Positions 1 through 64,000 of a stretch of DNA of 64,000 nt are shown here, piece by piece. The DNA is from Archangium gephyra (GTDB lineage Bacteria; Myxococcota; Myxococcia; Myxococcales; Myxococcaceae): assembly GCF_001027285.1 (NCBI RefSeq), contig NZ_CP011509.1:9820501-9884500 (forward strand), read 5' to 3'. The notes beneath the pieces are model-generated. The model was not told where the DNA came from. It saw only the letters and a program-made list of their open reading frames with translations, and did not search any database. Positions within the stretch are counted from its first letter, which is position 1, and every line of letters begins with the position of its first letter. A program made the translations under genes and the position numbers.

Positions 1-1
1 C

Positions 2-736
2 ACCACGGTACAGACGCGCTACAACGCGGAGGACCTGGGACAGGCGAGGGACTCGCGGCTGGTGGAGGACGCTCGCGCGGGGTTGCTCACCGGGCTGAAT
101 GGGGACTCGGACGCGCCGGCCTCCTTCCGCACCGCCGAAGTGACCGCCGGCCTGCTGTTGGATCTCCGCGACAACGAGCCGGCCCCGGTGCGCGGCATGT
201 TCCACGAGCTCGCGCTGCGCGGGGCCACCGGGGTGACGGGCAGTGCCTTCTCGTACTGGGGCGCCACCGCCAACCTGCGCTTCTACCACCCCGTGTTCGA
301 CGACCGGCTCGTGGCCGCCCTGCGCCTCTTCGTCGATGTCATGGGCGGAGACGTCCCCTTCGTCCTGCTCTCCGCCTTCAGCGGCGTGGAGTGGCGCGAG
401 GGCTGGGGCGGCATCGGCGGCGTGTACACCGCCCGCGGCATCCTCAAGAACCGGCTCCAGGGTCAGGTGAAGACGCTCGCCAACGGGGAGCTGCGCTGGA
501 AGTTCCTCTCCGTGGCTCCGGGGAATCAGCGGCTGGACTTCACCCTCGTCGCGTTCCTCGACGCCGGACAGGCCTGGACGGACCTGCGCTTCCTCGACGG
601 CGGGAGCCCTCGCTACGCGGGCGGCGGCGGACTTCGCATCGCCTGGGAGGACAACTTCATCCTCCGGCTCGACTACGGCGTCAGCCCGAGTGACGGAACC
701 TCGGGCTTCTACCTGGACTTCAACCACCTGTTCTGA
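2..736 (+). CDS. Omp85/BamA-like outer-membrane barrel protein, C-terminal part
   Basis: The frame is open from the left edge of the window, so the N-terminus is missing. The visible part is a run of amphipathic beta-strands typical of the Omp85/surface-antigen (BamA/TamA) barrel. It ends in strands with Gly-Gly-Gly-Leu-Arg, then FYLDFNHLF, with a terminal Phe as expected for an outer-membrane barrel signal. The likely site is the outer membrane, in protein insertion or surface-antigen roles. POTRA domains, if any, lie outside the window, so BamA, TamA or a patatin-linked barrel cannot be told apart. The stop abuts the stop of the convergent thioredoxin gene with no gap. Confidence 0.75.
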   Translation, partial: TTVQTRYNAEDLGQARDSRLVEDARAGLLTGLNGDSDAPASFRTAEVTAGLLLDLRDNEPAPVRGMFHELALRGATGVTGSAFSYWGATANLRFYHPVFDDRLVAALRLFVDVMGGDVPFVLLSAFSGVEWREGWGGIGGVYTARGILKNRLQGQVKTLANGELRWKFLSVAPGNQRLDFTLVAFLDAGQAWTDLRFLDGGSPRYAGGGGLRIAWEDNFILRLDYGVSPSDGTSGFYLDFNHLF

Positions 737-1345
737 TCACTGCCCCAGGGCGCGCTCGATGCGCGCCCGCAGCGCGGACTCGGAGAGCGCGCCCCGCTGC
801 GCGTCCACCACCCGGCCCTCGCGGTCCAGGAAGTAGAGCGTCGGCAACGCCGTCACCTGGAACGCCGCCGCCATCTCGTCCGGCGCGTACACCACGTACG
901 GCGCCAGGTCCGGCATCCGGCTCACCACGAACTCCTCCACGAACAGCGGCGCGTCCGGCATCTCGTCCCGGCTCGCCGCCACGAAGACGAGCCCCTTGGA
1001 CTCGTACTCCTTGGCCAGCTTGATGAGCGACGGCATCTCCGCCTGGCACGGCGGGCACCACGTCGCCCAGAAGTCCAGCATCACCACCTTGCCCCGCAGA
1101 TCCGCCAGCGACAGCTTCTTGCCGTCGTACGTCTGCATCGGCACCGACGGCGCCGTCGTCCCATCCGACGCCAGCCGCGCCCGCATCGCCTCCTGCACGC
1201 CCAGGTACCCCAACCCCGCCATGCCCAGCAGCGCCGTCACCACCAGCAGCCCCTTGCTCCACCCATGGCGCGCGGGTCCCGGCGCGCTCCCCTCGCCCAC
1301 CTGCTCCGGCCGCCCCTCGGTGTCCGCGTTCCGCTGCTCCGTCAC
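737..1345 (-). CDS. TlpA-like membrane-anchored thioredoxin
   Basis: A 202-aa periplasm-facing disulfide oxidoreductase. It has a short cytosolic N-terminus, one membrane segment at about residues 33-52 and a TlpA/ResA-type thioredoxin fold. The redox motif is WCPPC, with cysteines 97 and 100, and the cis-Pro region reads ALPTLYF. A GTG start at 1345 is chosen because it overlaps the stop of the upstream CFI-box gene by 4 bases (GTGA), a coupling arrangement. The longer open frame upstream is Gly/Arg-rich shadow sequence. The substrate is unknown; cytochrome c maturation or general periplasmic thiol reduction are the usual roles of this family. Confidence 0.85.
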   Translation of the reverse strand: MTEQRNADTEGRPEQVGEGSAPGPARHGWSKGLLVVTALLGMAGLGYLGVQEAMRARLASDGTTAPSVPMQTYDGKKLSLADLRGKVVMLDFWATWCPPCQAEMPSLIKLAKEYESKGLVFVAASRDEMPDAPLFVEEFVVSRMPDLAPYVVYAPDEMAAAFQVTALPTLYFLDREGRVVDAQRGALSESALRARIERALGQ

Positions 1346-2418
1346 GTGCCTGCGCTCCTCGTCGTCTTCAACACCCGGTGCACCTGCTTCAGCACCCCCC
1401 GCACTCCCCGCCTCACCCCCGGCCTCCTCACCACCCACTCCGCCACCCCAGGCCCATACCGGTAGTACACCCGGATGAATTCCCGCCCCAGCCCGTGCTG
1501 GCGCAGCACCTCGTCCCGGAATTCCCGGAACGCCACCAGCTCCGGGGCCCCCTCGCCGAACGCCGCCGTCACCACGAAGCACGAGCCCGCCGGTGAAATC
1601 CACATCAGCCGGTCGTTCGTCAGGTTGCGCACCACCTTCAGCTCGCGCGCCTCGGTGTACAGGAAGACCAGCAGGTCCCTCCTCGCCACCGGAAACTCCT
1701 CGCCGCTCGCCTCCTCGAACTCGATGCGCGAGCTGCCCGAGCCCCTCACCTCGTCCACCGTGAAGAAGTAGCGCCGCGAGCTGCTCTTGTGCTCGATCTC
1801 CAGCGCGCGCAGCTCGCCGAAGTACGCGAGGAACGGGGTGCTACACGCCGGGCACACGTAGCGGCGCGTCCCCGGCCCCGGCACGAAGCCGTAGTCGTTG
1901 ATGCGCTTGCAGCCCGTGTTGGGGCAGATGAGCTTCACCTGCGCCACCGGATCCTGCCGCGGATCGTACCGCGAGGCCCCCGACGTCCGGTCATACACCG
2001 GCGTGGCCACCGGCTCCTTCGAGCCGAGCGCCCGCGTGGGGTGCGCCTGGCGCTCCAGCTCCACCGCCCGCCGCCACGCCTCCTCCGCCTGCACCAGCCG
2101 CCCGCCCACCGTGTGGCACAGCGCCTCGCCGTGCGCCTTGAGCGCCGCGAGGATGCGCTCCGTGGCCTCCCAGTGCCCCGACTCGCGCGCCACCGCCAAC
2201 GCCAACACCTTCTCCAGCTCCGGCACCAGCGCCTCGGCCGCCTTGCGGGCCGGGTCCTCCGCCCGGTGGTACACCGGGGGCTCCGGAATCCGGGCGAACA
2301 GCGCCAACGCCTGCGCGCGCAACTGCTCCTGCGCTTCCTGCGCTCGGGGAAGGGACATCGTCGCCGCCCGCTTCTGGGCGGCCTGGAAGAGCTCTTCGGG
2401 CTGCAAGGCCGCGCACAT
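1342..2418 (-). CDS. Zinc-ribbon protein with C-terminal CFI-box
   Basis: A 358-aa soluble protein with no signal peptide. Residues 1-130 are alpha-helical and Ala/Glu-rich. A zinc ribbon follows with paired cysteines C165/C170 and C189/C192. From residue about 280 there is a segment opening SCFVVTAAFGE and continuing to FIRVYYRYGP, matching the CFI-box-CTERM domain that recurs on unrelated proteins in diverse bacteria. The function of that box is not established. It is the first gene of a two-gene unit with the TlpA-like thioredoxin, with a 4-base overlap, which suggests co-translation. The role is unknown. Confidence 0.65.
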   Translation of the reverse strand: MCAALQPEELFQAAQKRAATMSLPRAQEAQEQLRAQALALFARIPEPPVYHRAEDPARKAAEALVPELEKVLALAVARESGHWEATERILAALKAHGEALCHTVGGRLVQAEEAWRRAVELERQAHPTRALGSKEPVATPVYDRTSGASRYDPRQDPVAQVKLICPNTGCKRINDYGFVPGPGTRRYVCPACSTPFLAYFGELRALEIEHKSSSRRYFFTVDEVRGSGSSRIEFEEASGEEFPVARRDLLVFLYTEARELKVVRNLTNDRLMWISPAGSCFVVTAAFGEGAPELVAFREFRDEVLRQHGLGREFIRVYYRYGPGVAEWVVRRPGVRRGVRGVLKQVHRVLKTTRSAGT

Positions 2419-2519
2419 TAGAGGGCCCCCCGCTCGCTGTCAGCGCTCTTCCCCTCCTCCTGCCAGAAACTGGCCGCCTCCCCCACCCCCGTGTATGAGG
2501 GGGTAGGAGGATGTGAACC

Positions 2520-2810
2520 ATGGGCTTCTTGAAGTTCCTGGTATGGACGGGCTGTGCGGTGGGACTCGGGGTCTTCCTGGCGATCGGGGAGATCGATGGA
2601 CGGCCGCCGATGGAGTACGTGCAGCGGGAGTGGAAGCGCCACGTACAGCCGGCGAAGGTGGAGCGGGTGAAGGGCGAGCTGAAGGACGCGCTCGACGAGG
2701 CCAAGGACACCGTCACGCGGACGACGAAGCAGGCGGCCGCGGCGCCGCGCGAGCGCATCACCAACGAGGACCGGGCGGCGATCGACCGCATCATCGCCCA
2801 GAAGAAGTAG
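2520..2810 (+). CDS. Small membrane-anchored protein of unknown function
   Basis: A 96-aa protein with an N-terminal hydrophobic segment (residues 4-22) followed by a charged, lysine/alanine-rich helical tail likely to form a coiled coil (VKGELKDALDEAKDTVTRT). A purine-rich stretch (AGGAGG) lies about 6-12 bases before the ATG. It is read divergently from the CFI-box/thioredoxin unit with about 100 bases between the starts, so the two probably share a promoter region. I do not recognise a family. The layout resembles small YtxH-like envelope proteins, but this is only a resemblance. Confidence 0.6.
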   Translation: MGFLKFLVWTGCAVGLGVFLAIGEIDGRPPMEYVQREWKRHVQPAKVERVKGELKDALDEAKDTVTRTTKQAAAAPRERITNEDRAAIDRIIAQKK

Positions 2811-2900
2811 AGTTCCCTACCCTTGCCGACCGCCCCGCTTCCCCTCCGGAGCCCCCCTCCCTAGCTTCTTGCGAGGCGGGCGGGGGTCGGAGGCGGGACG

Positions 2901-4079
2901 ATGACGGGTGGACGGTGGTGGTGGGGTGTCTCGCTGGCGACAGTGCTGTGCGGCACCCTGGGTGCGCCAGCCTGGGGCGCGCGGCGGGGAGAGGACGAGC
3001 GGCTGTGGGTGGAGGCGCAGCAGCGCTCCGTCCGCGAGGAGCGCTCGGTGCTGAGCCAGGTGGCCCGGTCGGCCATGCCCGCGGTGGTGTCCATCACCAC
3101 GACGCAGCCGGGCACCACCGCCGACGGCGAGCAGCAGAAGGGCATCGGCTCGGGCGTCATCATCCATCCGGACGGCTACATCCTCACCAGTGACCACGTC
3201 ATCGAGGGCGCGGAGGGCATCACCATCTCGGTGCTCTCCGAGCAGGGTTACCCCGAGGAGTACCCGGCGGAGCTGGTGGGCGAGGACGAGCGCACGGACT
3301 TCGCGCTGCTGAAGATCGACGCGGGCCGCAAGCTGCCGGTGCTCAAGCTGGCGTCGGCGTCGCGGGTGGACGTGGGCGACTGGGTGGTGGTGATCGGCAA
3401 CCCCTTCGGGCTGACGCACTCGGTGACGGCGGGCGTGGTGAGCGCCAAGGGCCGCACGGACGTGACGCCCAACGGGCGCGACGGGGACTTCGACTACATG
3501 CAGGTGGACGCCTCCATCAACCCGGGCAACTCGGGCGGGCCGGTGTTGGACGTGCACGGGGACGTGGTGGCCATCGCCAACGCCGTCAACGTGGCGGGCC
3601 AGGGCATCGGCTTCGCCATCCCGGTGGACATCGCCAAGGCGGTGGTGCCGCACCTGCAGAAGTACGGGCGCGTGCGCCGCGGGTGGATGGGCGTGTCCGT
3701 GCTGGACTGCACCCCGGACGCCATCGAGGCCTATGGGCTGGCCAACGCCCGGGGCGTGGTGGTGTCGGAGGTGACGGATGGAGGCCCCGCCTCCCGGGCC
3801 GGGCTCCAGGTGGGTGACGTCATCGAGAGCATGGACACCGGGAAGGTGGAGCGCGCCGCCAAGCTGCGCTGGCAGGTGGCGGCCCGGGGCGTGGGCCGCA
3901 GTGTGGTACTCCGCGTGCGCCGGGGAGAGCGGCCCCTGAAGCTGCGGGTGAAGCTCGAGGAGCTGCCCCGGGAGGTCCAGGAGGCGGCTCCCACCCTCGC
4001 GGCGCCCTCCAAGGGGGCCTCCCCGGACGGGCAGCCGGGCACGGGGGGCAGCGGCCGCCCGGACGCCCCCTCTCCCTAG
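2901..4079 (+). CDS. HtrA/DegP-like trypsin-fold serine protease with PDZ domain
   Basis: A 392-aa periplasmic protease with an N-terminal signal peptide (about residues 1-26). The trypsin-like catalytic triad is visible as His99 (TSDHVIEG), Asp133 (ERTDFALLKID) and Ser211 (NPGNSGGPV). One PDZ domain occupies roughly residues 270-360 (GVVVSEVTDGGPASRAGLQVGD). The C-terminus is a short low-complexity Pro/Gly tail. With a single PDZ domain it is closer to DegS/HhoB layout than to two-PDZ DegP. The expected role is envelope protein quality control. It follows the small membrane protein on the same strand after 90 bases. A hairpin after the stop may be its terminator. Confidence 0.88.
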   Translation: MTGGRWWWGVSLATVLCGTLGAPAWGARRGEDERLWVEAQQRSVREERSVLSQVARSAMPAVVSITTTQPGTTADGEQQKGIGSGVIIHPDGYILTSDHVIEGAEGITISVLSEQGYPEEYPAELVGEDERTDFALLKIDAGRKLPVLKLASASRVDVGDWVVVIGNPFGLTHSVTAGVVSAKGRTDVTPNGRDGDFDYMQVDASINPGNSGGPVLDVHGDVVAIANAVNVAGQGIGFAIPVDIAKAVVPHLQKYGRVRRGWMGVSVLDCTPDAIEAYGLANARGVVVSEVTDGGPASRAGLQVGDVIESMDTGKVERAAKLRWQVAARGVGRSVVLRVRRGERPLKLRVKLEELPREVQEAAPTLAAPSKGASPDGQPGTGGSGRPDAPSP

Positions 4080-4090
4080 CCCGGAAAACG

Positions 4091-4110
4091 GGGGATGCGC
4101 CCGCATCCCC
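4091..4110 (+). terminator. Perfect hairpin after the HtrA-like gene
   Basis: Arms GGGGATGCG and CGCATCCCC separated by two bases form a 9-bp perfect stem 12 bases after the protease stop. No U-tract follows, so it may be an RNA-stabilising or Rho-assisted end rather than a classical intrinsic terminator. Confidence 0.45.
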
Positions 4111-4223
4111 GCCTGCCTCCTTGCGTTCCGATACGGCCAGCGCTACAGACAGCGCCTTTGCACGCCCCGCGGGTCTCCCCATGGTGACGCGAGGCACCGT
4201 TATCGAAACACAGGAGCATTTCC

Positions 4224-4493
4224 ATGGCTGAAGCACAGAAGACGACCCTGAAGAAGTGGCCGCGCGTGGCCAAGGCCGGTGGCAAGAAGGCCTGCACCGT
4301 CGAGGGCTGCAAGCGCCCCTACCGCGCCAAGAGCTACTGCTTCTTCCACTTCAAGAAGTGGCGGCAGGGCGAGCTGCCCCACTCCCGTTACCGCACCTGC
4401 TCCAAGCCGGACTGCCGCGTGAAGACGTCCAAGGCCGGTCTGTGCGAGAAGCACTACGCCGAGACGTACAAGAAGGCCGACGCCGCCGCCTAG
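4224..4493 (+). CDS. Small Cys/His protein with two tandem zinc-binding modules
   Basis: An 89-aa basic protein. It contains two copies of the same module, C-x4-C-x9-C-x2-H: the first runs CTVEGC to CFFH and the second CSKPDC to CEKH. This is a duplicated CCCH zinc site. Similar short proteins are annotated as vegetative proteins in myxobacteria, an attribution from memory rather than a search. A GGAG element (CAGGAGCATTTCC) precedes the ATG at good spacing. The basic N-terminus would fit nucleic-acid binding, but function is unknown. Its stop overlaps by four bases the stop of the convergent methyltransferase gene. Confidence 0.75.
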   Translation: MAEAQKTTLKKWPRVAKAGGKKACTVEGCKRPYRAKSYCFFHFKKWRQGELPHSRYRTCSKPDCRVKTSKAGLCEKHYAETYKKADAAA

Positions 4494-5284
4494 CCGTCCT
4501 GGCCGGGGCCTGGCGAGGGCGCTCCCTTCCCGGGAGTGCCCTTGCCCCCGCCCATCGCTCGTCCCACGTGCTTGAAGGCCGTGAGCCACAGCTCCGCCTC
4601 GCGCTGGGTGAGCTCCGCACGCAACAGACTCCGCTCCAGCTCCATCAGGATGTGATCCGGCGCCTGCGGGTTGAGGAACTGCGCCTCCAGCATCACCTGG
4701 CGCATCCGCTCGCCCAGCGCGCGCACCGTCCCCATCTTCGCGCCCTGCTGCTCCGAAGCCACCGGGGCCACGGGCGCCACCGCCTCCGCGGGCTTCCGGC
4801 CCTCGCGCGAGCACAGGTAGAGCAGCACCGCCGTCGCCTGCGCCAGGTTCATCGACGGCTGCACGTCGCTGGTGGGGATGACGAGGAAGTCCGTGCAGAA
4901 GGCCAGCTCCTCGTTGGACAGCCCCCGCTGTTCGCCCCCCATCACCAGCGCCACCCTCCCCCGCCGGCTCTGATCCGCCAGCCGCGCCGCCGCCTCCTCG
5001 GGGGTGAGCGCCGTCCGGCCCTCGATCTGTGTGCGAGAAGTGGTGCCAACCGCGTACACGCAGTCCTTGAGGGCCTCGGGCAGGTTCTGGGCCACGGCCA
5101 TGGCGTCCAGGACGGAGTCGCTTTTGACCGCGAGCCGCTCGGCCGCTCGGAAGGCGTAGGTGGCGGGGTCGGAGAGGACGAGACGGGAGAAGCCGAAATT
5201 GGCCATCACCCGGGCCACCGCCCCCAGGTTGTCCGGTGATCGCGTCTGGTGGAGGACGACGGTCAAGTTCACGGCGGGAAGCAT
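4490..5284 (-). CDS. TrmH/TrmJ-family (SpoU) RNA 2'-O-methyltransferase
   Basis: A 264-aa SPOUT-fold methyltransferase. The N-terminal motif VLHQTRSPDNLGAVARVMANFGF is the family's motif 1 with the conserved Asn/Arg. Motif 2 reads VALVMGGEQRGLS, and motif 3, which builds the SAM-binding knot, reads IPTSDVQPSMNLAQATAVLLY. The layout (knot domain followed by a helical C-terminal extension) matches TrmJ-like tRNA methyltransferases. The exact target (tRNA Nm32 or rRNA) cannot be read from sequence. It is transcribed divergently from the lipoprotein at 5337. Confidence 0.85.
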   Translation of the reverse strand: MLPAVNLTVVLHQTRSPDNLGAVARVMANFGFSRLVLSDPATYAFRAAERLAVKSDSVLDAMAVAQNLPEALKDCVYAVGTTSRTQIEGRTALTPEEAAARLADQSRRGRVALVMGGEQRGLSNEELAFCTDFLVIPTSDVQPSMNLAQATAVLLYLCSREGRKPAEAVAPVAPVASEQQGAKMGTVRALGERMRQVMLEAQFLNPQAPDHILMELERSLLRAELTQREAELWLTAFKHVGRAMGGGKGTPGKGAPSPGPGQDG

Positions 5285-5336
5285 GCCTCCGAGTTTAGCT
5301 TTCCGTGTCAGACCCGCATCGGTATATTCCCGGTCG

Positions 5337-5924
5337 ATGCGTCGCTGGGTCGCAAGCCTGCTGCTCTCCCTCGTAACCCTGACCGGTTGTGGCGTCGGGG
5401 GTGCCCCCGTGCGCGCTTCTCTGGGCGCGCGTCAAGCACTCACCAGTCCGCCCGAGCTGCTCGAGTTCGAGACGTCCACCACCCGCCTGGAGCTGTACCG
5501 CGAGGTGGCCCGCATCTCCGAGATGGAGGCGGGCCAGACCGCGCAGGCACCGGTGCTGTTCCCCATCAGTCAGCGCGGTGAGCTGGTGGCGGCCCCGGGT
5601 TTCGAGGCGCGGACGGATCTGCTCCTGGCGCCGGACGCGGGCGCACCGCTGCAGCTGATCTTCGATGGACGGGCGGGCGAGCGTTGGCCGGAGGATCGGC
5701 GCGAGGGCCTGCAGGGCCTGTCGGAGCGCGAGGCCGCCGAGCTGGTGGCGCGGACGCTGCTGGCGCACTGGAGAATCAATCCGTCGGGAGGGGTGCAGGT
5801 GGATCGGGCCTCGGGCGCGCCTTATGCGGCGGCGTACGTGGACGGCATCCTGCGCATCAACCCGGCGTTCCTGTACATGGCGGCGGCCCAAGGTCCCGCT
5901 TCCCTGCCGGGCGCGGGCCAGTAG
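5337..5924 (+). CDS. Predicted lipoprotein of unknown function
   Basis: A 195-aa protein with a clear lipoprotein signal (MRRWVASLLLSLVTLTGCG; lipobox LTGC). The mature part is acidic and shows no recognised domain. ATG 5337 is chosen because it begins the signal peptide; the longer open frame upstream overlaps the start region of the divergent methyltransferase and has no signal-like sequence. The gene lies 45 bases upstream of purC on the same strand, so it may be co-transcribed with it, although no functional link is evident. Confidence 0.7.
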   Translation: MRRWVASLLLSLVTLTGCGVGGAPVRASLGARQALTSPPELLEFETSTTRLELYREVARISEMEAGQTAQAPVLFPISQRGELVAAPGFEARTDLLLAPDAGAPLQLIFDGRAGERWPEDRREGLQGLSEREAAELVARTLLAHWRINPSGGVQVDRASGAPYAAAYVDGILRINPAFLYMAAAQGPASLPGAGQ

Positions 5925-5969
5925 AGTCGCGCCTCCTTTCCGCCCCGCTCAGGGGCAGAGGCGCCTCCT

Positions 5970-6926
5970 GTGAACACCTCCGCACTCCACGCGCAGCTTC
6001 CGCATACGCTCCGGCAGACGAACCTGCCCTCCCTGGGCCAGCACTACCAGGGGAAGGTCCGCGACACGTACCGCCAGGGAGACCGGCTGGTGCTGGTCAC
6101 CTCGGACCGGTTGTCGGCGTTCGACCATGTGCTGACCACCATCCCCTTCAAGGGCGAGGTCCTCAACCGGCTGGCGACGTTCTGGTTCGAGCGCACGAAG
6201 CACATCGTCGCCAACCACGTGCTGGACGTGCCGGACGCGAACGTGACGGTGGCGCGCGCCTGCGAGCCCTTCGCGGTGGAGGTGGTGGTGCGCGGCTACC
6301 TGACGGGCAGCCTGTGGCGCGACTACCAGAAGGGCACGCACACGGCCTACGGGGTGCCCTTCGCGGACGGGATGCGCAAGGACGAGGCATTCCCCTCCCC
6401 CATCCTCACGCCGTCCACGAAGGCGCAGTACGGCCAGCACGACGAGCCCATCTCCGAGCAGGAGATTCTGGCGAAGAACCTGGCGAGCGCGCGGGACTGG
6501 GCGCGCATCACCGAGGCGGCCCGGGGGCTGTTCCTCGAGGGCCAGAAGTGGGCGCGCACGCGCGGGCTGATTCTGGTGGATACGAAGTACGAGTTCGGCA
6601 AGGTGGGCGATGAGCTGTACGTCATCGATGAGATCCACACGCCGGACTCGAGCCGCTACTGGGTGGCGAACGAGTACGAGGCGCGCTTCGCCAAGGGCGA
6701 GGACCAGCGGATGCTGGACAAGGAGAACATCCGCCAGTGGCTCATCCGCGAGCGGGGCTTCCAGGGCCATGGCACGCCGCCGGCGATTCCGGATGACGTG
6801 CGGGTGTCGCTCGCGGAGAAGTACCTCGCGGCCTACGCGCAGATCACCGGCACGCCGCTGGAGCTGAACGTGGGCGACGTGCACGCGCGCATCGAGAAGA
6901 ACCTGAAGGCGCGCGGGTATCTCTGA
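5970..6926 (+). CDS. purC: Phosphoribosylaminoimidazole-succinocarboxamide synthase
   Basis: A 318-aa SAICAR synthetase of de novo purine synthesis, ligating aspartate to CAIR with ATP. It begins GTG. Family motifs are clear: GKVRDTY near the N-terminus (nucleotide-binding loop), SDRLSAFDHV, the substrate signature VEVVVRGYLTGS, and LVDTKYEFG and DEIHTPDSSRYW towards the C-terminus. The length matches the longer ADE1-like type (about 300 aa) rather than the short 240-aa E. coli type. Another purine gene, purB, lies about 39 kb away on the other strand in this window, so the pathway genes are dispersed. Confidence 0.95.
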   Translation: MNTSALHAQLPHTLRQTNLPSLGQHYQGKVRDTYRQGDRLVLVTSDRLSAFDHVLTTIPFKGEVLNRLATFWFERTKHIVANHVLDVPDANVTVARACEPFAVEVVVRGYLTGSLWRDYQKGTHTAYGVPFADGMRKDEAFPSPILTPSTKAQYGQHDEPISEQEILAKNLASARDWARITEAARGLFLEGQKWARTRGLILVDTKYEFGKVGDELYVIDEIHTPDSSRYWVANEYEARFAKGEDQRMLDKENIRQWLIRERGFQGHGTPPAIPDDVRVSLAEKYLAAYAQITGTPLELNVGDVHARIEKNLKARGYL

Positions 6927-7207
6927 GGCCTCCGGCGGCGGGCGATGGGCTCGTCCGCGAGGTGACCACGGGGTCATCGTCAGGGCGAGCGGCGGTGCCG
7001 CGACGGAGCACGCGGTGCGCTGGCGCTGGAGCCCACCGCCGCGTCCACGAAGCCGCGCCGGGTGCGGTCGAGTGGAAGCGCCGTGGGGTGTCCGGCACGC
7101 GGGCCCGCCGCGGCCTCGGGCCGAGGACCTCCGGGCGGACGGCCTGGAGCTTGCGGCAGGCTCCTTGCACTGGGGGGCCGCTCCCTTCGCTTGTGGAGCC
7201 AACCCCG
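6927..7207. other. Intergenic, nothing recognised
   Basis: 281 bases between purC and the metallo-beta-lactamase. No coding-like frame with a recognisable family, no obvious terminator with a U-tract and no tRNA-like fold was seen. It presumably holds the lactamase promoter. Confidence 0.4.
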
Positions 7208-8098
7208 ATGCGACTGCTCGCCTTACTCATCCCGCTCGTCACCGCCGCAGCCCCCTCCGTCCCGCCCGACACCGCGCCCGTCGACTGCCACGACTGCGCG
7301 GAGTGGAACCGGCCGCAGGCGCCGTTCCGCGTGTACGGGAACACGTACTACGTCGGCGTCGCGGGACTGTCGTCGGTCCTCATCGACAGCGGGAAGGGCC
7401 TCATCCTCGTCGACGGCGCGCTGCCCCAGTCCGCGGAGCGCATCGCGGAGGGCGTGCGCGCCCTGGGCTTCGACCTGCGCGACGTGAAGTGGATCCTCAA
7501 CTCGCACGCGCACTCCGACCATGCCGGGGGCATCGCGGCCCTCCGGCGGATGAGCGGCGCCCAGGTGGCGGCGAGCCCGGCCGGAGCCAAGGCGCTGCGC
7601 CTCGGGTCGACCACCCCGGATGACCCCCAGGCGGGCTTCGGAGCCGCCATGCGCTACCCGGCCGTGCGAGACGTGGTGACGGTGGCCGACGGCGGGACGG
7701 TGGCGCTCGGCGAGCTCGTCGTCACCGCGCACCACACGCCGGGGCACACCCCCGGAGCGACGACGTGGACGTGGCGCAGCTGCGAGGGGGAGCGCTGTGT
7801 GGACGTGGTGTACGCCGAGAGCCTCACGGCCGTGTCCGCACCGCGCTTCCGCTACGGCGCCGACGCCGCCCGCGTGCAACGGTTCCGCGGCAGCATCCAG
7901 AAGGTCCGCACCCTGCCGTGTGACGTGATGATCCCCACCCACCCGGAGGCGGGCCGCGTCTTCGAGCTGCGGGCCCGGAGCGAGCGCGAGGGGCGACAGG
8001 CTTTCATCGAACCGGGCGCCTGCCGCGCGTACGCGGACCGGGCGGACCGGGGGCTCACCGCGAGGCTGGCGCAGGAGGCGGAGGGCAAGGTCGAGTAG
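7208..8098 (+). CDS. Subclass B3-like metallo-beta-lactamase fold hydrolase
   Basis: A 296-aa exported protein with a signal peptide (about residues 1-15). The zinc ligands are in order: H100-A-H102-S-D104-H105, then H180 in HHTPGHTPG, and H245 in MIPTHPEAG. The HTPGHTPGATTWTW segment and the following Cys-containing loop are characteristic of subclass B3 lactamases (L1/FEZ/GOB relatives). Environmental B3-like enzymes are common and many are weak or have other substrates, so resistance activity is not shown. ATG 7208 is taken as the start of the signal peptide; the upstream frame is Arg-rich shadow. Confidence 0.85.
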   Translation: MRLLALLIPLVTAAAPSVPPDTAPVDCHDCAEWNRPQAPFRVYGNTYYVGVAGLSSVLIDSGKGLILVDGALPQSAERIAEGVRALGFDLRDVKWILNSHAHSDHAGGIAALRRMSGAQVAASPAGAKALRLGSTTPDDPQAGFGAAMRYPAVRDVVTVADGGTVALGELVVTAHHTPGHTPGATTWTWRSCEGERCVDVVYAESLTAVSAPRFRYGADAARVQRFRGSIQKVRTLPCDVMIPTHPEAGRVFELRARSEREGRQAFIEPGACRAYADRADRGLTARLAQEAEGKVE

Positions 8099-8333
8099 CG
8101 GCTGACAGGGGACAAGCCGTGGCTGTCCCGCCCCCTGAATGACGGGTTCTCGACATTCCATGTTTCTCAGAAGCCAATTCCAGACACGCGGCTCCCTCGG
8201 AAAGAAAGAGCTCCACCGGGGCCGGGCCGCCAGGTGGTGGGCCGCCGAGGCTTGAATCCGTGTCTGAGCAAGCGAAGGCTAGACCTCCCTGTCTCACCCC
8301 GCTCTCGATGGGACAGGACTGGGGGGTCACTCC
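8099..8333. other. Intergenic, upstream region of the chemotaxis receptor
   Basis: 235 bases between the lactamase and the receptor gene. Nothing coding was recognised; it likely carries the receptor promoter. Confidence 0.35.
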
Positions 8334-9971
8334 GTGCGCTGGTTCTACAACCTGAAGATTGCCTCGAAGCTCCTGGTCGTCGTCCTGGGGCTCACCGTCG
8401 TCACCCTCGTCATCAACTCCTTCAACCTGAAGGAGATGGACGCGATGCACGCGAGCGCCCAGGAGATCGCCGAAGCGTGGTTGCCGGGCGTCGCGCTGCT
8501 GGCGGACCTCCACACCGATAGTTCGGAGTTCCGGCGCGCCCAGTTCGAGCGCCTCCTGGCCTCCACGCCCGAGCAGCTCGCCCTGACCAACCAGGACCTG
8601 GAGCGAGAGCAGCGGGAAGTCCAGGAGGCCATCCGCCAATTCGAGTCACGCCTGACCTCGGAGAGCGAGCGGCGGCGCTTCGGAGAGTTCAGGACGGGAT
8701 GGGAAGCCTACCTGCGTGAGCACGTCCTGCTCATGCAGGGGATGGAGCAGGGAAGGCTCGAGGAGGCTCGGGCACGGCTGAACGGCCCGCTGCGTACGGG
8801 CTACGAAGCGTTCAACGACAAGCTGGAGGCATTCCTGACCGCCCACCGCGAGGGCGCGCACCAGGCGGCGGAGCGCACGAGTCAGACCTATCAAGCGGCC
8901 CGCCGGGGAAGTGTCGCCGTGCAGGTGGTGCGCGCGCTGCTGAGCGTGGGGGTGTGCCTCTTCCTGGCGCAGCTCATCTCGCGGCCCCTGGCGAGGGCCG
9001 TGACGGTGGCGGACCGCATCTCCACGGGGGACCTCACCGCGCGCATCGAGGTACAGAGCACGGATGAGCCGGGGCAGATCCTCGGGGCCATGCAGCGCAT
9101 GGTGCAGCGGCTCGACCAGATCATCGCCGAGGTGCGCGAGGGGGCTGGCTCGCTCGCCGCGGCCTCTTCCCAGGTGTCCGCCTCCTCGCAGAGCCTGTCA
9201 CAGGGCACCAGCGAGCAGGCCAGCCGCGTGGGAGTGGTCTCCTCCAATCTGGAAAAGATGGCGGCCAGCATCACCCAGAACCAGGAACACGGCCGGCAGA
9301 TGGCGCAGATGGCGGTACAGGGCGCCAGGGATGCCGAGGAGAGCGGCCGGGCGGTGAAGGAGACGGTGGAGGCGATGAGCTCCATCGCGGAGAAGATCTC
9401 CATCATCGAGGAGCTCGCCTACCAGACGAACCTGCTGGCGCTGAACGCGGCCATCGAAGCAGCGCGCGCGGGCGAGCACGGCAGGGGGTTCGCCGTGGTG
9501 GCCGCGGAGGTGCGCAAGCTGGCCGAGCGCAGCCGGACGGCGGCACAGGAGATCGGCGGACTGGCCTCCCACAGCGTGAAGGTGGCCACGCGCTCGGGGC
9601 AGCTCCTGCTCGAGCTGGTGCCCTCCATCCAGAAGACGGCCGGGCTGGTGCAGGAGGTGGTCACCGCCTCGGCCGAGCAGACCCGTGGGGTGGCGCAGAT
9701 GAGCTCGGCCATGGTTCAAGTGGACGAGGTGACGCAGCGCAACGCCTCGGCCGCCGAGGAGCTGGCCTCCACCGCCGAGGAACTGTCCGCGCAGGCCGAG
9801 ACGCTCCAGCAGCTCGTCTCCTTCTTCCGCCCGGCCGAAGAGGCGCGCATGCCGCGGCCGTGGCTGCTCCACCCCCTTCCACACGCGCCGCGCCAGCTGG
9901 AGCCGCGGAAGAGGCGAGGAAGGTTGCGCACCGGGCGTGAGCGGTCATCGCCGAGCAACTCCCCGGCGTGA
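8334..9971 (+). CDS. Methyl-accepting chemotaxis protein
   Basis: A 545-aa transmembrane chemoreceptor. TM1 lies at about residues 11-29, then a periplasmic four-helix-bundle ligand domain, TM2 at about 199-217, a HAMP domain ([22 protein letters not shown]) and a long cytoplasmic coiled coil. The hairpin tip reads [43 protein letters not shown] in successive segments, the conserved kinase-contact region. It starts with GTG at 8334, directly before the basic/hydrophobic TM1. The C-terminus is Pro/Arg-rich with no obvious CheR/CheB-binding pentapeptide. No che genes are adjacent, so it is an orphan receptor. Confidence 0.93.
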
Positions 9972-10051
9972 CGTTCTCATCAACAGCTCGCCGCGTGAGT
10001 GCCAGGCGGCGGCTTCGATTCCCGCCGCTTCCAATAGCGGAGCGCGGAGCC

Positions 10052-12310
10052 TCACGGCGAGGAGATGAAGTCCAGGGTCTTCTGGCTGCTCACGGCCACG
10101 AAACGCTTGCCGTCACCCGAGACGCCGAGGGCGGTGATGGCCTCTTGTTTGGAGGCCACGCGGTACGAGCCCAGACTCGTGCCATCGTCCTCGAATACCT
10201 TCACGTCCTGCACCGTCGTCTGCTCGGAGCTGCTCCAGGTATTGGCGACTCCGTAGAGCCGGCCATCCACGCCCACGGTCACGAGCACGCCAGAGAAATC
10301 CTTTCCCCGCGTGGAAAGCTTGTTCAAATCCCGGGTGTCGTAGGCCTCGAAGCAGCGTTCGTAGCTGGCGGTATACACGCGGCTGCCGTCCTCCTTGATG
10401 GCGACCGCGCCCCCGCCAGCGCGTGCGCGCAGGGCGAAGTCCACGGACCCGCCATTGGAGCTCGAGGAGCGCAGGTCACCGCAGGCCAGACCATTCCCAG
10501 ACCCACAGAGCACGGAGCCATCCACGCTCGTGCGGACGCTGAACATGGAATCCAGCAACCCGTCTGCGTCGGTCGTCACGGGCAGAATCCTGCCCTGGGC
10601 TGGATCGTAGGCCAGGCCATCGTCGAAGAGGAGCACGCCCCGGCCACCGGGACGCGCATAGGTGTGCAGATAGAGGGAGCTCCTGCCCGAGCTCCAGGGC
10701 GTGCCCGCGGTCAACGTGCTCAGGTTCACGGGGATGAGCCGCGTACGCGCATCCACCACGTACAAGGCCGCGCCATCCGTACTGATGGCCATCGTGCTCA
10801 GGTCGGCCCCCAGTGCTGGGAGACGGGCGACCTCGGCCGCCGTATAGATGTTGTAGACGACCAGGTTGGACCAGTCGTGCACGTAGGCGTAGGGCCGGAT
10901 GGGGTCCATCGCCAGACCCCGGTAGGAGGCGGTGAGCGTGTCCCGGCTGTTGGAGGCGCTGGCCCCCACCCACAGGCCTACCTGCAGGGTGTCTCCCTCC
11001 ACCGCGCTGTCCTCGGGACGGAGCGTCACCGTGGCCAGGTGGAGGATGTCGGCCGCCAGGCCCTCCGGAGCCGCCGTCACCGTGAGCGTCTCGTCACCGC
11101 TGGAGGTGACGGAGAGCCAGGGCTGATTGGAGCTGGCGGTCCAGGGTGTGGCGCGCTGGCCGCTGTTGGCCTTCACCGTCACCGTCTGGGTGAGCCGGCT
11201 GGCGGACGGCGTGTGGACCAGGCCCACGCCGTTGTCGGACACATACAGCTTGCGCGCCTCCAGCGTCATCGAGACCGGAACCGTCTGGGTGAAGGTCACC
11301 CCCTTCACCGTGGTGGTGAAGGTCAACCCGGCCGTATGGGTGCCATCGGGCAGGCCGGTGGGGTCCACTCGGACCTTGAGCTCCGTGGGGGTAGTGGAAG
11401 CCTGGCCCTCCGTGCGGCTCAAGGACAGCCATGCGGGGCCACTCCCGGTGTCCACCGTCGCCGTCCAGGCGTAGGCGGCGCTTCCCGTTCCGAGGGTGAG
11501 GCTCAGCGTCCTGGACAGCAACTGCGCGCCTTCCGGCCCGAAGGTCAACGCGTTGGGGGTGACGGAGAAGGCAGGAGGCCGCACCTGCAACGACACGGGC
11601 ACGACCAGCGCCTCGGCCCGGCCGTCCGGGTTGGAGACGGTGACGTTCGCTGAATAGCTCCCCACCCCCAGCTGCGACACCTGCTCCCGGTCGAATCCCA
11701 CCCTCACGGGCCCGTGCAGAAGCGACGTGCCGCTGGGGGTGAAGGCCCGGACCCAGGGCTGGTCCACCGTGGCCTTCCAGCCGATGCCCTCGAACGTGCC
11801 GTAGAGGAACGCGGAAGCTTCGGACACATAGCCGGAGCCGTCGCCGCCCCCCAGCACATAGGTGAGGTCGAGGGACTTGGAGGAAGACTGGATTCGAGCG
11901 GTGACCGTGTAGCGCACGGGCACCCTCGCCGGACTGCCCGGCAGTTGTTTTTCACACGTCTCGTCCTCGCACACGACCACGGTGATCTCGTCCTCCACGG
12001 TCCCCATGCCCAGCTCCACCGGCTTCTTGGGGGTGACCTCGATGTGGAAGGGATTGGAGGAGAGATCGACGGCGACCTTCTCCAGGCCATTCTCCGTGTA
12101 GAAGACGGCGACGTAGACAGGACTCGAGAGGTCGTGGATATAGCCATCGAAATACTGTGCTGGCGGCACCCCCGCGTAGCCGTTGGCGAAGCTCAGGCTG
12201 TCCCGGGTGACGCTCAGGCGCGTGTCACTGCCGCTACAAGCCCCCAGCCACAGCGCCACCAGCACCGGACCGAGAATCCGACACCACTGCCCCACTCTCC
12301 TTCGGCTCAC
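10052..12310 (-). CDS. BACON-repeat and beta-propeller lipoprotein
   Basis: A 752-aa surface or periplasmic lipoprotein. A GTG start at 12310 is preceded by AGGAGG at 6 bases and opens a signal peptide ending in the lipobox LGAC (Cys25). At least three Ig-like BACON-type domains follow, each recognisable by a 'W(V/L)' strand such as DQPWVRAFTP, GPAWLSLSRT and NQPWLSVTSS, spread over about residues 80-430. The C-terminal half has YncE-like repeats (AISTDGAALYVVDARTRL, AIKEDGSRVYTASYE, GVSGDGKRFVAVSS) consistent with a beta-propeller. BACON domains are usually carbohydrate or adhesion modules. No enzyme motif is seen. Confidence 0.75.
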   Translation of the reverse strand: MSRRRVGQWCRILGPVLVALWLGACSGSDTRLSVTRDSLSFANGYAGVPPAQYFDGYIHDLSSPVYVAVFYTENGLEKVAVDLSSNPFHIEVTPKKPVELGMGTVEDEITVVVCEDETCEKQLPGSPARVPVRYTVTARIQSSSKSLDLTYVLGGGDGSGYVSEASAFLYGTFEGIGWKATVDQPWVRAFTPSGTSLLHGPVRVGFDREQVSQLGVGSYSANVTVSNPDGRAEALVVPVSLQVRPPAFSVTPNALTFGPEGAQLLSRTLSLTLGTGSAAYAWTATVDTGSGPAWLSLSRTEGQASTTPTELKVRVDPTGLPDGTHTAGLTFTTTVKGVTFTQTVPVSMTLEARKLYVSDNGVGLVHTPSASRLTQTVTVKANSGQRATPWTASSNQPWLSVTSSGDETLTVTAAPEGLAADILHLATVTLRPEDSAVEGDTLQVGLWVGASASNSRDTLTASYRGLAMDPIRPYAYVHDWSNLVVYNIYTAAEVARLPALGADLSTMAISTDGAALYVVDARTRLIPVNLSTLTAGTPWSSGRSSLYLHTYARPGGRGVLLFDDGLAYDPAQGRILPVTTDADGLLDSMFSVRTSVDGSVLCGSGNGLACGDLRSSSSNGGSVDFALRARAGGGAVAIKEDGSRVYTASYERCFEAYDTRDLNKLSTRGKDFSGVLVTVGVDGRLYGVANTWSSSEQTTVQDVKVFEDDGTSLGSYRVASKQEAITALGVSGDGKRFVAVSSQKTLDFISSP

Positions 12311-12616
12311 GCTTTCCTCCTGACAGAGGCCCCCCTGGGCTTCGGCCGCCAGGATGCCCCATGTGACACGCTCGTGGAACAGTCGGCCGCAAGGAGGGTG
12401 CACCCTCCCCCACGGCTTTTGACTTCCCTCCGAGTATAGGCGGGATGAGGGCCCTGTTGAGGGAGAGGGAGGGGGCGAGGAATGCCGAGCCTCAAGGGGC
12501 TTGCACGCCCGCCAATCTCCGGGAAGCGCTCGTAGGCCCGTTTGAGCGCGTCCAGGTGCGCGGGGTTGTCCTGGTCGAGCGGCGTGCCCGTGAGCCCGAG
12601 GCGCACGACCTCCGTT
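12311..12616. other. Intergenic with a possible decayed coding fragment
   Basis: 306 bases. On the minus strand about 12470-12606 an open stretch encodes VRLGLTGTPLDQDNPAHLDA followed by LKRAYERFPEIGG. It reads like the C-terminal piece of a real protein but has no start of its own and no family I recognise. The rest is upstream sequence of the BACON lipoprotein, including its ribosome-binding site. Confidence 0.3.
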
Positions 12617-13030
12617 CTACAATGGCATGCGGTCCTTCGCTCCTCCGAGCAACTCGAACGCGGCGTCCCACGTCTGGGAATCGGATTCAGCGCGCGGCGG
12701 CAGACGGTAGTGGGCGGGTCGACCGTCCTCGTCCGGGGCCTTCGGATCGGCGCCCACGTCGAGAAGCAGCTTGATCATCGGAAGGTCCAGCCGGCGTGCC
12801 GCGTGCCCGAGCGCGGTGTATCCGGTCAGCCCTCCCCAGTCGTTGATCGTCCGAGTCGCCCCCGCGCCCAGGAGGAGCGAGGCCATGTCCAGATTGCCAA
12901 CCTCCGCAGACGTCCGCAGCGGCGTGATGCCGTCGCGGCTGCACACGTTGGGATCGGCCCCCGCAGCCAGCAGCGCCTTGACCCGGGACGTATCGGGCTG
13001 CTCGATCGCTGTGAAGAGTTCTTTCGACAT
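12617..13030 (-). CDS. Ankyrin-repeat protein
   Basis: A 137-aa soluble protein made of ankyrin repeats: VKALLAAGADPNVCSRDGITPL, MASLLLGAGATRTINDWGG-TGYTALGHAA and MIKLLLDVGADPKAPDEDGRP, each with the helix-turn and GADPN/GADPK beta-hairpin signature. No signal peptide. It starts three bases after the stop of an upstream frame ending in KNCAPDHPMSEL. Stand-alone ankyrin proteins directly downstream of a toxin-like 3' end are a common immunity-protein layout in polymorphic toxin systems; here that role is inferred from position only. Confidence 0.75.
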   Translation of the reverse strand: MSKELFTAIEQPDTSRVKALLAAGADPNVCSRDGITPLRTSAEVGNLDMASLLLGAGATRTINDWGGLTGYTALGHAARRLDLPMIKLLLDVGADPKAPDEDGRPAHYRLPPRAESDSQTWDAAFELLGGAKDRMPL

Positions 13031-13033
13031 GAC

Positions 13034-13618
13034 TCACAATTCCGACATTGGATGATCCGGGGCGCAATTCTTCGCTTCAAGAGCCTTGATATCCGCAAGG
13101 CCATCTTCGAGTTGGATCATCGCTGTGTTGTGGCCCGGATCGGGATTGCCTCCAAAGCACTGCATGAGCAAATCGCCGCCTACGTCTTTAACGGCAGCGA
13201 CCTGAACGGTGAGGACGTCCGAGAGCAGTCCCACGTCCTTGAGCAGCACCCACCGGACCCGGTGCGGAAAAGACAGCGTCCACTGCCGGAAGAGCACGTG
13301 CGGCAGCACCTGCTCCACCAGGTGCATCGCCGTCACATGCGCCCGCTTCGCGCCACAGGAGGGGCACACCCCTCGTCCCTTGCACGAGAAGGCGACGAGC
13401 AGTTCGTCCTTGCAACTCTCGCAGCGCACCCGCGCGAAGCCATGCGCCAGCACTCCGCATTCCAGGTACCTGGCGAAGTCCCCCTCCACATACCGGGGCA
13501 GGCCGCGCCCTACCTCGCTGGCTTCCGCCAGCAATGTGGCCAGGTTCTCCCGCACCGCCTCATACAGCACCGTCCCCTCCGGCTGCCTTCGCCGGTACGC
13601 CCACCCGTGCGTTCCCAC
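13034..13618 (-). pseudogene. Truncated IS91-like transposase fused to an unrelated 3' end
   Basis: A 194-aa frame. Its first about 130 residues match the zinc-binding N-terminal domain of IS91-family (HUH) transposases: [52 protein letters not shown] and LSFPHRVRW. The catalytic HUH and Tyr region that should follow is absent. From about 13200 down to the stop the protein changes character (LLMQCFGGNPDPGHNTAMIQ to PDHPMSEL), which is not IS91-like. The simplest reading is that an IS91 remnant is joined to the 3' end of another gene, whose neighbour is the ankyrin gene. GTG start, no evident ribosome-binding site. Confidence 0.7.
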
Positions 13619-13654
13619 CTACCCCTCCCCAGCCACACCTCGCCAGGGCACACG

Positions 13655-14276
13655 CTACCGTTCGCCTCCCACGGGCCCCCGTGGAGCCCCTGCCTGCTTG
13701 TGGGATCGGGGCTTCGACCGGCTCTCGGAGGTGAGCCCGCCCCCTCCAGAATGAATGTTCTCGACCACCGCCTCGAAGTTGGCCCTCAGAGCGAAGTCAA
13801 TCAGCTCTTGCTCCATTCTTCGGGCGATTTCGGGTGAGTAGGCCTCGTAAAGCAGCACCATGCGAGTCCAGCCCTCCTCTGCATGCTGCTGAGCGCGCAA
13901 GGCCGGGTTGGCGGTTGCCCCCACATAGAACCGGGAACTGTGGCTCAAATAGCCTCTGAGCTTGTTCTTCAGCACAGGCATGGCCTTCTTGGGCACAAGT
14001 CCCGTGACAATCTCGGAGCCCGTCCCGCCCAAGGCCGGTCCCGAGGAACCACCTCCAGCACCTCCCCCACGCGAACCGACTCCTTGAGCCGGGAAGGACC
14101 CCGAGCGATTCCCGCAGCGCCTCGAGCTTGGCCAGGGACTCGCCCGGCTCCCCGTAGCTGTGCAACCCGGTGGCGACTTCCTGCGCCGAGGGAGCGAAGG
14201 GGTCGTCGCTCCGCGCATAGGAGGAGGTGAGCGCGAGCAACAGCGCGAAACGTCGATAATCCGGGCGTCCGAGCAT
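13655..14276 (-). pseudogene. GIY-YIG-like nuclease domain protein, frameshifted
   Basis: Two frames together make one protein. The N-terminal part starts at ATG 14276 (MLGRPDYRRFALLLALTSSY, weakly signal-like) and runs to about 14103. The C-terminal part is in another frame and contains a Gly-rich linker then SRFYVGATANPALRAQQH, W-RMVLLYEAYSPEIARRMEQELIDF, a GIY-YIG-type core with the Arg and distal Glu in place. Deleting one base from the C4 run at 14099-14102 (plus strand) joins both into one open frame of about 206 codons. This is either a real inactivating slip or a sequencing error. It could be a secreted nuclease toxin or a cellular nuclease. Confidence 0.6.
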
Positions 14277-14352
14277 GGCGCACCAGACACCGCCGAATGG
14301 ACGGAGCACGCCTTCGACGCCGGAAGCGCGGTGTGCGAGCGTAGGGCCCGAC

Positions 14353-15036
14353 ATGCGTTTCATCGCGCCCTGGAATCTCGGCCTCGCCGTGCTCGGAGGG
14401 ATGGGCGTCGCCGCCTTCCTCGCCGGCATCCATCTGGACCTCTCCTGGCTGCGGCTCTCCAGCAAGGCCGTACCGGTGCTCTGCCTCGCCGTGTGGCTGT
14501 GGCCTCCGCGCGAGCGCTACGCCTGGTGGATCGCCGCCGGCCTCGTCCTCTCCCTGGTGGGCGACATGGTGCTGGAGGCCGACGAGCAACTGTTCCTGCC
14601 CGCCCTGGGGGCTTTCCTGCTGGCCCATGTGGCCTATGCCGCCGCGTACCTGACGCTCTCGCGTACACCGCGCTGGAGCCTGGGCGCGCTCTTCCTCCTC
14701 GCGGGCGCGGGCATCTGGCTGTTCCTCCGGCCCCACCTGGGAACCTTGGCCCCGCCCGTGGGCGTCTACGTCGCCGTCATCTGCACGATGATGTGGCGCG
14801 CGGCGGCCCTGATGGGCGCGGAAGGGCTCGCCCGGCGTGAACAGTGGGCCGCGCTGGCAGGAGCCCTGTGCTTCGGCCTGAGCGACGCGCTGCTCGCCTT
14901 CCGGCTCTTCGTGTCCCCCATCGAGGGCATGAACTATGTCAGCATCCTGCTCTACTGGGTTGGACAGCTCGGCATCGCCTTCTCGGCGGTCCCCGCGCAG
15001 CCCCAAACACGCACCTACCGGAGTTCCACGCCATGA
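14353..15036 (+). CDS. YhhN/TMEM86-family lysoplasmalogenase-like membrane protein
   Basis: A 227-aa integral membrane protein with about seven to eight hydrophobic helices. Motifs of the YhhN family are visible: LSSKAVPVLCLAVWLW, GLVLSLVGDMVLE (conserved Asp), LGAFLLAHVAYAAAYL, and near the end GLSDALLAFRLF and SILLYWVGQLGIA. The family hydrolyses the vinyl-ether bond of lysoplasmalogens. Plasmalogen-type ether lipids are known in myxobacteria, which makes the assignment biologically sensible. ATG 14353 begins the first helix. Its stop overlaps the start of the next gene (ATGA), so the two are translationally coupled. Confidence 0.82.
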   Translation: MRFIAPWNLGLAVLGGMGVAAFLAGIHLDLSWLRLSSKAVPVLCLAVWLWPPRERYAWWIAAGLVLSLVGDMVLEADEQLFLPALGAFLLAHVAYAAAYLTLSRTPRWSLGALFLLAGAGIWLFLRPHLGTLAPPVGVYVAVICTMMWRAAALMGAEGLARREQWAALAGALCFGLSDALLAFRLFVSPIEGMNYVSILLYWVGQLGIAFSAVPAQPQTRTYRSSTP

Positions 15037-15587
15037 AGCCAGCTCGCTCACTCCTGGACCGCCGGGTCCTGCTCCTCTGCTGTCTGCTGTTCGCGAATCG
15101 CGCAACTGCTCAAGCTGGCAGCGAGGCTTCGGCATCGAGCGAGCTCTTCAAGGAGCTGGCCGCTCTGGATGGTGTCGTGTTCGAGGCCTACAACGCGTGC
15201 GACCTGGAGAAGTACAAGAGCTACCTGGCCGACGACGTGGAGTTCTATCACGACAAGGGCGGACTGGTCCGCACCCCCAGGAACGTGATGAAGCTGATGG
15301 CGGACGGACTGTGCGCGGATGCCACCACCCGCTACAGGAGAGAGCTCGTCCCCGGAAGTCTCAAGGTGTACCCGCTGAACAACTATCGCGGGACCGCTCG
15401 GGCCGGTGCCGCGCTCCCCTATCTCTATGGGGCCGTTCAGACCGGTACCCATCTCATGCACCTCACCGAGAAGGGACAGAAGGAGAAGCCAGTCGCCACT
15501 GCCCAGTTCACGGTCTTCTGGCAGTACAAGAATGGGAAATGGAAGATGTCCCGCATCTTGAGTTACGACCACCAGGACGTGAAGTAG
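15033..15587 (+). CDS. Exported NTF2-like (DUF4440/SnoaL-type) protein
   Basis: A 184-aa protein with a signal peptide (MKPARSLLDRRVLLLCCLLF to ATAQA). The mature part is an NTF2-like cone: AYNACDLEKYKSYLADDVEFYHD, then FTVFWQYKNGKWKMSRILSYDH, typical of DUF4440. Proteins of this fold are ligand-binding or enzymatic and the substrate cannot be read. It shares the ATGA overlap with the lysoplasmalogenase-like gene, so the two probably act in the same envelope lipid context, though this is inference from coupling alone. Confidence 0.75.
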   Translation: MKPARSLLDRRVLLLCCLLFANRATAQAGSEASASSELFKELAALDGVVFEAYNACDLEKYKSYLADDVEFYHDKGGLVRTPRNVMKLMADGLCADATTRYRRELVPGSLKVYPLNNYRGTARAGAALPYLYGAVQTGTHLMHLTEKGQKEKPVATAQFTVFWQYKNGKWKMSRILSYDHQDVK

Positions 15588-15662
15588 CCCGGGCGGCGGT
15601 TCGCGGGGGACGAGCTTCCCCCGGACGCCTGCCGCCGTGCCCTCCGGCGCCGCCTCCACTCT

Positions 15663-16817
15663 TCAGGTCTGCGGGCAGAAGATGATGTCGAAATCCTCGG
15701 CGTTGCACGCCGCCATCACCGAGTCATCGCCAGACCACGAGTAGGACTGCGAGCAGCCCGCGTCGAAGTACCTCGCCACGACGCTGTTGGGATTGTCGCG
15801 CTCCGGGCTCCAGCAGGAGATGATCTGACCGGCGGCGTTGCGCAGCTGGCCCACCGCGGGGCAGTTGGTGAGCAGGTTCTGCGGGCAGCTGCGGATCTGT
15901 CCCGAGCAGGTCGTTCCCCCAGCGACATCATAGGGAACGATCTTCAGCGGGAGGTTGTGGGCATCCACGTGGCTGAGATTGAACCAGTCCCAGCTGGTGT
16001 AGGAGTAGAACACCTCGTTGAAGCCGAACTCCGCCAGCGAGCGGCGCTCGAAGCCCGGATCCTCTCCCTTGCGGAAGCCCCAGTAGCGCTTCGTCGGCAT
16101 GTACGTCGTGATGGAGCCGATGGTCCGGCAGGCCTCCTGGCCAATGCCCAGGGAGCCGCCCGTGATGTTGTTGCCGGCGAAATCGAGCTCGAAGGAGCAC
16201 TTGTTGATGAAGCGCAGGGAGGTCTGCCCATCATTGGCAACGAGACACCCCTGTCCGGAGCCGCCACTCACCTTGTCGAAGGTGAAGAGCTGGTTGGCGG
16301 TGCCCGTATACGGGTACTGGACGAAGCCCGTACCATTGGTCGACGAGCCCCAGAGCAGGTCGATCACCATGTCCGTGTGGCGCGCGTGGATGCTGAACTG
16401 GTTGTTACCGCGGGCCACGAACTTGAACTGCTGGTTGGCCCCACCCACGTACGACCACTGATGGACCTCGGCGTTCTGCGCGTAGCTCACGTCCTTGATA
16501 TCCAGCCCCTTGCCGCTGTTGACGTTGATGATCTTCCAGTAGCCATCCGACGTCGGCGCCAGGTTGAACTTCTGCGCGTTGGTGCCATTGCAATCCCACA
16601 GCTGCACCTTGGCCCCATCCGCGGTGCTGGACGCGGCGATGTCGATACACTTGTTGTTCTGGGCCGAGCGGATGACGTAGTCGCCCGCCGTGATGCTCGA
16701 CACGATGGCCGTACTCTGGAACTGCCCGCTTTCCTCGGCGGTCTCTCCCTCGCTGACAACACATCCAGCCAGGACACCCAACAAGACCCAACAGCCGTAC
16801 ACCCTCACTCGAGACAT
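15663..16817 (-). CDS. Ricin-type lectin plus thaumatin-like domain lipoprotein
   Basis: A 384-aa exported lipoprotein (lipobox VLAGC, Cys19; AGGAG 6 bases before ATG 16817). Residues about 45-185 form a ricin-B beta-trefoil lectin (YVIRSAQNNKCIDIAASS, WKIINVNSGKGLDI, QFSIHARHTDMVID). Residues about 205-384 match thaumatin-like proteins: FINKCSFELDFAGNN at the start, HVDAHNLPLKIVPYD, CSGQIRSCPQNLLTNCP, and the C-terminal ARYFDAGCSQSYSWSGDD and DFDIIFCP. The cysteine pattern agrees with disulfide-rich thaumatin folds. The likely function is binding or disrupting fungal or bacterial glycans outside the cell, fitting a predatory lifestyle; this last point is inference. Confidence 0.82.
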   Translation of the reverse strand: MSRVRVYGCWVLLGVLAGCVVSEGETAEESGQFQSTAIVSSITAGDYVIRSAQNNKCIDIAASSTADGAKVQLWDCNGTNAQKFNLAPTSDGYWKIINVNSGKGLDIKDVSYAQNAEVHQWSYVGGANQQFKFVARGNNQFSIHARHTDMVIDLLWGSSTNGTGFVQYPYTGTANQLFTFDKVSGGSGQGCLVANDGQTSLRFINKCSFELDFAGNNITGGSLGIGQEACRTIGSITTYMPTKRYWGFRKGEDPGFERRSLAEFGFNEVFYSYTSWDWFNLSHVDAHNLPLKIVPYDVAGGTTCSGQIRSCPQNLLTNCPAVGQLRNAAGQIISCWSPERDNPNSVVARYFDAGCSQSYSWSGDDSVMAACNAEDFDIIFCPQT

Positions 16818-17257
16818 GATGCTCTCCTTGCGATGGCTTGAAGGGGCGAATCCCCCTCGCGTGGCCCGCAGGGAGCAATCCGCATGCCTTTCCCTGTTCC
16901 CCTGGGAAGGCACTGTTTTCAGTGGGTTGATGATCCGGAAGCCACGTGGCCCGGTGAGGACAGTCATCACCCCTGGTGACCGCTGTCACCATGTCTCGGC
17001 GGGTGGATCGGCCATTGTAGCGGTTTCTCCTCATCCACACAGCGCGCGGGGGATGGTGTACGGCGCGCGGCATCAGCGAGGAGGACATCATTCCGAACCG
17101 CGCGGCCGGCTACCGGCTGGTCCGCGGCGCGGTGAAGAACCAGCGGTGCGAGCGCCCTCGTGACGCAGGGAAGCTGGCGGGAAATCCTGACGCCCGTGAA
17201 GCTCGACAGCGGCGCCCCCCATCCCGTTGATGGAGAACTGAGCCACGCCGGAGCGGC
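16818..17257. other. Intergenic region, possible decayed coding sequence
   Basis: 440 bases. The left part is upstream sequence of the ricin/thaumatin-like gene. Around 17075-17160 on the plus strand one frame reads [20 protein letters not shown], which looks protein-like but is short, has no clear start and matches nothing I recognise. No RNA gene is seen. Confidence 0.3.
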
Positions 17258-18178
17258 TCACATCTTCTTCTCGCCCACGTCGGCGCTCTTGCCGCTGAAG
17301 ATCGCGCCGTAGTCGAGGACGAGGCTGATCTGCCCCTGCCACTGGCCCTGCGTGAACATCAGATCGCTGTTGTTGACCTGGACCTCCTTGCCCCACCCCG
17401 CCATCGCGGTCACCGAGCCGTAGCTGAAGACGGGCAGGGTCCAGCTGAGGTACGCGCCGTAGTCGAGCGGCACCCAGAAGCCGTTCCGGAACGGCTGCGA
17501 CTTCGCCATCAGGAGCATGCTCACGATGTCGAAGCCCGCGGTCGCCCGGAGCGCCAGTCCTCCCGCCCAATGCGGGGAGATCATGAAGCCGAGGTTGATC
17601 GGTAGCCGGAGGAAGATGTCGTCAGAGCCGGGGACGGACGCCTCCGAATAGAAGCCGACCGATGGCCGGGTGCCACCTCCGAAGTACAGCCCCTGCAGCG
17701 GGGTCTCGTCCCAGCCGGAGAGCATCAGGCCCGCCTCACCGAAGCTCGGGACCTGTCCCTCCGCGCCCGGCTGGAAGCCGCGGTACTCGTTCACGGTGCT
17801 CCACTTCACGAAGACGCCGCATGGGTAGCCGCCGAACTCCCCGGGCGCCGTCACGCGATACTTGTAGGTGAGGATGCCGAACTCGCGGTTGCGCTCCGCC
17901 TGCTTGCGCCGCCCCTCGGCGGAGGCCATCGCGTCGCCCGCGGTCATCAACGAGGCACACACCGCGCCGGTCGAGTCGAGCAACGCGACCTCCTGCGTGT
18001 CCGCCTGGACCCTTCGCTGGGAGAAGTCGAAGGGCTGGCCCTCGGGGTTCTCGTCGGGATCGATGTTGGCCGCCTCCGCCGACATGACGCCGCGGCTGTA
18101 GACGATGTGGCTGCAACCGCTCAGCGCCACGCAGAGGACGACGGCCAGCGGGAGGACACGACGGGACGGCAGGGGCAT
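17258..18178 (-). CDS. Lipoprotein of unknown function (paralogue-like of the next gene)
   Basis: A 306-aa lipoprotein (lipobox LSGC in MPLPSRRVLPLAVVLCVALSGCS). After the signal comes VYSRGVMSAEAANIDPDENP, then a helical A/E/R-rich stretch, then a long beta-rich region with alternating glycines and aromatics (GVFVKWSTVNEY, PSVGFYSEASVPGSDDIFLR, NLGFMISPHWAGG) suggesting a small outer-membrane-associated barrel or beta-sandwich. Its architecture parallels the gene upstream at 18215-19108, suggesting an old duplication. It is the last gene of the operon starting with the response regulator at 21382. Confidence 0.65.
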   Translation of the reverse strand: MPLPSRRVLPLAVVLCVALSGCSHIVYSRGVMSAEAANIDPDENPEGQPFDFSQRRVQADTQEVALLDSTGAVCASLMTAGDAMASAEGRRKQAERNREFGILTYKYRVTAPGEFGGYPCGVFVKWSTVNEYRGFQPGAEGQVPSFGEAGLMLSGWDETPLQGLYFGGGTRPSVGFYSEASVPGSDDIFLRLPINLGFMISPHWAGGLALRATAGFDIVSMLLMAKSQPFRNGFWVPLDYGAYLSWTLPVFSYGSVTAMAGWGKEVQVNNSDLMFTQGQWQGQISLVLDYGAIFSGKSADVGEKKM

Positions 18179-18214
18179 GACGTGCTCCTGGGGAGAGACG
18201 AGCTGTGAAGGGGG

Positions 18215-19108
18215 TCAGGGATTGCCAGGCGCCGGCATCAGCGACTCGAGGCTGACGACGGCGTTGACGCCGAAGCGCGTGGAGAAGCCGCCACGGAATG
18301 GGAGATCCAGCCAGAGCGGGGAGCCGTAGACGAAGTCACCCACCACGGTGAGCGGCTTCCAGGGCGTCGCCCACGCCGCCTCCAGGCCGCCGTACCAGGC
18401 CAGCCGGGGGGAGCCCAACAGCAGCCCCAGCAGCGGTGACACCACTCCGACGTGCAGCTTCCCGGTCAGGCCGACATTGCCCGGGAGCCGCACGCCGACC
18501 TTCCCGTTCGCGAAGACGTCCAGCCCGAGGTAGTCGTGCTCGAAGCCGATCCCCGCCTGCTCATCGAGGGACCAGCTCTCCAGCAGCATCGAGGCGCCGA
18601 CGGACGCCATCACCGGCAGCCCCTCCGGGTCCCACACGAGGGGCTCTCCCCCCACGTCAAAGGCGAAGTAGTCCCCGCGCTCGAACCGGGACCCCCCGGC
18701 GCCGGTGAACGTCGTGCTCGCTGGTCCGAGGCCCAGCCGCACATCCGCGGTGATCCGCGGGCCCGGGAGGATCTCGTAGGGCTTGTAGGAGTACTCGACG
18801 ACGTCGCCGCTCTTCGCGCCCGCCGCGATGGCCTGGTCGATCGCCGCGTCGCGCGCCGCCGACTGGCGTCCGATGTTCACCAGCCCCGCGAGCAGGATGC
18901 CGCTCGTGTCCACCAATCGGAACTGGTGGTACGTGCGGGAGTAGTCGACTTGGCGCGTGTACTCGAGCGGCGAGTTCTCCGGCGAGGTGTCCACCCTCGC
19001 CGCCGCGACCCCGGCGCCGTATCCGACGCTGACGCAGCCGGAGGAGAGCACACCGACGGCGACGAGCAGCGCCAGCGCTCGCATCGAGCCCACACGCGCG
19101 GCCGCCAT
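18215..19108 (-). CDS. Lipoprotein of unknown function
   Basis: A 297-aa lipoprotein. The lipobox SSGC follows a hydrophobic signal ([20 protein letters not shown]; the internal Met nine residues in may be the true start). The mature part carries SRTYHQFRLVDTSGILLAGL, comparable with QEVALLDSTGAVCASLM of the downstream gene, then a helix and a Gly/aromatic-rich beta region ending SRFGVNAVVSLESL-like. No catalytic motif is visible. The start lies two bases from the stop of the small lipoprotein gene upstream and 36 bases separate it from the next gene, so all are likely co-transcribed. Confidence 0.65.
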   Translation of the reverse strand: MAAARVGSMRALALLVAVGVLSSGCVSVGYGAGVAAARVDTSPENSPLEYTRQVDYSRTYHQFRLVDTSGILLAGLVNIGRQSAARDAAIDQAIAAGAKSGDVVEYSYKPYEILPGPRITADVRLGLGPASTTFTGAGGSRFERGDYFAFDVGGEPLVWDPEGLPVMASVGASMLLESWSLDEQAGIGFEHDYLGLDVFANGKVGVRLPGNVGLTGKLHVGVVSPLLGLLLGSPRLAWYGGLEAAWATPWKPLTVVGDFVYGSPLWLDLPFRGGFSTRFGVNAVVSLESLMPAPGNP

Positions 19109-19109
19109 G

Positions 19110-19484
19110 TCAGTTCACCGTGTAGACGGAGGCCAGGTTCGCGGCGACGTTGAGCTTTCCGCGGACCTCCGCGGTGCCGCTGCCGATGGCGATGCTCCAG
19201 CACCCGGGCGAGACGGTGAACTCGTACGTCTTCCCGTCCTCGATGCCCACGCGCGAAGGCAGCCGGTTCAGGCCATAGGTGGAGCTGTCACAGTCAGACA
19301 GCAGCACCGCGCCAAGCGTGTAGCCGCTCTTGTTGTCGATCACGATCTTGCCGGTCGGCCCGTTCGGATCGCGGACGAGGGGACCGCCCTGGATGTACGA
19401 CATGACCGCACCGCAGCCGGTGCTGCCGACGGACAGCGCGAGGACGGCACCCACGACGAGTCGCTTGAGAGAAGTGTCAGGCAT
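19110..19484 (-). CDS. Small lipoprotein of unknown function
   Basis: A 124-aa lipoprotein (signal MPDTSLKRLVVGAVLALSVG, lipobox STGC). The mature domain is a short beta-rich fold: KIVIDNKSGYTLGAVLLSDC, YEFTVSPGCWSIAIGSG, with two cysteines that could pair. No family recognised. It follows the histidine kinase gene after 33 bases and directly precedes the 297-aa lipoprotein gene, linking the lipoproteins to the two-component pair. Confidence 0.65.
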   Translation of the reverse strand: MPDTSLKRLVVGAVLALSVGSTGCGAVMSYIQGGPLVRDPNGPTGKIVIDNKSGYTLGAVLLSDCDSSTYGLNRLPSRVGIEDGKTYEFTVSPGCWSIAIGSGTAEVRGKLNVAANLASVYTVN

Positions 19485-19517
19485 GCGGCAGAGGTACCGC
19501 CGCAGGGCTCCATGCCG

Positions 19518-20747
19518 CTATTGCATGGACATGTTAGGCCGAAAGGTAGGTGTGGGAAGCCACGCCGACACCCGCGTCCCCTGGGACGACGACTCCACCC
19601 GCGCGGTGCCGCCCGCGCTCTCCACCCGCGCCCGGAAGTTCTTGAGGCCGCCCTCGCTCCGCTCGAGCGCGCCTTCGGCGAGCCCCCGGCCATCGTCCTC
19701 GACCAGGAAACGGATCCCGTCCGGCTCGCAGCGGAGCGTGACGCGGATCCGCCGGGGCTGCGCGTGGCGGGCGGCGTTGTGCACCAGCTCCTGAACGGCG
19801 CGCACCAGATCCAGCGCCACCTGACCATCGAACTCCACGCGCGGATCGGCGGCGGACGCCTCCACCACCACGTCGCGGTCGCCGCCGAGCTCACGGCACC
19901 GCTGGGCGAGCCGGGCCACCACGTCCTCCCAGGGACGCGCCGGCGCGCGCAACGCCCAGACCACGGTGCGGAGCTCGTCCATGCCTGAGCGGAGCCGCTC
20001 GAGCAACTGCCCCACGTCGCCCTGCATGGGAGACCCCTCGAGCCGCTGGTGGAGCGTCCGCGCCGTCCAGGTGAGGCTGGCCAGCTCGGTCCCGAGCCCG
20101 TCATGAAGGTCGCGCGAGATGCGGTGGCGCTCCTCTCGAAGGCGCAGCTCGGCCAGCTCGGCGCGGAGGCGGTCCCGCTCGTTGCGTGCCTCGGTGAGGC
20201 CGACGAACAGCCCCCGGAGCACGGTGGCCGCCACCACCACCACGCCGCCGATGACCGCGGAGAGCGCCGCCTTCGCGGGCTCCCCCTCGAGGAGGAACAG
20301 CAGCGCGAGCACCTGAGGCGCGACCACGAAGGCCAGGCCCTCGCTGACGCGTCCGCTGGGATCCACCGCCATGGTCAGGCACAGGCAGACGAGGAGCAGC
20401 CAGAACGGGCTGAGCGGGTTCCCCGACGCCCACACCAGGGACAGCAGCGTGAGCGCGGTGGTCCACGTCTCGAGGACACACAGCCTCCAGTAGGCCGGCG
20501 TGGCCCCTCGCCGCCAGAACACCACCGCCGCGGCGAGTGAGACGATCGCGAACACCCCCATCGCCCACGCGGTGTCGTGGAGCGTGACCTCGAGCCGCGC
20601 GGAGACGCCGGGGATGAGCGGCACCAGCGCCACCGCCAGCGCGCCCGCCATCAGCACCGCCACCGCGTGGGGCGCGCGCAGCTTGCGGTGCGCCTCCACC
20701 AACGGGCCACTGGAGGGCGGACCGCCAACGAGAAGGCTCAGCTTCAT
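19518..20747 (-). CDS. NarL-type sensor histidine kinase with multi-spanning membrane domain
   Basis: A 409-aa kinase. The N-terminal half (about residues 28-195) has five to six hydrophobic helices with no large periplasmic loop, so it likely senses membrane or intramembrane signals. A coiled coil (TEARNERDRLRAELAELRLR) leads to a HisKA_3 dimerisation domain with phospho-acceptor His in RHRISRDLHDGLGTELASL. The ATPase domain has N-box VQELVHNAARHA, G1 VEDDGRGL and G2 EGGLKNFRARVE. The start codon overlaps the stop of the response-regulator gene (ATGA), typical of a cognate pair. Confidence 0.9.
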   Translation of the reverse strand: MKLSLLVGGPPSSGPLVEAHRKLRAPHAVAVLMAGALAVALVPLIPGVSARLEVTLHDTAWAMGVFAIVSLAAAVVFWRRGATPAYWRLCVLETWTTALTLLSLVWASGNPLSPFWLLLVCLCLTMAVDPSGRVSEGLAFVVAPQVLALLFLLEGEPAKAALSAVIGGVVVVAATVLRGLFVGLTEARNERDRLRAELAELRLREERHRISRDLHDGLGTELASLTWTARTLHQRLEGSPMQGDVGQLLERLRSGMDELRTVVWALRAPARPWEDVVARLAQRCRELGGDRDVVVEASAADPRVEFDGQVALDLVRAVQELVHNAARHAQPRRIRVTLRCEPDGIRFLVEDDGRGLAEGALERSEGGLKNFRARVESAGGTARVESSSQGTRVSAWLPTPTFRPNMSMQ

Positions 20748-21382
20748 GGGACGAAGAGGCCCAGCCGGACGGCCGCGCTCACCGCCTCGGCCTTGGAGCT
20801 CACCGCGAGCTTGCGGTACGTGCTGCGGACGTGCGCCTGGATCGTGCTCAGGCTCACCTGCATCCGTGCCGCCGCCGCGTCATAGCTGGCGCCGTGGCAG
20901 AGCAGCACGAGCAGCTCGCGCTCGCGCGCGGTGAGCGGCTCCTGCTGGACCACCGGCGGAGCCCAGAAGCGCCGGACCACCTTCCGGGCCACCGCTGGCG
21001 TCATCGGCGCGCCACCCGCGGCCGCCTCGCGGATGGACCGGAGGAGCACCTCCGAGGTGGAGTCCTTCAGCAGGTATCCCTGCGCTCCGGCCTGCAGCGC
21101 GGGGAACAGGTGCTCGTCGTCGTCGAAGATGGTGAAGACGAGGCCGACGGCGGTGGGATGCGTCGACCTCAGCTCCGCCAGCACCTCCACGCCGGAGCGA
21201 TCCGGGAGGCCGAGATCCACCAGCGCACAGTCCACCGGCTTCTGGCGCTGAAGCCACGAGATCGCCTCGCCTCCGCGCGAGAAGGCACCGGCGATGCGCA
21301 TCCCGGACTCCGGCGCCTCGATCGCCTGCCGGACCGATGCGAGCAGGCTGGAGTCGTCTTCCACGACGACGACATTGAGCAT
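20744..21382 (-). CDS. NarL/LuxR-type response regulator
   Basis: A 212-aa regulator. The receiver domain (residues 1-120) has the acidic pocket VVVEDDSS and the phospho-acceptor Asp in DCALVDLGLPDRSG, a Thr/Ser switch in GLVFTIFDDD, and Lys in GYLLKDSTSE. The C-terminal LuxR helix-turn-helix reads LTARERELLVLLCHGASYDAAAARM then VSLSTIQAHVRSTYRKL. It is the first gene of the minus-strand operon with the kinase and three lipoproteins. The natural inference is that it controls this operon and perhaps envelope genes, but no operator can be pinned down. Confidence 0.92.
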   Translation of the reverse strand: MLNVVVVEDDSSLLASVRQAIEAPESGMRIAGAFSRGGEAISWLQRQKPVDCALVDLGLPDRSGVEVLAELRSTHPTAVGLVFTIFDDDEHLFPALQAGAQGYLLKDSTSEVLLRSIREAAAGGAPMTPAVARKVVRRFWAPPVVQQEPLTARERELLVLLCHGASYDAAAARMQVSLSTIQAHVRSTYRKLAVSSKAEAVSAAVRLGLFVP

Positions 21383-21556
21383 GGATGCAACTTTACAGCG
21401 AGTGCCTCGAATCGTGGCAATCCGCCCCCTCCCCCGTGCGCCTGGTGACGCGCCGCGGCGTGCTGGTGGGTCCCGCCGCCTCTCCGCCCCACCCCGGACG
21501 CAAGGCAGAGGAGTCGCGGGAAACCTGTACCGTCACGCCCAGGCGTGAACGCGTGC

Positions 21557-22498
21557 TCAACGGGCCTGAGCGACCTTCTTCACCGTCAGGAATGGCACTC
21601 TCACCCGATTCGTATACGCCAATCCCGCGAGCAGAATCAGTACTCCCCCCAGCGTCTGGATCGGACCCATGCTTTTCGCAAAAGCGAAGTAATCGACCAT
21701 CACCGCCACCAGTGGATAAGCGAAGCTGAGCACCGCGATGCTGGTGGTACGCGCTTTCGTGAAGGCCGTATAGAGGAGCACGTACATCAGCGTTGTGTGA
21801 AAAACCCCGAGCGTCAGCACGGAATAGAGCTCGACCGGAGAGCCTGGCAGATGCTGGAAGTCGGCCAGCAGCGAAAACACCAGCGCCCCGATGATCATGT
21901 GCGATGCGGCGATCGGCTCTGGCCGGATGGAACCCGACAACGTCTTGGTCAACAACGTGGTAGCCGCATACAGAACGGCAGCCACCAACGCACTCGCGAC
22001 GCCAAGCATATAAGAGGCACCGAGCCGCTCGCTGCCGGGTTCCGCGATCATCACCAAGCCCGCGAAGGCGACGAGCAGCCAGGCCACGCTGGAGGCGCTC
22101 GGCCGCTCCTTCAGGAACACGAAACCCGCCAGCAGCAGCAGGAAAGGCTGGAAGTGGTACACAACAGTGGTGACGCCGATGGACGTGAGCCGGTAGGCGG
22201 TAAAAAGAAAATACCAGTTGAATACCAGGGTCAGTCCGCCAGCAATCAGGGTACATTTCTGCCGGGTGCTCAGGCGAATCGCGCGGAAGAATCCTCTTTT
22301 CAGACAATAGACCACGAGGCCGGCACCACCGATCGTGCAGCGAAAGAAGACCACGTTCAACGGGCTCTGCTTCGAATTCACGACGAAATAGCCAATGGTG
22401 CCCGCGATCACCATCGAAATGAGCATGCAAAATTGTCCAACCCGGTCATCGGACCGCGCCAGCATCGCACCCTCGGCTACGTTTTGGGTATTGCTCAT
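21557..22498 (-). CDS. EamA/DMT-family transporter, putative amino-acid exporter
   Basis: A 313-aa membrane protein with ten hydrophobic helices in two EamA repeats (first about residues 20-150, second about 165-300), including the conserved VVFFRCTIGG-type and LASALVAAVLYA-type segments. Its start overlaps the stop of the 2OG-Fe dioxygenase gene by four bases (ATGA). DMT exporters of RhtA type are known to be co-transcribed with amino-acid dioxygenases such as L-isoleucine dioxygenase in Bacillus thuringiensis, so export of a hydroxylated amino acid is the best guess. It is third and last in its operon. GC content is lower than in neighbouring genes. Confidence 0.85.
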   Translation of the reverse strand: MSNTQNVAEGAMLARSDDRVGQFCMLISMVIAGTIGYFVVNSKQSPLNVVFFRCTIGGAGLVVYCLKRGFFRAIRLSTRQKCTLIAGGLTLVFNWYFLFTAYRLTSIGVTTVVYHFQPFLLLLAGFVFLKERPSASSVAWLLVAFAGLVMIAEPGSERLGASYMLGVASALVAAVLYAATTLLTKTLSGSIRPEPIAASHMIIGALVFSLLADFQHLPGSPVELYSVLTLGVFHTTLMYVLLYTAFTKARTTSIAVLSFAYPLVAVMVDYFAFAKSMGPIQTLGGVLILLAGLAYTNRVRVPFLTVKKVAQAR

Positions 22499-23178
22499 CG
22501 CTGTTGCTCTTTCGCTTCGAGGTTGATCAACATGACGTCCCGATACGCGATGCCATCGGTTGAGCCCAAAGGCGTGACCGCATGCTTCTTTGTCTTGTCC
22601 ACGATCAGCGTGTCGAATGGCCGGGCGAGACGCAGCACGTTGGTTGGCTTGTTGTCCATGCCCGAAATCACACTATCGGCACCAATCGCATTCCGCGTCA
22701 GTTGAATGAGATGAATGAAGACGAGCGGCTCATCATCGAGATGCAACCAGATGGGGGAACTGTAGGAAGCGCCGCCCCTGGGTGCTTTGTAGCGGATGAA
22801 GTGAACGCTGATATTCAGGTTGGCGGTCTCCGTCCTGTCGCAGTACTCATCGAGGTAGTGCTGATTCTTATAGAGAATGGACTGGAAGACGTTGCTGGAG
22901 AGCAACTCATCTCCGATCCTCGGAAAGACACGCACCTTTCCACCATCGGTGTCGTTGGCCGAGTAGGACTGGAAGTAGGTCTGGTTGCTGTTCTTGGAGA
23001 ATTGATGGGTTGAGCGGTTGTACACGATCTTGATCATGCCCCGGTCCCTGACGCTCGAATACGGATCCGGCTGGATCTGGCTCTCGAAGTACGACAGGAA
23101 ACGGGCATGGTCCTTTTCCGTCAGCCCCTCCATGTAGTGACTGCCCGGCACGAACTTGTAGCCATCAACAATGTTCAT
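22495..23178 (-). CDS. 2OG-Fe dioxygenase (PF10014-like, amino-acid hydroxylase type)
   Basis: A 227-aa soluble enzyme. The iron-binding facial triad is readable: His and Asp in SPIWLHLDDEPLVFIHL, the distal His in DKTKKHAVTPLG, followed by the 2-oxoglutarate-binding Arg in YRDVMLINL. The RNAIGADS segment matches the family's 'NxxGG/A' turn. PF10014 includes L-isoleucine 4-hydroxylase and related free-amino-acid hydroxylases, so a free amino acid is the likely substrate. It sits between a membrane desaturase and a DMT exporter with a 4-base overlap to the latter. Codon usage is more AT-tolerant than in surrounding genes, suggesting transfer. Confidence 0.78.
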   Translation of the reverse strand: MNIVDGYKFVPGSHYMEGLTEKDHARFLSYFESQIQPDPYSSVRDRGMIKIVYNRSTHQFSKNSNQTYFQSYSANDTDGGKVRVFPRIGDELLSSNVFQSILYKNQHYLDEYCDRTETANLNISVHFIRYKAPRGGASYSSPIWLHLDDEPLVFIHLIQLTRNAIGADSVISGMDNKPTNVLRLARPFDTLIVDKTKKHAVTPLGSTDGIAYRDVMLINLEAKEQQR

Positions 23179-23201
23179 ATGAGTCTCCAGAGACGGTGTG
23201 A

Positions 23202-24359
23202 TCAGTTGAGCCGGTAGGACAAAGACAGCGATTCACTGCTTTCGAGCGTGGGAGCGTCACTGATTCGCTGCAACACTTCATCCAGCACGTGATGGAGGCC
23301 CCAGACGTCCCTGTAGCTGTAGCGTCCCTGTGCCTTCTCGTGCTGCACTTGCTTTTCACGTAACTGAATCGCATTCGGCCAGTCGCGGTGGGAGCCGAAG
23401 CGGTGATGCCAGTCATGGACAATCAAGGAACCCTGCACAACCAGTAGCCGTGCCGGCAGATGAAGGAGCAGGTGGACGGCAATCCATTTCGCCCATGCGG
23501 TGGCACAGGTGAGGCCTCGCAGGCCAGCTGGTGGAAGTGGGCTGCCGCAAAACCTGCCGTAGGCATTGTTGAAGTGAGAATCCTTGATGGATTCGCCGTC
23601 ATTGCGAAGCACCCACGCATGCTCGGTCACCAGATGCAAGAGTGAACATATCTGGTAAAGGACGGTGGTGGGTAGGACGATGGCCACAATGAAAACCAGC
23701 GCACCAAGCGCATGCGCGGCCCATCCAAGGAACGAGAGCCACCCCAGGGACATCAAGAGCCGGTAGGTGGGCACGTCGACCAGATTGGACTTCAGCCGGT
23801 TCCAGAGGAACTTCAAATGGAAGACGGGGTTCAAGCACTGCCAGAGGAGCAGCCATTTCATTCGCAAAACGGGTGTTCCTGGCCGCAGTCCGAGCATGTA
23901 GATGGCCGCGAGATCCTTATCCAGAAGTGTCGAGAAATCACGTCCGTGGTGCTCGTAGACATGAAATCTCCGATAGGTGTCATAGGGCTGCACCAGGGTC
24001 ATGGTCGACAGGAGCTCGGCCAATATCCTGTTGGCATTGGCCGAGCGGAAAACCGCATGATGCACGGCATGATGAATGATTGTCGCCACGACATAGCGAG
24101 CACCGGCGACCGTGAACGTGATGCTGAAGAGCAGCCAGCCAGCCCAACCGCTGCCAGTCAGGAGTGAGATCGACGCCAGCGTGCCGCCGATGAACCACAA
24201 CAAGGACCAACTCAACGACTCGACTGGATTGACTCTCCGAGCGGCTGGCTCATCAGCGAGTTCCTTGCCGGTCAGCCAGGTCCAAAACCGTTGAAAAGGC
24301 AGACGTTTATAACTTGCCCGGATGGCCTGCGACCGTTCGAGGTCTTGGCGGAGACTCAT
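23202..24359 (-). CDS. Membrane fatty-acid-desaturase-type di-iron enzyme
   Basis: A 385-aa integral membrane enzyme. The three histidine boxes are HHAVHH (about residue 95), HVYEHHGRDF (about 132) and VHDWHHRFG (about 315), plus HLVTEHAWVL, with two pairs of membrane helices between them, as in FA_desaturase proteins (desaturases, hydroxylases, ketolases). The substrate is not readable. It is the first gene of a three-gene operon with a 2OG-Fe amino-acid hydroxylase and an exporter, so the substrate may be an amino acid or amino-acid-derived lipid rather than a bulk membrane fatty acid; that is inference. Confidence 0.82.
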   Translation of the reverse strand: MSLRQDLERSQAIRASYKRLPFQRFWTWLTGKELADEPAARRVNPVESLSWSLLWFIGGTLASISLLTGSGWAGWLLFSITFTVAGARYVVATIIHHAVHHAVFRSANANRILAELLSTMTLVQPYDTYRRFHVYEHHGRDFSTLLDKDLAAIYMLGLRPGTPVLRMKWLLLWQCLNPVFHLKFLWNRLKSNLVDVPTYRLLMSLGWLSFLGWAAHALGALVFIVAIVLPTTVLYQICSLLHLVTEHAWVLRNDGESIKDSHFNNAYGRFCGSPLPPAGLRGLTCATAWAKWIAVHLLLHLPARLLVVQGSLIVHDWHHRFGSHRDWPNAIQLREKQVQHEKAQGRYSYRDVWGLHHVLDEVLQRISDAPTLESSESLSLSYRLN

Positions 24360-25113
24360 GGTGATTTCCCGTAATGGTTGGCCTCTGGGAGACTTCTTCC
24401 CCTGCGCCGCCCCCGGCGAACGTCATCCGTTCTTTTCAAGGCGTGCGGAAGGAATCTGATCCAAGGCCAGAGGGAACCTCAATCAGTTCGATAAAATACC
24501 GGGTTGAGGAAGGTCTGACTATTGCCCCAACGTGCTGGGGCTCGTCGCGTACAGAACCAAGAGCAATCAATTGCTGAGTTGGGGTAACATGAGCTGATTC
24601 TTTCAGCCTGAAAGACACTCATTTTCTCACCCAGCGCGAACAATCAGCGCAGCAACCCAGCTTCGGTCCAATCGCAGCGTCCGCTGCTTGAGGCTTTCGG
24701 GAATATCTGGCCCCAACGCGACGGCCACATAAGGCCGCGTGGTGTTGAGGCTCGAGCAGCCACAGTCAAACAGGCCCCCCTGTCTCCCCCCTCTTGGAGG
24801 GAGGCCTGGGCAGGCGTGTGCACCATGGGGGCGACTGCAGAGTCCGGGCGGGCAGGGCCTGACGAGCGTCTCGTACCCGTCCAGGAGTTCCGAGTACCCG
24901 GCTGCGGCGGGGCGCGGCCTCGTCGCGCTCCCGCTTGGCCTGCTCAATCACCGGTCCGGGCTTGAACCTCCCGCTCCGTCTGCAAGGGAGCTCGGGGACT
25001 TCGCCCGGACACGAGCCACGCACTCCACCCCTGTCATGTCTTCATTTCGGCTGACTGCTTGAGTCAGTCTTTCGCGACAATTCCGTGGACACTCACCGTA
25101 CTCCGCTGGCCGG
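24360..25113. other. 754-base gap: promoter region plus decayed coding remnants
   Basis: The left third (24360-24620) is AT-richer upstream sequence of the desaturase operon. From about 24627 to 25030 the minus strand has protein-like pieces in two frames: RRSGRFKPGPVIEQAKRERD in one, then GYSELLDGYETLVRPCPPGL and RPYVAVALGPDIPESLKQRT in another. Together they look like one frameshifted, decayed gene of unknown family. No intact open frame, RNA gene or insertion-sequence end was recognised. Confidence 0.35.
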
Positions 25114-26832
25114 TCACGGCGCGAAGCGGAAGCTCTCGTTCGTCGTCCAGGCGCACGGCGACTGGACCAGGAATCCGCCGTCATCCAGGGAGGCCCCCGC
25201 GATGCCCAGACACTGGCCGCTGTGCTTCGCCTGGAGCGCGAAGTACCCGTTGTTGTACGGGACCAGGCGGAAGCGCTGATTGTCGCCACCGTTGCAGCCG
25301 TATTGGACCACGTTCGCGCCAGCCGCCTTGGAAGCGCCGCTCACGTCCATGCACTTGCCGCTGTGGCGTGCGCGCACCGTGAAGTACCCATCTCCCGTCG
25401 ACTCGAGCAGCCAGCGCTCGTTGTCCACACCCCAGTTGGAGAACTGGGTGAGCTTCACGCCGTCGCTGGTGCTGGCCCCGGGAACACTGAGCACCCGCCC
25501 ACTGTGCTGCAGGTAGATGGCCGTGTACTCCGCGCCCGTCGGGTCGTTCTGGAAGGGAATGCTCGCCCCCACGGAGGAACGGTCGCAGCCATCCTTTCCA
25601 CAACCACGCATCGTGCGCAGGTCTCCCGTTTGTTCGATCGGATGACCGATCCCATCGAAGCAACCCGAGCCCGTGCAGTTCATCCACGCGGGCGAGCCAC
25701 TGCCCCGGGTGAGCGGTACGAGCTTGTTCCAGGTGTCCATGCGGTAGTCATTGCCGCCGGGATTGCGGAAGTCCTCGAAGTAGAGGCAGCCGCCCGAGCC
25801 CCCGGCGTCGTGGAAGGAGCCATGGGCGTTCTTGCCCACGTAGGCGACGGGATGCGTTCCCTCCACCGTTTCGAACGCACCGGCCTCCCGGCTGTACCAC
25901 CCGCCATGCTGGTAGAACGCGACCCGGCGCAGCCGCCCATCGACGATCAGGACCGCCATCGACTCCCAATCCGCGGCGTGGGAGCCCTCGCTGACGAAGC
26001 AGGTGCTCTGCCACGCGTAGAAGAACCAATAGCGGATGAGCACCGTGTTCGTCCCCACCTGGGTCGCCAGGTAATAGGCCGGGACCTGGTTGTCGCGAAC
26101 CGTCGCGTAGTCCTTGTTGCAGAGCGAGATGGGGGTGGCGCCTTGCGCGCGCTGCGTGAAGTAGGTGGCCGCGTCGCTCGGAAAGCACTTGCTCTGCTCG
26201 CCAGAGCCCGTGGAGAACTCCTGGTCGAAGCGGAGCCGGGGCGCGTACTGGCTCGCCAGGGTGCTCAGGTTGAAGGACGGCCCGCCGTTGTCCGCCTGGC
26301 AGAGATAGAGCTGCTTGCTGTCACAGTAGCGATCCCAGCAGCGCATGCCCGCGATGTACGTGGATTCCGGGGCCACGAACGATCCACCACTCTCTTCCGA
26401 GATGGACTCCGTCCAGTAGCAGTTCGAGCGCACGCCGCCGTTGTCGAGCTGCGAGCAGCGAAGGGAGACGTTGTCACAGTAATCGCCCGAGCAGCTCAGG
26501 CCCGTCACGAAACCGTTGTCGGCGCACACCCGCTCGTTATTGCCTTCCTCGGAGAAGGAGTCCGTCCACCAGCTTCGCGTCTGCGTATATCCGGACTCCA
26601 CGTTGAGCAGGCTCACATCGTCGCAGTAGCGGCCCCGGCAACGCAGGCCGTGCGTCAGGAAGGTGGGGCCGCTCGTGAGCGCGGGCTGGCCATCGGAGGT
26701 CCATGACATCCAATGAGGAGGGTGGACCTCGGTATGGAAGTACGTGCCGCGCGCGTGGATGTCGCTGGAAGCGGCCAGCGCGAGGGTGAGGATCGAGGCG
26801 CCGAGGGCGACGCCGAGGTGGTGGATCTTCAT
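25114..26832 (-). CDS. Secreted Vps62-like and ricin-B lectin protein with Cys-repeat N-terminus
   Basis: A 572-aa exported protein (signal about residues 1-22). Three divergent about 45-residue repeats follow, each with a GLRCRGRYCDDVSL-like core and a W/T-S-E-E motif (GLSCSGDYCDNVSL, GMRCWDRYCDSKQL). Residues about 195-400 resemble Vps62/DUF946 proteins (YAPRLRFDQEFS, DWESMAVLIVDGRL, GKNAHGSFHDAGG). The C-terminal about 130 residues form a ricin-type trefoil with QxW-like ends (NERWLLE, NQRFRLV, NESFRFAP). A carbohydrate-binding extracellular role is likely; enzymatic activity is unknown. It stands alone between unrelated genes. Confidence 0.78.
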   Translation of the reverse strand: MKIHHLGVALGASILTLALAASSDIHARGTYFHTEVHPPHWMSWTSDGQPALTSGPTFLTHGLRCRGRYCDDVSLLNVESGYTQTRSWWTDSFSEEGNNERVCADNGFVTGLSCSGDYCDNVSLRCSQLDNGGVRSNCYWTESISEESGGSFVAPESTYIAGMRCWDRYCDSKQLYLCQADNGGPSFNLSTLASQYAPRLRFDQEFSTGSGEQSKCFPSDAATYFTQRAQGATPISLCNKDYATVRDNQVPAYYLATQVGTNTVLIRYWFFYAWQSTCFVSEGSHAADWESMAVLIVDGRLRRVAFYQHGGWYSREAGAFETVEGTHPVAYVGKNAHGSFHDAGGSGGCLYFEDFRNPGGNDYRMDTWNKLVPLTRGSGSPAWMNCTGSGCFDGIGHPIEQTGDLRTMRGCGKDGCDRSSVGASIPFQNDPTGAEYTAIYLQHSGRVLSVPGASTSDGVKLTQFSNWGVDNERWLLESTGDGYFTVRARHSGKCMDVSGASKAAGANVVQYGCNGGDNQRFRLVPYNNGYFALQAKHSGQCLGIAGASLDDGGFLVQSPCAWTTNESFRFAP

Positions 26833-26959
26833 GGAGTTGGGGGGGCGAGTTGGACGCCGAGTGAATGGCTTGGAACTCGCAGTGTAGTCGCGAAATACGC
26901 CCCTGGCGAGGATTACCCGTCAAGGCAGCCCCAGGCAGGGCTCGACCTTCACCGTCCGC

Positions 26960-27925
26960 CTACCCCGGGCCTGAGCGCTTCGGCTCGCCAATGCACGGCG
27001 GCACCCCACCGTCGTCGGCGCCGAAGAGCTCCACGAAGGCCCGGCGATCGTGCGCGGGCAGGATGAGCAGCTCCGGATCCCGCGCATGGAGCTGCACCAG
27101 CTTCGCGACCTCGGCCTGGGTGCGCGAGAGGTCTTCGTCGGTGAGCTGCCGCATCAGCCAGGACTTCCCCACGTTCCGCTCGATGGATTCCCGCAGGTTG
27201 ATGAGGTCTCCCACGTGCACGAAGCGCAGGGAGGGTGACACGTTCACGAACGTGGCCACGCTGCCCGGTGTGTGCCCGAAGGTCGGCACCACCACCACGC
27301 TGCCGTCACCGAAGATGTCGAAGCGGGACTCGTAGTTCGCGTACGGCTCCGCCACGAAGGGGATGGGCACCATGCGGCCCTCGAGGGCCCGGGCCTGCGC
27401 CGGGAGCGCCACCCCACGCGGATGCGCCAGCTCCGCTTCGATGAGCTGCTTCTCCTCGGCGGCCAGCCACACCGGCACGTCCGGCAGCGACGCCACCCCA
27501 CCCGCGTGGTCGGCATGCACGTGAGAGAGCAGCAGCGCCTTCGGCCGGGTCACCCCGAGCGCGGTGAGGGCGTCCTTCAAGTTCCGCCGTGGCACGTTGC
27601 GGCCCGCGGTCTGCGAGAAGATGAAGCGCTTCCAGGCACCCAGTTCCCGCTGCTCTTCCTGCGCCTGGAGGGAGATGCCGGTGTCGAGCACGAGATCCCC
27701 CTCCGGGTGGCGGATGACGAGCGCCGCGGAGGTCACCTCCCAGGTGGCGGCCACGGTGGAGCCACCCGCGCCATAGCCCCCTGGCGTCGTCAGGCCTCCC
27801 GTGTCGATCCAGCACACCTGGAGGGGCGTGCTCGGGGGCGGCGGGGGCGCGAAGGCGTGGGGCCCGGCCGGGGGCAACGAGGCGCACGCGGTGAACAGCA
27901 ACGACAAGCCGATGAGCTTCTTCAT
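26960..27925 (-). CDS. MBL-fold lipoprotein, N-acyl-homoserine-lactonase-like
   Basis: A 321-aa lipoprotein (MKKLIGLSLLFTACAS; lipobox FTAC). ATG 27925 has AGGAG at 8 bases. The metallohydrolase motif is HVHADHAGG, then FGHTPGS and VHVGDLIN supply the remaining metal ligands, and PAHDRRAF the last. This is the arrangement of the AHL-lactonase subgroup (AiiA-like), although many members act on other lactones. Export of the enzyme argues for extracytoplasmic substrates. It is divergent from a LysR regulator across a 70-base gap. Confidence 0.82.
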   Translation of the reverse strand: MKKLIGLSLLFTACASLPPAGPHAFAPPPPPSTPLQVCWIDTGGLTTPGGYGAGGSTVAATWEVTSAALVIRHPEGDLVLDTGISLQAQEEQRELGAWKRFIFSQTAGRNVPRRNLKDALTALGVTRPKALLLSHVHADHAGGVASLPDVPVWLAAEEKQLIEAELAHPRGVALPAQARALEGRMVPIPFVAEPYANYESRFDIFGDGSVVVVPTFGHTPGSVATFVNVSPSLRFVHVGDLINLRESIERNVGKSWLMRQLTDEDLSRTQAEVAKLVQLHARDPELLILPAHDRRAFVELFGADDGGVPPCIGEPKRSGPG

Positions 27926-27995
27926 GGGCACTTCTCCTGGCGGGTTCGACGGCAATGTGCCCGCCCGGTGCCTCATTTGCATTCTGGATGTGGGA
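27926..27995. promoter_or_regulatory. Divergent promoter region of lactonase and LysR genes
   Basis: A 70-base gap between two divergent starts, as typical for LysR regulators and their targets. Both promoters and any LysR operator (a T-N11-A dyad) must lie here or inside the coding ends. GCAATG and TGCATT half-matches are visible but no convincing dyad can be named. Confidence 0.5.
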
Positions 27996-28946
27996 ATGAG
28001 CGATATTCACGCCGTGAATCTCGCGACCTTCGACCTGAACCTGCTCCGCGTGCTCGACGCGCTCTTCATCGAACAGAGCGTGGGGCGTGCGGCGGCGCGC
28101 TTGCGGCTCTCGCAACCAGCCACCAGCAACGCGCTGGCGAGACTGCGCGAGGCGCTCGGAGATCCGCTCTTCGTGCGAGGCCGTCAGGGCATGGTCCCCA
28201 CCGCGCGGGCGCGGGCTTTGCGCGGGCCGCTCACGCTCGCGCTGCGGCAGCTCCAGGAGGCCCTGGTGCCACCCGAGGACTTCGTACCCGAGACCGCGCA
28301 CCGCACCTTCGTGCTGGCCGCGAGCGACCACGCCCAGCTCATCGTGCTCCCACAACTCGCGGCACAGCTCGCGCATTACCCCGGCGTGAAATTGCGTGTG
28401 GTGCCGCTCCCCCGCGACTTCCCTACCCCCGAGCTGGAGTCGGGCGAGCTCGACCTGGTCCTCGGCGTCTTCGACCTCGCCCCAGGGGACCGTGCGCCAC
28501 GAGGGCTCCAGCGGCAGGTGCTGGTGCGCGAGCGCTTCATGCTCGTCGGCCGCGAGCGCCATCCCGCCCTGCGCAAGCCGCGGCAATTCGACCTGTCGCT
28601 GCCACAGCTCCACGTCTCGCCCCGCGGCGGCACCGAGGGGAGCTTCGAGCGCAAGACGAAGGTTCGCCGCAACGTGGTGCTCTTCACCCCGCACTACCTC
28701 GTGGCGCCCTGGGTACTGGCGAGCACCGACATCATCGCCGCGCTGCCAGAGCGGGTGGCGCGCCGCTTCGCCGAGGCCTTCCCCCTCACCGTGGTGCCGG
28801 TGGAGCTCCCTCACGAGCCACTGCGCGTGCAGCAACTCTGGCATCCGCACCGGCAGCAGGACCCCGCGCACCGCTGGCTCCGTGAGCAGGTGCTCGCCGC
28901 CGCGCGCGCATCACCCGTGGGGATGGAGGACGCAAACGCCCGATAG
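27996..28946 (+). CDS. LysR-family transcriptional regulator
   Basis: A 316-aa regulator. The N-terminal winged helix-turn-helix reads LNLLRVLDALFIEQSVGRAA then RLRLSQPATSNALARLREAL and DPLFVRGRQGMVPTARA, with conserved LysR positions. The C-terminal effector domain of two Rossmann-like lobes follows (FVLAASDHAQLIVLPQL, LDLVLGVFDLAPG). The sequence resembles the NodD/PcpR-like branch. It likely controls the divergent lactonase gene. ATG 27996 is used because the conserved DNA-binding helix begins about 12 residues later. Confidence 0.9.
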   Translation: MSDIHAVNLATFDLNLLRVLDALFIEQSVGRAAARLRLSQPATSNALARLREALGDPLFVRGRQGMVPTARARALRGPLTLALRQLQEALVPPEDFVPETAHRTFVLAASDHAQLIVLPQLAAQLAHYPGVKLRVVPLPRDFPTPELESGELDLVLGVFDLAPGDRAPRGLQRQVLVRERFMLVGRERHPALRKPRQFDLSLPQLHVSPRGGTEGSFERKTKVRRNVVLFTPHYLVAPWVLASTDIIAALPERVARRFAEAFPLTVVPVELPHEPLRVQQLWHPHRQQDPAHRWLREQVLAAARASPVGMEDANAR

Positions 28947-29056
28947 TGTCAGAGGAGCAACCTCCCGGTCTGCCAGGAGGGTGATGGATGCCCGGGCCTG
29001 GATGGCGCTACAGAGGTTGTTCCGCCACAAACCTTTCCGGAGGGGGGGAAGAGCTC

Positions 29057-32000
29057 ATGCACGTTTCCCATCGGTCCATCAGGACTGTTGCCTCGCGGAG
29101 CCTGGTGCTCGTCACCTGGCTGGTGGGAAGCGGAGCCCTGGCCCAGGGCACCTCGGTGATGTTCGGCACCATCATCGATGCCTCGACGAGGCAGCCTGTC
29201 CCGGACGTGGTGGTGACCGCCCGGGCCCCCAGTCTCCAGGGTGAGCAGGTGGCCGTCACCGACGCCACCGGCCAGTACCGCCTCCCGCAGCTGCCCTCCG
29301 GTGTGTACTCGCTGAGGTTCGACAAGCAGGCCTACCGGCCCTTCTCGCGCGACGGCATCACCCTCCGGCTGGGCTACTCGGTGCGTGTGAACGTGGAGCT
29401 GCTCCCCGAGTCCGCCTTGAGCGAGGAGATCCTCGTGGTGGGGCACGCCCCCACCCTCGACGTGGGCTCCACCACCACCGGGCTGAACATCGACGAAAAG
29501 CTCATCCGCGACATCGTCGTCATCGCGCCAGGCGGCAAGAACGCGGCGGCGCGCTCCTTCGAGACGCTGGCGCAGCTGGCTCCCGATGCGGTCATCGACC
29601 CCTACGGAACCACCGTCGGCGGCGCCACCTCCCCCGAGAACCGGTACCTCATCGATGGCATCTCGGTGAACGATCCCAGCACGGGGCTCAACGGCACACC
29701 GCTGAGCATCGAGTTCATCCAGGAGGTGAATGTCCTGACCGGCGGCTACCTGCCCGAGTTCGGCCGCGCCACGGGAGGAGTGATCGACGTGGTGACGAAG
29801 TCCGGCTCCAACGAGCTCCACGGCTCGGTCTTCGGCAACTTCGCGCCGGGAGCGCTCGCCACCGGGGGCAGGGAGCTCCGCCAACAGGGGGACGTCATCT
29901 CCGGCCGGCAGACGCTGTGGAACCTGGGGGACTTTGGCGCCGAGCTGGGTGGCCCCCTCCTCCGGGACAAGCTCTGGTTCTACGCGGGCCTCGCGCCCTC
30001 GTTCACCCGGTATCAGCTCGAGCGCAACCTCAACGTGAGGGTGCTCGACGAGAATGGGCAGCCGGTGGAGGACGAGGATGGCTTCACGCGGACGCAGCGC
30101 ATCGAGGGGACGCGGCGGCACTTCTTCGCGGATCAGCGGGACCTCCAATACATCGGGAAGCTGACGTACCAGGTGAGCCAGAACCACACCGTGGCGCTCT
30201 CGGTGTTGGGTGCTCCCGGTTCCTCGGGCGGCCCGGGGCGCTTCTCGTTCCTCCTGGACAACGGTGCCCCGGAACGGGTGGTCCTCCCGGGAGTTCCCGA
30301 GGCCCTGAGCACCCAACGCCTCAGGAACAGCCTGGACGTGGGGCTCAAGACGTCCTCCTCGTTCTTCAACAAGCACCTGCTCCTGGATGCCACGCTGGGC
30401 TGGCACCACCAGGACAGCGCCGTGCGTGCCTCGGATGGCACGCGGGCGGGCAGCGGGGAGGGGCTGTCGAACCTCCCCCACGTCTCCTGGGGAAGGACGA
30501 GCCCGTACAGGCGCTCCCTCCTTGATTTCGAGCCGCTGCCGGATCCTTCCGTCTGTGGCACCACCCCGGAGGAGGCGGCGCGGCGCTGCCCGCTCCTCGG
30601 CTACAGCACCGGAGGCCCGGGCGCCCTGGAGGAACGGACGCTGAACCGGTTCCAGGGCAGGCTCGCCGGCACGCTGCTGGTGAGGGCCGCGGGTCAGCAT
30701 GTGCTCAAAGCGGGCCTGGACGCCGAGTGGATGCGCTACGAGCACCTCCGGGCAGTGAGCGGTGGCAGCCAGCTGCGCGAGTCGCCGCGAGGCGACTCCT
30801 TCGATGACACCATCCAGTACGGATACCTGCTCGGCCCCGACCAGACACGCCTGCTCGACTCCTATCGGGCCCGCTCCAGCTCCAACTCCCTCGGCGCCTT
30901 CGTGCAGGACAGTTGGAACGTGCGCGACCTCGTCACCTTCAACCTGGGTCTGCGCTACGACACCCAGTGGATGTGGGGTGAGGAGCAGCTCGCGCTGGTG
31001 CTCGCCCATCAGTGGTCACCCAGGCTGGGCCTCATCGTCGACCCCACCCGCTCCGGCCGGGCCCGGCTCTTCGCCAGCTACGCGCGCTATTTCGAGAACC
31101 TCCCGCTGGACCTCATCGACACCGCCTTCCCGGGCGAGCCCCGGGTGCTCTCGCGCAAGAGCGCGGAAGTCTGCCGTCCCATGGAGCCGGGATATCGGGA
31201 GGCTTGCGCCTCGGACCGCGCGCGGCTGCCCTACCAGGTGGTGACATCGCCCCTGGACCCCAGCCGGCTGTGGAGGGTGACGGGGGGAAGCAGAACCCTC
31301 GTGGATCCGGACATCCAGCCCCAGTCCACCGATGAGTGGAGCGCCGGTGGAGAGTTCGAGCCCTTCGCCCACCTGCGCGTCGGCCTCACCTATACGCGGC
31401 GCTCCCTCAACAGGGTGGTGGAGGACATAAGCCTGGACGAGTCGAGGACGTTCTTCATCGGCAACCCGGGATATGGCCTGGGACAGGGCATCGAAAAGGC
31501 CACGCGGACCTACGACGCGGGAACCGTCTTCCTCCAGCGGAGCTTCGCGGAGCAGTGGCTGTTCCGGGCGAGCTACACGCTCTCCTACCTCCGCGGCAAC
31601 TACGAGGGCCTGTTCCGCAGTGAGACCGGTCAGCTGAGCCCGAACCACACCAGCGACTTCGATTTGCGCTCGCTGGGCATCAACCGCGAGGGCCCGCTGC
31701 CGGCGGACCGCACGCACCAGTTTCGAGCGTTCGCCGCCCGGGAGCTCGTGTTCCGTCCGGACCTGAGCCTCCAGCTCGGCCTCTCGTATTTCGGCGATTC
31801 AGGGACGCCCTACAGCTATCTCGGAGCGGACGAGCTGAACAGAGCACGCCTGATCTTCATCCTTCCACGCGGCTCCGCCGGACGCCTGCCCTGGTTCCAC
31901 CGGATCGATGCGCGCCTGGCCGTCAGCTACAAGCTGACCCGGACCGTGACCGCCTCGGCCGGCGTGGATGTGTTCAACCTCTTCAACTTCCAGGCGGTCA

Positions 32001-32191
32001 CCTCCTACGACCAGGCGTACACGAATTTCCCTGTTCGCCCCCTCCAGAATGGGACGCGGGAGGATCTGCCGGAGCTGCGGAGCCCGAATGGCGAGCCGCT
32101 CGGGCCAGAAGCGCTCAACAAGAACTTTGGGAAGCCCGCCACCTATCAATTGCCACGCTCCCTCCGGTTCGGCGCCCGGCTGTCCTTCTAG
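29057..32191 (+). CDS. TonB-dependent receptor, Oar-like
   Basis: A 1044-aa outer-membrane receptor. The signal peptide ends at ALAQG (about residue 30). A carboxypeptidase-regulatory-like domain (GTIIDASTRQPVPDVVVTAR, QYRLPQLPSGVYSLRFDK) precedes the plug (PENRYLIDGISVNDPSTG, EVNVLTGGYLPEFGRATGG) and a 22-strand-type barrel ending SLRFGARLSF with terminal Phe. Oar-type receptors of this layout are abundant in myxobacteria and in Myxococcus affect adventurous motility and fruiting. The cargo here is unknown. A lipoprotein gene follows after 26 bases, probably in the same operon. Confidence 0.9.
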   Translation: MHVSHRSIRTVASRSLVLVTWLVGSGALAQGTSVMFGTIIDASTRQPVPDVVVTARAPSLQGEQVAVTDATGQYRLPQLPSGVYSLRFDKQAYRPFSRDGITLRLGYSVRVNVELLPESALSEEILVVGHAPTLDVGSTTTGLNIDEKLIRDIVVIAPGGKNAAARSFETLAQLAPDAVIDPYGTTVGGATSPENRYLIDGISVNDPSTGLNGTPLSIEFIQEVNVLTGGYLPEFGRATGGVIDVVTKSGSNELHGSVFGNFAPGALATGGRELRQQGDVISGRQTLWNLGDFGAELGGPLLRDKLWFYAGLAPSFTRYQLERNLNVRVLDENGQPVEDEDGFTRTQRIEGTRRHFFADQRDLQYIGKLTYQVSQNHTVALSVLGAPGSSGGPGRFSFLLDNGAPERVVLPGVPEALSTQRLRNSLDVGLKTSSSFFNKHLLLDATLGWHHQDSAVRASDGTRAGSGEGLSNLPHVSWGRTSPYRRSLLDFEPLPDPSVCGTTPEEAARRCPLLGYSTGGPGALEERTLNRFQGRLAGTLLVRAAGQHVLKAGLDAEWMRYEHLRAVSGGSQLRESPRGDSFDDTIQYGYLLGPDQTRLLDSYRARSSSNSLGAFVQDSWNVRDLVTFNLGLRYDTQWMWGEEQLALVLAHQWSPRLGLIVDPTRSGRARLFASYARYFENLPLDLIDTAFPGEPRVLSRKSAEVCRPMEPGYREACASDRARLPYQVVTSPLDPSRLWRVTGGSRTLVDPDIQPQSTDEWSAGGEFEPFAHLRVGLTYTRRSLNRVVEDISLDESRTFFIGNPGYGLGQGIEKATRTYDAGTVFLQRSFAEQWLFRASYTLSYLRGNYEGLFRSETGQLSPNHTSDFDLRSLGINREGPLPADRTHQFRAFAARELVFRPDLSLQLGLSYFGDSGTPYSYLGADELNRARLIFILPRGSAGRLPWFHRIDARLAVSYKLTRTVTASAGVDVFNLFNFQAVTSYDQAYTNFPVRPLQNGTREDLPELRSPNGEPLGPEALNKNFGKPATYQLPRSLRFGARLSF

Positions 32192-32217
32192 CGAGGCCAG
32201 GGGCGCAGGAGATCCGC

Positions 32218-32901
32218 ATGACCAGGCACCTCCTCCGTTTGACGACGGCCGCCACCCTCCTCGTTTCCTGTGACACGCGGCAGCCCGCCGTTGGCTGCCC
32301 CATCCAGGGAGTCGAGTGGGTGGCCACCTACAAACCCGTGGAAACGAACACCTGCCCCGAGCTCCCGGGCGAGCTGCTCGGCCTCCAGAAGTACGCCCAG
32401 CCCTCGGGGGAACAACTCCTTGCCCTCAAGCCCCGGACGCTCAATGCCATGGATCCCACGGATGCGCTGGATCCCGAGCACCCGCCGTACGCGCTCGGCG
32501 TGCTGCCAGCGGAGGCGGATGCGGAGGGCTTCTGTACCATCCCCCTCCTCTCGATCGCGGAGAAGCAGGTGGCGAGTGTCCCGGAGCCGTCGCTTCCCAC
32601 CCATGCCCTCTATCGTTGGAGCAACGTCCGGCTCGTGGCGCTGCCGGAGGCGCCGGGGACGCAATTGCTAGCGGACCTGGAGTACACGGCGGATGGGTGC
32701 ACGGCCCGGTACGAGGTCTGGGCGATGTGGCCCGGGAATATCGGCTGTGCGGACGAGGACTCACCCCGGGAGCCGGACGACAGCCTCTGCCAGCAATCCC
32801 GGAGCATCCCCCGCGGCTTCGCCGTCACCTGCGATCCCAGCCTGCTGCGCTGCGTCCCGGCGCAACGCCCCCCCTCCTTGCGGAGCGCCCCCGCGCCCTA
32901 G
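32218..32901 (+). CDS. Predicted lipoprotein downstream of the Oar-like receptor
   Basis: A 227-aa protein with a lipoprotein-type signal (MTRHLLRLTTAATLLVSCDT; lipobox LVSC). The mature part contains eight further cysteines (GCPIQG, NTCPEL, EGFCTI, DGCTAR, IGCADE, SLCQQS, VTCDPS, RCVPAQ), probably disulfide-bonded. No family recognised. The position 26 bases after the receptor suggests a cell-surface partner of the receptor, comparable to SusD-like partners in arrangement but not in sequence. Confidence 0.7.
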   Translation: MTRHLLRLTTAATLLVSCDTRQPAVGCPIQGVEWVATYKPVETNTCPELPGELLGLQKYAQPSGEQLLALKPRTLNAMDPTDALDPEHPPYALGVLPAEADAEGFCTIPLLSIAEKQVASVPEPSLPTHALYRWSNVRLVALPEAPGTQLLADLEYTADGCTARYEVWAMWPGNIGCADEDSPREPDDSLCQQSRSIPRGFAVTCDPSLLRCVPAQRPPSLRSAPAP

Positions 32902-33102
32902 CGGCCCGCTCCCCCCAGGGTCCTACAAGAGCCAGCGCACGAATCCCCGTGAGCCCTGACGGCCCCAGGGGGAAGGCGCGGCCCAGGGGTGCGGCCCCTG
33001 GCCGTGCCACCGCCCGGCGAGCGGTCACCCCGGCTGGATGGAGCCTCTCTCCAGGTGGAGTCGCGTCCACCGGGGAGGATGAAGTGGGCCCGGGGGGTGG
33101 AG

Positions 33103-36100
33103 ATGTTCGACGTATTCCTTTCCTATAACGGCCAGGACAAGGCGTCTGTCGAGGCCCTCGCCGAACGTCTGAGGACCGACGCCGGGCTGCGGCCCTTCCT
33201 GGACAAGTGGCAGCTGACGCCAGGAACGAGGTGGCAGCCCGCCCTGGAGGAGGCACTGGCGAAGAGCCAGGCAGTGGCCGTCTTCTTCGGTCCCTCGGGT
33301 GTCTCGCCCTGGCGCAACGAGGAGGTGCGGGTCGCGCTGGCGAACGCGGTGCGCACTCAGGACGATTACCGCGTCATCCCCGTGCTCCTCCCCGGTGCGA
33401 AGGCCGAGGAGATCACGGGCTTCCTGGCCCAGCGCACCTGGGTGGATTTCCGCGCGGGGCTGGATGATGGCGCCGCCTTCACGCGGCTGGTGGCGGGCAT
33501 CAAGGGCCACGCCCCCGAGAACGACACCTTCCAGCTCCCGGACGAGCCCGCCCCCTACCGGGGCCTGCTGCCCTTCAGCCAGCAGCACGCCCGGTTCTTC
33601 TTCGGCCGCGAAGCGGAAATCGAGACGGTGCTCGCCAGGCTGCGGCACTCCTCCTTCCTCGCGGTGGTGGGCGCCTCGGGGGTGGGCAAGTCCTCGCTGG
33701 TGCTCGGTGGGGTCCTCCCTCGCCTCGAGGCCCGCGGCCTGGGGGACGACGCACCCCTGCGCGCCCGGAGGATGACACCCGGAAGCCGTCCCCTCCGGGG
33801 GCTCGCGGACCAGCTCGCGACGCTGGTGCCTCCCGAGGCCCGCCTGGCCACCGCCGAGGCGCTCCGCGAGCAGCTCGCCTCGCGGAGCAATGCCCTCAGG
33901 ACGGCGGTGTCCACCCTGACCGCCGATCAACCGGGCACCTTCCTGCTCGTGGTGGATCAGCTCGAGGAGCTCTTCACCTATGCTCCAGACGGAAGCCTCT
34001 CGGAGTCCGCGACGGCCTTGCTCGCCAACCTGCGGGATGCCGTCGAGCACGGAGGCGGCGCCCTCCGGGTCATCGTCACCCTGCGCGCGGACTTCTTCGA
34101 GCGCTGCCTGCGCATCCCCACGCTGCGGGCCCTCCTGCAGGACCACGAGGTGTTGCTGGGAAACATGGGCCCGGAGGCGCTCCGGGACGCCATCGTCCGG
34201 CCCGCGCAGACGGTGGGGGCCTTCCTGGAGCGGGGGCTGGTGAGAGCCATCCTGAAGGACGTGTCCCAGGAGCCCGGCTCGCTGCCCCTGCTCGAGCACG
34301 CCCTCTATGAGCTGTGGCGGGCGCGCAATGGCGCCTGGTTGACGCTGTCCGCCTACGAGGCGAGTGGAGGCGTGGAAGGAGCGCTCCAGCGGCGCGCGCA
34401 GACCTGCTACGAGGCGCTGAGCGCTCCGCAGCGGGAGATAGCCAAGAGGCTCTTCCTGCGGCTGACGGCGCTGGGCGAGGGCACCCCGGATACGCGGCGG
34501 CGCATCCTCTCCTGCGAGCTGAACTTCCCCGGGATGGACTCCACCCAGGTCGAGCATGTCCTCCGGGTGCTGTCGGGACCCGGGGCCCGGCTCATCGTCG
34601 TCCACGAGAATTCCGTGGAGGTGGCACACGAGGTCCTCATCCAGACGTGGCCCACCCTGCGCGGGTGGCTGGACGAGAACCGCCGGGTGCTGAGCATCCA
34701 CCGGCGGCTGACGGAGGCCACCCACGAGTGGACGGAGCACCACCAGGACGCCAGCTACCTGTACACCGGCTCCCGCCTCCTGGAAGCCGAGGAGAGCTTC
34801 TTGGGGAAGCCCGGTCCCCTGAACGCCCGGGAGCGCGACTTCCTGGATGCGAGCGTGGAGCGCCGCGACGAGGAGAAGCGCGCGGAGGAGCGCCGCCGTC
34901 AGGCGGAGCTCGAACGGACCCAGGAGCTCGCCCGGGTGGCCGAGGCGGGGAGGCGCGCCGAGGCGGCACGGGCGCGGGTGGCCCGGAGGGCGACGCGGAG
35001 ACTGCGCGTCCTGGCCCTGGTGCTCCTGGTGGGCACGGCGGGCGTCGTCTCCTTCTGGGCGGAAGCGCGGCGGGAGCGGGATGTGGCCCTCTCGCGTGAG
35101 CTGACGGCCAGTGCCTTGCTGGAGCTGGAGGAGGACCCACAGCGCAGCCTGCTGCTCATCCAGCAGGCGTACCGCATCACCCCGACGGAGCACGTGGCGA
35201 AGGCGTTGTCCGCGTGGCAACTCGAGCCGGCCCTGCTGGTCGTGCGAGACACGGCCAACATCATCGGCCGGGTCGGGTTCCACCCCGATGGTTCACGAAT
35301 CATCACGTCCAATAGCGAGGGCCTGGCGCGCATCTGGGACGTGGCCTCCGGAAGGCCCCTGGTCACCTTGAAGGGACACACCGGCCCGGTGAGGAGCGCC
35401 CGGTTCGACTCCGCGGGCGCACGCGCCGCTACCGCCGGTCAGGATGGCCTGGCGCGTGTCTGGGATGTGGCCTCCGGCAAGCTCCTCGTCACCCTCTCGG
35501 GGCACACCGATGCGGTCTGGGATGCCCGGTTCAGCCCCGAGGGCTCGCGCCTCCTCACCTTGAGCCGTGACGGCACGGTGCGCACCTGGGATGCGGCCTC
35601 GGGCAGGCACCTCCTCACCCTGGTGAGGCGTCCCGAGCAGGTGGGTTTCGCCATGTTCAGCCCCGACAGCACGCGCATCGTCACGGCCGGCGGAGATGGC
35701 ACGATGCGCATCCGCGAGGTGGAATCCGGCGGACTCCTCGTCACCCTCACGGCACACAGCGGGGCGGTGCTCACGGCCCGGTTCAACCCGGAGGGCACGC
35801 GCATCGTCACCGCCGGTCTGGACGGCACGGCGCGCCTCTGGGACGCGGCCTCCGGCAGGCTCCTCGCCACCCTCTCGGGACACGCGGACGGAGTGCTGGG
35901 CGCCACCTTCAGCCCCGACGGTACGCGCATCGTCACCGCCAGTCTGGACGGCACGGCGCGCCTCTGGGACGCGGCCACGGGCAGGCTCCTCGCCACCCTC
36001 GTGGGGCACACCGGTCCCGTGGTGGATGCGGGTTTCCGCCCCGATGGCGCGCGCGTCGTCACCGCCAGCGAGGATGGCACGGCACGCCTCTGGGACGCGG

Positions 36101-37221
36101 CTTCCGGAGTGCTGCTCACCACCCTCTCGGGGCACACCAACACGGTGCTGGGGGCCTCCTTCGGCCCCGATGGCATGTCCGTCGTGAGCTTCAGCCGCGA
36201 CGGCACGGCACGCCTCTGGGATGCCTCTGGAAAGATCTCCACCACCCTGTCTGGCACCACGGTGGACTTCAGCGCCGAGGGCACGCGCGCCGTCACCGCC
36301 AGCGAGGATGGCACGGCACGCGTCTGGGAGACGGCCACGGGCAGGCTCCTCGTCACCCTCTCGGGACATACCGACGCCGTGCTGGGCGTGACCTTCAGTC
36401 CCGACGGGACGCGCATCGTCACCACCAGCAACGACGGCACGGCGCGCCTCTGGGACGCGGCCACGGGCAGGCTCCTCGTCACCCTCTCGGGGCACACCGG
36501 AAAGGTGTGGAGCGCCAACTTCAGCCCCGACGGAGCGCGCATCGCCACCGCCAGCACGGACGAGACGGCGCGCCTCTGGGACGCGGCCACGGGCAGGCTC
36601 CTCGTCACCCTCTCGGGACACAAGGCGGAGGTGTGGAGCGCCAGGTTCAGTCCCGACGGAGCGCGCGTCGCCACCGCCAGCATGGACGAGACGGCGCGCC
36701 TCTGGGACGCGGCCACGGGCAGGCTCCTCGTCACCCTCTCGGGGCACACCGCGCTGGTGGCGGATGCGAGCTTCAGTCCTGACGGCACGCGCATCGCCAC
36801 CGCCGGCATGGACGGGACGGCACGCCTCTGGGACGCGGCCTCCGGTCAGCTCCTCGTCACCCTCTCGGGGCACACCATCGGCCCGGTGGTGGAGGCGCGG
36901 TTCAGCGACGGCGGCACGCGCATCATCACCACCTACCGGGAAGACACCCCTTGCCTCTGGGATGCGGCCTCCGGTCAGCCCCTCGCCAGGCCCTTCGGGG
37001 AGGCCAGCCTGCTCCGCGGAGTCCGTCTCAGCACCGATGGCTCGCGCCTCTTCACCCCCAACGGCAATGGCACGATCCGCATCTGGACGCACCGGGTGTG
37101 GGAACCCCTCGAGGCCCAACTCTCCAACTGGAGCGCTGGGCGGGACCTGACCTGCGAGGAACGCGCGCTCTACCTCCACGAGAAGCGCAAATGCCCCCCC
37201 AGCGGAAGGACGAGCGAGTAG
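33103..37221 (+). CDS. TIR - nSTAND NTPase - transmembrane - WD40 repeat protein
   Basis: A 1372-aa NLR-like protein. Residues 1-135 are a TIR domain (MFDVFLSYNGQDKASVEAL; SPWRNEEVRVAL with candidate NADase Glu73/74). A novel-STAND NTPase follows, with Walker A GASGVGKSS (190-198) and Walker B FLLVVDQLEELF, and a helical winged region to about 560. A coiled coil leads to one hydrophobic segment (about 634-656), then 15 WD40 repeats (about 716-1345) and a short Cys-containing tail. The first-listed alternative start is ATG 33079. Bacterial TIR-STAND proteins act in antiphage or self-recognition responses by NAD depletion; that role here is inferred from architecture. Confidence 0.88.
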   Translation: MFDVFLSYNGQDKASVEALAERLRTDAGLRPFLDKWQLTPGTRWQPALEEALAKSQAVAVFFGPSGVSPWRNEEVRVALANAVRTQDDYRVIPVLLPGAKAEEITGFLAQRTWVDFRAGLDDGAAFTRLVAGIKGHAPENDTFQLPDEPAPYRGLLPFSQQHARFFFGREAEIETVLARLRHSSFLAVVGASGVGKSSLVLGGVLPRLEARGLGDDAPLRARRMTPGSRPLRGLADQLATLVPPEARLATAEALREQLASRSNALRTAVSTLTADQPGTFLLVVDQLEELFTYAPDGSLSESATALLANLRDAVEHGGGALRVIVTLRADFFERCLRIPTLRALLQDHEVLLGNMGPEALRDAIVRPAQTVGAFLERGLVRAILKDVSQEPGSLPLLEHALYELWRARNGAWLTLSAYEASGGVEGALQRRAQTCYEALSAPQREIAKRLFLRLTALGEGTPDTRRRILSCELNFPGMDSTQVEHVLRVLSGPGARLIVVHENSVEVAHEVLIQTWPTLRGWLDENRRVLSIHRRLTEATHEWTEHHQDASYLYTGSRLLEAEESFLGKPGPLNARERDFLDASVERRDEEKRAEERRRQAELERTQELARVAEAGRRAEAARARVARRATRRLRVLALVLLVGTAGVVSFWAEARRERDVALSRELTASALLELEEDPQRSLLLIQQAYRITPTEHVAKALSAWQLEPALLVVRDTANIIGRVGFHPDGSRIITSNSEGLARIWDVASGRPLVTLKGHTGPVRSARFDSAGARAATAGQDGLARVWDVASGKLLVTLSGHTDAVWDARFSPEGSRLLTLSRDGTVRTWDAASGRHLLTLVRRPEQVGFAMFSPDSTRIVTAGGDGTMRIREVESGGLLVTLTAHSGAVLTARFNPEGTRIVTAGLDGTARLWDAASGRLLATLSGHADGVLGATFSPDGTRIVTASLDGTARLWDAATGRLLATLVGHTGPVVDAGFRPDGARVVTASEDGTARLWDAASGVLLTTLSGHTNTVLGASFGPDGMSVVSFSRDGTARLWDASGKISTTLSGTTVDFSAEGTRAVTASEDGTARVWETATGRLLVTLSGHTDAVLGVTFSPDGTRIVTTSNDGTARLWDAATGRLLVTLSGHTGKVWSANFSPDGARIATASTDETARLWDAATGRLLVTLSGHKAEVWSARFSPDGARVATASMDETARLWDAATGRLLVTLSGHTALVADASFSPDGTRIATAGMDGTARLWDAASGQLLVTLSGHTIGPVVEARFSDGGTRIITTYREDTPCLWDAASGQPLARPFGEASLLRGVRLSTDGSRLFTPNGNGTIRIWTHRVWEPLEAQLSNWSAGRDLTCEERALYLHEKRKCPPSGRTSE
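35250..37110 (+). repeat. Array of 15 WD40 coding repeats, about 126 bp each
   Basis: The repeats end in GTARLWDAASG-like blade motifs. Units between about 36360 and 36850 share long near-identical DNA stretches such as CTCTGGGACGCGGCCACGGG and GGCTCCTCGTCACCCTCTCG. One unit (about 36235-36335) is shortened, missing the start of a blade. Fifteen units fit two propellers (7+8). Confidence 0.85.
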
Positions 37222-37245
37222 CCCCGCCCCCAGCGTGCCGCCTCC

Positions 37246-38742
37246 TCAGCGGATCGTGGATGGGGGCGGGTATTGCGGATCCGGCCCCGAAGGCGGCGGC
37301 TTCAACGACCGCTTGTGGCGTTCTGGCGCTCCAACGCCCCCCACGGCGCCGGTGTGGCCGGGCGCCGGGTGCGACTCCGCCCCGTGCCCCACATGCTTGC
37401 ACTCAGGGTCAGGCTTGAGACCGCGCTCGGCAATCGCCTTCAAGTCCGGCATCACGCCGATGGGCTCGCCGGTCGGGGAGGCCGAGGACGTTCCGAGGGA
37501 GGGATCGCTCAGGATGCAGCGAAGCCGCCAGGGGTCGTAGGGTTCGCCATACGTCACCACGGCCATCCCCTGTGTGGACAGCGCCACCCCGGCGACGATG
37601 GCCGAAGCGCTGGAGGTGCCACCGAAGGTGGAGGTGTAGCTGTGGAGCTCACTGGCATTGGTGTTGGTGGTGGCGGTCTCGACCTTCTCGCCCCAGCCGT
37701 AGCAGTCGATGCGGCTCCCGTAGCAGGAGGACACCAGACGGGCGTGTTTCTCGTCGGAGGATGCCGCGCCGACGATGATTGCCCCCGAGTCCCTGAACCC
37801 TGCCTTCGGACCGCCAGCTCGATTGAAGATCCGCCCGCCCAGGGGATCCTTCACCCCGGGGTCCTTCACGTTGTCCAGGTTGAAGTTCCCGTTGCCGCCG
37901 GCTTCCACCACCACGATCCCCAGGGCGGTCGCCTGGCGGATCACGTCGAAGACGGCAGGTTCGATCTCGACTGGAACCAGGTCGTAACCCCAGAGCTCCG
38001 TCTGCGCCTCCAGGAGGAGGACGTCGCCGTAGCCCATCACGAAGCTGGCATCCAGGATGGGTTGAGCAGTGCAGCCCCCACCGATGCGCCACTGGGAAAT
38101 GACGCGCACGGATACGAGCCCGGGAGTGATGCCAACACCGCCCACGGCGTTGTTCACGGAGGCCACTACACCCAGCACCGAGGTGCCGTGGTCGAAGTAG
38201 GCGGCGTTGATTCCGGAGATGAGCTTGATGCCATGGGCCACGAGGTCCTCGTGGCCCAATGCCCAACCCTGCTCCAGGTCCACGAAACCGAGTCCGGCCC
38301 CATCCCCCCCCTTCGTTGTCCAGGCGAACGAGGCATCGATCCCCATGGGCGCTGGACCCAGGTAGCCCTGGCTCTTCTTGGGTGGGTCACCCAAGGCATT
38401 CACCTGCGGGGGCTTGATGGGGCCGGGCTCCACGTAGGCCTTCTCCACGACGGCCTTCTCCCCCTCGGCGAGATGGTTGACCACCGCTTGCTGCGTCCCG
38501 TCAGCGGCAACCTCCAGGGCGAAGTATGAATTGAGGTTCACCGGCTCGTAGCTGGGATCCGTCGCTCTCGCTCGCCTCCTCAGGGAGCGGAGATCCTGCG
38601 GGGATTGGCGGAATAGTCTCGTCAAGCGGATGCCGTCGAATTGCCGGGCCAGACGGGACTCGAAGTCCTTGAGTATCTGGACCTGGCCAGTACCTATCTC
38701 ATCCTGGAACTTCACCACGACTCTGGGCGGACGAATCTGCAT
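37246..38742 (-). CDS. Subtilisin-like (S8) serine protease without signal peptide
   Basis: A 498-aa protease. The triad is Asp155 (LGFVDLEQGW), His185 (FDHGTSVLGVVAS) and Ser377 (GGTSSASAIVAG), with oxyanion Asn284 in EAGGNGN. The first about 110 residues (VVVKFQDEIG and a helical stretch) resemble an I9-like propeptide, but no secretion signal precedes them, so the enzyme may be cytosolic or use an unusual route. The C-terminus is a Pro/Gly/His-rich tail. It converges on the TIR-STAND gene with 24 bases between stops. Confidence 0.85.
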   Translation of the reverse strand: MQIRPPRVVVKFQDEIGTGQVQILKDFESRLARQFDGIRLTRLFRQSPQDLRSLRRRARATDPSYEPVNLNSYFALEVAADGTQQAVVNHLAEGEKAVVEKAYVEPGPIKPPQVNALGDPPKKSQGYLGPAPMGIDASFAWTTKGGDGAGLGFVDLEQGWALGHEDLVAHGIKLISGINAAYFDHGTSVLGVVASVNNAVGGVGITPGLVSVRVISQWRIGGGCTAQPILDASFVMGYGDVLLLEAQTELWGYDLVPVEIEPAVFDVIRQATALGIVVVEAGGNGNFNLDNVKDPGVKDPLGGRIFNRAGGPKAGFRDSGAIIVGAASSDEKHARLVSSCYGSRIDCYGWGEKVETATTNTNASELHSYTSTFGGTSSASAIVAGVALSTQGMAVVTYGEPYDPWRLRCILSDPSLGTSSASPTGEPIGVMPDLKAIAERGLKPDPECKHVGHGAESHPAPGHTGAVGGVGAPERHKRSLKPPPSGPDPQYPPPSTIR

Positions 38743-38982
38743 GGGACCCCACTTGGACGCGGAAAGGCCGCGCGAACCCTGCTCTCCTCATGGAGATGTT
38801 GTGAACCGGCCTCATCCAAGGAGAAGGGGCGAGAAGCCTTCTGAGCCCAAGCGGGGTTGCTCCGAAGGCCGCGACCTACCTGCGGTGAGAGCCGCGAGAC
38901 GAAGGAGCGCTCTCCAGACCCGAAGGATCTTTCGGATTGCCCAGGGCACGCCTGCCGCCATGTTCCACCTGCGGGCGGGTCC
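38743..38982. other. Intergenic, nothing recognised
   Basis: 240 bases between the subtilase start and the hydrolase stop. It presumably carries the subtilase promoter; no coding or RNA feature was seen. Confidence 0.3.
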
Positions 38983-39618
38983 TCAGGAATCAGCGGGCCG
39001 CCAGGTGAGGAGATGCTCCGCGATCCATGGGGCAATCTCCCCAGCCCGGTCACGGGCGAACATATGGTCGCCGCCCGTGAGCACCCGCAGCCGGGCCCTG
39101 GGCAGCAGTCGCTCGAGCTGACGGCCCACCCCCACGGGGCTGATCGGATCGGCATCACCCCAGAGGAGCAACGTCGGGATGGAGAGACGATGAAGCTCCG
39201 CCGAGAGCTCCGTCCGCTCCGTGAGGATCCACTCCGAGGCGTTGGGGTACTCCGCGCGATAGGACCCGCGCCAATCCGCCGCGCCAGAGCTCGCCACATC
39301 GATGCCACCGGAGGTGGCCGTCAGGATCAGGTGGCTGATGCGGTCCGGATGGGCGAGCGCCAGCCGCACGGCGACGAGCCCCCCCATCGATTGCGCCACG
39401 ACCACACTCGGGCGCTCCAGGCGGCTCGCGGCATGTGCGACCGCATCGTCGAGGCCCTGGAGTGCCGGCTCATGCGGCTCGTGACCCAGACCCGGCCAGC
39501 TCAGGTAGGTCTTGCGCCAGCTCGCCGGCAGCACCGCTCCGAGCGGATGCCAGAAGGACGCGGCGCCACCGGCACCGGGCAGGAACAGGAGGTGGTGTGC
39601 CATGGTGACGGCGACCAT
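38983..39618 (-). CDS. Alpha/beta hydrolase
   Basis: A 211-aa alpha/beta-hydrolase. The oxyanion region reads LFLPGAGGAASFW, the nucleophile elbow is AQSMGG (Ser), the acid is Asp in LLWGDADPISP and the His is in GGDHMFARD. A second possible start is Met at 39603. It is small for the family, with a minimal cap. It follows the 594-aa gene by 33 bases on the same strand and is therefore probably the last gene of the peptide locus beginning at 41709, where it could trim or hydrolyse the product; this is inference. Confidence 0.85.
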   Translation of the reverse strand: MVAVTMAHHLLFLPGAGGAASFWHPLGAVLPASWRKTYLSWPGLGHEPHEPALQGLDDAVAHAASRLERPSVVVAQSMGGLVAVRLALAHPDRISHLILTATSGGIDVASSGAADWRGSYRAEYPNASEWILTERTELSAELHRLSIPTLLLWGDADPISPVGVGRQLERLLPRARLRVLTGGDHMFARDRAGEIAPWIAEHLLTWRPADS

Positions 39619-39651
39619 GGCACCGGCGATTGAAGTCCGCAGCCAGAATCC

Positions 39652-41436
39652 TCAAGAGCTGGCGAGACCACAGCGGGTGGCGTCCTCCGTGTTTTCAACG
39701 GTGATGCCCAGCTCCTCCCGGAGCACATCCAGCAAGTAGGGCCGCATGCGGGTGGTGCCGATGCGCAGGCGGTGACCGAGCGAGAGATCCGCACCGGAGA
39801 GTTTCCGCGCCGGGTGGGGACGCTGGAGCAACGCATTGACCTGGCGCTGAGTCCCTTCCAGGACGCGAAGTGCCGAGCGCTCGAGCGCCAGGAACTCCGC
39901 GACGGCGTCCGCCACGGCGTCGAGGACGTCTCCGCGGGCCCCGGAGGGAGCGCCCGCGCGCGAGCGCATCAACTCCCGGAGCCGCAGGCGGGCATTCCCA
40001 TCCACCTCGTCCCCCGCGGGGGTGAACGCGTCCCGCAGGTGCTGCGGCGCGCCCTCCCGGAAGCCCCTCCTGCCACGCTGGGCTCGCGCGTACATCTCGC
40101 TGAAGGCGGCCTCGGTCAAGGCTCGGGGGGTGGCGTGGTGCAATCCCGAGAGCTGCACCAGCTGCCAATCGCGCTCGACATGCGCGCGCAGCCGGCCCAG
40201 GACGCCACCCGGCTCCTCCTCCACCTCGAGCAGCGCCGTGTGAATCACATCGTAGGCGTGGCACATGCGGCTCCAGTGGGTGGACTGGAGAGAATAGAGT
40301 TGGAGCCCGAGCAGCCCGTAATCCATCGCCGCGGGGAGCTCCGCCTCCCACGCCGCCGGGGGGATGGGGGCACCCGTCACGGGCTTGCCCTCCAGCAACG
40401 TCGCGAAGAAGTCCTCCACCATGTGCGGAGGACCGGCGCAAACGCCGCGGGTCGAGAGATAGAGATTGGCCTGCTCGGTGACGCGGAGCAGCTCGGCCGC
40501 CGTGGTGGGCGTGTCGTACGGCACCGGGCCCTCCAGGAGCAGGAGCAGATAGGACGTCACCATCCGCACGCCATCCGTCACCCGGAACAGGGAGGACAGC
40601 ACCGGATCCAGCATGCCATTGGGGACGGGCGCATTCGCGCGCATCAGCAACAGGGACGGCAGGGCCAGCACCACATAGGACAGGGCATGGAGGTCCCCCA
40701 GCCGCCAGCGCCCGTCGGGGAGCAGGGGATGGTGGCGCAGAAACTCCTCGCGCACCGCGAGCACCGCGCGCAGCACGGGCTTCCAGTGCCGCGTCATCGA
40801 CTTGAGCGCCGTCAGGTTCATCGGCGCCTCCTCCCGATAGCGGCTGCCCGGGTAGGGGCACGTTCGCCGCTCCGTCGGCAACTTCATGCGCATGGCGTCG
40901 GGGAAGACGCTCATCTCCCCCACATGGCGTCCCTCCGCGTCGAGCGCCGGGTGGGCGAGGCGATACGCCGGGAGCACCGTTTCGAGGAAGCCCAACTCCA
41001 GCGGTTGCCCCACCAGCCGCTCCATGACCCGGGGACAGTCCGGGTTCCACCACAAGGGCTCGCTGGGGGCTGCCCGCCTGGCCTCGGACTCGAGGAATCT
41101 GCGCAGGAGCTGGCCCTCGGATGACGGCTTCGGGGCCTCGCGCGAGAGGAGCTCCTCGGCCAACAACGCCTCGAGCAACTCCCTCACACGCTCCCAGGGA
41201 TAGGGCTCCCCCACGCTCCACGCGGTGGCGCTGCCCGCCATGAATTGATCGTGCTCGAGCAGCGCCTCTCCAAAGGAGATCAGGTCCGGCTCATCGAGCG
41301 TGAGTTCCTTGACGCCGAAGTAGATGTGCAACTCCCTGGTGCCCTCGGGAGTGGTCACGTACTGGCGCGTGGAGCGCCGCCGCATGGGCACGTACAGCGT
41401 CTCATGGGGCTCAACCGGCACTGTTTCCTGACTCAT
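39652..41436 (-). CDS. Large protein of unknown family, possible peptide-modification enzyme
   Basis: A 594-aa soluble protein with no signal peptide and no family I can name. The first about 100 residues (RQYVTTPEGTRELHIYFGVK, then ISFGEALLEHDQFM and WERVRELLEALLAEELLSR) have the strand-strand-helix plus winged-helix rhythm of RiPP recognition elements (PqqD-like). The rest is helical, with conserved-looking CPYPGSRY, DLHALSYVVLALPSL, TEQANLYLSTRG and LSGLHHATPRALTEAAF. AGGAG sits 7 bases before ATG 41436. A 22-residue peptide gene lies 204 bases upstream in the same direction. The RRE reading is tentative. Confidence 0.6.
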   Translation of the reverse strand: MSQETVPVEPHETLYVPMRRRSTRQYVTTPEGTRELHIYFGVKELTLDEPDLISFGEALLEHDQFMAGSATAWSVGEPYPWERVRELLEALLAEELLSREAPKPSSEGQLLRRFLESEARRAAPSEPLWWNPDCPRVMERLVGQPLELGFLETVLPAYRLAHPALDAEGRHVGEMSVFPDAMRMKLPTERRTCPYPGSRYREEAPMNLTALKSMTRHWKPVLRAVLAVREEFLRHHPLLPDGRWRLGDLHALSYVVLALPSLLLMRANAPVPNGMLDPVLSSLFRVTDGVRMVTSYLLLLLEGPVPYDTPTTAAELLRVTEQANLYLSTRGVCAGPPHMVEDFFATLLEGKPVTGAPIPPAAWEAELPAAMDYGLLGLQLYSLQSTHWSRMCHAYDVIHTALLEVEEEPGGVLGRLRAHVERDWQLVQLSGLHHATPRALTEAAFSEMYARAQRGRRGFREGAPQHLRDAFTPAGDEVDGNARLRLRELMRSRAGAPSGARGDVLDAVADAVAEFLALERSALRVLEGTQRQVNALLQRPHPARKLSGADLSLGHRLRIGTTRMRPYLLDVLREELGITVENTEDATRCGLASS

Positions 41437-41585
41437 GCGATGGCTCCTGGGAGCTGGCCCGGGAGGTTCATGCGCGGAGGGGCTGCTCCAGACGAGGGTG
41501 GTTCTCCCTGGGACTGAGCACGGGGCGCGGCCTTGTGATTCGCGTGACGTCCAGGAGTCTTGCTGGGAGGACCCTCATGCGAACA

Positions 41586-41601
41586 GCCGCCAGCGGGCGG
41601 C
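41586..41601 (-). promoter_or_regulatory. Stem-loop between peptide gene and 594-aa gene
   Basis: GCCGCC and GGCGGC arms with a 4-base loop, 39 bases after the peptide stop and without a U-tract. This placement between a short precursor gene and its larger neighbour is typical of partial terminators or processing hairpins that set a high precursor-to-enzyme ratio. Function is inferred. Confidence 0.4.
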
Positions 41602-41640
41602 GGACCACCCACTGGCGACTCGACTCAACCGCGTCTTCTT

Positions 41641-41709
41641 CTACAGGTAGGAGCAGCGGCCCCCACCCAGACTGATGGCACCCGCACGAATGTTCGTCTT
41701 GATCTTCAT
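41641..41709 (-). CDS. 22-residue precursor-like peptide (putative RiPP)
   Basis: A short frame encoding a 22-aa peptide that begins MKIKTNIRAG and ends GGGRCSYL. An AGAGGA element lies 5 bases before the ATG, a strong site for so small a frame. The basic, Asn/Thr-containing start followed by Ala-Gly resembles 'KTNxRAG/KTNVKAG' leaders of peptide families I recall in cyanobacteria and myxobacteria, and the Gly-rich tail with one Cys, Ser and Tyr looks like a core. It is followed by the 594-aa protein and the hydrolase on the same strand. The peptide could still be a chance frame; conservation would decide. Confidence 0.5.
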   Translation of the reverse strand: MKIKTNIRAGAISLGGGRCSYL

Positions 41710-41905
41710 GTGTGTCCTCTTCCGTTGTGCTGCGTTCACGCGGATGGAGTACGCAACGAGGTGTTTGTGCTTCGGCTTCGAGTCCTTTTCCTGAATGCCT
41801 GCCCGAAGGAGGAACAAGCTGCGCCCGCCGGAGACGCCGGGCTATGCTCGGTGCGGCCTCCGGGCTCGAGCCCGGACCGTGTCCGTTCAACAGATGGGGG
41901 ATCAA

Positions 41906-43372
41906 ATGAATTGGCGCCATGCGCGCATCGTGAGCGTGCTCTTCGTCTTCGTGCTGGCCATGCCCGCCGCGGCGGCAACGCGACAGCAGGAGATTGACCG
42001 GCTCGTCACGAAGTACCACCAGTTGCGCCAGTTCAACGGCGCCGTGCTCGTTGCCGACGAGAAGGGCCTCGTCCACAAGAAAGGCTACGGCCAGGCGAAC
42101 TTCGAATGGCAGCTGCCGAATACACCCGACACGAAGTTCCGCCTCGGCTCCATCACGAAGCAGTTCACCTCGATGGTCATCATGCAGCTCGTCGCCGAGG
42201 GGAAGCTCCAGCTCGAGGACAAGCTCTCGACGCATCTGCCGGACTACCGCAAGGACACGGGCGAGCGCATCACCATCTCCCACCTGCTGAACCACACCTC
42301 GGGCATCCCGAGCTACACGTCCTCGCCCACGTTCTTCGCGAACGACTCGCGCGATCCCTACCCGGTCGCGGACTTCGTGAAGAAGTTCGCCAGCGGCGAC
42401 CTCGAGTTCGAACCCGGGACGAAGTGGTCGTACAACAACTCCGGCTACTTCCTGCTCGGGGCCATCATCGAGAAGCTCACCGGGATGACGTATGCGCAGG
42501 CGCTGCAGCAGCGCATCTTCGGCCCGCTGGGGATGAAGAACTCCGGCTATGACGTCCACGCGGCGGTGCTGCCCAAGCGCGCGAGTGGCTATCAGTACGG
42601 GCCCGCCGGGTTGATCAACGCGCCCTACCTCGACATGGGGCTGCCGTATGCCGCCGGCTCCCTGTATTCGACGGTGGAGGATCTCTATCTCTGGGACCGG
42701 GCGCTCTACCTCGACAAGCTGCTCCCCGCGCCGCTCAAGCAGCAGATGTTCACGCCGGTGATGAACCAGTACGCCCACGGGTGGAGCGTGAGGCCGATCA
42801 CGCTGAACGACGCCAAGACGGAGCTCGCCACCGTCAGCCACACGGGCGGAATCAACGGGTTCTCCACCCTTCTCATCCGCGTCCCCGAGCGCAAGGAGCT
42901 CGTCGTGCTCCTCGACAATACGTCGCGCGGCGACAAGCTCCTGGAGCTCGCGGCCGGGGTGCTGAGCATCCTTCATGGCATTGCGCCCCAGCAGCCCCGG
43001 CAGGCCATCGGGGAAGTCGTGATGGCGGCGCTCGACAAGGCGTCCGTGGCGGAGGCCATCGCCAGGTACAAGGCCCTCAAGACGACGAAGGCGGCCGAGT
43101 ACGACTTCTCCCCGGTGGAGCTGAATCGCACCGGATATCAGCTGCTGGGCGCCGGGCGCGTGGCGGACGCGATCGCGATCTTCGAGCTGAACGTGGAGAT
43201 GTTTCCCAGCGATGGGAACGCCTACGACAGCCTGGGTGAGGCGTACATGGTCAGCGGCAACAAGGAGCGGGCGATCGCGAACTACCGCCGCTCCCTGGAG
43301 CTGACCCCCAAGAACACGAACGCGGTGGAGATGCTCAAGAAGCTAGAGGAGAGGGCCCACCAGGCGCCCTGA
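41906..43372 (+). CDS. Class C beta-lactamase-like serine hydrolase with TPR tail
   Basis: A 488-aa exported protein (signal MNWRHARIVSVLFVFVLAMP then AAAA). The penicillin-binding/class C fold carries SITK (Ser-x-x-Lys) after RLG, YNN (Tyr-x-Asn) in TKWSYNNSGYFLLG, and HTGG in place of KTG. The family includes AmpC, DD-peptidases and esterases. The last about 120 residues contain TPR-like helices (GYQLLGAGRVADAIAIFELN, YDSLGEAYMVSGNKERAIAN), which probably bind a partner. GGGGG five bases before ATG 41906 supports this start over ATG 41894. It is divergent from the peptide gene. Confidence 0.85.
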   Translation: MNWRHARIVSVLFVFVLAMPAAAATRQQEIDRLVTKYHQLRQFNGAVLVADEKGLVHKKGYGQANFEWQLPNTPDTKFRLGSITKQFTSMVIMQLVAEGKLQLEDKLSTHLPDYRKDTGERITISHLLNHTSGIPSYTSSPTFFANDSRDPYPVADFVKKFASGDLEFEPGTKWSYNNSGYFLLGAIIEKLTGMTYAQALQQRIFGPLGMKNSGYDVHAAVLPKRASGYQYGPAGLINAPYLDMGLPYAAGSLYSTVEDLYLWDRALYLDKLLPAPLKQQMFTPVMNQYAHGWSVRPITLNDAKTELATVSHTGGINGFSTLLIRVPERKELVVLLDNTSRGDKLLELAAGVLSILHGIAPQQPRQAIGEVVMAALDKASVAEAIARYKALKTTKAAEYDFSPVELNRTGYQLLGAGRVADAIAIFELNVEMFPSDGNAYDSLGEAYMVSGNKERAIANYRRSLELTPKNTNAVEMLKKLEERAHQAP

Positions 43373-43380
43373 CAATCCCA

Positions 43381-43402
43381 TCCCCGCCCGCTCGGGCGGG
43401 GA
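43381..43402. terminator. GC-rich hairpin after the serine hydrolase
   Basis: CCCCGCCC and GGGCGGGG arms with a 4-base loop, extended by a T-A pair, 9 bases after the stop. There is no U-tract, so it may act on either strand as a Rho-assisted or structural end. Confidence 0.45.
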
Positions 43403-43477
43403 ATACGCACGACAGCATTCGTGTCCCATGCTGTCGGCCTTCCCTCCGAAGCAGTCCGCCCAGGCCGGCAGGATCTC

Positions 43478-45757
43478 ATGTCGCCCTCTCTCCAATCCAG
43501 AGCCCCCCTGGCCCGGTCCACGCTCCTGCACATGGGCGTGCGCATCGCGGTCATCATCGCCCTGACCACGTTCTTCAGCTACCTGCACATGTTCCAGACG
43601 CTGCGCGAGGAAGCCCGCGCGCAACTGGAGCAGCATGTCTCGGAGCGTGGCCAGCGCGAGCAGGCCATCTTCGTGCTGGCCGAGGACAACCACGCCGTCC
43701 TCAAGACAGCCCTCGCGGAGCGGATTCGAGCCCTCTCACCGCAGGAGGTGAGCGAGCGCTTCGATCGCCTGTTCGTCCACCTGCCCGATGGCACGGTCCG
43801 CAACCGTCCCGAGGGCTTCGATGGCACGAAGATGGTCGGCCTCTTCGTCCCCCAGGGGGTGGAGCTCGACGCGGAGCTGCGCCGGAGGATCCTCGCCTCG
43901 TACGACGTGCTCACGCAGTACGGGCCCGCCTTCCATACGCGCTTCACGGACACGTACATCACGCTGCCCGAGGGGCCGAACCTCCTCTACTGGCCAGAGA
44001 GCCCCACCTACAGCCAGGACGCGCAGCCGGACTTCTCGCTCACCGAGCTCGCGTACTTCCCCATCAGCACCCCCCAGAACAACCCGGAGCGGAAGACGGC
44101 CTGGAGCGAGGCCTACTTCGATCCTCCTTCCCAGCTCTCCATCACCTCCGTTGTCACCCCGCTGGACCTGGACGGCCGCCATGTCGCGACCCTCGCTCAC
44201 GACGTGGTGCTCGGGGACATGGTGACCCGCACCCATCAGGACCGGCTGCCCGGCACCTACAACATCATCTTCCGCGATGATGGGCAGCTCATCGCCCACC
44301 CCGAGATGCCAGCGACGGGAGACGCTGGGGTCTACAACATCCTGGGCACCGTGAAGCAGTCGGACGGAGTGCCCGCCCCGCTCGGCTCCGAGCAGCTGCG
44401 TGCCCACCTGCGCGCCATCTTCGAGCGGGTGCGGAAGGCGCCGCCCGGCGAGCGCGTGCTGGAGCTGCCCGAGCACGGCGAGTACCTCGCCACGACGCGG
44501 CTCCAGGGCCCCGGCTGGACCTTCGTCACGGTCCTCCCCGAGAGCGTGGTGACGAAGCCCGCGCTCCAGGCCGCCCGCTACGTGCTGCTGCTGGGCCTCC
44601 TCTCGCTCGTCCTCGAGCTGGTCATCATGGCCTGGGTGCTCCGGCATCAGGTCACCCGCCCGCTGGTGGACTTCGCCCAGGCGACCGACCGCGTCGCCTC
44701 CGGCGATTTCCACGTCGAGCTGGACACCTCACGCCACGACGAGCTGGGACAGCTGGCCCGCGCCTTCCGGCTCATGGCCGACGAGGTGCAGCGCCGCGAG
44801 CAGGCCCTGCGCGAGGCCAACGAGAGCTTGGAGCAGCGTGTCGAGGAGCGCACCCGCGAGCTCAAGGACGTCCACATGCAGCTGGTGCAGACCGCCCGCC
44901 GCGCGGGCATGGCGGAGATCGCCACCAACGTGCTGCACAACGTGGGCAACGTGCTCAACAGCGTCTACACCTCCGCCCAGCTCGCCAGGGAGCGGATGGC
45001 GGGCATGCGTCTGGAGCAGGTGGGCCGTGTGGCCCAGATGATCGAGGAGCACCAGCCCGACGTCGGCACCTTCCTCACCCAGGACGAGCGCGGGCGCAAG
45101 GTCATGCCCTTCCTGAACAAGCTGGGGCAGAACCTGCTCGAGGAGCGCAAGGACATCGTCACGCTGCTCGACGACGTGGGCCGCTACACCGAGCACGTGG
45201 GCGACATCGTCAAGGTGCAACAGAACTACGCCCGGCTCCCCCGCGTCCACGAGCCCGTTCAATTGGCGGACCTGGTGGAGGACGCGCTGCGCATCAACTC
45301 GGCCGGACTCATCCGCCATCAGGTGAAGGTACAGCGGCAACTGGCCCCGTTGCCTCCCGTGCTCACCGACAAGCACAAGACGTTGATGATCCTCGTCAAC
45401 CTGGTCAGCAACGCCAAGTACGCCATGGACGGCGTGCCCGTGGCCGAGCGGCTCCTCACCGTGAAGATGGAGCGCACCCCCTCCGGACCGGTGCACCTCC
45501 AGGTCCACGACAATGGAATGGGCATCGCGCCGGAGATGCTCACCCGCATCTTCCAGTACGGCTTCACCACCCGGGACGAAGGGCATGGCTTCGGCCTGCA
45601 CTCCAGCGCCGTCGCGGCCCAGGAGATGGGTGGCTCGCTGACCGTCCACAGCGAGGGTCCGGGCCACGGAGCCACCTTCACCCTGGAGCTTCCCTCCCTC
45701 CCGGGGGCCGAGGAGGAAACCACTCGTTTTCCCCTGCCCCGGCCGTCCAACGGTTAG
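43478..45757 (+). CDS. Sensor histidine kinase with large extracytoplasmic domain
   Basis: A 759-aa kinase. TM1 (MGVRIAVIIALTTFFSYLHM) precedes a about 340-residue periplasmic domain of Cache-like character (GTYNIIFRDDGQLIAHPEM), TM2 (YVLLLGLLSLVLELVIMAWV), HAMP, and a coiled coil. The dimerisation helix is of the type with GMAEIATNVLHNVGNVLNSV, where His is the phospho-acceptor. The ATPase domain has NLVSNAKYAM, DNGMGI, FTTRDEGHGFGLHSS. ATG 43478 with AGGA upstream is preferred over GTG 43421. No response regulator is adjacent, so it is an orphan kinase. Confidence 0.9.
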   Translation: MSPSLQSRAPLARSTLLHMGVRIAVIIALTTFFSYLHMFQTLREEARAQLEQHVSERGQREQAIFVLAEDNHAVLKTALAERIRALSPQEVSERFDRLFVHLPDGTVRNRPEGFDGTKMVGLFVPQGVELDAELRRRILASYDVLTQYGPAFHTRFTDTYITLPEGPNLLYWPESPTYSQDAQPDFSLTELAYFPISTPQNNPERKTAWSEAYFDPPSQLSITSVVTPLDLDGRHVATLAHDVVLGDMVTRTHQDRLPGTYNIIFRDDGQLIAHPEMPATGDAGVYNILGTVKQSDGVPAPLGSEQLRAHLRAIFERVRKAPPGERVLELPEHGEYLATTRLQGPGWTFVTVLPESVVTKPALQAARYVLLLGLLSLVLELVIMAWVLRHQVTRPLVDFAQATDRVASGDFHVELDTSRHDELGQLARAFRLMADEVQRREQALREANESLEQRVEERTRELKDVHMQLVQTARRAGMAEIATNVLHNVGNVLNSVYTSAQLARERMAGMRLEQVGRVAQMIEEHQPDVGTFLTQDERGRKVMPFLNKLGQNLLEERKDIVTLLDDVGRYTEHVGDIVKVQQNYARLPRVHEPVQLADLVEDALRINSAGLIRHQVKVQRQLAPLPPVLTDKHKTLMILVNLVSNAKYAMDGVPVAERLLTVKMERTPSGPVHLQVHDNGMGIAPEMLTRIFQYGFTTRDEGHGFGLHSSAVAAQEMGGSLTVHSEGPGHGATFTLELPSLPGAEEETTRFPLPRPSNG

Positions 45758-45759
45758 AG

Positions 45760-45843
45760 ACGTCTGTCCGTCACCTGCTCTCAACGGGTCTGGGCTCGAC
45801 CTTCGTCGTCGAGCTCCCCTTGAGTGGGCCCTCCGGGGGCTGA
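45760..45843 (+). pseudogene. Remnant of a histidine-kinase C-terminus
   Basis: Right after the kinase stop, a separate frame reads LLSTGLGSTFVVELPLSGPS then a stop. This matches the last strand of HATPase domains (G-GSTF-VELPL). No upstream kinase sequence remains in that frame, so it is probably a relic of a deleted or recombined kinase gene. Confidence 0.4.
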
Positions 45844-45887
45844 TGGCGCTCCTGCCCGGCGGAGGGTGGCGCGGCGTTCCGTGTCCG

Positions 45888-47197
<1,310 letters not shown>

Positions 47198-47201
<4 letters not shown>

Positions 47202-48142
47202 TCGAAGACCCTCACGGGGAAGTCCCGCTTCGCCGCGAACCGGAGCAGCTCCAGCACCACGTCCCTGGAGCCTCCCAGCTTGCTGGCGGCGGAGAGATTG
47301 ACGGCCAGGTCCAATCCCTCGGGCTGGGAGACAGCCAGCGCACCGGGATCGACCTTCTCATGGATGATGCGGTTGGCCAGCCGTCCCGCCTGCTGCCCGA
47401 TGGCGGTGGGGCTGGGAGCGAGGGCGAGCGTGGCGCCCTCCTTCACCTGACTGGGGGTGAGGCCCACCAGCGGCAGGTGTTGAGCGGTGGCGAAGGCGAT
47501 GAGCTCCTGGACGACGGCGGCGTTGCCCACCGTCTTGTCGGCCACCATGAGCAGCGCGTCCACCTTCTCCTTGGAGCCGGCGAGCACCTTCTCCGCCTTG
47601 CTCTGCGCGTCCGCCGCGAGCGGCACGATGGAGAGGCCCAGGGGACCCGCGGCCGACTGCGCCGCCTCCACCAGCCCGGCGGAGTAGCGCGGGTCATGCA
47701 GGATGCCCACCCGCTTCGCCGAGGGCGCCAGGGCCTTGAGGGCGGCCAGCTCGGGACGGAAGTCACTGGTGAGCGCGATGCCGGTGATGTTGGGGCCCTC
47801 CAGGCCGTACTTCTCGTAGTAGGGCACCATGGCGAAGAGGACGGGGACCTGCGTGTCCAACGTGCGGCGGGCGGTGTTGGCCGCCAGCGGGCCGATGGCC
47901 AGCACCAGCGCCGGCTTCTGCGAGGCGATGCGCTGGAAGGCCCGGGTCGCCGTCTGGGCGCTGTCCTCCAGCGTCACCTCCACCACCTCGGCGCGCACCT
48001 CGGCGATGAAGCCGGCCACCACCGCCGCGTAGGGAGCGAGCCCGGCGGACTTCACCACCACCACGCGGGGCCGCGCCGGCTCCGAGGAGGCCACCAGCGG
48101 CGCCCATAGCACCAGCAGGGCGAGCCACCCCCACCGCTTCAT
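47198..48142 (-). CDS. ABC transporter substrate-binding protein (ABC_sub_bind type)
   Basis: A 314-aa exported binding protein (signal MKRWGWLALLVLWAPLVASS). The fold is the type of PF04392: VVVVKSAGLAPYAAVVAGF at the start, PVLFAMVPYYEKYGL, NITGIALTSDFRPELAAL, KRVGILHDPRYSAGL and LPLVGLTPSQVKEGATLAL. No permease or ATPase gene is nearby, so it may serve a distant transporter or act as a sensor. The ATG start overlaps the kinase stop by four bases and its own stop overlaps the purB start by four. Confidence 0.85.
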
Positions 48143-49800
48143 GGCTTCGCCCCCTGCGAGGGCGAAGGAGCCGTGGGAGCCGGCTGGGAGCCGTGGCGGA
48201 TCTTCCACAGCAGCCAGTACCCGCCCGCCGCGCCCAGGCCGAGGCCCGCGAGCGTCAGCAGCACCAGCACCACCGTGGAGGAGCGGGAGCGGGGAGCCGG
48301 TGCCGCGGGCGCGGGCACGTTCCGGGGCGCCACACGGGCGGGAGCGGCGTGCACCTCGGGCCGGGGCTGGGGCTCGGCGCGCGCGGCGGGAGCCGGAGGA
48401 GCCGGTGCCGGACGCGGCTTGGGAGCGGGAGCGGGAGCGGGCTTGGGAGCCCGGCCCATCATGGCCGCGAGCGTCGCCGAGTCGAGCGGCTGGGTGGCAT
48501 CCAGCGGACGCGCGTTCTCCTGGGCCTTCGAGGCGAGCCGCTGCTCGATGCTGTCGGCGGACAGCAGCTCGGTGGGCGCGGAGTCCACGCGGGGCACCTC
48601 GCGCGTGGGAGTGCTCGGCACGGGGACCTCCTGGAGAGTGGCCTTGGGGAGCTCTTCCAGGGTGGGGCTGCCGCCCACGACGGGCACCTGGATCGTCGGG
48701 GCCGCCAGGGCGGGCAGCTCGGCGGTGGGAACGGGCGGCGGCAGCATGTCCGAGCCCAGGGGAGAGGCCGTCGCCAGCTCGGCGGTGAGGCTGTAGGGCA
48801 CCGGCTTGGGACGGGGACGGGCGGCAGCCCCCGGGGCCTGCGCTCCCGCCGCGGGCTTCGCGGGCCCGGTGGACGCCGGCCTCGGACGCGCCAGGGCCGC
48901 GGAGAACTCCGCGAGGAACTCGCTCGCCGTCTTCGGCCGCGCGAGCGGATTGGCGTTGACGGTCCGCCGGTAGAGGGACTCCACGCCGGGCGGCAGCTCG
49001 GGATCGTGGGCTTGCAGCTCGGGCACCTCGCCCTCCTCGGGCGTCTGGCCGGTGAGCAGCTCGCCCAGGATGACGCCGAGCGAGTAGAGGTCCATCCGGA
49101 TGTCCAGCTCGCCACCTTCGGCGTACTCGGGAGCGACGTAGCTCGCGACACGCCAGACCTTCTGGGCCTGGAGGAAGGGCAGCCGGGGAATGCCGAGCGC
49201 CAGCCCGTAGTCCGTCACCTTCAGCATGTCCGGCAGGACGACGATGTTCTCGGGCTTGAGGTCCGAGTGCGGCCCGTACTTGTGGGCGGTGTTCAGCGCC
49301 TCGACGAGTTGCGCCAGCAGGGGCTCGAGCTCCTTGGCCGAGAAGCGCTGACCCTGGGCCGCGCGCTGCTCCATCATCCGCCGCAGCGTCATGCCCTCGA
49401 GCAGCTGCGTGGTGAAGTAGGGCCGGTTGCGGTCCTCGCCCTCCTCGTAGACGCGCACGTGGTGGGGGTGGGTGAGCTTCTTGCCCTGGCGCAGCGCGAA
49501 GGAGAACTGGGTGCGCTCCTCGGGCATCTGCACCAGGCGGGGGTTGATGACCTTGAGCGCGACCTCGACATCCATCTCCTGGTCGAGCGCGCGGAAGACA
49601 TGGCCCACCGGGCCCGGTCCGAGCACCTCGCGGATGGCGTAGCGCTTCGCGAAGACGTCGCCGACCTTGTAGGGAGCCTCCACGCCCGCCCCACGACGGC
49701 GCGGGCCGGCCCCCGCCGCGGCGCCCGTGAGCTTCAGCCCACAGGTGGCGCAGGATTCACTGTTGTCGGGGACCTGGCTGCCGCAGCGGTGGCAAAGCAA
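48139..49800 (-). CDS. Zinc-ribbon serine/threonine protein kinase (non-RD, DYG variant)
   Basis: A 553-aa Hanks-type kinase. A zinc ribbon (LCHRCGSQVPDNSESCATCG) opens the protein; the kinase domain has a Gly-loop LGPGPVGHVF, VALKVI (Lys), HSDLKPENIVV in place of HRDLKPEN, and DYG in place of DFG, and APEYAEGGELDIRMDLYSLG. The catalytic Asp, Asn and Lys are retained, so activity is possible. A Pro/Ala-rich linker leads to a single membrane helix near the C-terminus (TVVLVLLTLAGLGLGAAGGY). The start is uncertain: TTG 49800 places the ribbon at the N-terminus; a TTG at 49881 would add 27 residues. Confidence 0.82.
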   Translation of the reverse strand: MLCHRCGSQVPDNSESCATCGLKLTGAAAGAGPRRRGAGVEAPYKVGDVFAKRYAIREVLGPGPVGHVFRALDQEMDVEVALKVINPRLVQMPEERTQFSFALRQGKKLTHPHHVRVYEEGEDRNRPYFTTQLLEGMTLRRMMEQRAAQGQRFSAKELEPLLAQLVEALNTAHKYGPHSDLKPENIVVLPDMLKVTDYGLALGIPRLPFLQAQKVWRVASYVAPEYAEGGELDIRMDLYSLGVILGELLTGQTPEEGEVPELQAHDPELPPGVESLYRRTVNANPLARPKTASEFLAEFSAALARPRPASTGPAKPAAGAQAPGAAARPRPKPVPYSLTAELATASPLGSDMLPPPVPTAELPALAAPTIQVPVVGGSPTLEELPKATLQEVPVPSTPTREVPRVDSAPTELLSADSIEQRLASKAQENARPLDATQPLDSATLAAMMGRAPKPAPAPAPKPRPAPAPPAPAARAEPQPRPEVHAAPARVAPRNVPAPAAPAPRSRSSTVVLVLLTLAGLGLGAAGGYWLLWKIRHGSQPAPTAPSPSQGAKP

Positions 49801-49902
49801 AGCGGTCGAACTCCCGGAGGTGGGGGGCAGTTGCGGGGCCTCCAGAAGGCACCCACCATGGGTCTTAACCCGCCGCGCCAAGAGGGGGCAAGAAACGCCA
49901 GC

Positions 49903-50358
49903 TTAGCGGCCCGTCGAGCCGAAGCCCCCCTCACCCCGCACCGTGGTGTCAAGCACCTCCACTTCCCAGAATGCAACTGGGGCAACCGGCGCCACCACCA
50001 GTTGAGCGATGCGATCGCCGCGCTGCAGGGTGAAGGGTTCGCGGGAGAGGTTGACGAGAAGCACTTTTACCTCTCCCCTGTAATCCGCATCCACTGTACC
50101 TGGAGAGATTAGCAACGTGATGCCGTGCCGCAACGCCAACCCGGAACGGGGCCTAACCTGAGCCTCGTAGCCGGGGGGCAGCGCTAGAGCAAGCCCTGTA
50201 GGCACCGCCACGCGATCAAGAGGCTCAAGCGTCAGTTCCCCGTCGATGTCGGCCCGTAGATCCATGCCAGCCGCGAGCGCCGTCTCATAGCGCGGTAGCG
50301 GCAGCGGCTCTGGGTGTTCTCGCACCCGGCGCACCCTCACCGTGATGGGGGAAGTCAT
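49903..50358 (-). CDS. dut: Deoxyuridine 5'-triphosphate nucleotidohydrolase
   Basis: A 151-aa trimeric dUTPase converting dUTP to dUMP and PPi. The five family motifs are in order: [40 protein letters not shown] and the C-terminal [14 protein letters not shown] 50358 gives the standard length; the longer frame upstream enters the AT-rich island. It borders that island, where two dCTP-deaminase/dUTPase-fold genes lie in the opposite orientation. Confidence 0.95.
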
Positions 50359-50546
50359 GCCCGAGCATCTATCATGCTCCGAAAGAGGCGCTAGATTTTG
50401 GCGCAGCTCTGCATTCGTCACGAGGAAAGGAGCGAGATATGAAGGCGGAACACAGCGGTTAATAAAGTGTGCCGTGCTCAATCTGGACAAGACACCTTGC
50501 GACACCGCAGCATCGCCACATTCAACCATCTTCGCACGAGCCAATC
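50359..50546. promoter_or_regulatory. Divergent region between dut and the AT-rich island
   Basis: 188 bases in which base composition shifts from GC-rich to AT-richer. It contains the left border of the foreign segment and the promoters of both directions. No precise -35/-10 pair can be claimed. Confidence 0.4.
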
Positions 50547-51077
50547 ATGATCCTGACCCGCCGAGAGATAGCTCAATTACTCAAGAAAAAGATAGTTTCA
50601 AACCCCAGAACCGAGCCAGCCATCGACTCCATCTCAATCACCCTGCACTTAGGGAACCAATTTGCCTATTACGAGCCACCTACAACAGAAGCATTTGTAC
50701 CCCCCATGGAAATGCCACTCACCTATGACACCATTGAGCGCCCCGAGGATGGCTACATATTACTCCCCAACAGCACTGTACTAGCAGCCTCAGAGGAACT
50801 CATAACAATGCCTTTAAACCTGATGGGTCTTATGCAAACACGAAGCAGTCTCGCCCGAGGCTTCCTTATGATCCACCCATCCGCAGGACATATTGAACCA
50901 GGATACAAGGGGGCGTTAACCTTCGAACTAGTAAATCTCAGCAAATTTCACTACAAACTTGTTCCTGGAATGCCCATTGCCAAGCTCTTTCTCATGCAAC
51001 TCGCATCCGAAGTTCCACAAGAGCATGGATACAACGGACGCTATCAAAATGCCAAAGGCCCAATCGGGATGAAGTAG
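50547..51077 (+). CDS. dCTP deaminase/dUTPase-fold enzyme
   Basis: A 176-aa protein of the dCTP deaminase branch of the dUTPase superfamily. Family elements are visible: MILTRREIAQLLKKK, the LMQTRSSLARGFLMIHPSAG strand-turn with RSS, HIEPGYKGALTFELVNLS where Glu is the expected catalytic residue, LVPGMPIAKLFLM, and the C-terminal GRYQNAKGPIGMK. Composition (about half AT) contrasts sharply with the flanks. Stand-alone dCTP deaminases are known antiphage effectors that drain dCTP during infection; a normal housekeeping role is also possible. The next gene encodes a related but divergent fold. Confidence 0.82.
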   Translation: MILTRREIAQLLKKKIVSNPRTEPAIDSISITLHLGNQFAYYEPPTTEAFVPPMEMPLTYDTIERPEDGYILLPNSTVLAASEELITMPLNLMGLMQTRSSLARGFLMIHPSAGHIEPGYKGALTFELVNLSKFHYKLVPGMPIAKLFLMQLASEVPQEHGYNGRYQNAKGPIGMK

Positions 51078-51178
51078 CGCGCGACCCCAGTAGCGCTCGA
51101 TAATTGCGCTCCCAGAAACCTATCACTCTCAACCCAAACGACAACCCCAACAAACACCATTCAGCCAGCAAAACCACA

Positions 51179-51868
51179 ATGAGCGTCATCCCAATCATCA
51201 TAGCAACGAACAAAGGAACCGTTGTCTGCAACAAAAACGACTTCTACTCAAACAACGGAAGAGACGGGGACTTGGTACTCATAGAGAATATCGACAAGAA
51301 GCAATTCGAAGAACTCAGAAACCCGGACTCTCAAGACGCCAATACAAGCTACGACCTGACAGTTGGTCGCGAGTACATAGACCTTTTAGACAAATCAAAG
51401 CACGGAATTACCGAGAACAACCCCCTCGAACTCCGCCCTGGTTCAGCAGCAATCATCGAGACGACAGAGTATGTTCATTTCCCGAGATCAAGATTCGGAC
51501 ACATTGTGCCCAAAGTCTCCAGACTGCACGAGGGACTCTCCAACACATCATCCAAAGTTGATCCTGGGTACGAAGGAAAACTCGCCATTGCCGTATTCAA
51601 CCTAGGCCAGAACACAATCACACTCAACAAGGGGGATAAATTCTGCACACTCTACATCCTAAGTGTCGACACAGGAAGAGAGGTCAGACCCTACCAGAAA
51701 GAAGCCAAATCGCTTCCGCCAGGGCTACCAAGGAAGAACATCAAGCAAGTGCTAACGCTAGTGAACGAGAACAGTTGGATCTCCATCCTTCTGAGCATCA
51801 TCTCATTGTCCATAAGCATCCTGACACTAGCACTATCGCTCGCCAACACCTTCAAGCTATTCGACTAA
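51179..51868 (+). CDS. Membrane-anchored dCTP-deaminase-like protein lacking catalytic residues
   Basis: A 229-aa protein. Residues about 85-185 align with the upstream deaminase: DLTVGREYIDLL, GHIVPKVSRLHEGLSNTSSK, VDPGYEGKLAIAVFN, ITLNKGDKFCTLYIL. The RSS triad is replaced by KVS and the catalytic Glu position (FELVN in the neighbour) reads IAVFN, so catalysis is unlikely. A C-terminal hydrophobic segment (ISILLSIISLSISILTLALS) should anchor it to the membrane. ATG 51179 is preferred to a TTG further upstream. Likely a nucleotide-binding sensor or regulator paired with the deaminase; unproven. Composition matches the island. Confidence 0.68.
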   Translation: MSVIPIIIATNKGTVVCNKNDFYSNNGRDGDLVLIENIDKKQFEELRNPDSQDANTSYDLTVGREYIDLLDKSKHGITENNPLELRPGSAAIIETTEYVHFPRSRFGHIVPKVSRLHEGLSNTSSKVDPGYEGKLAIAVFNLGQNTITLNKGDKFCTLYILSVDTGREVRPYQKEAKSLPPGLPRKNIKQVLTLVNENSWISILLSIISLSISILTLALSLANTFKLFD

Positions 51869-51902
51869 TCCAAGCATCCCACAACCCCAATTCACAACAA
51901 AC

Positions 51903-52859
51903 CTAGCCCTCACCTGTACGCAACGCCCAGTGGGTCTGCTCCCAGTACACAGTCCCCCGAATCACAAGATGGATAGCCCGCGGTTCCTCTGCACCGCGCC
52001 ATGCTGCAGAAATAAGCGCAAAAGGGACCGACAACTGAGAACCATGCTTCGTAACAACATGGAAAGGTCCCGGGCCTTCTGGCGGCAAAGATTCAAACGA
52101 GAGTTTTCTCTCCCCCGCATAATATTTTCCACCGTACCTCACCATGGCCAGTCGAATACTATCCTCCTCCAAGCTTACGAGCGCTCCCTGTCCTCCATTG
52201 TACAAGGGCACTGGCTCCTCAACTGCGATAATGCCAACTTCCGCTTTAATCACTAGGGGACTTACGACTCGTACGATAGGGCCACCCAATTCGGCATTGA
52301 ACGGGACATCCCCCATGAGTTTTTTGATTTTCAAAAAGAGGAAGCGATTTGCGACGTGATTACGTTCCATGGCCTCATCAATACTGAGAAATCTGGTATC
52401 ACGTCCCATCCGAAAGGGGAACAAACACCCGCCATCCTTACCCTGTATCCCTACCACACCATAGGGCCATGGCGGCACATTGATGACTAGAGTTTCTTGC
52501 CCTCCCGCCGTGGTGATTTCAATTATCTCCACATGATTTGCCAGGCCTGAGGGAGTGAGATAGTTTCGGAGCCACATCTCAAGCTGTTCGCGCTTGCCCT
52601 CGTGTTTGAACCTCTGGTTCCATCCTGAAGCCCGATCGTTAGTGTCCGAGACACCGACGACGATAGTTCCCCCCTCACTGTTAGCAAACGCGGCAATGTC
52701 CTTGGCCGCCTCCTGACCAGGTTCCCGGTTGCTATTCGGATTCTTGGTCCAAAAGAACTCTTTAAAATCGAGATGCATCGACTCGATCTCTTGGTTAGCA
52801 ACCAATTGAATGGTCGTCTCTGCATCTCTAATGGGCGAATGCAAATAGGCGAGCGCCAT
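51903..52859 (-). CDS. AlbA_2 (Schlafen-type) putative DNA/RNA-binding protein
   Basis: A 318-aa protein. The AlbA_2 domain (about residues 22-140) has ESMHLDFKEFFW, EAAKDIAAFANSEGGTIVVGVSD and a following LRNYLTP region; the DFKE and NSEGG motifs are diagnostic. The C-terminal half is beta-rich and unassigned. TAGGAG lies 8 bases before ATG 52859. AlbA_2/Schlafen-like genes are frequent in mobile and defence islands and some have nuclease activity. It converges on the two deaminase-fold genes with a 34-base gap and shares their low GC. Confidence 0.8.
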   Translation of the reverse strand: MALAYLHSPIRDAETTIQLVANQEIESMHLDFKEFFWTKNPNSNREPGQEAAKDIAAFANSEGGTIVVGVSDTNDRASGWNQRFKHEGKREQLEMWLRNYLTPSGLANHVEIIEITTAGGQETLVINVPPWPYGVVGIQGKDGGCLFPFRMGRDTRFLSIDEAMERNHVANRFLFLKIKKLMGDVPFNAELGGPIVRVVSPLVIKAEVGIIAVEEPVPLYNGGQGALVSLEEDSIRLAMVRYGGKYYAGERKLSFESLPPEGPGPFHVVTKHGSQLSVPFALISAAWRGAEEPRAIHLVIRGTVYWEQTHWALRTGEG

Positions 52860-52996
52860 TCATCTTGCTCCTAAGCATGTAGTTGACTACAAGCCGCAGA
52901 CAGCCCTGCTTCACTGCGACTCTTGGCAAGTTTTATCCTACCGAAACGTTCGTGGTGTGCACGGAGGGTAGCGCTCAGAACTCTAGAGTCAGAACT
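52860..52996. other. Right border of the AT-rich island
   Basis: 137 bases between the AlbA_2 start and the M23 peptidase stop. It holds an ACTCTAGAGT palindrome (52980-52989) flanked by two TCAGAAC copies. No integrase site can be demonstrated. Confidence 0.3.
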
Positions 52997-54007
52997 TCAA
53001 CGTGCCGTCTCGTCCGCCACGGGACTCGGCCTGGGACGGAAGCGCAGCGGGTCCACGGGCTGCGCGGAGAGCTCGAGTTGGTAGTGCAGGTGCGGCCCGG
53101 TGGAGCGGCCGGTGTTGCCCGAGCGGGCGATGAGCTCGCCACGAGCCACGCGCTGCCCCGGCCGGACCATCAGCTCCGAGTTGTGGCAGTAGGCCGTCGT
53201 CACGCCGCGGCCATGGTCGAGGATGAGCACCCGGCCATTCACCCCGTCCTCGCTCGCGCGGCGCACCGTGCCCTCGGCCACCGCATGCACCTCGGTGCCC
53301 ACGCGGACGGAGAGGTCCACGCCGGTGTGCAGCTTGCGCGTGCCCAGCACGGGGTGGAGGCGGTAGCCGAAGGGGCTCGTCACCGGGGTGTGCTCCGGCA
53401 CGGGCCACGCGAGACCGAAGGCCGTGGCCAGCGCGAGGGCCTGGGCGGCGGCCACGGTGGCGTCCTCGTAGCCGGGAGGCAGCTGCCTCGCGAGCCGCTC
53501 CAGATTCGGGGTGCCCCCCTCGGCCGCCACGCGTGCGGCGGCATAGCGGGCCGGGATGCGTCCGGCGAAGACGGCGGTGAGGCGGGACTCCTCGTGGGGG
53601 AAGGCGCTGGCCAGGGACTCGTGCAGTCGGCGGGCAGCGGCGGGACCCCGGGCCTCATCCAACAGGGACGCGGAGGGGATACCCAGCTCCGCGGCGAGCG
53701 CGAAGGCGGGGGCCCGGGCCGCGGGCGCGAGTCCCTTGAGGGCCAGGTGGGTGCCGTACGCGAGCGCCTCCGAGTCGGTGAAGGGCCGGAGGGGTGGCGC
53801 CACGGGGGCGAGCGCGGGCGCGGACACGCCGGAGCCACTGACGCCATCGTAGTAGGCGAGCAACGGCCGGGCGGTGCTCCGGCTCCCGAGGACCCAGGCC
53901 GAGGTGCGCCGCACCAGCGCTCCCGCGGGCGTGTGGTGCCAGGCGCACCAGAGGCAGAGGAGGGCCAGGGAGAAGTCGAGCAGCCCTCGGACGTGGCGTG
54001 GGAACAT
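52997..54007 (-). CDS. M23-family metallopeptidase (LytM type)
   Basis: A 336-aa membrane-anchored peptidase with one N-terminal hydrophobic segment (LLDFSLALLCLWCAW). A helical Ala-rich region leads to the M23 domain with HPVLGTRKLHTGVDL (His and Asp zinc ligands), DHGRGVTTAYCHN and THAT final HLHYQL (His-x-His). All zinc ligands appear present, so it is probably an active cell-wall endopeptidase. It follows the membrane protein gene at 54020 after 12 bases, as an operon. Confidence 0.88.
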   Translation of the reverse strand: MFPRHVRGLLDFSLALLCLWCAWHHTPAGALVRRTSAWVLGSRSTARPLLAYYDGVSGSGVSAPALAPVAPPLRPFTDSEALAYGTHLALKGLAPAARAPAFALAAELGIPSASLLDEARGPAAARRLHESLASAFPHEESRLTAVFAGRIPARYAAARVAAEGGTPNLERLARQLPPGYEDATVAAAQALALATAFGLAWPVPEHTPVTSPFGYRLHPVLGTRKLHTGVDLSVRVGTEVHAVAEGTVRRASEDGVNGRVLILDHGRGVTTAYCHNSELMVRPGQRVARGELIARSGNTGRSTGPHLHYQLELSAQPVDPLRFRPRPSPVADETAR

Positions 54008-54019
54008 GGGGCGTTCTCC

Positions 54020-54778
54020 TCAGCGCACGAAGGACCAGAGGGGCGAGGCATCGAGCGCGGCGGCGAGCGCGAGGAGCGCCACCAGCGCGGAGCCGGGCAG
54101 CCCGTAGACGAAGGCCTGAGCGAGTCCACGCGCGTGCTGCTCGGAGGCGGCATCCGCGTGCTGGAGGTTGCGCAGCACCGCGCGCCAGCCCAGGCGCCAG
54201 AGGAGCCCCAACAGGGCCGCGAGCGCGAGGCCCCGGGCCACCCCATCCGCCACCCCCTCGCCGAGCAGCTCGCGCCACGAGAGGTACACCGAGCCCTGGA
54301 CGAGCCGCGCCACGGTGCAGGCTCCGGCCACGGCGACGAGCGCGGTGGCCAGCGGGCGGATCCACCGCATCGTGGTGGGCTTGCGCAGGCAGCGCACCAG
54401 CAGGGCGCGCCACGTGTTGCCCCGCGGAAGCGCGAGTGGGGACCGGACCGGAGCGGGCGTCTCCTCGCGGTAGCCGAGCGCGGGCAGCGCGAGCACCCCG
54501 TCCGCCATCAGCTCCCAGAGCAGGGCGAGGGCTCGCGCGAGCGTGGTGCGCCGCTCCAGGGAGAGCAGGTCCACGAGGGGCGCGGTGAGGTTGTAGCGGC
54601 CCACGACCCGGTCGAACGCGGCATCGACGAGGTCCACCACGACCAGGAGCCGGTCATCGAGCGTATCGGCCGCGGCGTGGACGCCCACGGCGATGAGCGC
54701 CAGTAGGCCGAGCGGCATGAAGGCCCACCGGAAGTGGCCGAGGAAACGCGAGAGCGCGGAGAAAGGCCCTGGGGACAC
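54020..54778 (-). CDS. Multi-spanning membrane protein of unknown function
   Basis: A 252-aa protein with four to five hydrophobic helices (FRWAFMPLGLLALIAVGVH, IRPLATALVAVAGACTVA, GLALAALLGLLWRLGW, GSALVALLALAAALD). No family recognised. It lies 12 bases upstream of the M23 peptidase and is likely a membrane partner of the enzyme. The group II intron's 3' end is about 78 bases upstream of its start, so its original promoter region may have been split from sequences further upstream. Confidence 0.65.
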   Translation of the reverse strand: MSPGPFSALSRFLGHFRWAFMPLGLLALIAVGVHAAADTLDDRLLVVVDLVDAAFDRVVGRYNLTAPLVDLLSLERRTTLARALALLWELMADGVLALPALGYREETPAPVRSPLALPRGNTWRALLVRCLRKPTTMRWIRPLATALVAVAGACTVARLVQGSVYLSWRELLGEGVADGVARGLALAALLGLLWRLGWRAVLRNLQHADAASEQHARGLAQAFVYGLPGSALVALLALAAALDASPLWSFVR

Positions 54779-54895
54779 GCGAGGCTCCGAAGGTGGACCC
54801 GTCCATCAACGCACGAGCCGCCGGGAGGATTTTTCCCGTCTGGAGCCCGATCGGCATAGGGGGCAGGAGGTTCAGCCCTCCTGCGCCCCTGCCAC

Positions 54896-54927
54896 ACCAC
54901 CGGACAAGCGGGTCCGCATCCGGCGGT
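54896..54927 (-). ncRNA. Group II intron domain V hairpin
   Basis: Arms ACCGCCGGA and TCCGGTGGT form a 9-bp stem, with an inner GCGG/CCGC stem and an ACC loop. This is the catalytic domain V, located just after the maturase stop as expected. Confidence 0.78.
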
Positions 54928-54941
54928 TCGGTCGGTTGAGG

Positions 54942-56396
54942 TCAGCTGGCGAGTCGGGGGACTCCCAGGTCGTCGTAGTAGCGGGTGGGCAGCACCACAC
55001 TGAGCGCCATGCCGGAGTTCTTCCACCACCGGCACGAGTTGGCGGCCACCCTCCGGGCTATTTCCTCCGGCGCGCCTCGGCGTCGAAGCTCCCGGTAGAT
55101 GGTCGTGCCTCGCTTCCACTGTCGGAGCTGGACCTGGCGCAGGCGATGTCGGACCCATCTGTCCAGGTCCTCGAAGATGCCCGGAGTATCCGCCCGCCGG
55201 AAGTACTGCTTCCAGCCGGTGAGGTAGTCCTTCAGCTCCTTCGTCACGGCGGCCATGCTTCGGCCGCCGCTGCGGGCCGTTATCTCTCGTACCCGCTGTT
55301 TCATCGCCTCCAGGGCCTTGGGGGCCACTCGTCGCTTTACCTTCCGTCCCGGAGCCACCCAGAAGCTGTAGCCCAGGAACTTCCGGTTCCACGGCCGGTC
55401 CACCGCGCTCTTCTCCTCGTTGATTCGCAGCCTCAGCCGCGCGTACAGCCCGCGCAGCGTTTGGAGGACGCGCTGCCCGGCACGCCATGACTTCACGTAC
55501 ACGTTGCAGTCGTCGGCGTACCGCACGAAGCACAAGCCCCGCTTCTCCAGCTGCTTATCCACGTCGTCGAGCAGCACGTTGGCCAGCAGCGGTGAGAGAG
55601 GGCCACCTTGCGGTGTCCCCTCATACCGCTCCACCACCACCCCATTCACCATGACTCCGGCTTCGAGGTAGCGGCGAATCAACCCCAGCACCCGCTTGTC
55701 CCCCAGACGCTTCGCCAGTCTGCCCATCAGCACGTCGTGATGGACCCGGTCGAAGAACTTCTCCAGGTCCACGTCCACTACCACTCGGTACCCTTCCTGG
55801 ATGTAGCGCTGCGCGGCACTCACCGCGTCATGCGCGTTTCGTCCAGGCCGGAAACCGTAGCTGTGCTGCGAAAAGCTCGCGTCGAATCCGGGTTGCAGTA
55901 CCTGAAGCAGGCACTGCTGGATGAGTCGGTCGAGCACCGTCGGAATGCCCAGCTTGCGCACTCCGCCGTCACTCTTGGGAATCTGCTGCTCGCGCACCGG
56001 CCTGGGCTGGTAGGTGCCCGAGAGCAGTTGCTCCCGCACACCGGCCCAGCCCGTTACCAGCCACGTGGGCAGCTCTTCCACCGTCATCCCGTCGATGCCG
56101 GGACTGCCCCCATTCTGCTTCACCCGCCGCAACGCCGCCTTGACGTTGCCAGCCTCGACCACCCGCTCCATCAGCTGGCGGTCGTTTCCCAGGTGCTCGT
56201 TTCGGCTCGCCGCCCGCGGTGCTTCGCCGCTCCGCTCTACGCTCGGGGCTTCACCCCTACCCTCAAGCGGGAGCTCCGCTTGCGCGGACGTCTGGCGCCT
56301 TTCACTCCGGAGGCTCACCGTCGTTTCACCCTTCCTTCCGTTTGGCCCTTCGCGGCCACCCCGGCTCGTCCCGGCTCGGTGAGGCTTCCACGCCAT
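54942..56396 (-). CDS. ltrA: Group II intron reverse transcriptase/maturase
   Basis: A 484-aa maturase. The reverse-transcriptase core is complete: motif RKLGIPTVLDRLIQQCL, the SYGFRPGRNAHDAV region, VVDVDLEKFFDRVHHDVLM (catalytic Asp), GTPQGGPLSPLLANVLL and FVRYADD (catalytic DD). The maturase X domain with TGWKQYFRRADTPGIFEDLD follows. No En/DNA-binding HNH domain is present, as in class C introns, which then rely on nicked or replication-fork targets. No stop or frameshift interrupts it, so the element may still be mobile. Confidence 0.92.
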   Translation of the reverse strand: MAWKPHRAGTSRGGREGPNGRKGETTVSLRSERRQTSAQAELPLEGRGEAPSVERSGEAPRAASRNEHLGNDRQLMERVVEAGNVKAALRRVKQNGGSPGIDGMTVEELPTWLVTGWAGVREQLLSGTYQPRPVREQQIPKSDGGVRKLGIPTVLDRLIQQCLLQVLQPGFDASFSQHSYGFRPGRNAHDAVSAAQRYIQEGYRVVVDVDLEKFFDRVHHDVLMGRLAKRLGDKRVLGLIRRYLEAGVMVNGVVVERYEGTPQGGPLSPLLANVLLDDVDKQLEKRGLCFVRYADDCNVYVKSWRAGQRVLQTLRGLYARLRLRINEEKSAVDRPWNRKFLGYSFWVAPGRKVKRRVAPKALEAMKQRVREITARSGGRSMAAVTKELKDYLTGWKQYFRRADTPGIFEDLDRWVRHRLRQVQLRQWKRGTTIYRELRRRGAPEEIARRVAANSCRWWKNSGMALSVVLPTRYYDDLGVPRLAS

Positions 56397-56756
56397 CCCT
56401 ACCGGCGCCCGGCGCCGCTACTACGGCCTCTGCTGACTCCTCGCTCCGGTCCGCCTCGCGGCGACCGTCGTCCTTTCAGACGTCAGGCGAGGTCTCCCCA
56501 GGTAAGAGTCGTGGGTTTCTCCGCGCAATCGTCGGATCTACGCCGTCTGTCCTTGGTCGCGAGAGCTTCGCGGTCTTTGGCCCGCTCGCCCTGACTCGCA
56601 GCGCCTCATCCGCTTCCTGTGCGTCGACTCGCGGTTTCGCTCCCCGCTTCCTCCAGAACCTCCCTCGCGGTCGGCCCCTTGCGGTTTGCTCGGGCTCGCT
56701 GCGACCAGCTTGCCCAGAGGACTTTCACCTCCAACCCACGCCCGTGCTGGGCGCAC

Positions 56757-56800
56757 CAAAGGAAGAAGCCCTCCCCCGCCGGAGCGGAAAGAGGGCTTCT
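56757..56800 (-). terminator. Rho-independent terminator downstream of pnp, intron target
   Basis: AGAAGCCCTC pairs with GAGGGCTTCT (10-bp stem) and on the minus strand is followed by TCCTTTG. The intron begins at the very next base (56756). It is the terminator of the pnp operon, at about 190 bases after the pnp stop. Confidence 0.75.
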
Positions 56801-56814
56801 GCTGTTCCCCCACC

Positions 56815-56847
56815 CCTCTCCCTCCGGGAGAGGGAAAGGGTGAGGGT
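56815..56847. repeat. Inverted-repeat unit, left copy
   Basis: CCTCTCCCTCCGGGAGAGGG followed by AAAGGGTGAGGGT. It is itself a palindromic hairpin (CCCTCTCCC/GGGAGAGGG) and is the inverse of the copy at 56909-56942. Together they look like a REP/BIME-type intergenic element. Confidence 0.6.
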
Positions 56848-56908
56848 ATCCGTCACCGTGTTCAACCCCTGGGACGCGGGCCCGGGTTGGAACCCGAGTC
56901 CACCCGGC

Positions 56909-56942
56909 ACCCTCACCCCGACCCTCTCCCCGAGGGAGAGGG
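56909..56942. repeat. Inverted-repeat unit, right copy
   Basis: ACCCTCACCCCGACCCTCTC then CCCGAGGGAGAGG, the reverse of the left copy with few changes. It lies between the left copy and the pnp stop. Confidence 0.6.
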
Positions 56943-56989
56943 AAGGTTGTGGAGAAGGTGCTCGGGAAGGGCTGTCAGCTGGGGACAGC

Positions 56990-59161
56990 TCAGGCCTTGG
57001 CGCCCGGCTGGGTGGCCTCGGGCTGAGCGGCGTCGGTCGGAGCGGGGGCGGTGCCCTGCTGCGTCGCGGCGCGCTCGGCCATGGCCTCCTTGCGCGACAG
57101 ACGGATCTTCCCCGTCTTGTCGATGCTGATCACCTTCACCAGCACCTCATCGCCCTCGTTGAGCACGTCCGACACGCTCTTCACGCGCTTGTCCGACAGC
57201 TCCGAGATGTGGATGAGGCCGTCGGTGCCCGGGAACAGCTCCACGAAGGCGCCGAACTCGGCGATCTTCCGCACCGTGCCCGTGTAGATCTTCCCGATCT
57301 CCGCCTCGCGCGTGAGCGCCTGGATCATCGCGATGGCCGACTTCACCGAGTCCACGTTCGAGCTCGCGATGTCCACGCGGCCCGAGTCGTCGATGTTGAT
57401 GACGGCACCCGTGCGGGCGATGATGTCCTTGATCACCTTGCCGCCCGGCCCGATGACGTTCTTGATGAACTCGGGGCGGATCTGGATGGTGGTGATGCGC
57501 GGCGCGTAGGAGCTGATCTCCTTGCGCGGCTCGGCCATCGTCTTGAGCATCTCGCCCAGGATGTGCAGACGGCCCTGGCGCGCCTGCTCCAGCGCGCGGC
57601 TCATGATCTCCGTGGTCAGACCGGTGATCTTGATGTCCATCTGGATGGAGGTGATGCCCTTCGAGGTGCCGCACACCTTGAAGTCCATGTCGCCCAGGTG
57701 GTCCTCGTCACCGAGGATGTCCGAGAGGATGGCGACCTGATCGCCCTCCTTCACCAGGCCCATGGCGATGCCGGCCACGGGGGCCTTGATGGGCACGCCC
57801 GCGTCCATCAGCGCCAGCGTGCCACCGCACACCGAGGCCATGGAGGACGAGCCGTTGGACTCGAGGATGTCCGACACGAGCCGCACCGTGTACGGGAACT
57901 TCTCGCTCGGGGGCAGCATGTTGCGCAGGGCGCGCTCGGCGAGGGCGCCGTGACCGACCTCGCGACGGCCGGGGCCGCGCAGGGGCTTGGTCTCGTTCAC
58001 GCTGAACGGCGGGAAGTTGTAGTGCAGCATGAAGCGCTTGAAGGACATGCCGCCGAGCAGCTCCAGCCGCTGCTCGTCCTCGGAGGTGCCCAGCGTGGCC
58101 ACCACCAGCGCCTGCGTCTCGCCGCGGGTGAAGAGCGCGCTGCCGTGGGTGCGCGGGAGCACGCTCACCTGGTTGGTGATCTCACGCACCTTGTCGTGCC
58201 CGCGGCCGCCGATGCGGCCCCCGTTCACCGTCAGCGTGCGCATGTGCTCGTACTTCAGGTCCTCCACCACCGACTTGGCGTGCTTCTCCACCTGGGAGGT
58301 GTAGCCCTCGCCCAGCTGCTCCTTGAGCTTGGTGAGCGCCTCCTTCTTGGCCTTGGAGAGCGCCTCGTAGCGGGCCGCCTTCTCCTTGATGGTGTAGCCC
58401 TGGACGATGCCGTCCCAGGCCAGCGCGCGCACCTTGGCCTTCAGATCCTCGGGCACCGCGGCGATGCGGTCGTAGTTGCGCACCGTCTTGTTCAGCGCGC
58501 GCCGCAGCTCGTCCTGGACATCCAGGGCCGGCTGCGCGGCCTGCTTGCCGAACTCGAGCGCGGCCACCATGTCCGCCTCGCTCACCTCCTCGGCACCGCC
58601 CTCCACCATCACGATGGCCTCGCGGCTGACGGCCATGACCAGGTCGATGTCCGACTGCTCGCGCTGCTTGAGGGTGGGGTTGGCGATGAGCTTGCCGTCC
58701 ACCCGGCCCACGCGGATGCCCGCGATGGGGCCGTTGAAGGGGATGTCCGACACCCACAGCGCCGCGGAGGCGCCGGTGATGCCATGGATGTCACCCTCGT
58801 GCTCCGGGTCCGCGGAGATGACGCTCGCGATGACCTGGGTCTCGTAGGCATACCCTTCCGGGAACAGCGGGCGGCAGGAGCGGTCCACGATACGGCTGGC
58901 CAGCGTCTCCTTCTCCGTCAGGCGCCCCTCGCGCTTGAAGTAGCTGCCGGGGATGCGGCCGGCCGAGTACAGCTTCTCCTGGTACTCCACCGTGAGGGGG
59001 AGGAAGTCCACGTCCTTCTTCTCACGCGCGCTCACCGCGGTGACGAGCAGCATGGTGTCGCCGTAGCGAACCACCACCGAGCCGTCCGCCTGCTTGGCCA
59101 TGTGGCCGGTCTCGATGGTCAGCTCGGTCTCGCCAATCTTGACGCTCTTCTTCAGGTGCAT
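56990..59161 (-). CDS. pnp: Polyribonucleotide nucleotidyltransferase (PNPase)
   Basis: A 723-aa phosphorolytic 3'-5' exoribonuclease. It has two RNase PH-like domains ([40 protein letters not shown]), the linking helical domain, then KH ([20 protein letters not shown]) and S1 ([20 protein letters not shown]) domains. ATG 59161 is taken because [10 protein letters not shown] begins the first domain; upstream reading-frame sequence is leader. A Pro/Ala-rich C-terminal tail could contact RNase E. It follows rpsO after 396 bases. Confidence 0.96.
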
Positions 59162-59557
59162 ATCCGTCTTGCCTCGTACTTCCTGGTGGCCCCGCTGACG
59201 CGCGCCCTGCCCTTGGACAAAAGAAAGGTGAGGGCCCACGCGCCTCGGTGCGAGGCCTGTGGGGTGGATGCGGTCGCCTGGCCTGGAACAGGCGGATACG
59301 GGCAACCGCGGCTTGACTGCGGTGGGGGCGCCTCGGAAGCGCCAGAGGGATCGCCGGAGCTTTGATCCCTGATCGCGCGGGCCGACCCGGCTGCTGCACT
59401 GGTCGGCCCGTCCGAACGGAAACCAAAACCTCCGTCCAACCACTCCGTTGCTTCTTGCTTCGCCCCGCTCACTTCCTCGAACTGCGACTCTCGAACTGCG
59501 ACTCTCTAACGACTCGGGGCGCTGACGAATGCCAGCGCCCCGATTCACTGCGCGGGC
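59162..59557 (-). promoter_or_regulatory. pnp leader with hairpins
   Basis: 396 bases between rpsO and pnp. A perfect 9-bp hairpin (GGGCCGACC/GGTCGGCCC, 59379-59409) and a smaller one (GGGATC/GATCCC, 59348-59370) lie here, plus a 14-base tandem repeat (TCGAACTGCGACTC, 59478-59505). In E. coli a double-stranded pnp leader is cut by RNase III and autoregulates PNPase; a similar arrangement is suggested but not proven. Confidence 0.5.
59516..59541 (-). terminator. Hairpin just after rpsO
   Basis: GGGGCGCTG and CAGCGCCCC form a 9-bp stem with an 8-base loop, 16 bases after the rpsO stop. It lacks a U-tract and probably acts as a partial terminator or as RNA protection between rpsO and pnp. Confidence 0.55.
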
Positions 59558-59830
59558 CTACTTGCGGATGCCGAGGCCCTCGATGAGCTTCTTGTAGCGG
59601 TTGGCGTCCTTGCTCTTCAGGTAGTCGAGCAGGCGGCGACGCTGACCCACCAGCTTCAGCAGACCGCGGCGGGAGTGGTGGTCCTTCTTGTGCGTCTTGA
59701 AGTGCTCCGTGAGCATGGTGATGCGCTCGGAGAGCAGGGCCACCTGCACCTCGGGAGAGCCCGTATCGCTCTCGTGGGTGCGGTACTTCGCGACAACCTC
59801 TGCCTTGCGGTCCTGATGCAGTGCCGACAT
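59558..59830 (-). CDS. rpsO: 30S ribosomal protein S15
   Basis: A 90-aa protein with the S15 signature [38 protein letters not shown] and [20 protein letters not shown]. It binds 16S rRNA helix 22 area and starts assembly of the platform. Position between truB and pnp is the standard bacterial order. A strong promoter lies about 100 bases upstream. Confidence 0.97.
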
Positions 59831-60055
59831 GTGCTTCCTTCTTCTTCCCGCTCCGGGGGGTGGGTACTGCGGTTGCCGCGGTCCGCGGAGGGGTACAGAC
59901 CGGGCTTCCTCCTACTAAGCAATCGGGGGCTTATAAGCACCGCCCGTGCGGGCGGTCAACCTGAAGCACCCGGGCAACGGGCTGGAAACGGGCCAGTGGA
60001 CAGTCCAATGCCCCAGGAGGAGGGTCTCCAAGGCGCTCTCCAGGGCACCAAGGGG
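59831..60055 (-). promoter_or_regulatory. rpsO upstream leader
   Basis: 225 bases between truB and rpsO. It contains the promoter at 59931-59959 and about 95 bases of leader. S15 is known to autoregulate through its leader in several bacteria; no specific pseudoknot could be drawn. Confidence 0.45.
59931..59959 (-). promoter_or_regulatory. Sigma-70-type promoter of rpsO with palindromic spacer
   Basis: On the minus strand TTGACC (59959-59954) and TTATAA (59936-59931) are separated by exactly 17 bases. The spacer contains the inverted repeat ACCGCCCG/CGGGCGGT, which could also form a terminator-like hairpin for truB or bind a regulator. Confidence 0.6.
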
Positions 60056-60925
60056 TCAGACGAGCACCCGCAGGTACCGCAGCCGGCCGCGTACCACCTC
60101 GGCCACGGCGAGCAGCGCGTCCGAGGGGTCCACCACCCGCACCCGGCCGGGATGGGCGGGAGCCTCCACGGGCACCCCGTGGGACACCCGGGCCGCATCC
60201 GCCGCGCTCACGCGCACCGCGGGCAGGTCCGTGAGGGCCTCGGAGATGGGCACCAGCCGCTTCGCGAGGGCCTCGGGCTCCCGGGCCAGCTCGGCCAGGT
60301 CCGCCAGCGGCAGGGACTGCGCCAGGGAGAAGGGACCGCTGTGGGTGCGCCGCAGCGCCTCCAGGTGGGCCCCGCAGCCCAGCGCCCGGCCGATGTCATA
60401 GGCGAGCGTGCGCACGAAGAAGCCCTTGGAGCAGCGCACCGACAGGCGCAACTGGTTGGCGCTGAAGTCGCGCAGCACCAGCTCGTACACCGTCACGTGG
60501 CGGCTGGCGCGCTCCACTTCCTCGCCAGCACGGGCGAGCTCGTACAGCCGCTTCCCGCCCACCTTCACCGCCGAGTACATGGGCGGCACCTGGTCGAAGG
60601 AGCCGCGGAAGCGGCCCAGCACGTCCTCCAGCAGCGCGGAAGTCAGGGCGGGCACCGGAGCCTCGGCCACCACCTTGCCCTCGGCGTCCTGGGTGTCCGT
60701 CTCCGCGCCCAGACGCACCACGGCGTCATAGGCCTTGTCGCCCTCGGTGATGAAGCCGGCCACCTTGGTCGCCTCGCCCAGGCACAAGGGGAGCACCCCC
60801 GTGGCCATGGGATCCAGGGTGCCGGTGTGGCCCACCTTCTTTATTCTGAGCAGACCCCGGACCTGCCGCACCACGTCGAACGAGGTGGGCCCCTTGGGCT
60901 TATCGATGACCAGGACGCCGTCCAT
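60056..60925 (-). CDS. truB: tRNA pseudouridine(55) synthase
   Basis: A 289-aa enzyme forming pseudouridine 55 in the T-loop of tRNAs. Motifs: GVLVIDKPKGPTSFDVV, the catalytic region VGHTGTLDPMATGVLPLCLG with Asp of GTLDP, YDAVVRLGAETDTQDAEG, and the later RCSKGFFVRTLAYDIG. ATG 60925 begins the conserved domain. It is followed by the rpsO promoter region and preceded by rbfA after 36 bases. Confidence 0.96.
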   Translation of the reverse strand: MDGVLVIDKPKGPTSFDVVRQVRGLLRIKKVGHTGTLDPMATGVLPLCLGEATKVAGFITEGDKAYDAVVRLGAETDTQDAEGKVVAEAPVPALTSALLEDVLGRFRGSFDQVPPMYSAVKVGGKRLYELARAGEEVERASRHVTVYELVLRDFSANQLRLSVRCSKGFFVRTLAYDIGRALGCGAHLEALRRTHSGPFSLAQSLPLADLAELAREPEALAKRLVPISEALTDLPAVRVSAADAARVSHGVPVEAPAHPGRVRVVDPSDALLAVAEVVRGRLRYLRVLV

Positions 60926-60961
60926 GCTTCCGATTCTAACCGGCAACCGCACCGTGCGCGG

Positions 60962-61321
60962 CTACCAGCCCTCTTTGTCCTTCACCTCGCGCAGCAACCG
61001 CTCGATGCGGTCACCCCGCTCCAGCGACTCGTCGAAGGTGAAGAACACCTCGGGCGAGACACGCAGGTTCACCGCTTCGGTGATTTCCCGGCGGATGTAA
61101 CCCTTGGCCGCCTCGAGACCTTTCTGGGTCTCCTTGCGCTCCTGCTCGCTCCCCATCATCGAGTAGTAGATGCGCGCCGTCTTCAGGTCCGGCGACACCT
61201 TCACGCCGGTGATGGTGATGAAACCGATGCGGGGATCCTTCAGCTCCCCCCGGGTGAGCATCCTCCCGAGCGCCGCCTGGATCTCCTGCCCCACCCGCTC
61301 CGGCCGATTGCTGGTACTCAT
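60962..61321 (-). CDS. rbfA: Ribosome-binding factor A
   Basis: A 119-aa KH-like factor for 30S maturation. Typical segments: [48 protein letters not shown] and the C-terminal [23 protein letters not shown] 61321 overlaps the stop of the DUF503 gene by four bases, so they are translationally coupled. Order infB-DUF503-rbfA-truB is conserved in bacteria. Confidence 0.95.
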
Positions 61322-61926
61322 TTCTTCTCCCAATCCCTCGGATTGCGCAGACTCCGGGCGCGAGCCCGGGCATCCTCCAGGGACATGGGCCCCTGCTGAC
61401 GCTCCGTGCCCCGGGCCGGCCGCCCGCTCTCCTGCCCCTGGTGCCGGCGCTCCCAGTCCGCCATGCCCTCGGCCTCGGCCATGGAGCGATCTCCACGGCC
61501 CATGCCGGCGATGAGGTCCTCCAGGTCCGCTTCCGGACCCGCCTCATCGTCCGCGTTCTCATCCTCGTCCGACTCGTCGTCGTCCCCCGCCTCGGCCTTC
61601 CCGGCGGACCGCGGCGGGCCGGGGGTGTAGAGCGTGTCCCCGAAGGCCATGATCTCCGTCTGCCGGGTGAGCAGGGGGGCGACGTACATCTCTTCCACGA
61701 AGTGGATGATCTTCTCCATCTGCTCATCCACGTGGCGGCGCTCGTTGCCCACCACCGCCAGCGCGAGCGTGGCCTTCTGCCAGAGCTCCTGGTCATCCAC
61801 CTCGGCCACCGCCACGTTGAACCGGGCCTTCACCCGGTCCGTGATCCGGCGGAGCACCTGCCGCTTGGCCTTGAGGGAACCGCTCTCCGGAATCTGCAGG
61901 GTCAGACGTGCGACGCAGACGAACAT
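61318..61926 (-). CDS. DUF503 (YlxP-like) protein with acidic extension
   Basis: A 202-aa protein. The first about 95 residues are DUF503: [59 protein letters not shown]. It is normally only about 95 aa, but here a long acidic tail follows ([20 protein letters not shown]) and then an Arg/Glu-rich end. DUF503 lies between infB and rbfA in many genomes and is linked to ribosome function. The tail resembles an anionic mimic or disordered linker. Confidence 0.88.
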
Positions 61927-62013
61927 GACACTCAGGACCTCTGCCCGGTGACCTCGCCTGGACGGCGGGCCACCGGGTGCATTCCGGTGGTGACGGACAG
62001 CGGCCAGAGCGAA

Positions 62014-64000
62014 CTAGCTCAGGCTCGGCCGCGTCTCCTCGATCTCATAGGCCTCGATGATGTCGCCGGGCTTGAGATCGCTGTAGTTCTCGATGCCGAT
62101 ACCGCACTCGAAGCCCTGGGCGACTTCCTTCACGTCGTCCTTGAAGCGGCGGAGCGAGGCCATGCGGCCGGAGAACAGCTGCTTGCTGTCGCGCAGCAGG
62201 CGGACGTAGGCGCCACGCTTCATCACACCGTCGAGCACCGCCGCACCGGCGATGGTGCCCAGCTTCGGCACGTTGAAGGTGTTGCGCACCTCGGCACGGC
62301 CCAGCTTGCGCTCGGTGCGGATGGGCTCCAGGAGGTCTTCCATGGCCTTACGCACACCGTCGATGAGCTCGTAGATGATGCTGTAGGTCTGCAGCGTCAC
62401 TTCCTGAGCCTTGGCAGCCGCCTCGGTGCCGGACTCGGGCTTGACGTTGAAGCCCACCACGAGGCCCTTGGAAGCGGCCGCGCGCATCACGTCGCCCTCG
62501 GTCATCGCGCCCACGCCCGAGTGGATGATCTCCACGCGGACCTTCTGGCTGGAGTTGGACAGCTTCTGGACGGCCTCCTTGACGGCCTCGGCCGAGCCCT
62601 GCACGTCCGCCTTGATGACGAGCCGCAGCTCCTTGGCGCCACCGCCCGCCTTGGTCTTGGCGAACAGCTGCTCGAGCGTCTCGCGGGTGCTGGGCTTGCC
62701 CAGCTCCGCCTCGCGGCCCTTCATGGCGCGGTGGGAGGCGATCTCCTTGGCCGCCTTCTCGTCGGCCACCGCGTTGAGGGTGTCACCCGCGGTGGGCACA
62801 CCCGACAGGCCGATGAGCTCGGCGGAGTAGCCCGGGAGCACTTCCTTCACGGACTCGCCCCGGCTGTTGTTCATGGCGCGAACGCGGCCGAAGTGCGTCC
62901 CGGTGACGACGGCATCGCCCACCTTGAGCGTGCCCTCCTGCACCAGCACCGTGGCCACGGGACCGCGGCCCTTCTCCAGCTTGGCCTCGATGATGGCGCC
63001 CACCGCCGGACGGCCCGGGTTGCTCGTGAGCTCGAGCACCTCGGCCTGCAGCGCGATGTTCTCCAGCAGCAGGTCGATGCCCATCTTCTGCTTGGCGGAC
63101 ACCGGCACCATGATGGTCTCACCGCCCCACTCCTCGGGGGTGAGCTCGTAGTTGGCCAGGTCCTTCTTCACGCGGTCCGGATTGGCGCCCGGCACGTCCA
63201 TCTTGTTGATGGCGACGACGATGGGCACCTCGGCGGCCTTGGCCTGCTTGATGGACTCGATCGTCTGCGGCATCACGCCGTCGTCGGCGGCCACCACCAG
63301 CACCACGATGTCCGTCACGTTGGCGCCGCGGGCGCGCATGGACGTGAAGGCCTCGTGGCCCGGGGTATCCAGGAAGGTGATGTCACCGCGCGACGTCTTC
63401 ACCGAGTAGGCGCCGATGTGCTGGGTGATGCCACCGGCCTCGCCGGCCGCCACGTTGGCGGCGCGGATGGCGTCGAGCAGGCTCGTCTTGCCGTGGTCGA
63501 CGTGGCCCATGACCGTGACGACCGGCGGACGGGTGCGCTCGTCCTCGGGACGCGCCTCCACCTCGGGCAGGAAGTCCTCGACCTCGAAGCCCGCCTTCTC
63601 CACGCGCCAGCCGTAGTCGGTGGCGAGCAGCTCGGTGGTCTCCGAGTCGATGATCTGGTTGGCCGTGGCCATCTTGCCCAGGCCCATCAGCTTCTTGATG
63701 AGCTCGTTGGTGCGCACACCCATGCGCTGGCCCAGGTCGGACACGGAGATGCCCTCCTGGATCTTGATGACCTTCTTCTCCTCGGCCATCTGGGTGATCT
63801 GCGTCTTGGCGCCCTTCTTCGTGGGCTTCTTCTTCTTGCCGCGGATGGGGATGGTGACGCGTCCCCACACGAGATCGGAGATCTCCTGCTTGGAGGGGCC
63901 GCCCTCGCCCGCCGGGCCACGCTTGGTGCGTCCGGCCTTCTCCTTGTCCTTGCCCTTGGAGACGTCGACGAGCTCGCGGCCACGGCCGGCGTGGTCGGGG
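62014..64000 (-). CDS. infB: Translation initiation factor IF-2, C-terminal part
   Basis: Partial: the frame is open to the right edge, so the long N-terminal region is missing. The GTPase domain has G1 [14 protein letters not shown], the switch region [13 protein letters not shown]3 [16 protein letters not shown]4 NKMD, then domains II and IV ending [20 protein letters not shown]. An N-terminal KOW-like/helical region with [20 protein letters not shown] (IF2_N type) lies about 63700. It loads fMet-tRNA onto the 30S subunit. The run of lysines ([10 protein letters not shown]) just upstream is typical of the IF-2 linker. Confidence 0.95.

What the first reader, a model, noticed from the sequence alone, without database searches (positions are those of the whole stretch)
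38983..41709. Cryptic RiPP-like locus: 22-residue peptide, 594-aa unknown protein, alpha/beta hydrolase
A 22-aa frame (41641-41709) with a well-placed AGAGGA site starts MKIKTNIRAG and ends GGGRCSYL, like a leader-core precursor. On the same strand, 204 bases on and past a 6-bp stem-loop, comes a 594-aa protein with no recognisable family. Its first about 100 residues have a PqqD/RRE-like secondary-structure rhythm. A minimal alpha/beta hydrolase follows. None of the known RiPP enzyme families (LanM, YcaO, rSAM, ATP-grasp) is present, so if real this may be a new class.
Basis: partly seen in the sequence, partly recalled or inferred. Interest (0 to 1): 0.72.

Follow-up and report, generated by a model that had tools for sequence, protein, structure and literature searches.

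The report
Myxobacterial mini-peptides with unknown enzyme
Myxobacteria carry a family of very short peptide genes (14 to 44 residues) that share one ten-residue start and, in the genomes searched, occur exactly where a protein of no known family occurs, which looks like a new way of making small exported peptides.

Summary
The 22-residue frame belongs to a family of short peptides that share a 10-residue start, MK[IVL][KQ]xx[VI][RK][GAS]G, before a variable tail. The neighbouring 594-aa protein has no Pfam, NCBIfam or PHROGs match and no credible PDB sequence match. In 145 genomes of the order, two DNA patterns for the start hit exactly the 30 genomes with a full-length relative of the 594-aa protein, and none of the other 115. 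Residue 6 of the start follows the protein's tree in all 21 close homologues that have a peptide. Two of four close clades, and the distant branch, sit beside a C39-peptidase ABC exporter (C39 enzymes typically cut after Gly-Gly). In 23 of the 24 distant-branch genomes the precursor is only 14-15 residues, MKIK[IL]HVRGGPKAR(S/A). Relatives lacking the first ~160 residues lie in nonribosomal-peptide clusters. Best reading: a new RiPP class with a leader to Gly10, a core mostly holding Cys, an enzyme of a new family, and C39 cleavage and export (in trans for this locus). No modification is shown, the chemistry is unknown, and the N-terminal RRE fold is unconfirmed. The alpha/beta hydrolase is not part of the conserved unit.

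The parts
41641..41709 (-). 22-aa precursor peptide MKIKTNIRAGAISLGGGRCSYL
   Evidence: Reading frame with AGAGGA site. Only copy of the motif in the 64-kb window; one of 62 distinct family members.
41680..41709 (-). leader part, codons 1-10 (MKIKTNIRAG); proposed cleavage after Gly10
   Evidence: Positions 1, 2 and 10 invariant in 62 of 62 distinct peptides; position 9 G/A/S, position 8 R/K. The cleavage site is inferred from the C39 peptidase of the family's exporter.
41641..41679 (-). core part, codons 11-22 and stop (AISLGGGRCSYL), with a single Cys
   Evidence: 51 of 62 distinct peptides have Cys after position 10. That this is the product is inference.
41585..41620 (-). 16-bp RNA hairpin between precursor and enzyme gene
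   Evidence: -42.1 kcal/mol for 86 nt, z -3.75, 0 of 200 shuffles as good; 16 pairs counted. The 80 nt after the peptide have z below -2 in 26 of 41 peptides examined (30 single-base shuffles each).
39652..41436 (-). 594-aa protein of a new family; proposed core-modifying enzyme
   Evidence: No Pfam, NCBIfam, PHROGs or PADLOC match. 48 full-length homologues, itself included, in 30 of 145 genomes.
41122..41436 (-). N-terminal region (residues 1-105), proposed leader-binding domain
   Evidence: Predicted bbb-aaa order for residues 10-105, mean pLDDT 66.5. Absent from the homologues in nonribosomal-peptide loci. RRE fold not confirmed.
39847..40941 (-). conserved domain, residues 166-530, shared with nonribosomal-peptide cluster homologues
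   Evidence: 23 invariant residues in 41 aligned sequences including the Burkholderia one.
40840..40860 (-). motif C193-P-Y-P-G-S-R199
   Evidence: C193, G197, S198 and R199 invariant in 41 sequences. Role unknown.
40429..40443 (-). motif V332-C-A-G-P336
   Evidence: All five residues invariant in 41 sequences. Role unknown.

Best explanation
The locus encodes a minimal RiPP-type system of a new class. A very short precursor has a 10-residue leader ending in Gly-Gly or Ala-Gly and a variable core, usually with a Cys. The 594-aa protein holds the leader (most likely with its N-terminal ~110 residues) and modifies the core with its 166-530 domain. The modified peptide is then cut after Gly10 and exported by a C39-peptidase ABC transporter, its partner ABC protein and a HlyD adaptor (plus an outer-membrane channel in the distant branch). 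At the window's locus the exporter is not local; it is probably the one at the fourth paralogue's locus, about 2 Mb away in the same genome. Shown: the family, its exact co-occurrence, leader-enzyme co-variation, exporter linkage, the C39 domain and its catalytic residues. Inferred: that the protein is an enzyme, what it does to the core, that its N-terminus binds the leader, that cleavage is at Gly10, and that export works in trans.
For: Two leader patterns hit exactly the 30 of 145 genomes with full-length homologues and 0 of 115 others; reversed-pattern controls 0. Leader residue 6 changes the minimum 4 times (5 states) on the tree of the 21 close homologues with a peptide, 0 of 1000 shuffles as few. 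C39-type ABC, partner ABC and HlyD lie together within about 6 kb in 14 of 24 close loci (T/A clade 5 of 5, K clade 9 of 9, N clade 0 of 5, R clade 0 of 5); both ABC genes lie by 13 of 13 distant loci examined (first seen). All 8 genomes with an exporter-less N or R clade member also hold a T/A or K member. The own genome has one close exporter copy (72%; next best 34% over the ATPase part) for four enzymes. Peptidase_C39 E 2e-20 and 1e-14 in the two tested; Q, C, H and D of the site visible in six sequences. Tandem precursors: up to four in a row. The 166-530 domain also occurs beside Cupin_8 and NRPS genes, which suggests an enzyme of natural-product making.
Against: No modification is shown and no catalytic residue is assigned. 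No fold or profile links the N-terminal domain to RREs, and no column of residues 1-110 separates the leader classes. Three close homologues (L053, L054, L057) have no recognisable precursor nearby. Eleven of 62 distinct cores lack Cys, some being only four residues, so no single target residue fits all. The window's own locus has no exporter within about 6 kb, and its leader ends Ala-Gly, not among the endings listed as typical for C39 enzymes.
Confidence: 0.72

Rival explanations
1. The peptides are exported double-glycine peptides (bacteriocins or pheromones) that are never modified; the 594-aa protein is a dedicated chaperone, immunity protein or receptor that recognises them.
For: C39 exporters carry bacteriocins and pheromones (passages of PMC10986499). 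No known modifying enzyme matches the protein. The 14-aa precursor is nearly invariant over 23 genomes, as a signal would be.
Against: The same domain, without the N-terminal part, sits in nonribosomal-peptide clusters beside Cupin_8 proteins, where a peptide chaperone has no obvious use. The 23 invariant residues, two Cys and five Arg among them, look like an active site (inference).
Confidence: 0.17
2. In the distant branch the invariant PKAR peptide is the source of a small cofactor or metallophore (as PqqA gives PQQ; recalled) rather than a peptide product; the close branch diversified from it.
For: All 27 sites of the second pattern encode MKIK[IL]HVRGGPKAR with at most one extra residue, and an APH-type kinase gene follows the enzyme in 13 of 13 loci examined.
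Against: The exporter operon of C39-ABC, ABC, HlyD and outer-membrane channel points outward; a cofactor would stay inside. The G010 relative has four different cores.
Confidence: 0.07
3. The frames are upstream regulatory peptides (attenuator ORFs), not precursors.
For: A strong hairpin follows the window peptide and many others (26 of 41 with z below -2).
Against: Peptides lie upstream, downstream, on the opposite strand, in tandem arrays and far from any homologue, and their sequence, not only their position, follows the enzyme tree.
Confidence: 0.02

Closest known systems
RiPPs exported by C39-peptidase ABC transporters (class II lanthipeptides, NHLP and Nif11 types; recalled, not fetched)
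   Same: Gly-Gly-ending leader, variable Cys-containing core, tandem precursors, C39 ABC exporter with HlyD.
   Different: Leader of only 10 residues; enzyme of no known family; the exporter proteins tested score far below the NHLM models' cut-offs (190.8 of 853.3 bits at best).
Myxobacterial biarylitides (myxarylin; search listing of PMC12951456 and PMC8708641)
   Same: Myxobacterial, extremely short precursor.
   Different: By their abstracts those use a cytochrome P450 for cross-linking; no P450 was found among the 18 neighbour proteins scanned (a part of all neighbours).
Prochlorosin-type substrate-in-trans systems (recalled)
   Same: Several precursors scattered in a genome, away from the enzyme (13 of 15 first-pattern sites in G120).
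   Different: The enzyme is not a lanthipeptide synthetase; whether the scattered peptides are substrates is untested.
HetC, a peptidase-based exporter in Nostoc (passages of PMC10986499)
   Same: C39 ABC exporter in a multicellular bacterium, suspected of exporting regulatory peptides.
   Different: No counterpart of the 594-aa protein is mentioned in the passages seen; its substrate is unidentified.

Membership tests
RiPP | Gene-encoded precursor with conserved leader and variable core | tested here: met
   62 distinct peptides, positions 1-10 conserved, tails of 4-34 residues
RiPP | Precursor paired with a dedicated maturation protein | tested here: met
   Same 30 of 145 genomes; leader residue 6 tracks the protein's clade. 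This shows the pairing; that the partner is a maturation enzyme is not shown.
RiPP | Post-translational modification of the core | not testable with these tools
   Needs mass spectrometry
RiPP | Leader removal and export | tested here: inconclusive
   ABC exporter pair beside 27 of 37 full-length homologue loci examined (14 of 24 close, 13 of 13 distant); C39 domain by Pfam in 2 of 2 tested. Cleavage itself not tested.
RRE / PqqD (PF05402) for residues 1-105 | Three strands followed by three helices, winged-helix fold | tested here: inconclusive
   Predicted order fits (pLDDT 66.5). No Foldseek match at E 0.001 or better; one leader-bound lasso-peptide protein (TbiB1, 5v1u) at rank 40, E 1.6; no RRE among the 50 VIA rows shown.
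RRE / PqqD (PF05402) for residues 1-105 | Sequence-profile similarity to PqqD | tested here: inconclusive
   No PqqD match in Pfam; hhalign against 18 PqqD sequences from the order: probability 5.5%, only one helix aligned.
NHLP bacteriocin exporter (TIGR03796/03797/03794) | Score above the curated cut-offs | tested here: not met
   Best 190.8 of 853.3 bits, 174.6 of 709.4 and 42.6 of 156.2
Indoleamine 2,3-dioxygenase (PF01231) for residues 160-560 | Profile similarity and proximal heme His (recalled) | tested here: not met
   hhalign probability 0.2%, no better than six shuffles (one IDO sequence only); no His among the 23 invariant residues
Lanthipeptide, YcaO, radical-SAM or ATP-grasp RiPP classes | Signature enzyme paired with the precursor | tested here: inconclusive
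   The 594-aa protein and 24 relatives match none; none among the window's neighbours scanned. Neighbours at other loci were scanned only in part: a Radical_SAM pair (PF04055) is near L056, with the same clusters in L060 and L061, that is 3 of 24 close loci.

The most novel reading that the evidence does not exclude
A new RiPP class whose single, structurally unknown enzyme family is shared between ribosomal (with an N-terminal leader-binding domain) and nonribosomal (without it) peptide pathways. Its smallest members make an exported product of four residues (from PKAR) out of a 14-residue precursor kept nearly unchanged across 23 genomes of the family, probably a conserved signal of these social bacteria.
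Probability: 0.45. Interest if true: 0.9.

Novelty: new variant of a known kind. Interest (0 to 1): 0.8.

Why it matters
RiPP classes are found mostly through known enzyme families; this one has none, so an ordinary search for known enzymes would pass it over. It gives a defined substrate for a protein family of unknown chemistry, one with a sister branch in nonribosomal-peptide clusters, so the same reaction may be testable in two systems. The nearly invariant 14-residue precursor in 23 genomes is a candidate for an unknown extracellular factor of multicellular bacteria. In ten searches of 5.39 million open papers I saw no description of it: five for peptide strings found no paper, one on the Cupin_8/NRPS context found none, and of four topic searches I saw listings, two of them capped (20 of 88, 15 of 17, all).

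Tried and rejected
Structure of the whole 594-aa protein: AlphaFold2 with the five sequences allowed gave mean pLDDT 52.5, and its Foldseek search had no match below E 0.17; not used. The N-terminal domain alone (pLDDT 66.5): best Foldseek E 0.14 to a PX domain, VIA Z at most 4.0 to unrelated folds; no conclusion. Profile of 25 homologues against PDB sequences: best E 0.031 to apolipoprotein, a helix-composition match. Relation to indoleamine dioxygenase, a lead from eye only: not supported. A C-x5-R phosphatase-like reading of C193-R199 was considered from memory and dropped without a test. Alpha/beta hydrolase, subtilase and beta-lactamase-like neighbour as parts of the system: not conserved at the other loci. 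Viral contigs: no homologue. Plasmids: one record only, Burkholderia arboris.

Columns that determine the leader class: only position 318 separates the classes cleanly, and none lies in residues 1-110. This gives no support to the N-terminal domain as the recognising part.

Rows dropped before counts: for the 62-peptide table I required ATG, an SD-like string and a length of at most 60 residues, and dropped frames that began MRV (one seen, in L135; filter). Two of 20 PqqD sequences came out empty (L182, L185). Of the 24 distant-branch homologues, 13 were examined with flanks. The 48 homologues leave out the three homologues without the N-terminal part, the N-domain-only match of G138 and, a weak match in G050 whose frame I did not resolve. 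My simple gene caller missed some ABC genes under opposite-strand frames; one search recounted them by tblastn. Both DNA patterns were written after seeing peptides at some loci (the first, the second), so their fit at those loci is not independent; their absence from the 115 other genomes is.
Full report
What is there. On the minus strand of the window lie a 22-codon frame (41641-41709), a 16-bp RNA hairpin (41585-41620), a 594-codon frame (39652-41436) and, 33 bases further, a 211-codon alpha/beta hydrolase. The 594-aa protein matches no Pfam or NCBIfam model at E 10, no PHROGs or PADLOC model at E 0.001, and a profile of 25 homologues finds no credible PDB sequence (best E 0.031). No Rfam family reaches its gathering score in the stretch.

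The protein family. The window's own genome (12.49 Mb, one contig) has four copies; the other three are 66-71% identical to the window's. Among 145 genomes of the order, 32 have a match; 30 hold full-length relatives, 48 in all. They fall into a close branch (24 proteins, 55-77% identity to the window's, itself apart) and a distant branch (24 proteins, 35-38%). A search of 195 genomes of the phylum with the profile added one genome with a weak match. Three more relatives in the order, and one on a Burkholderia arboris plasmid, lack the first ~160 residues.

The peptide family. Upstream or downstream of close homologues lie short frames that begin MK[IVL][KQ][TS]x[VI]R[GAS]G. Examples are the window's MKIKTNIRAG-AISLGGGRCSYL, MKVKTNIRGG-LRPVQPVEIDFIPYIPPPSMGGGCRGYP, and four in a row of the type MKIKTKVRGG-PRGCGPGGISIYYEL. 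Of 24 close homologues, 20 have one within about 0.6 kb, one (L051) at 7.4 kb, and three (L053, L054, L057, close relatives of each other) none in the stretches fetched. In G010, the most divergent distant-branch genome, four mini-frames precede the exporter operon: MKIQTNVKAG-LTKIR, MKIQTNVRAG-VLVKGR, MKIQTNVKAG-MKIR, MKIQTNVRAG-LIAVKGR. In the other 23 distant-branch genomes a frame on the strand opposite to the homologue, at the operon's 5' end, encodes MKIK[IL]HVRGG-PKAR; 4 of the 27 copies carry one more residue.

Statistics. The first pattern hit 59 sites in 12 genomes and the second 27 sites in 23 genomes; the reversed patterns gave 0 in both. The union is 30 genomes, exactly the 30 with full-length homologues, and none of the other 115 (one in about 1e31 if the sets were unrelated, not allowing for kinship of the genomes). 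Expected chance hits per 12.49 Mb are 0.0024 and 0.00002. Of the 59 first-pattern sites, 31 lie within 1 kb and 43 within 10 kb of a homologue; 16 are farther away (2 in the own genome, 1 in G043, 13 in G120). All 27 second-pattern sites lie 7.7-9.1 kb from a homologue, at the far end of its operon. The patterns were written after seeing some of these loci, so only the genome-wide part is an independent test.

Leader and core. In 62 distinct peptides, positions 1, 2 and 10 are invariant, position 8 is R (60) or K (2), position 9 G (48), A (13) or S (1), and position 11 is P in 44. Total length is 14 to 44; 51 have a Cys after position 10. On the enzyme tree (IQ-TREE) leader residue 6 sorts the 21 close homologues that have a peptide into N, T/A, R and K clades, with the minimum 4 changes for 5 states, against a mean of 12.5 in 1000 shuffles and none below 9. 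Four genomes (G098, G099, G102, G105) hold both an R-type and a K-type pair, and a fifth (G120) likewise, each enzyme with its own kind of precursor nearby (at 7.4 kb for one, L051). This is strong evidence that the leader is read by, or evolves with, the protein.

Export. By tblastn, a C39-type ABC transporter, a second ABC protein and a HlyD adaptor lie together within about 6 kb of the homologue in the T/A clade (5 of 5) and the K clade (9 of 9), and in neither the N clade (0 of 5) nor the R clade (0 of 5). In the distant branch, both ABC genes, an outer-membrane channel and an APH-type kinase are present in 13 of 13 loci examined, and HlyD in 12 of 13 (the stretch of the thirteenth, L071, ends before the place). 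The first ABC protein carries Peptidase_C39 in the two tested and the second does not in the two tested; Q, C, H and D of the active site are visible in six. All 8 genomes with N or R members also hold a T/A or K member. In the window's genome the only close copy of the exporter is at the fourth paralogue, about 2 Mb away. [quoted passage not shown] Cleavage after Gly10 is therefore the natural inference; the window's own leader ends Ala-Gly, which is not one of the endings listed there.

The protein's likely role. The domain spanning residues 166-530 is also found without the N-terminal part: in three Myxococcota loci (L192, L193, L194) and on the Burkholderia plasmid (L195). Pfam shows Cupin_8 (JmjC-like) proteins in the three loci run (L192, L193, L195) and condensation, AMP-binding and carrier domains in the same three; L194 looks the same by reading. 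23 residues, including C193, G197-S198-R199, R229, R266, V332-C-A-G-P336 and E519-R520, are invariant in 41 sequences. I infer an enzyme that acts on peptidyl or aminoacyl substrates, to which the ribosomal branch added an N-terminal leader-reading region. AlphaFold2 gives that region three strands and three helices in RRE order, but fold and profile searches do not confirm it.

What is not part of it. The alpha/beta hydrolase has one weak fragment match among 39 other loci; the subtilase and the beta-lactamase-like neighbour have none. The other window genes scanned within about 8-14 kb (TonB-type receptor, STAND/WD40 protein, histidine kinase, adenylosuccinate lyase, kinase and others) contain no known RiPP enzyme.

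Known or not. Ten searches of the paper library listed nothing that describes this family; two listings were capped (20 of 88, 15 of 17). The Archangium lanthipeptide of PMC9576775 (passages) has lanthionines and is unrelated by description. The RRE survey PMC12710340 (passages) says that 21% of the retrieved RRE proteins lacked any Pfam match, so this protein could be among its unnamed entries; I could not check. A subscription paper could also hold it.

Verdict. I rate it a probable new RiPP class, filed as a new variant of a known kind because modification is not shown.

Noticed in passing
window 32989-37221 (+) and 37246-38742 (-): A 1410-aa protein with SEFIR/TIR-like N-terminus (PADLOC bSEFIR, E 1.5e-8), nSTAND1 NTPase and WD40 repeats, convergent with a subtilase (PF00082, E 1.9e-7): possibly a conflict or defence pair.
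   Followed up: partly
L125 8016-8197 (own genome C1:9744015 and 9744107) and L126 8245-8304: Two precursor-like peptides far from any homologue, MKVKTHIRGG-FNPQPDPPG and MKVKTHIRGG-LNPQPEPPGRLGLVRLPRP, and a near-identical one in G043: Pro-rich, no Cys.
   Followed up: partly
L132-L141 (G120): Thirteen precursor-like peptides scattered over the G120 genome more than 10 kb from a homologue, three of them with three Cys in the core.
   Followed up: partly
L078 3020-4426 (-) (G138): A 469-aa Cys-rich protein with no Pfam match carries a stretch like the N-terminal domain of this family at its C-terminal end: the domain seems mobile.
   Followed up: partly
L192, L193, L194, L195: Relatives without the N-terminal part sit with Cupin_8 proteins in nonribosomal-peptide clusters in Myxococcota and Burkholderia (L194 by reading only).
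   Followed up: partly
L092 15262-16275 and the same place in the 13 distant-branch loci examined: An APH-type kinase (PF01636, E 2.9e-23 in the one tested) follows the distant-branch enzyme gene in 13 of 13: perhaps immunity or a further modification.
   Followed up: no
L056 2987-5830, and clusters 18 and 19 in L060, L061: A pair of Radical_SAM proteins (PF04055, E 7e-11 and 9e-16, tested in L056) near three R-clade homologues.
   Followed up: partly
L052 6077-7738, L051 2576-4051 and the same clusters in other K-clade loci: Di-haem cytochrome c peroxidase (MauG-like, PF03150) and a di-haem oxidoreductase (PF06537) beside K-clade homologues (clusters 7 and 6, 5 and 7 loci); may be mere gene order of related species.
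   Followed up: no
L053, L054, L057: Three sister homologues kept with their exporter but without any recognisable precursor nearby.
   Followed up: partly
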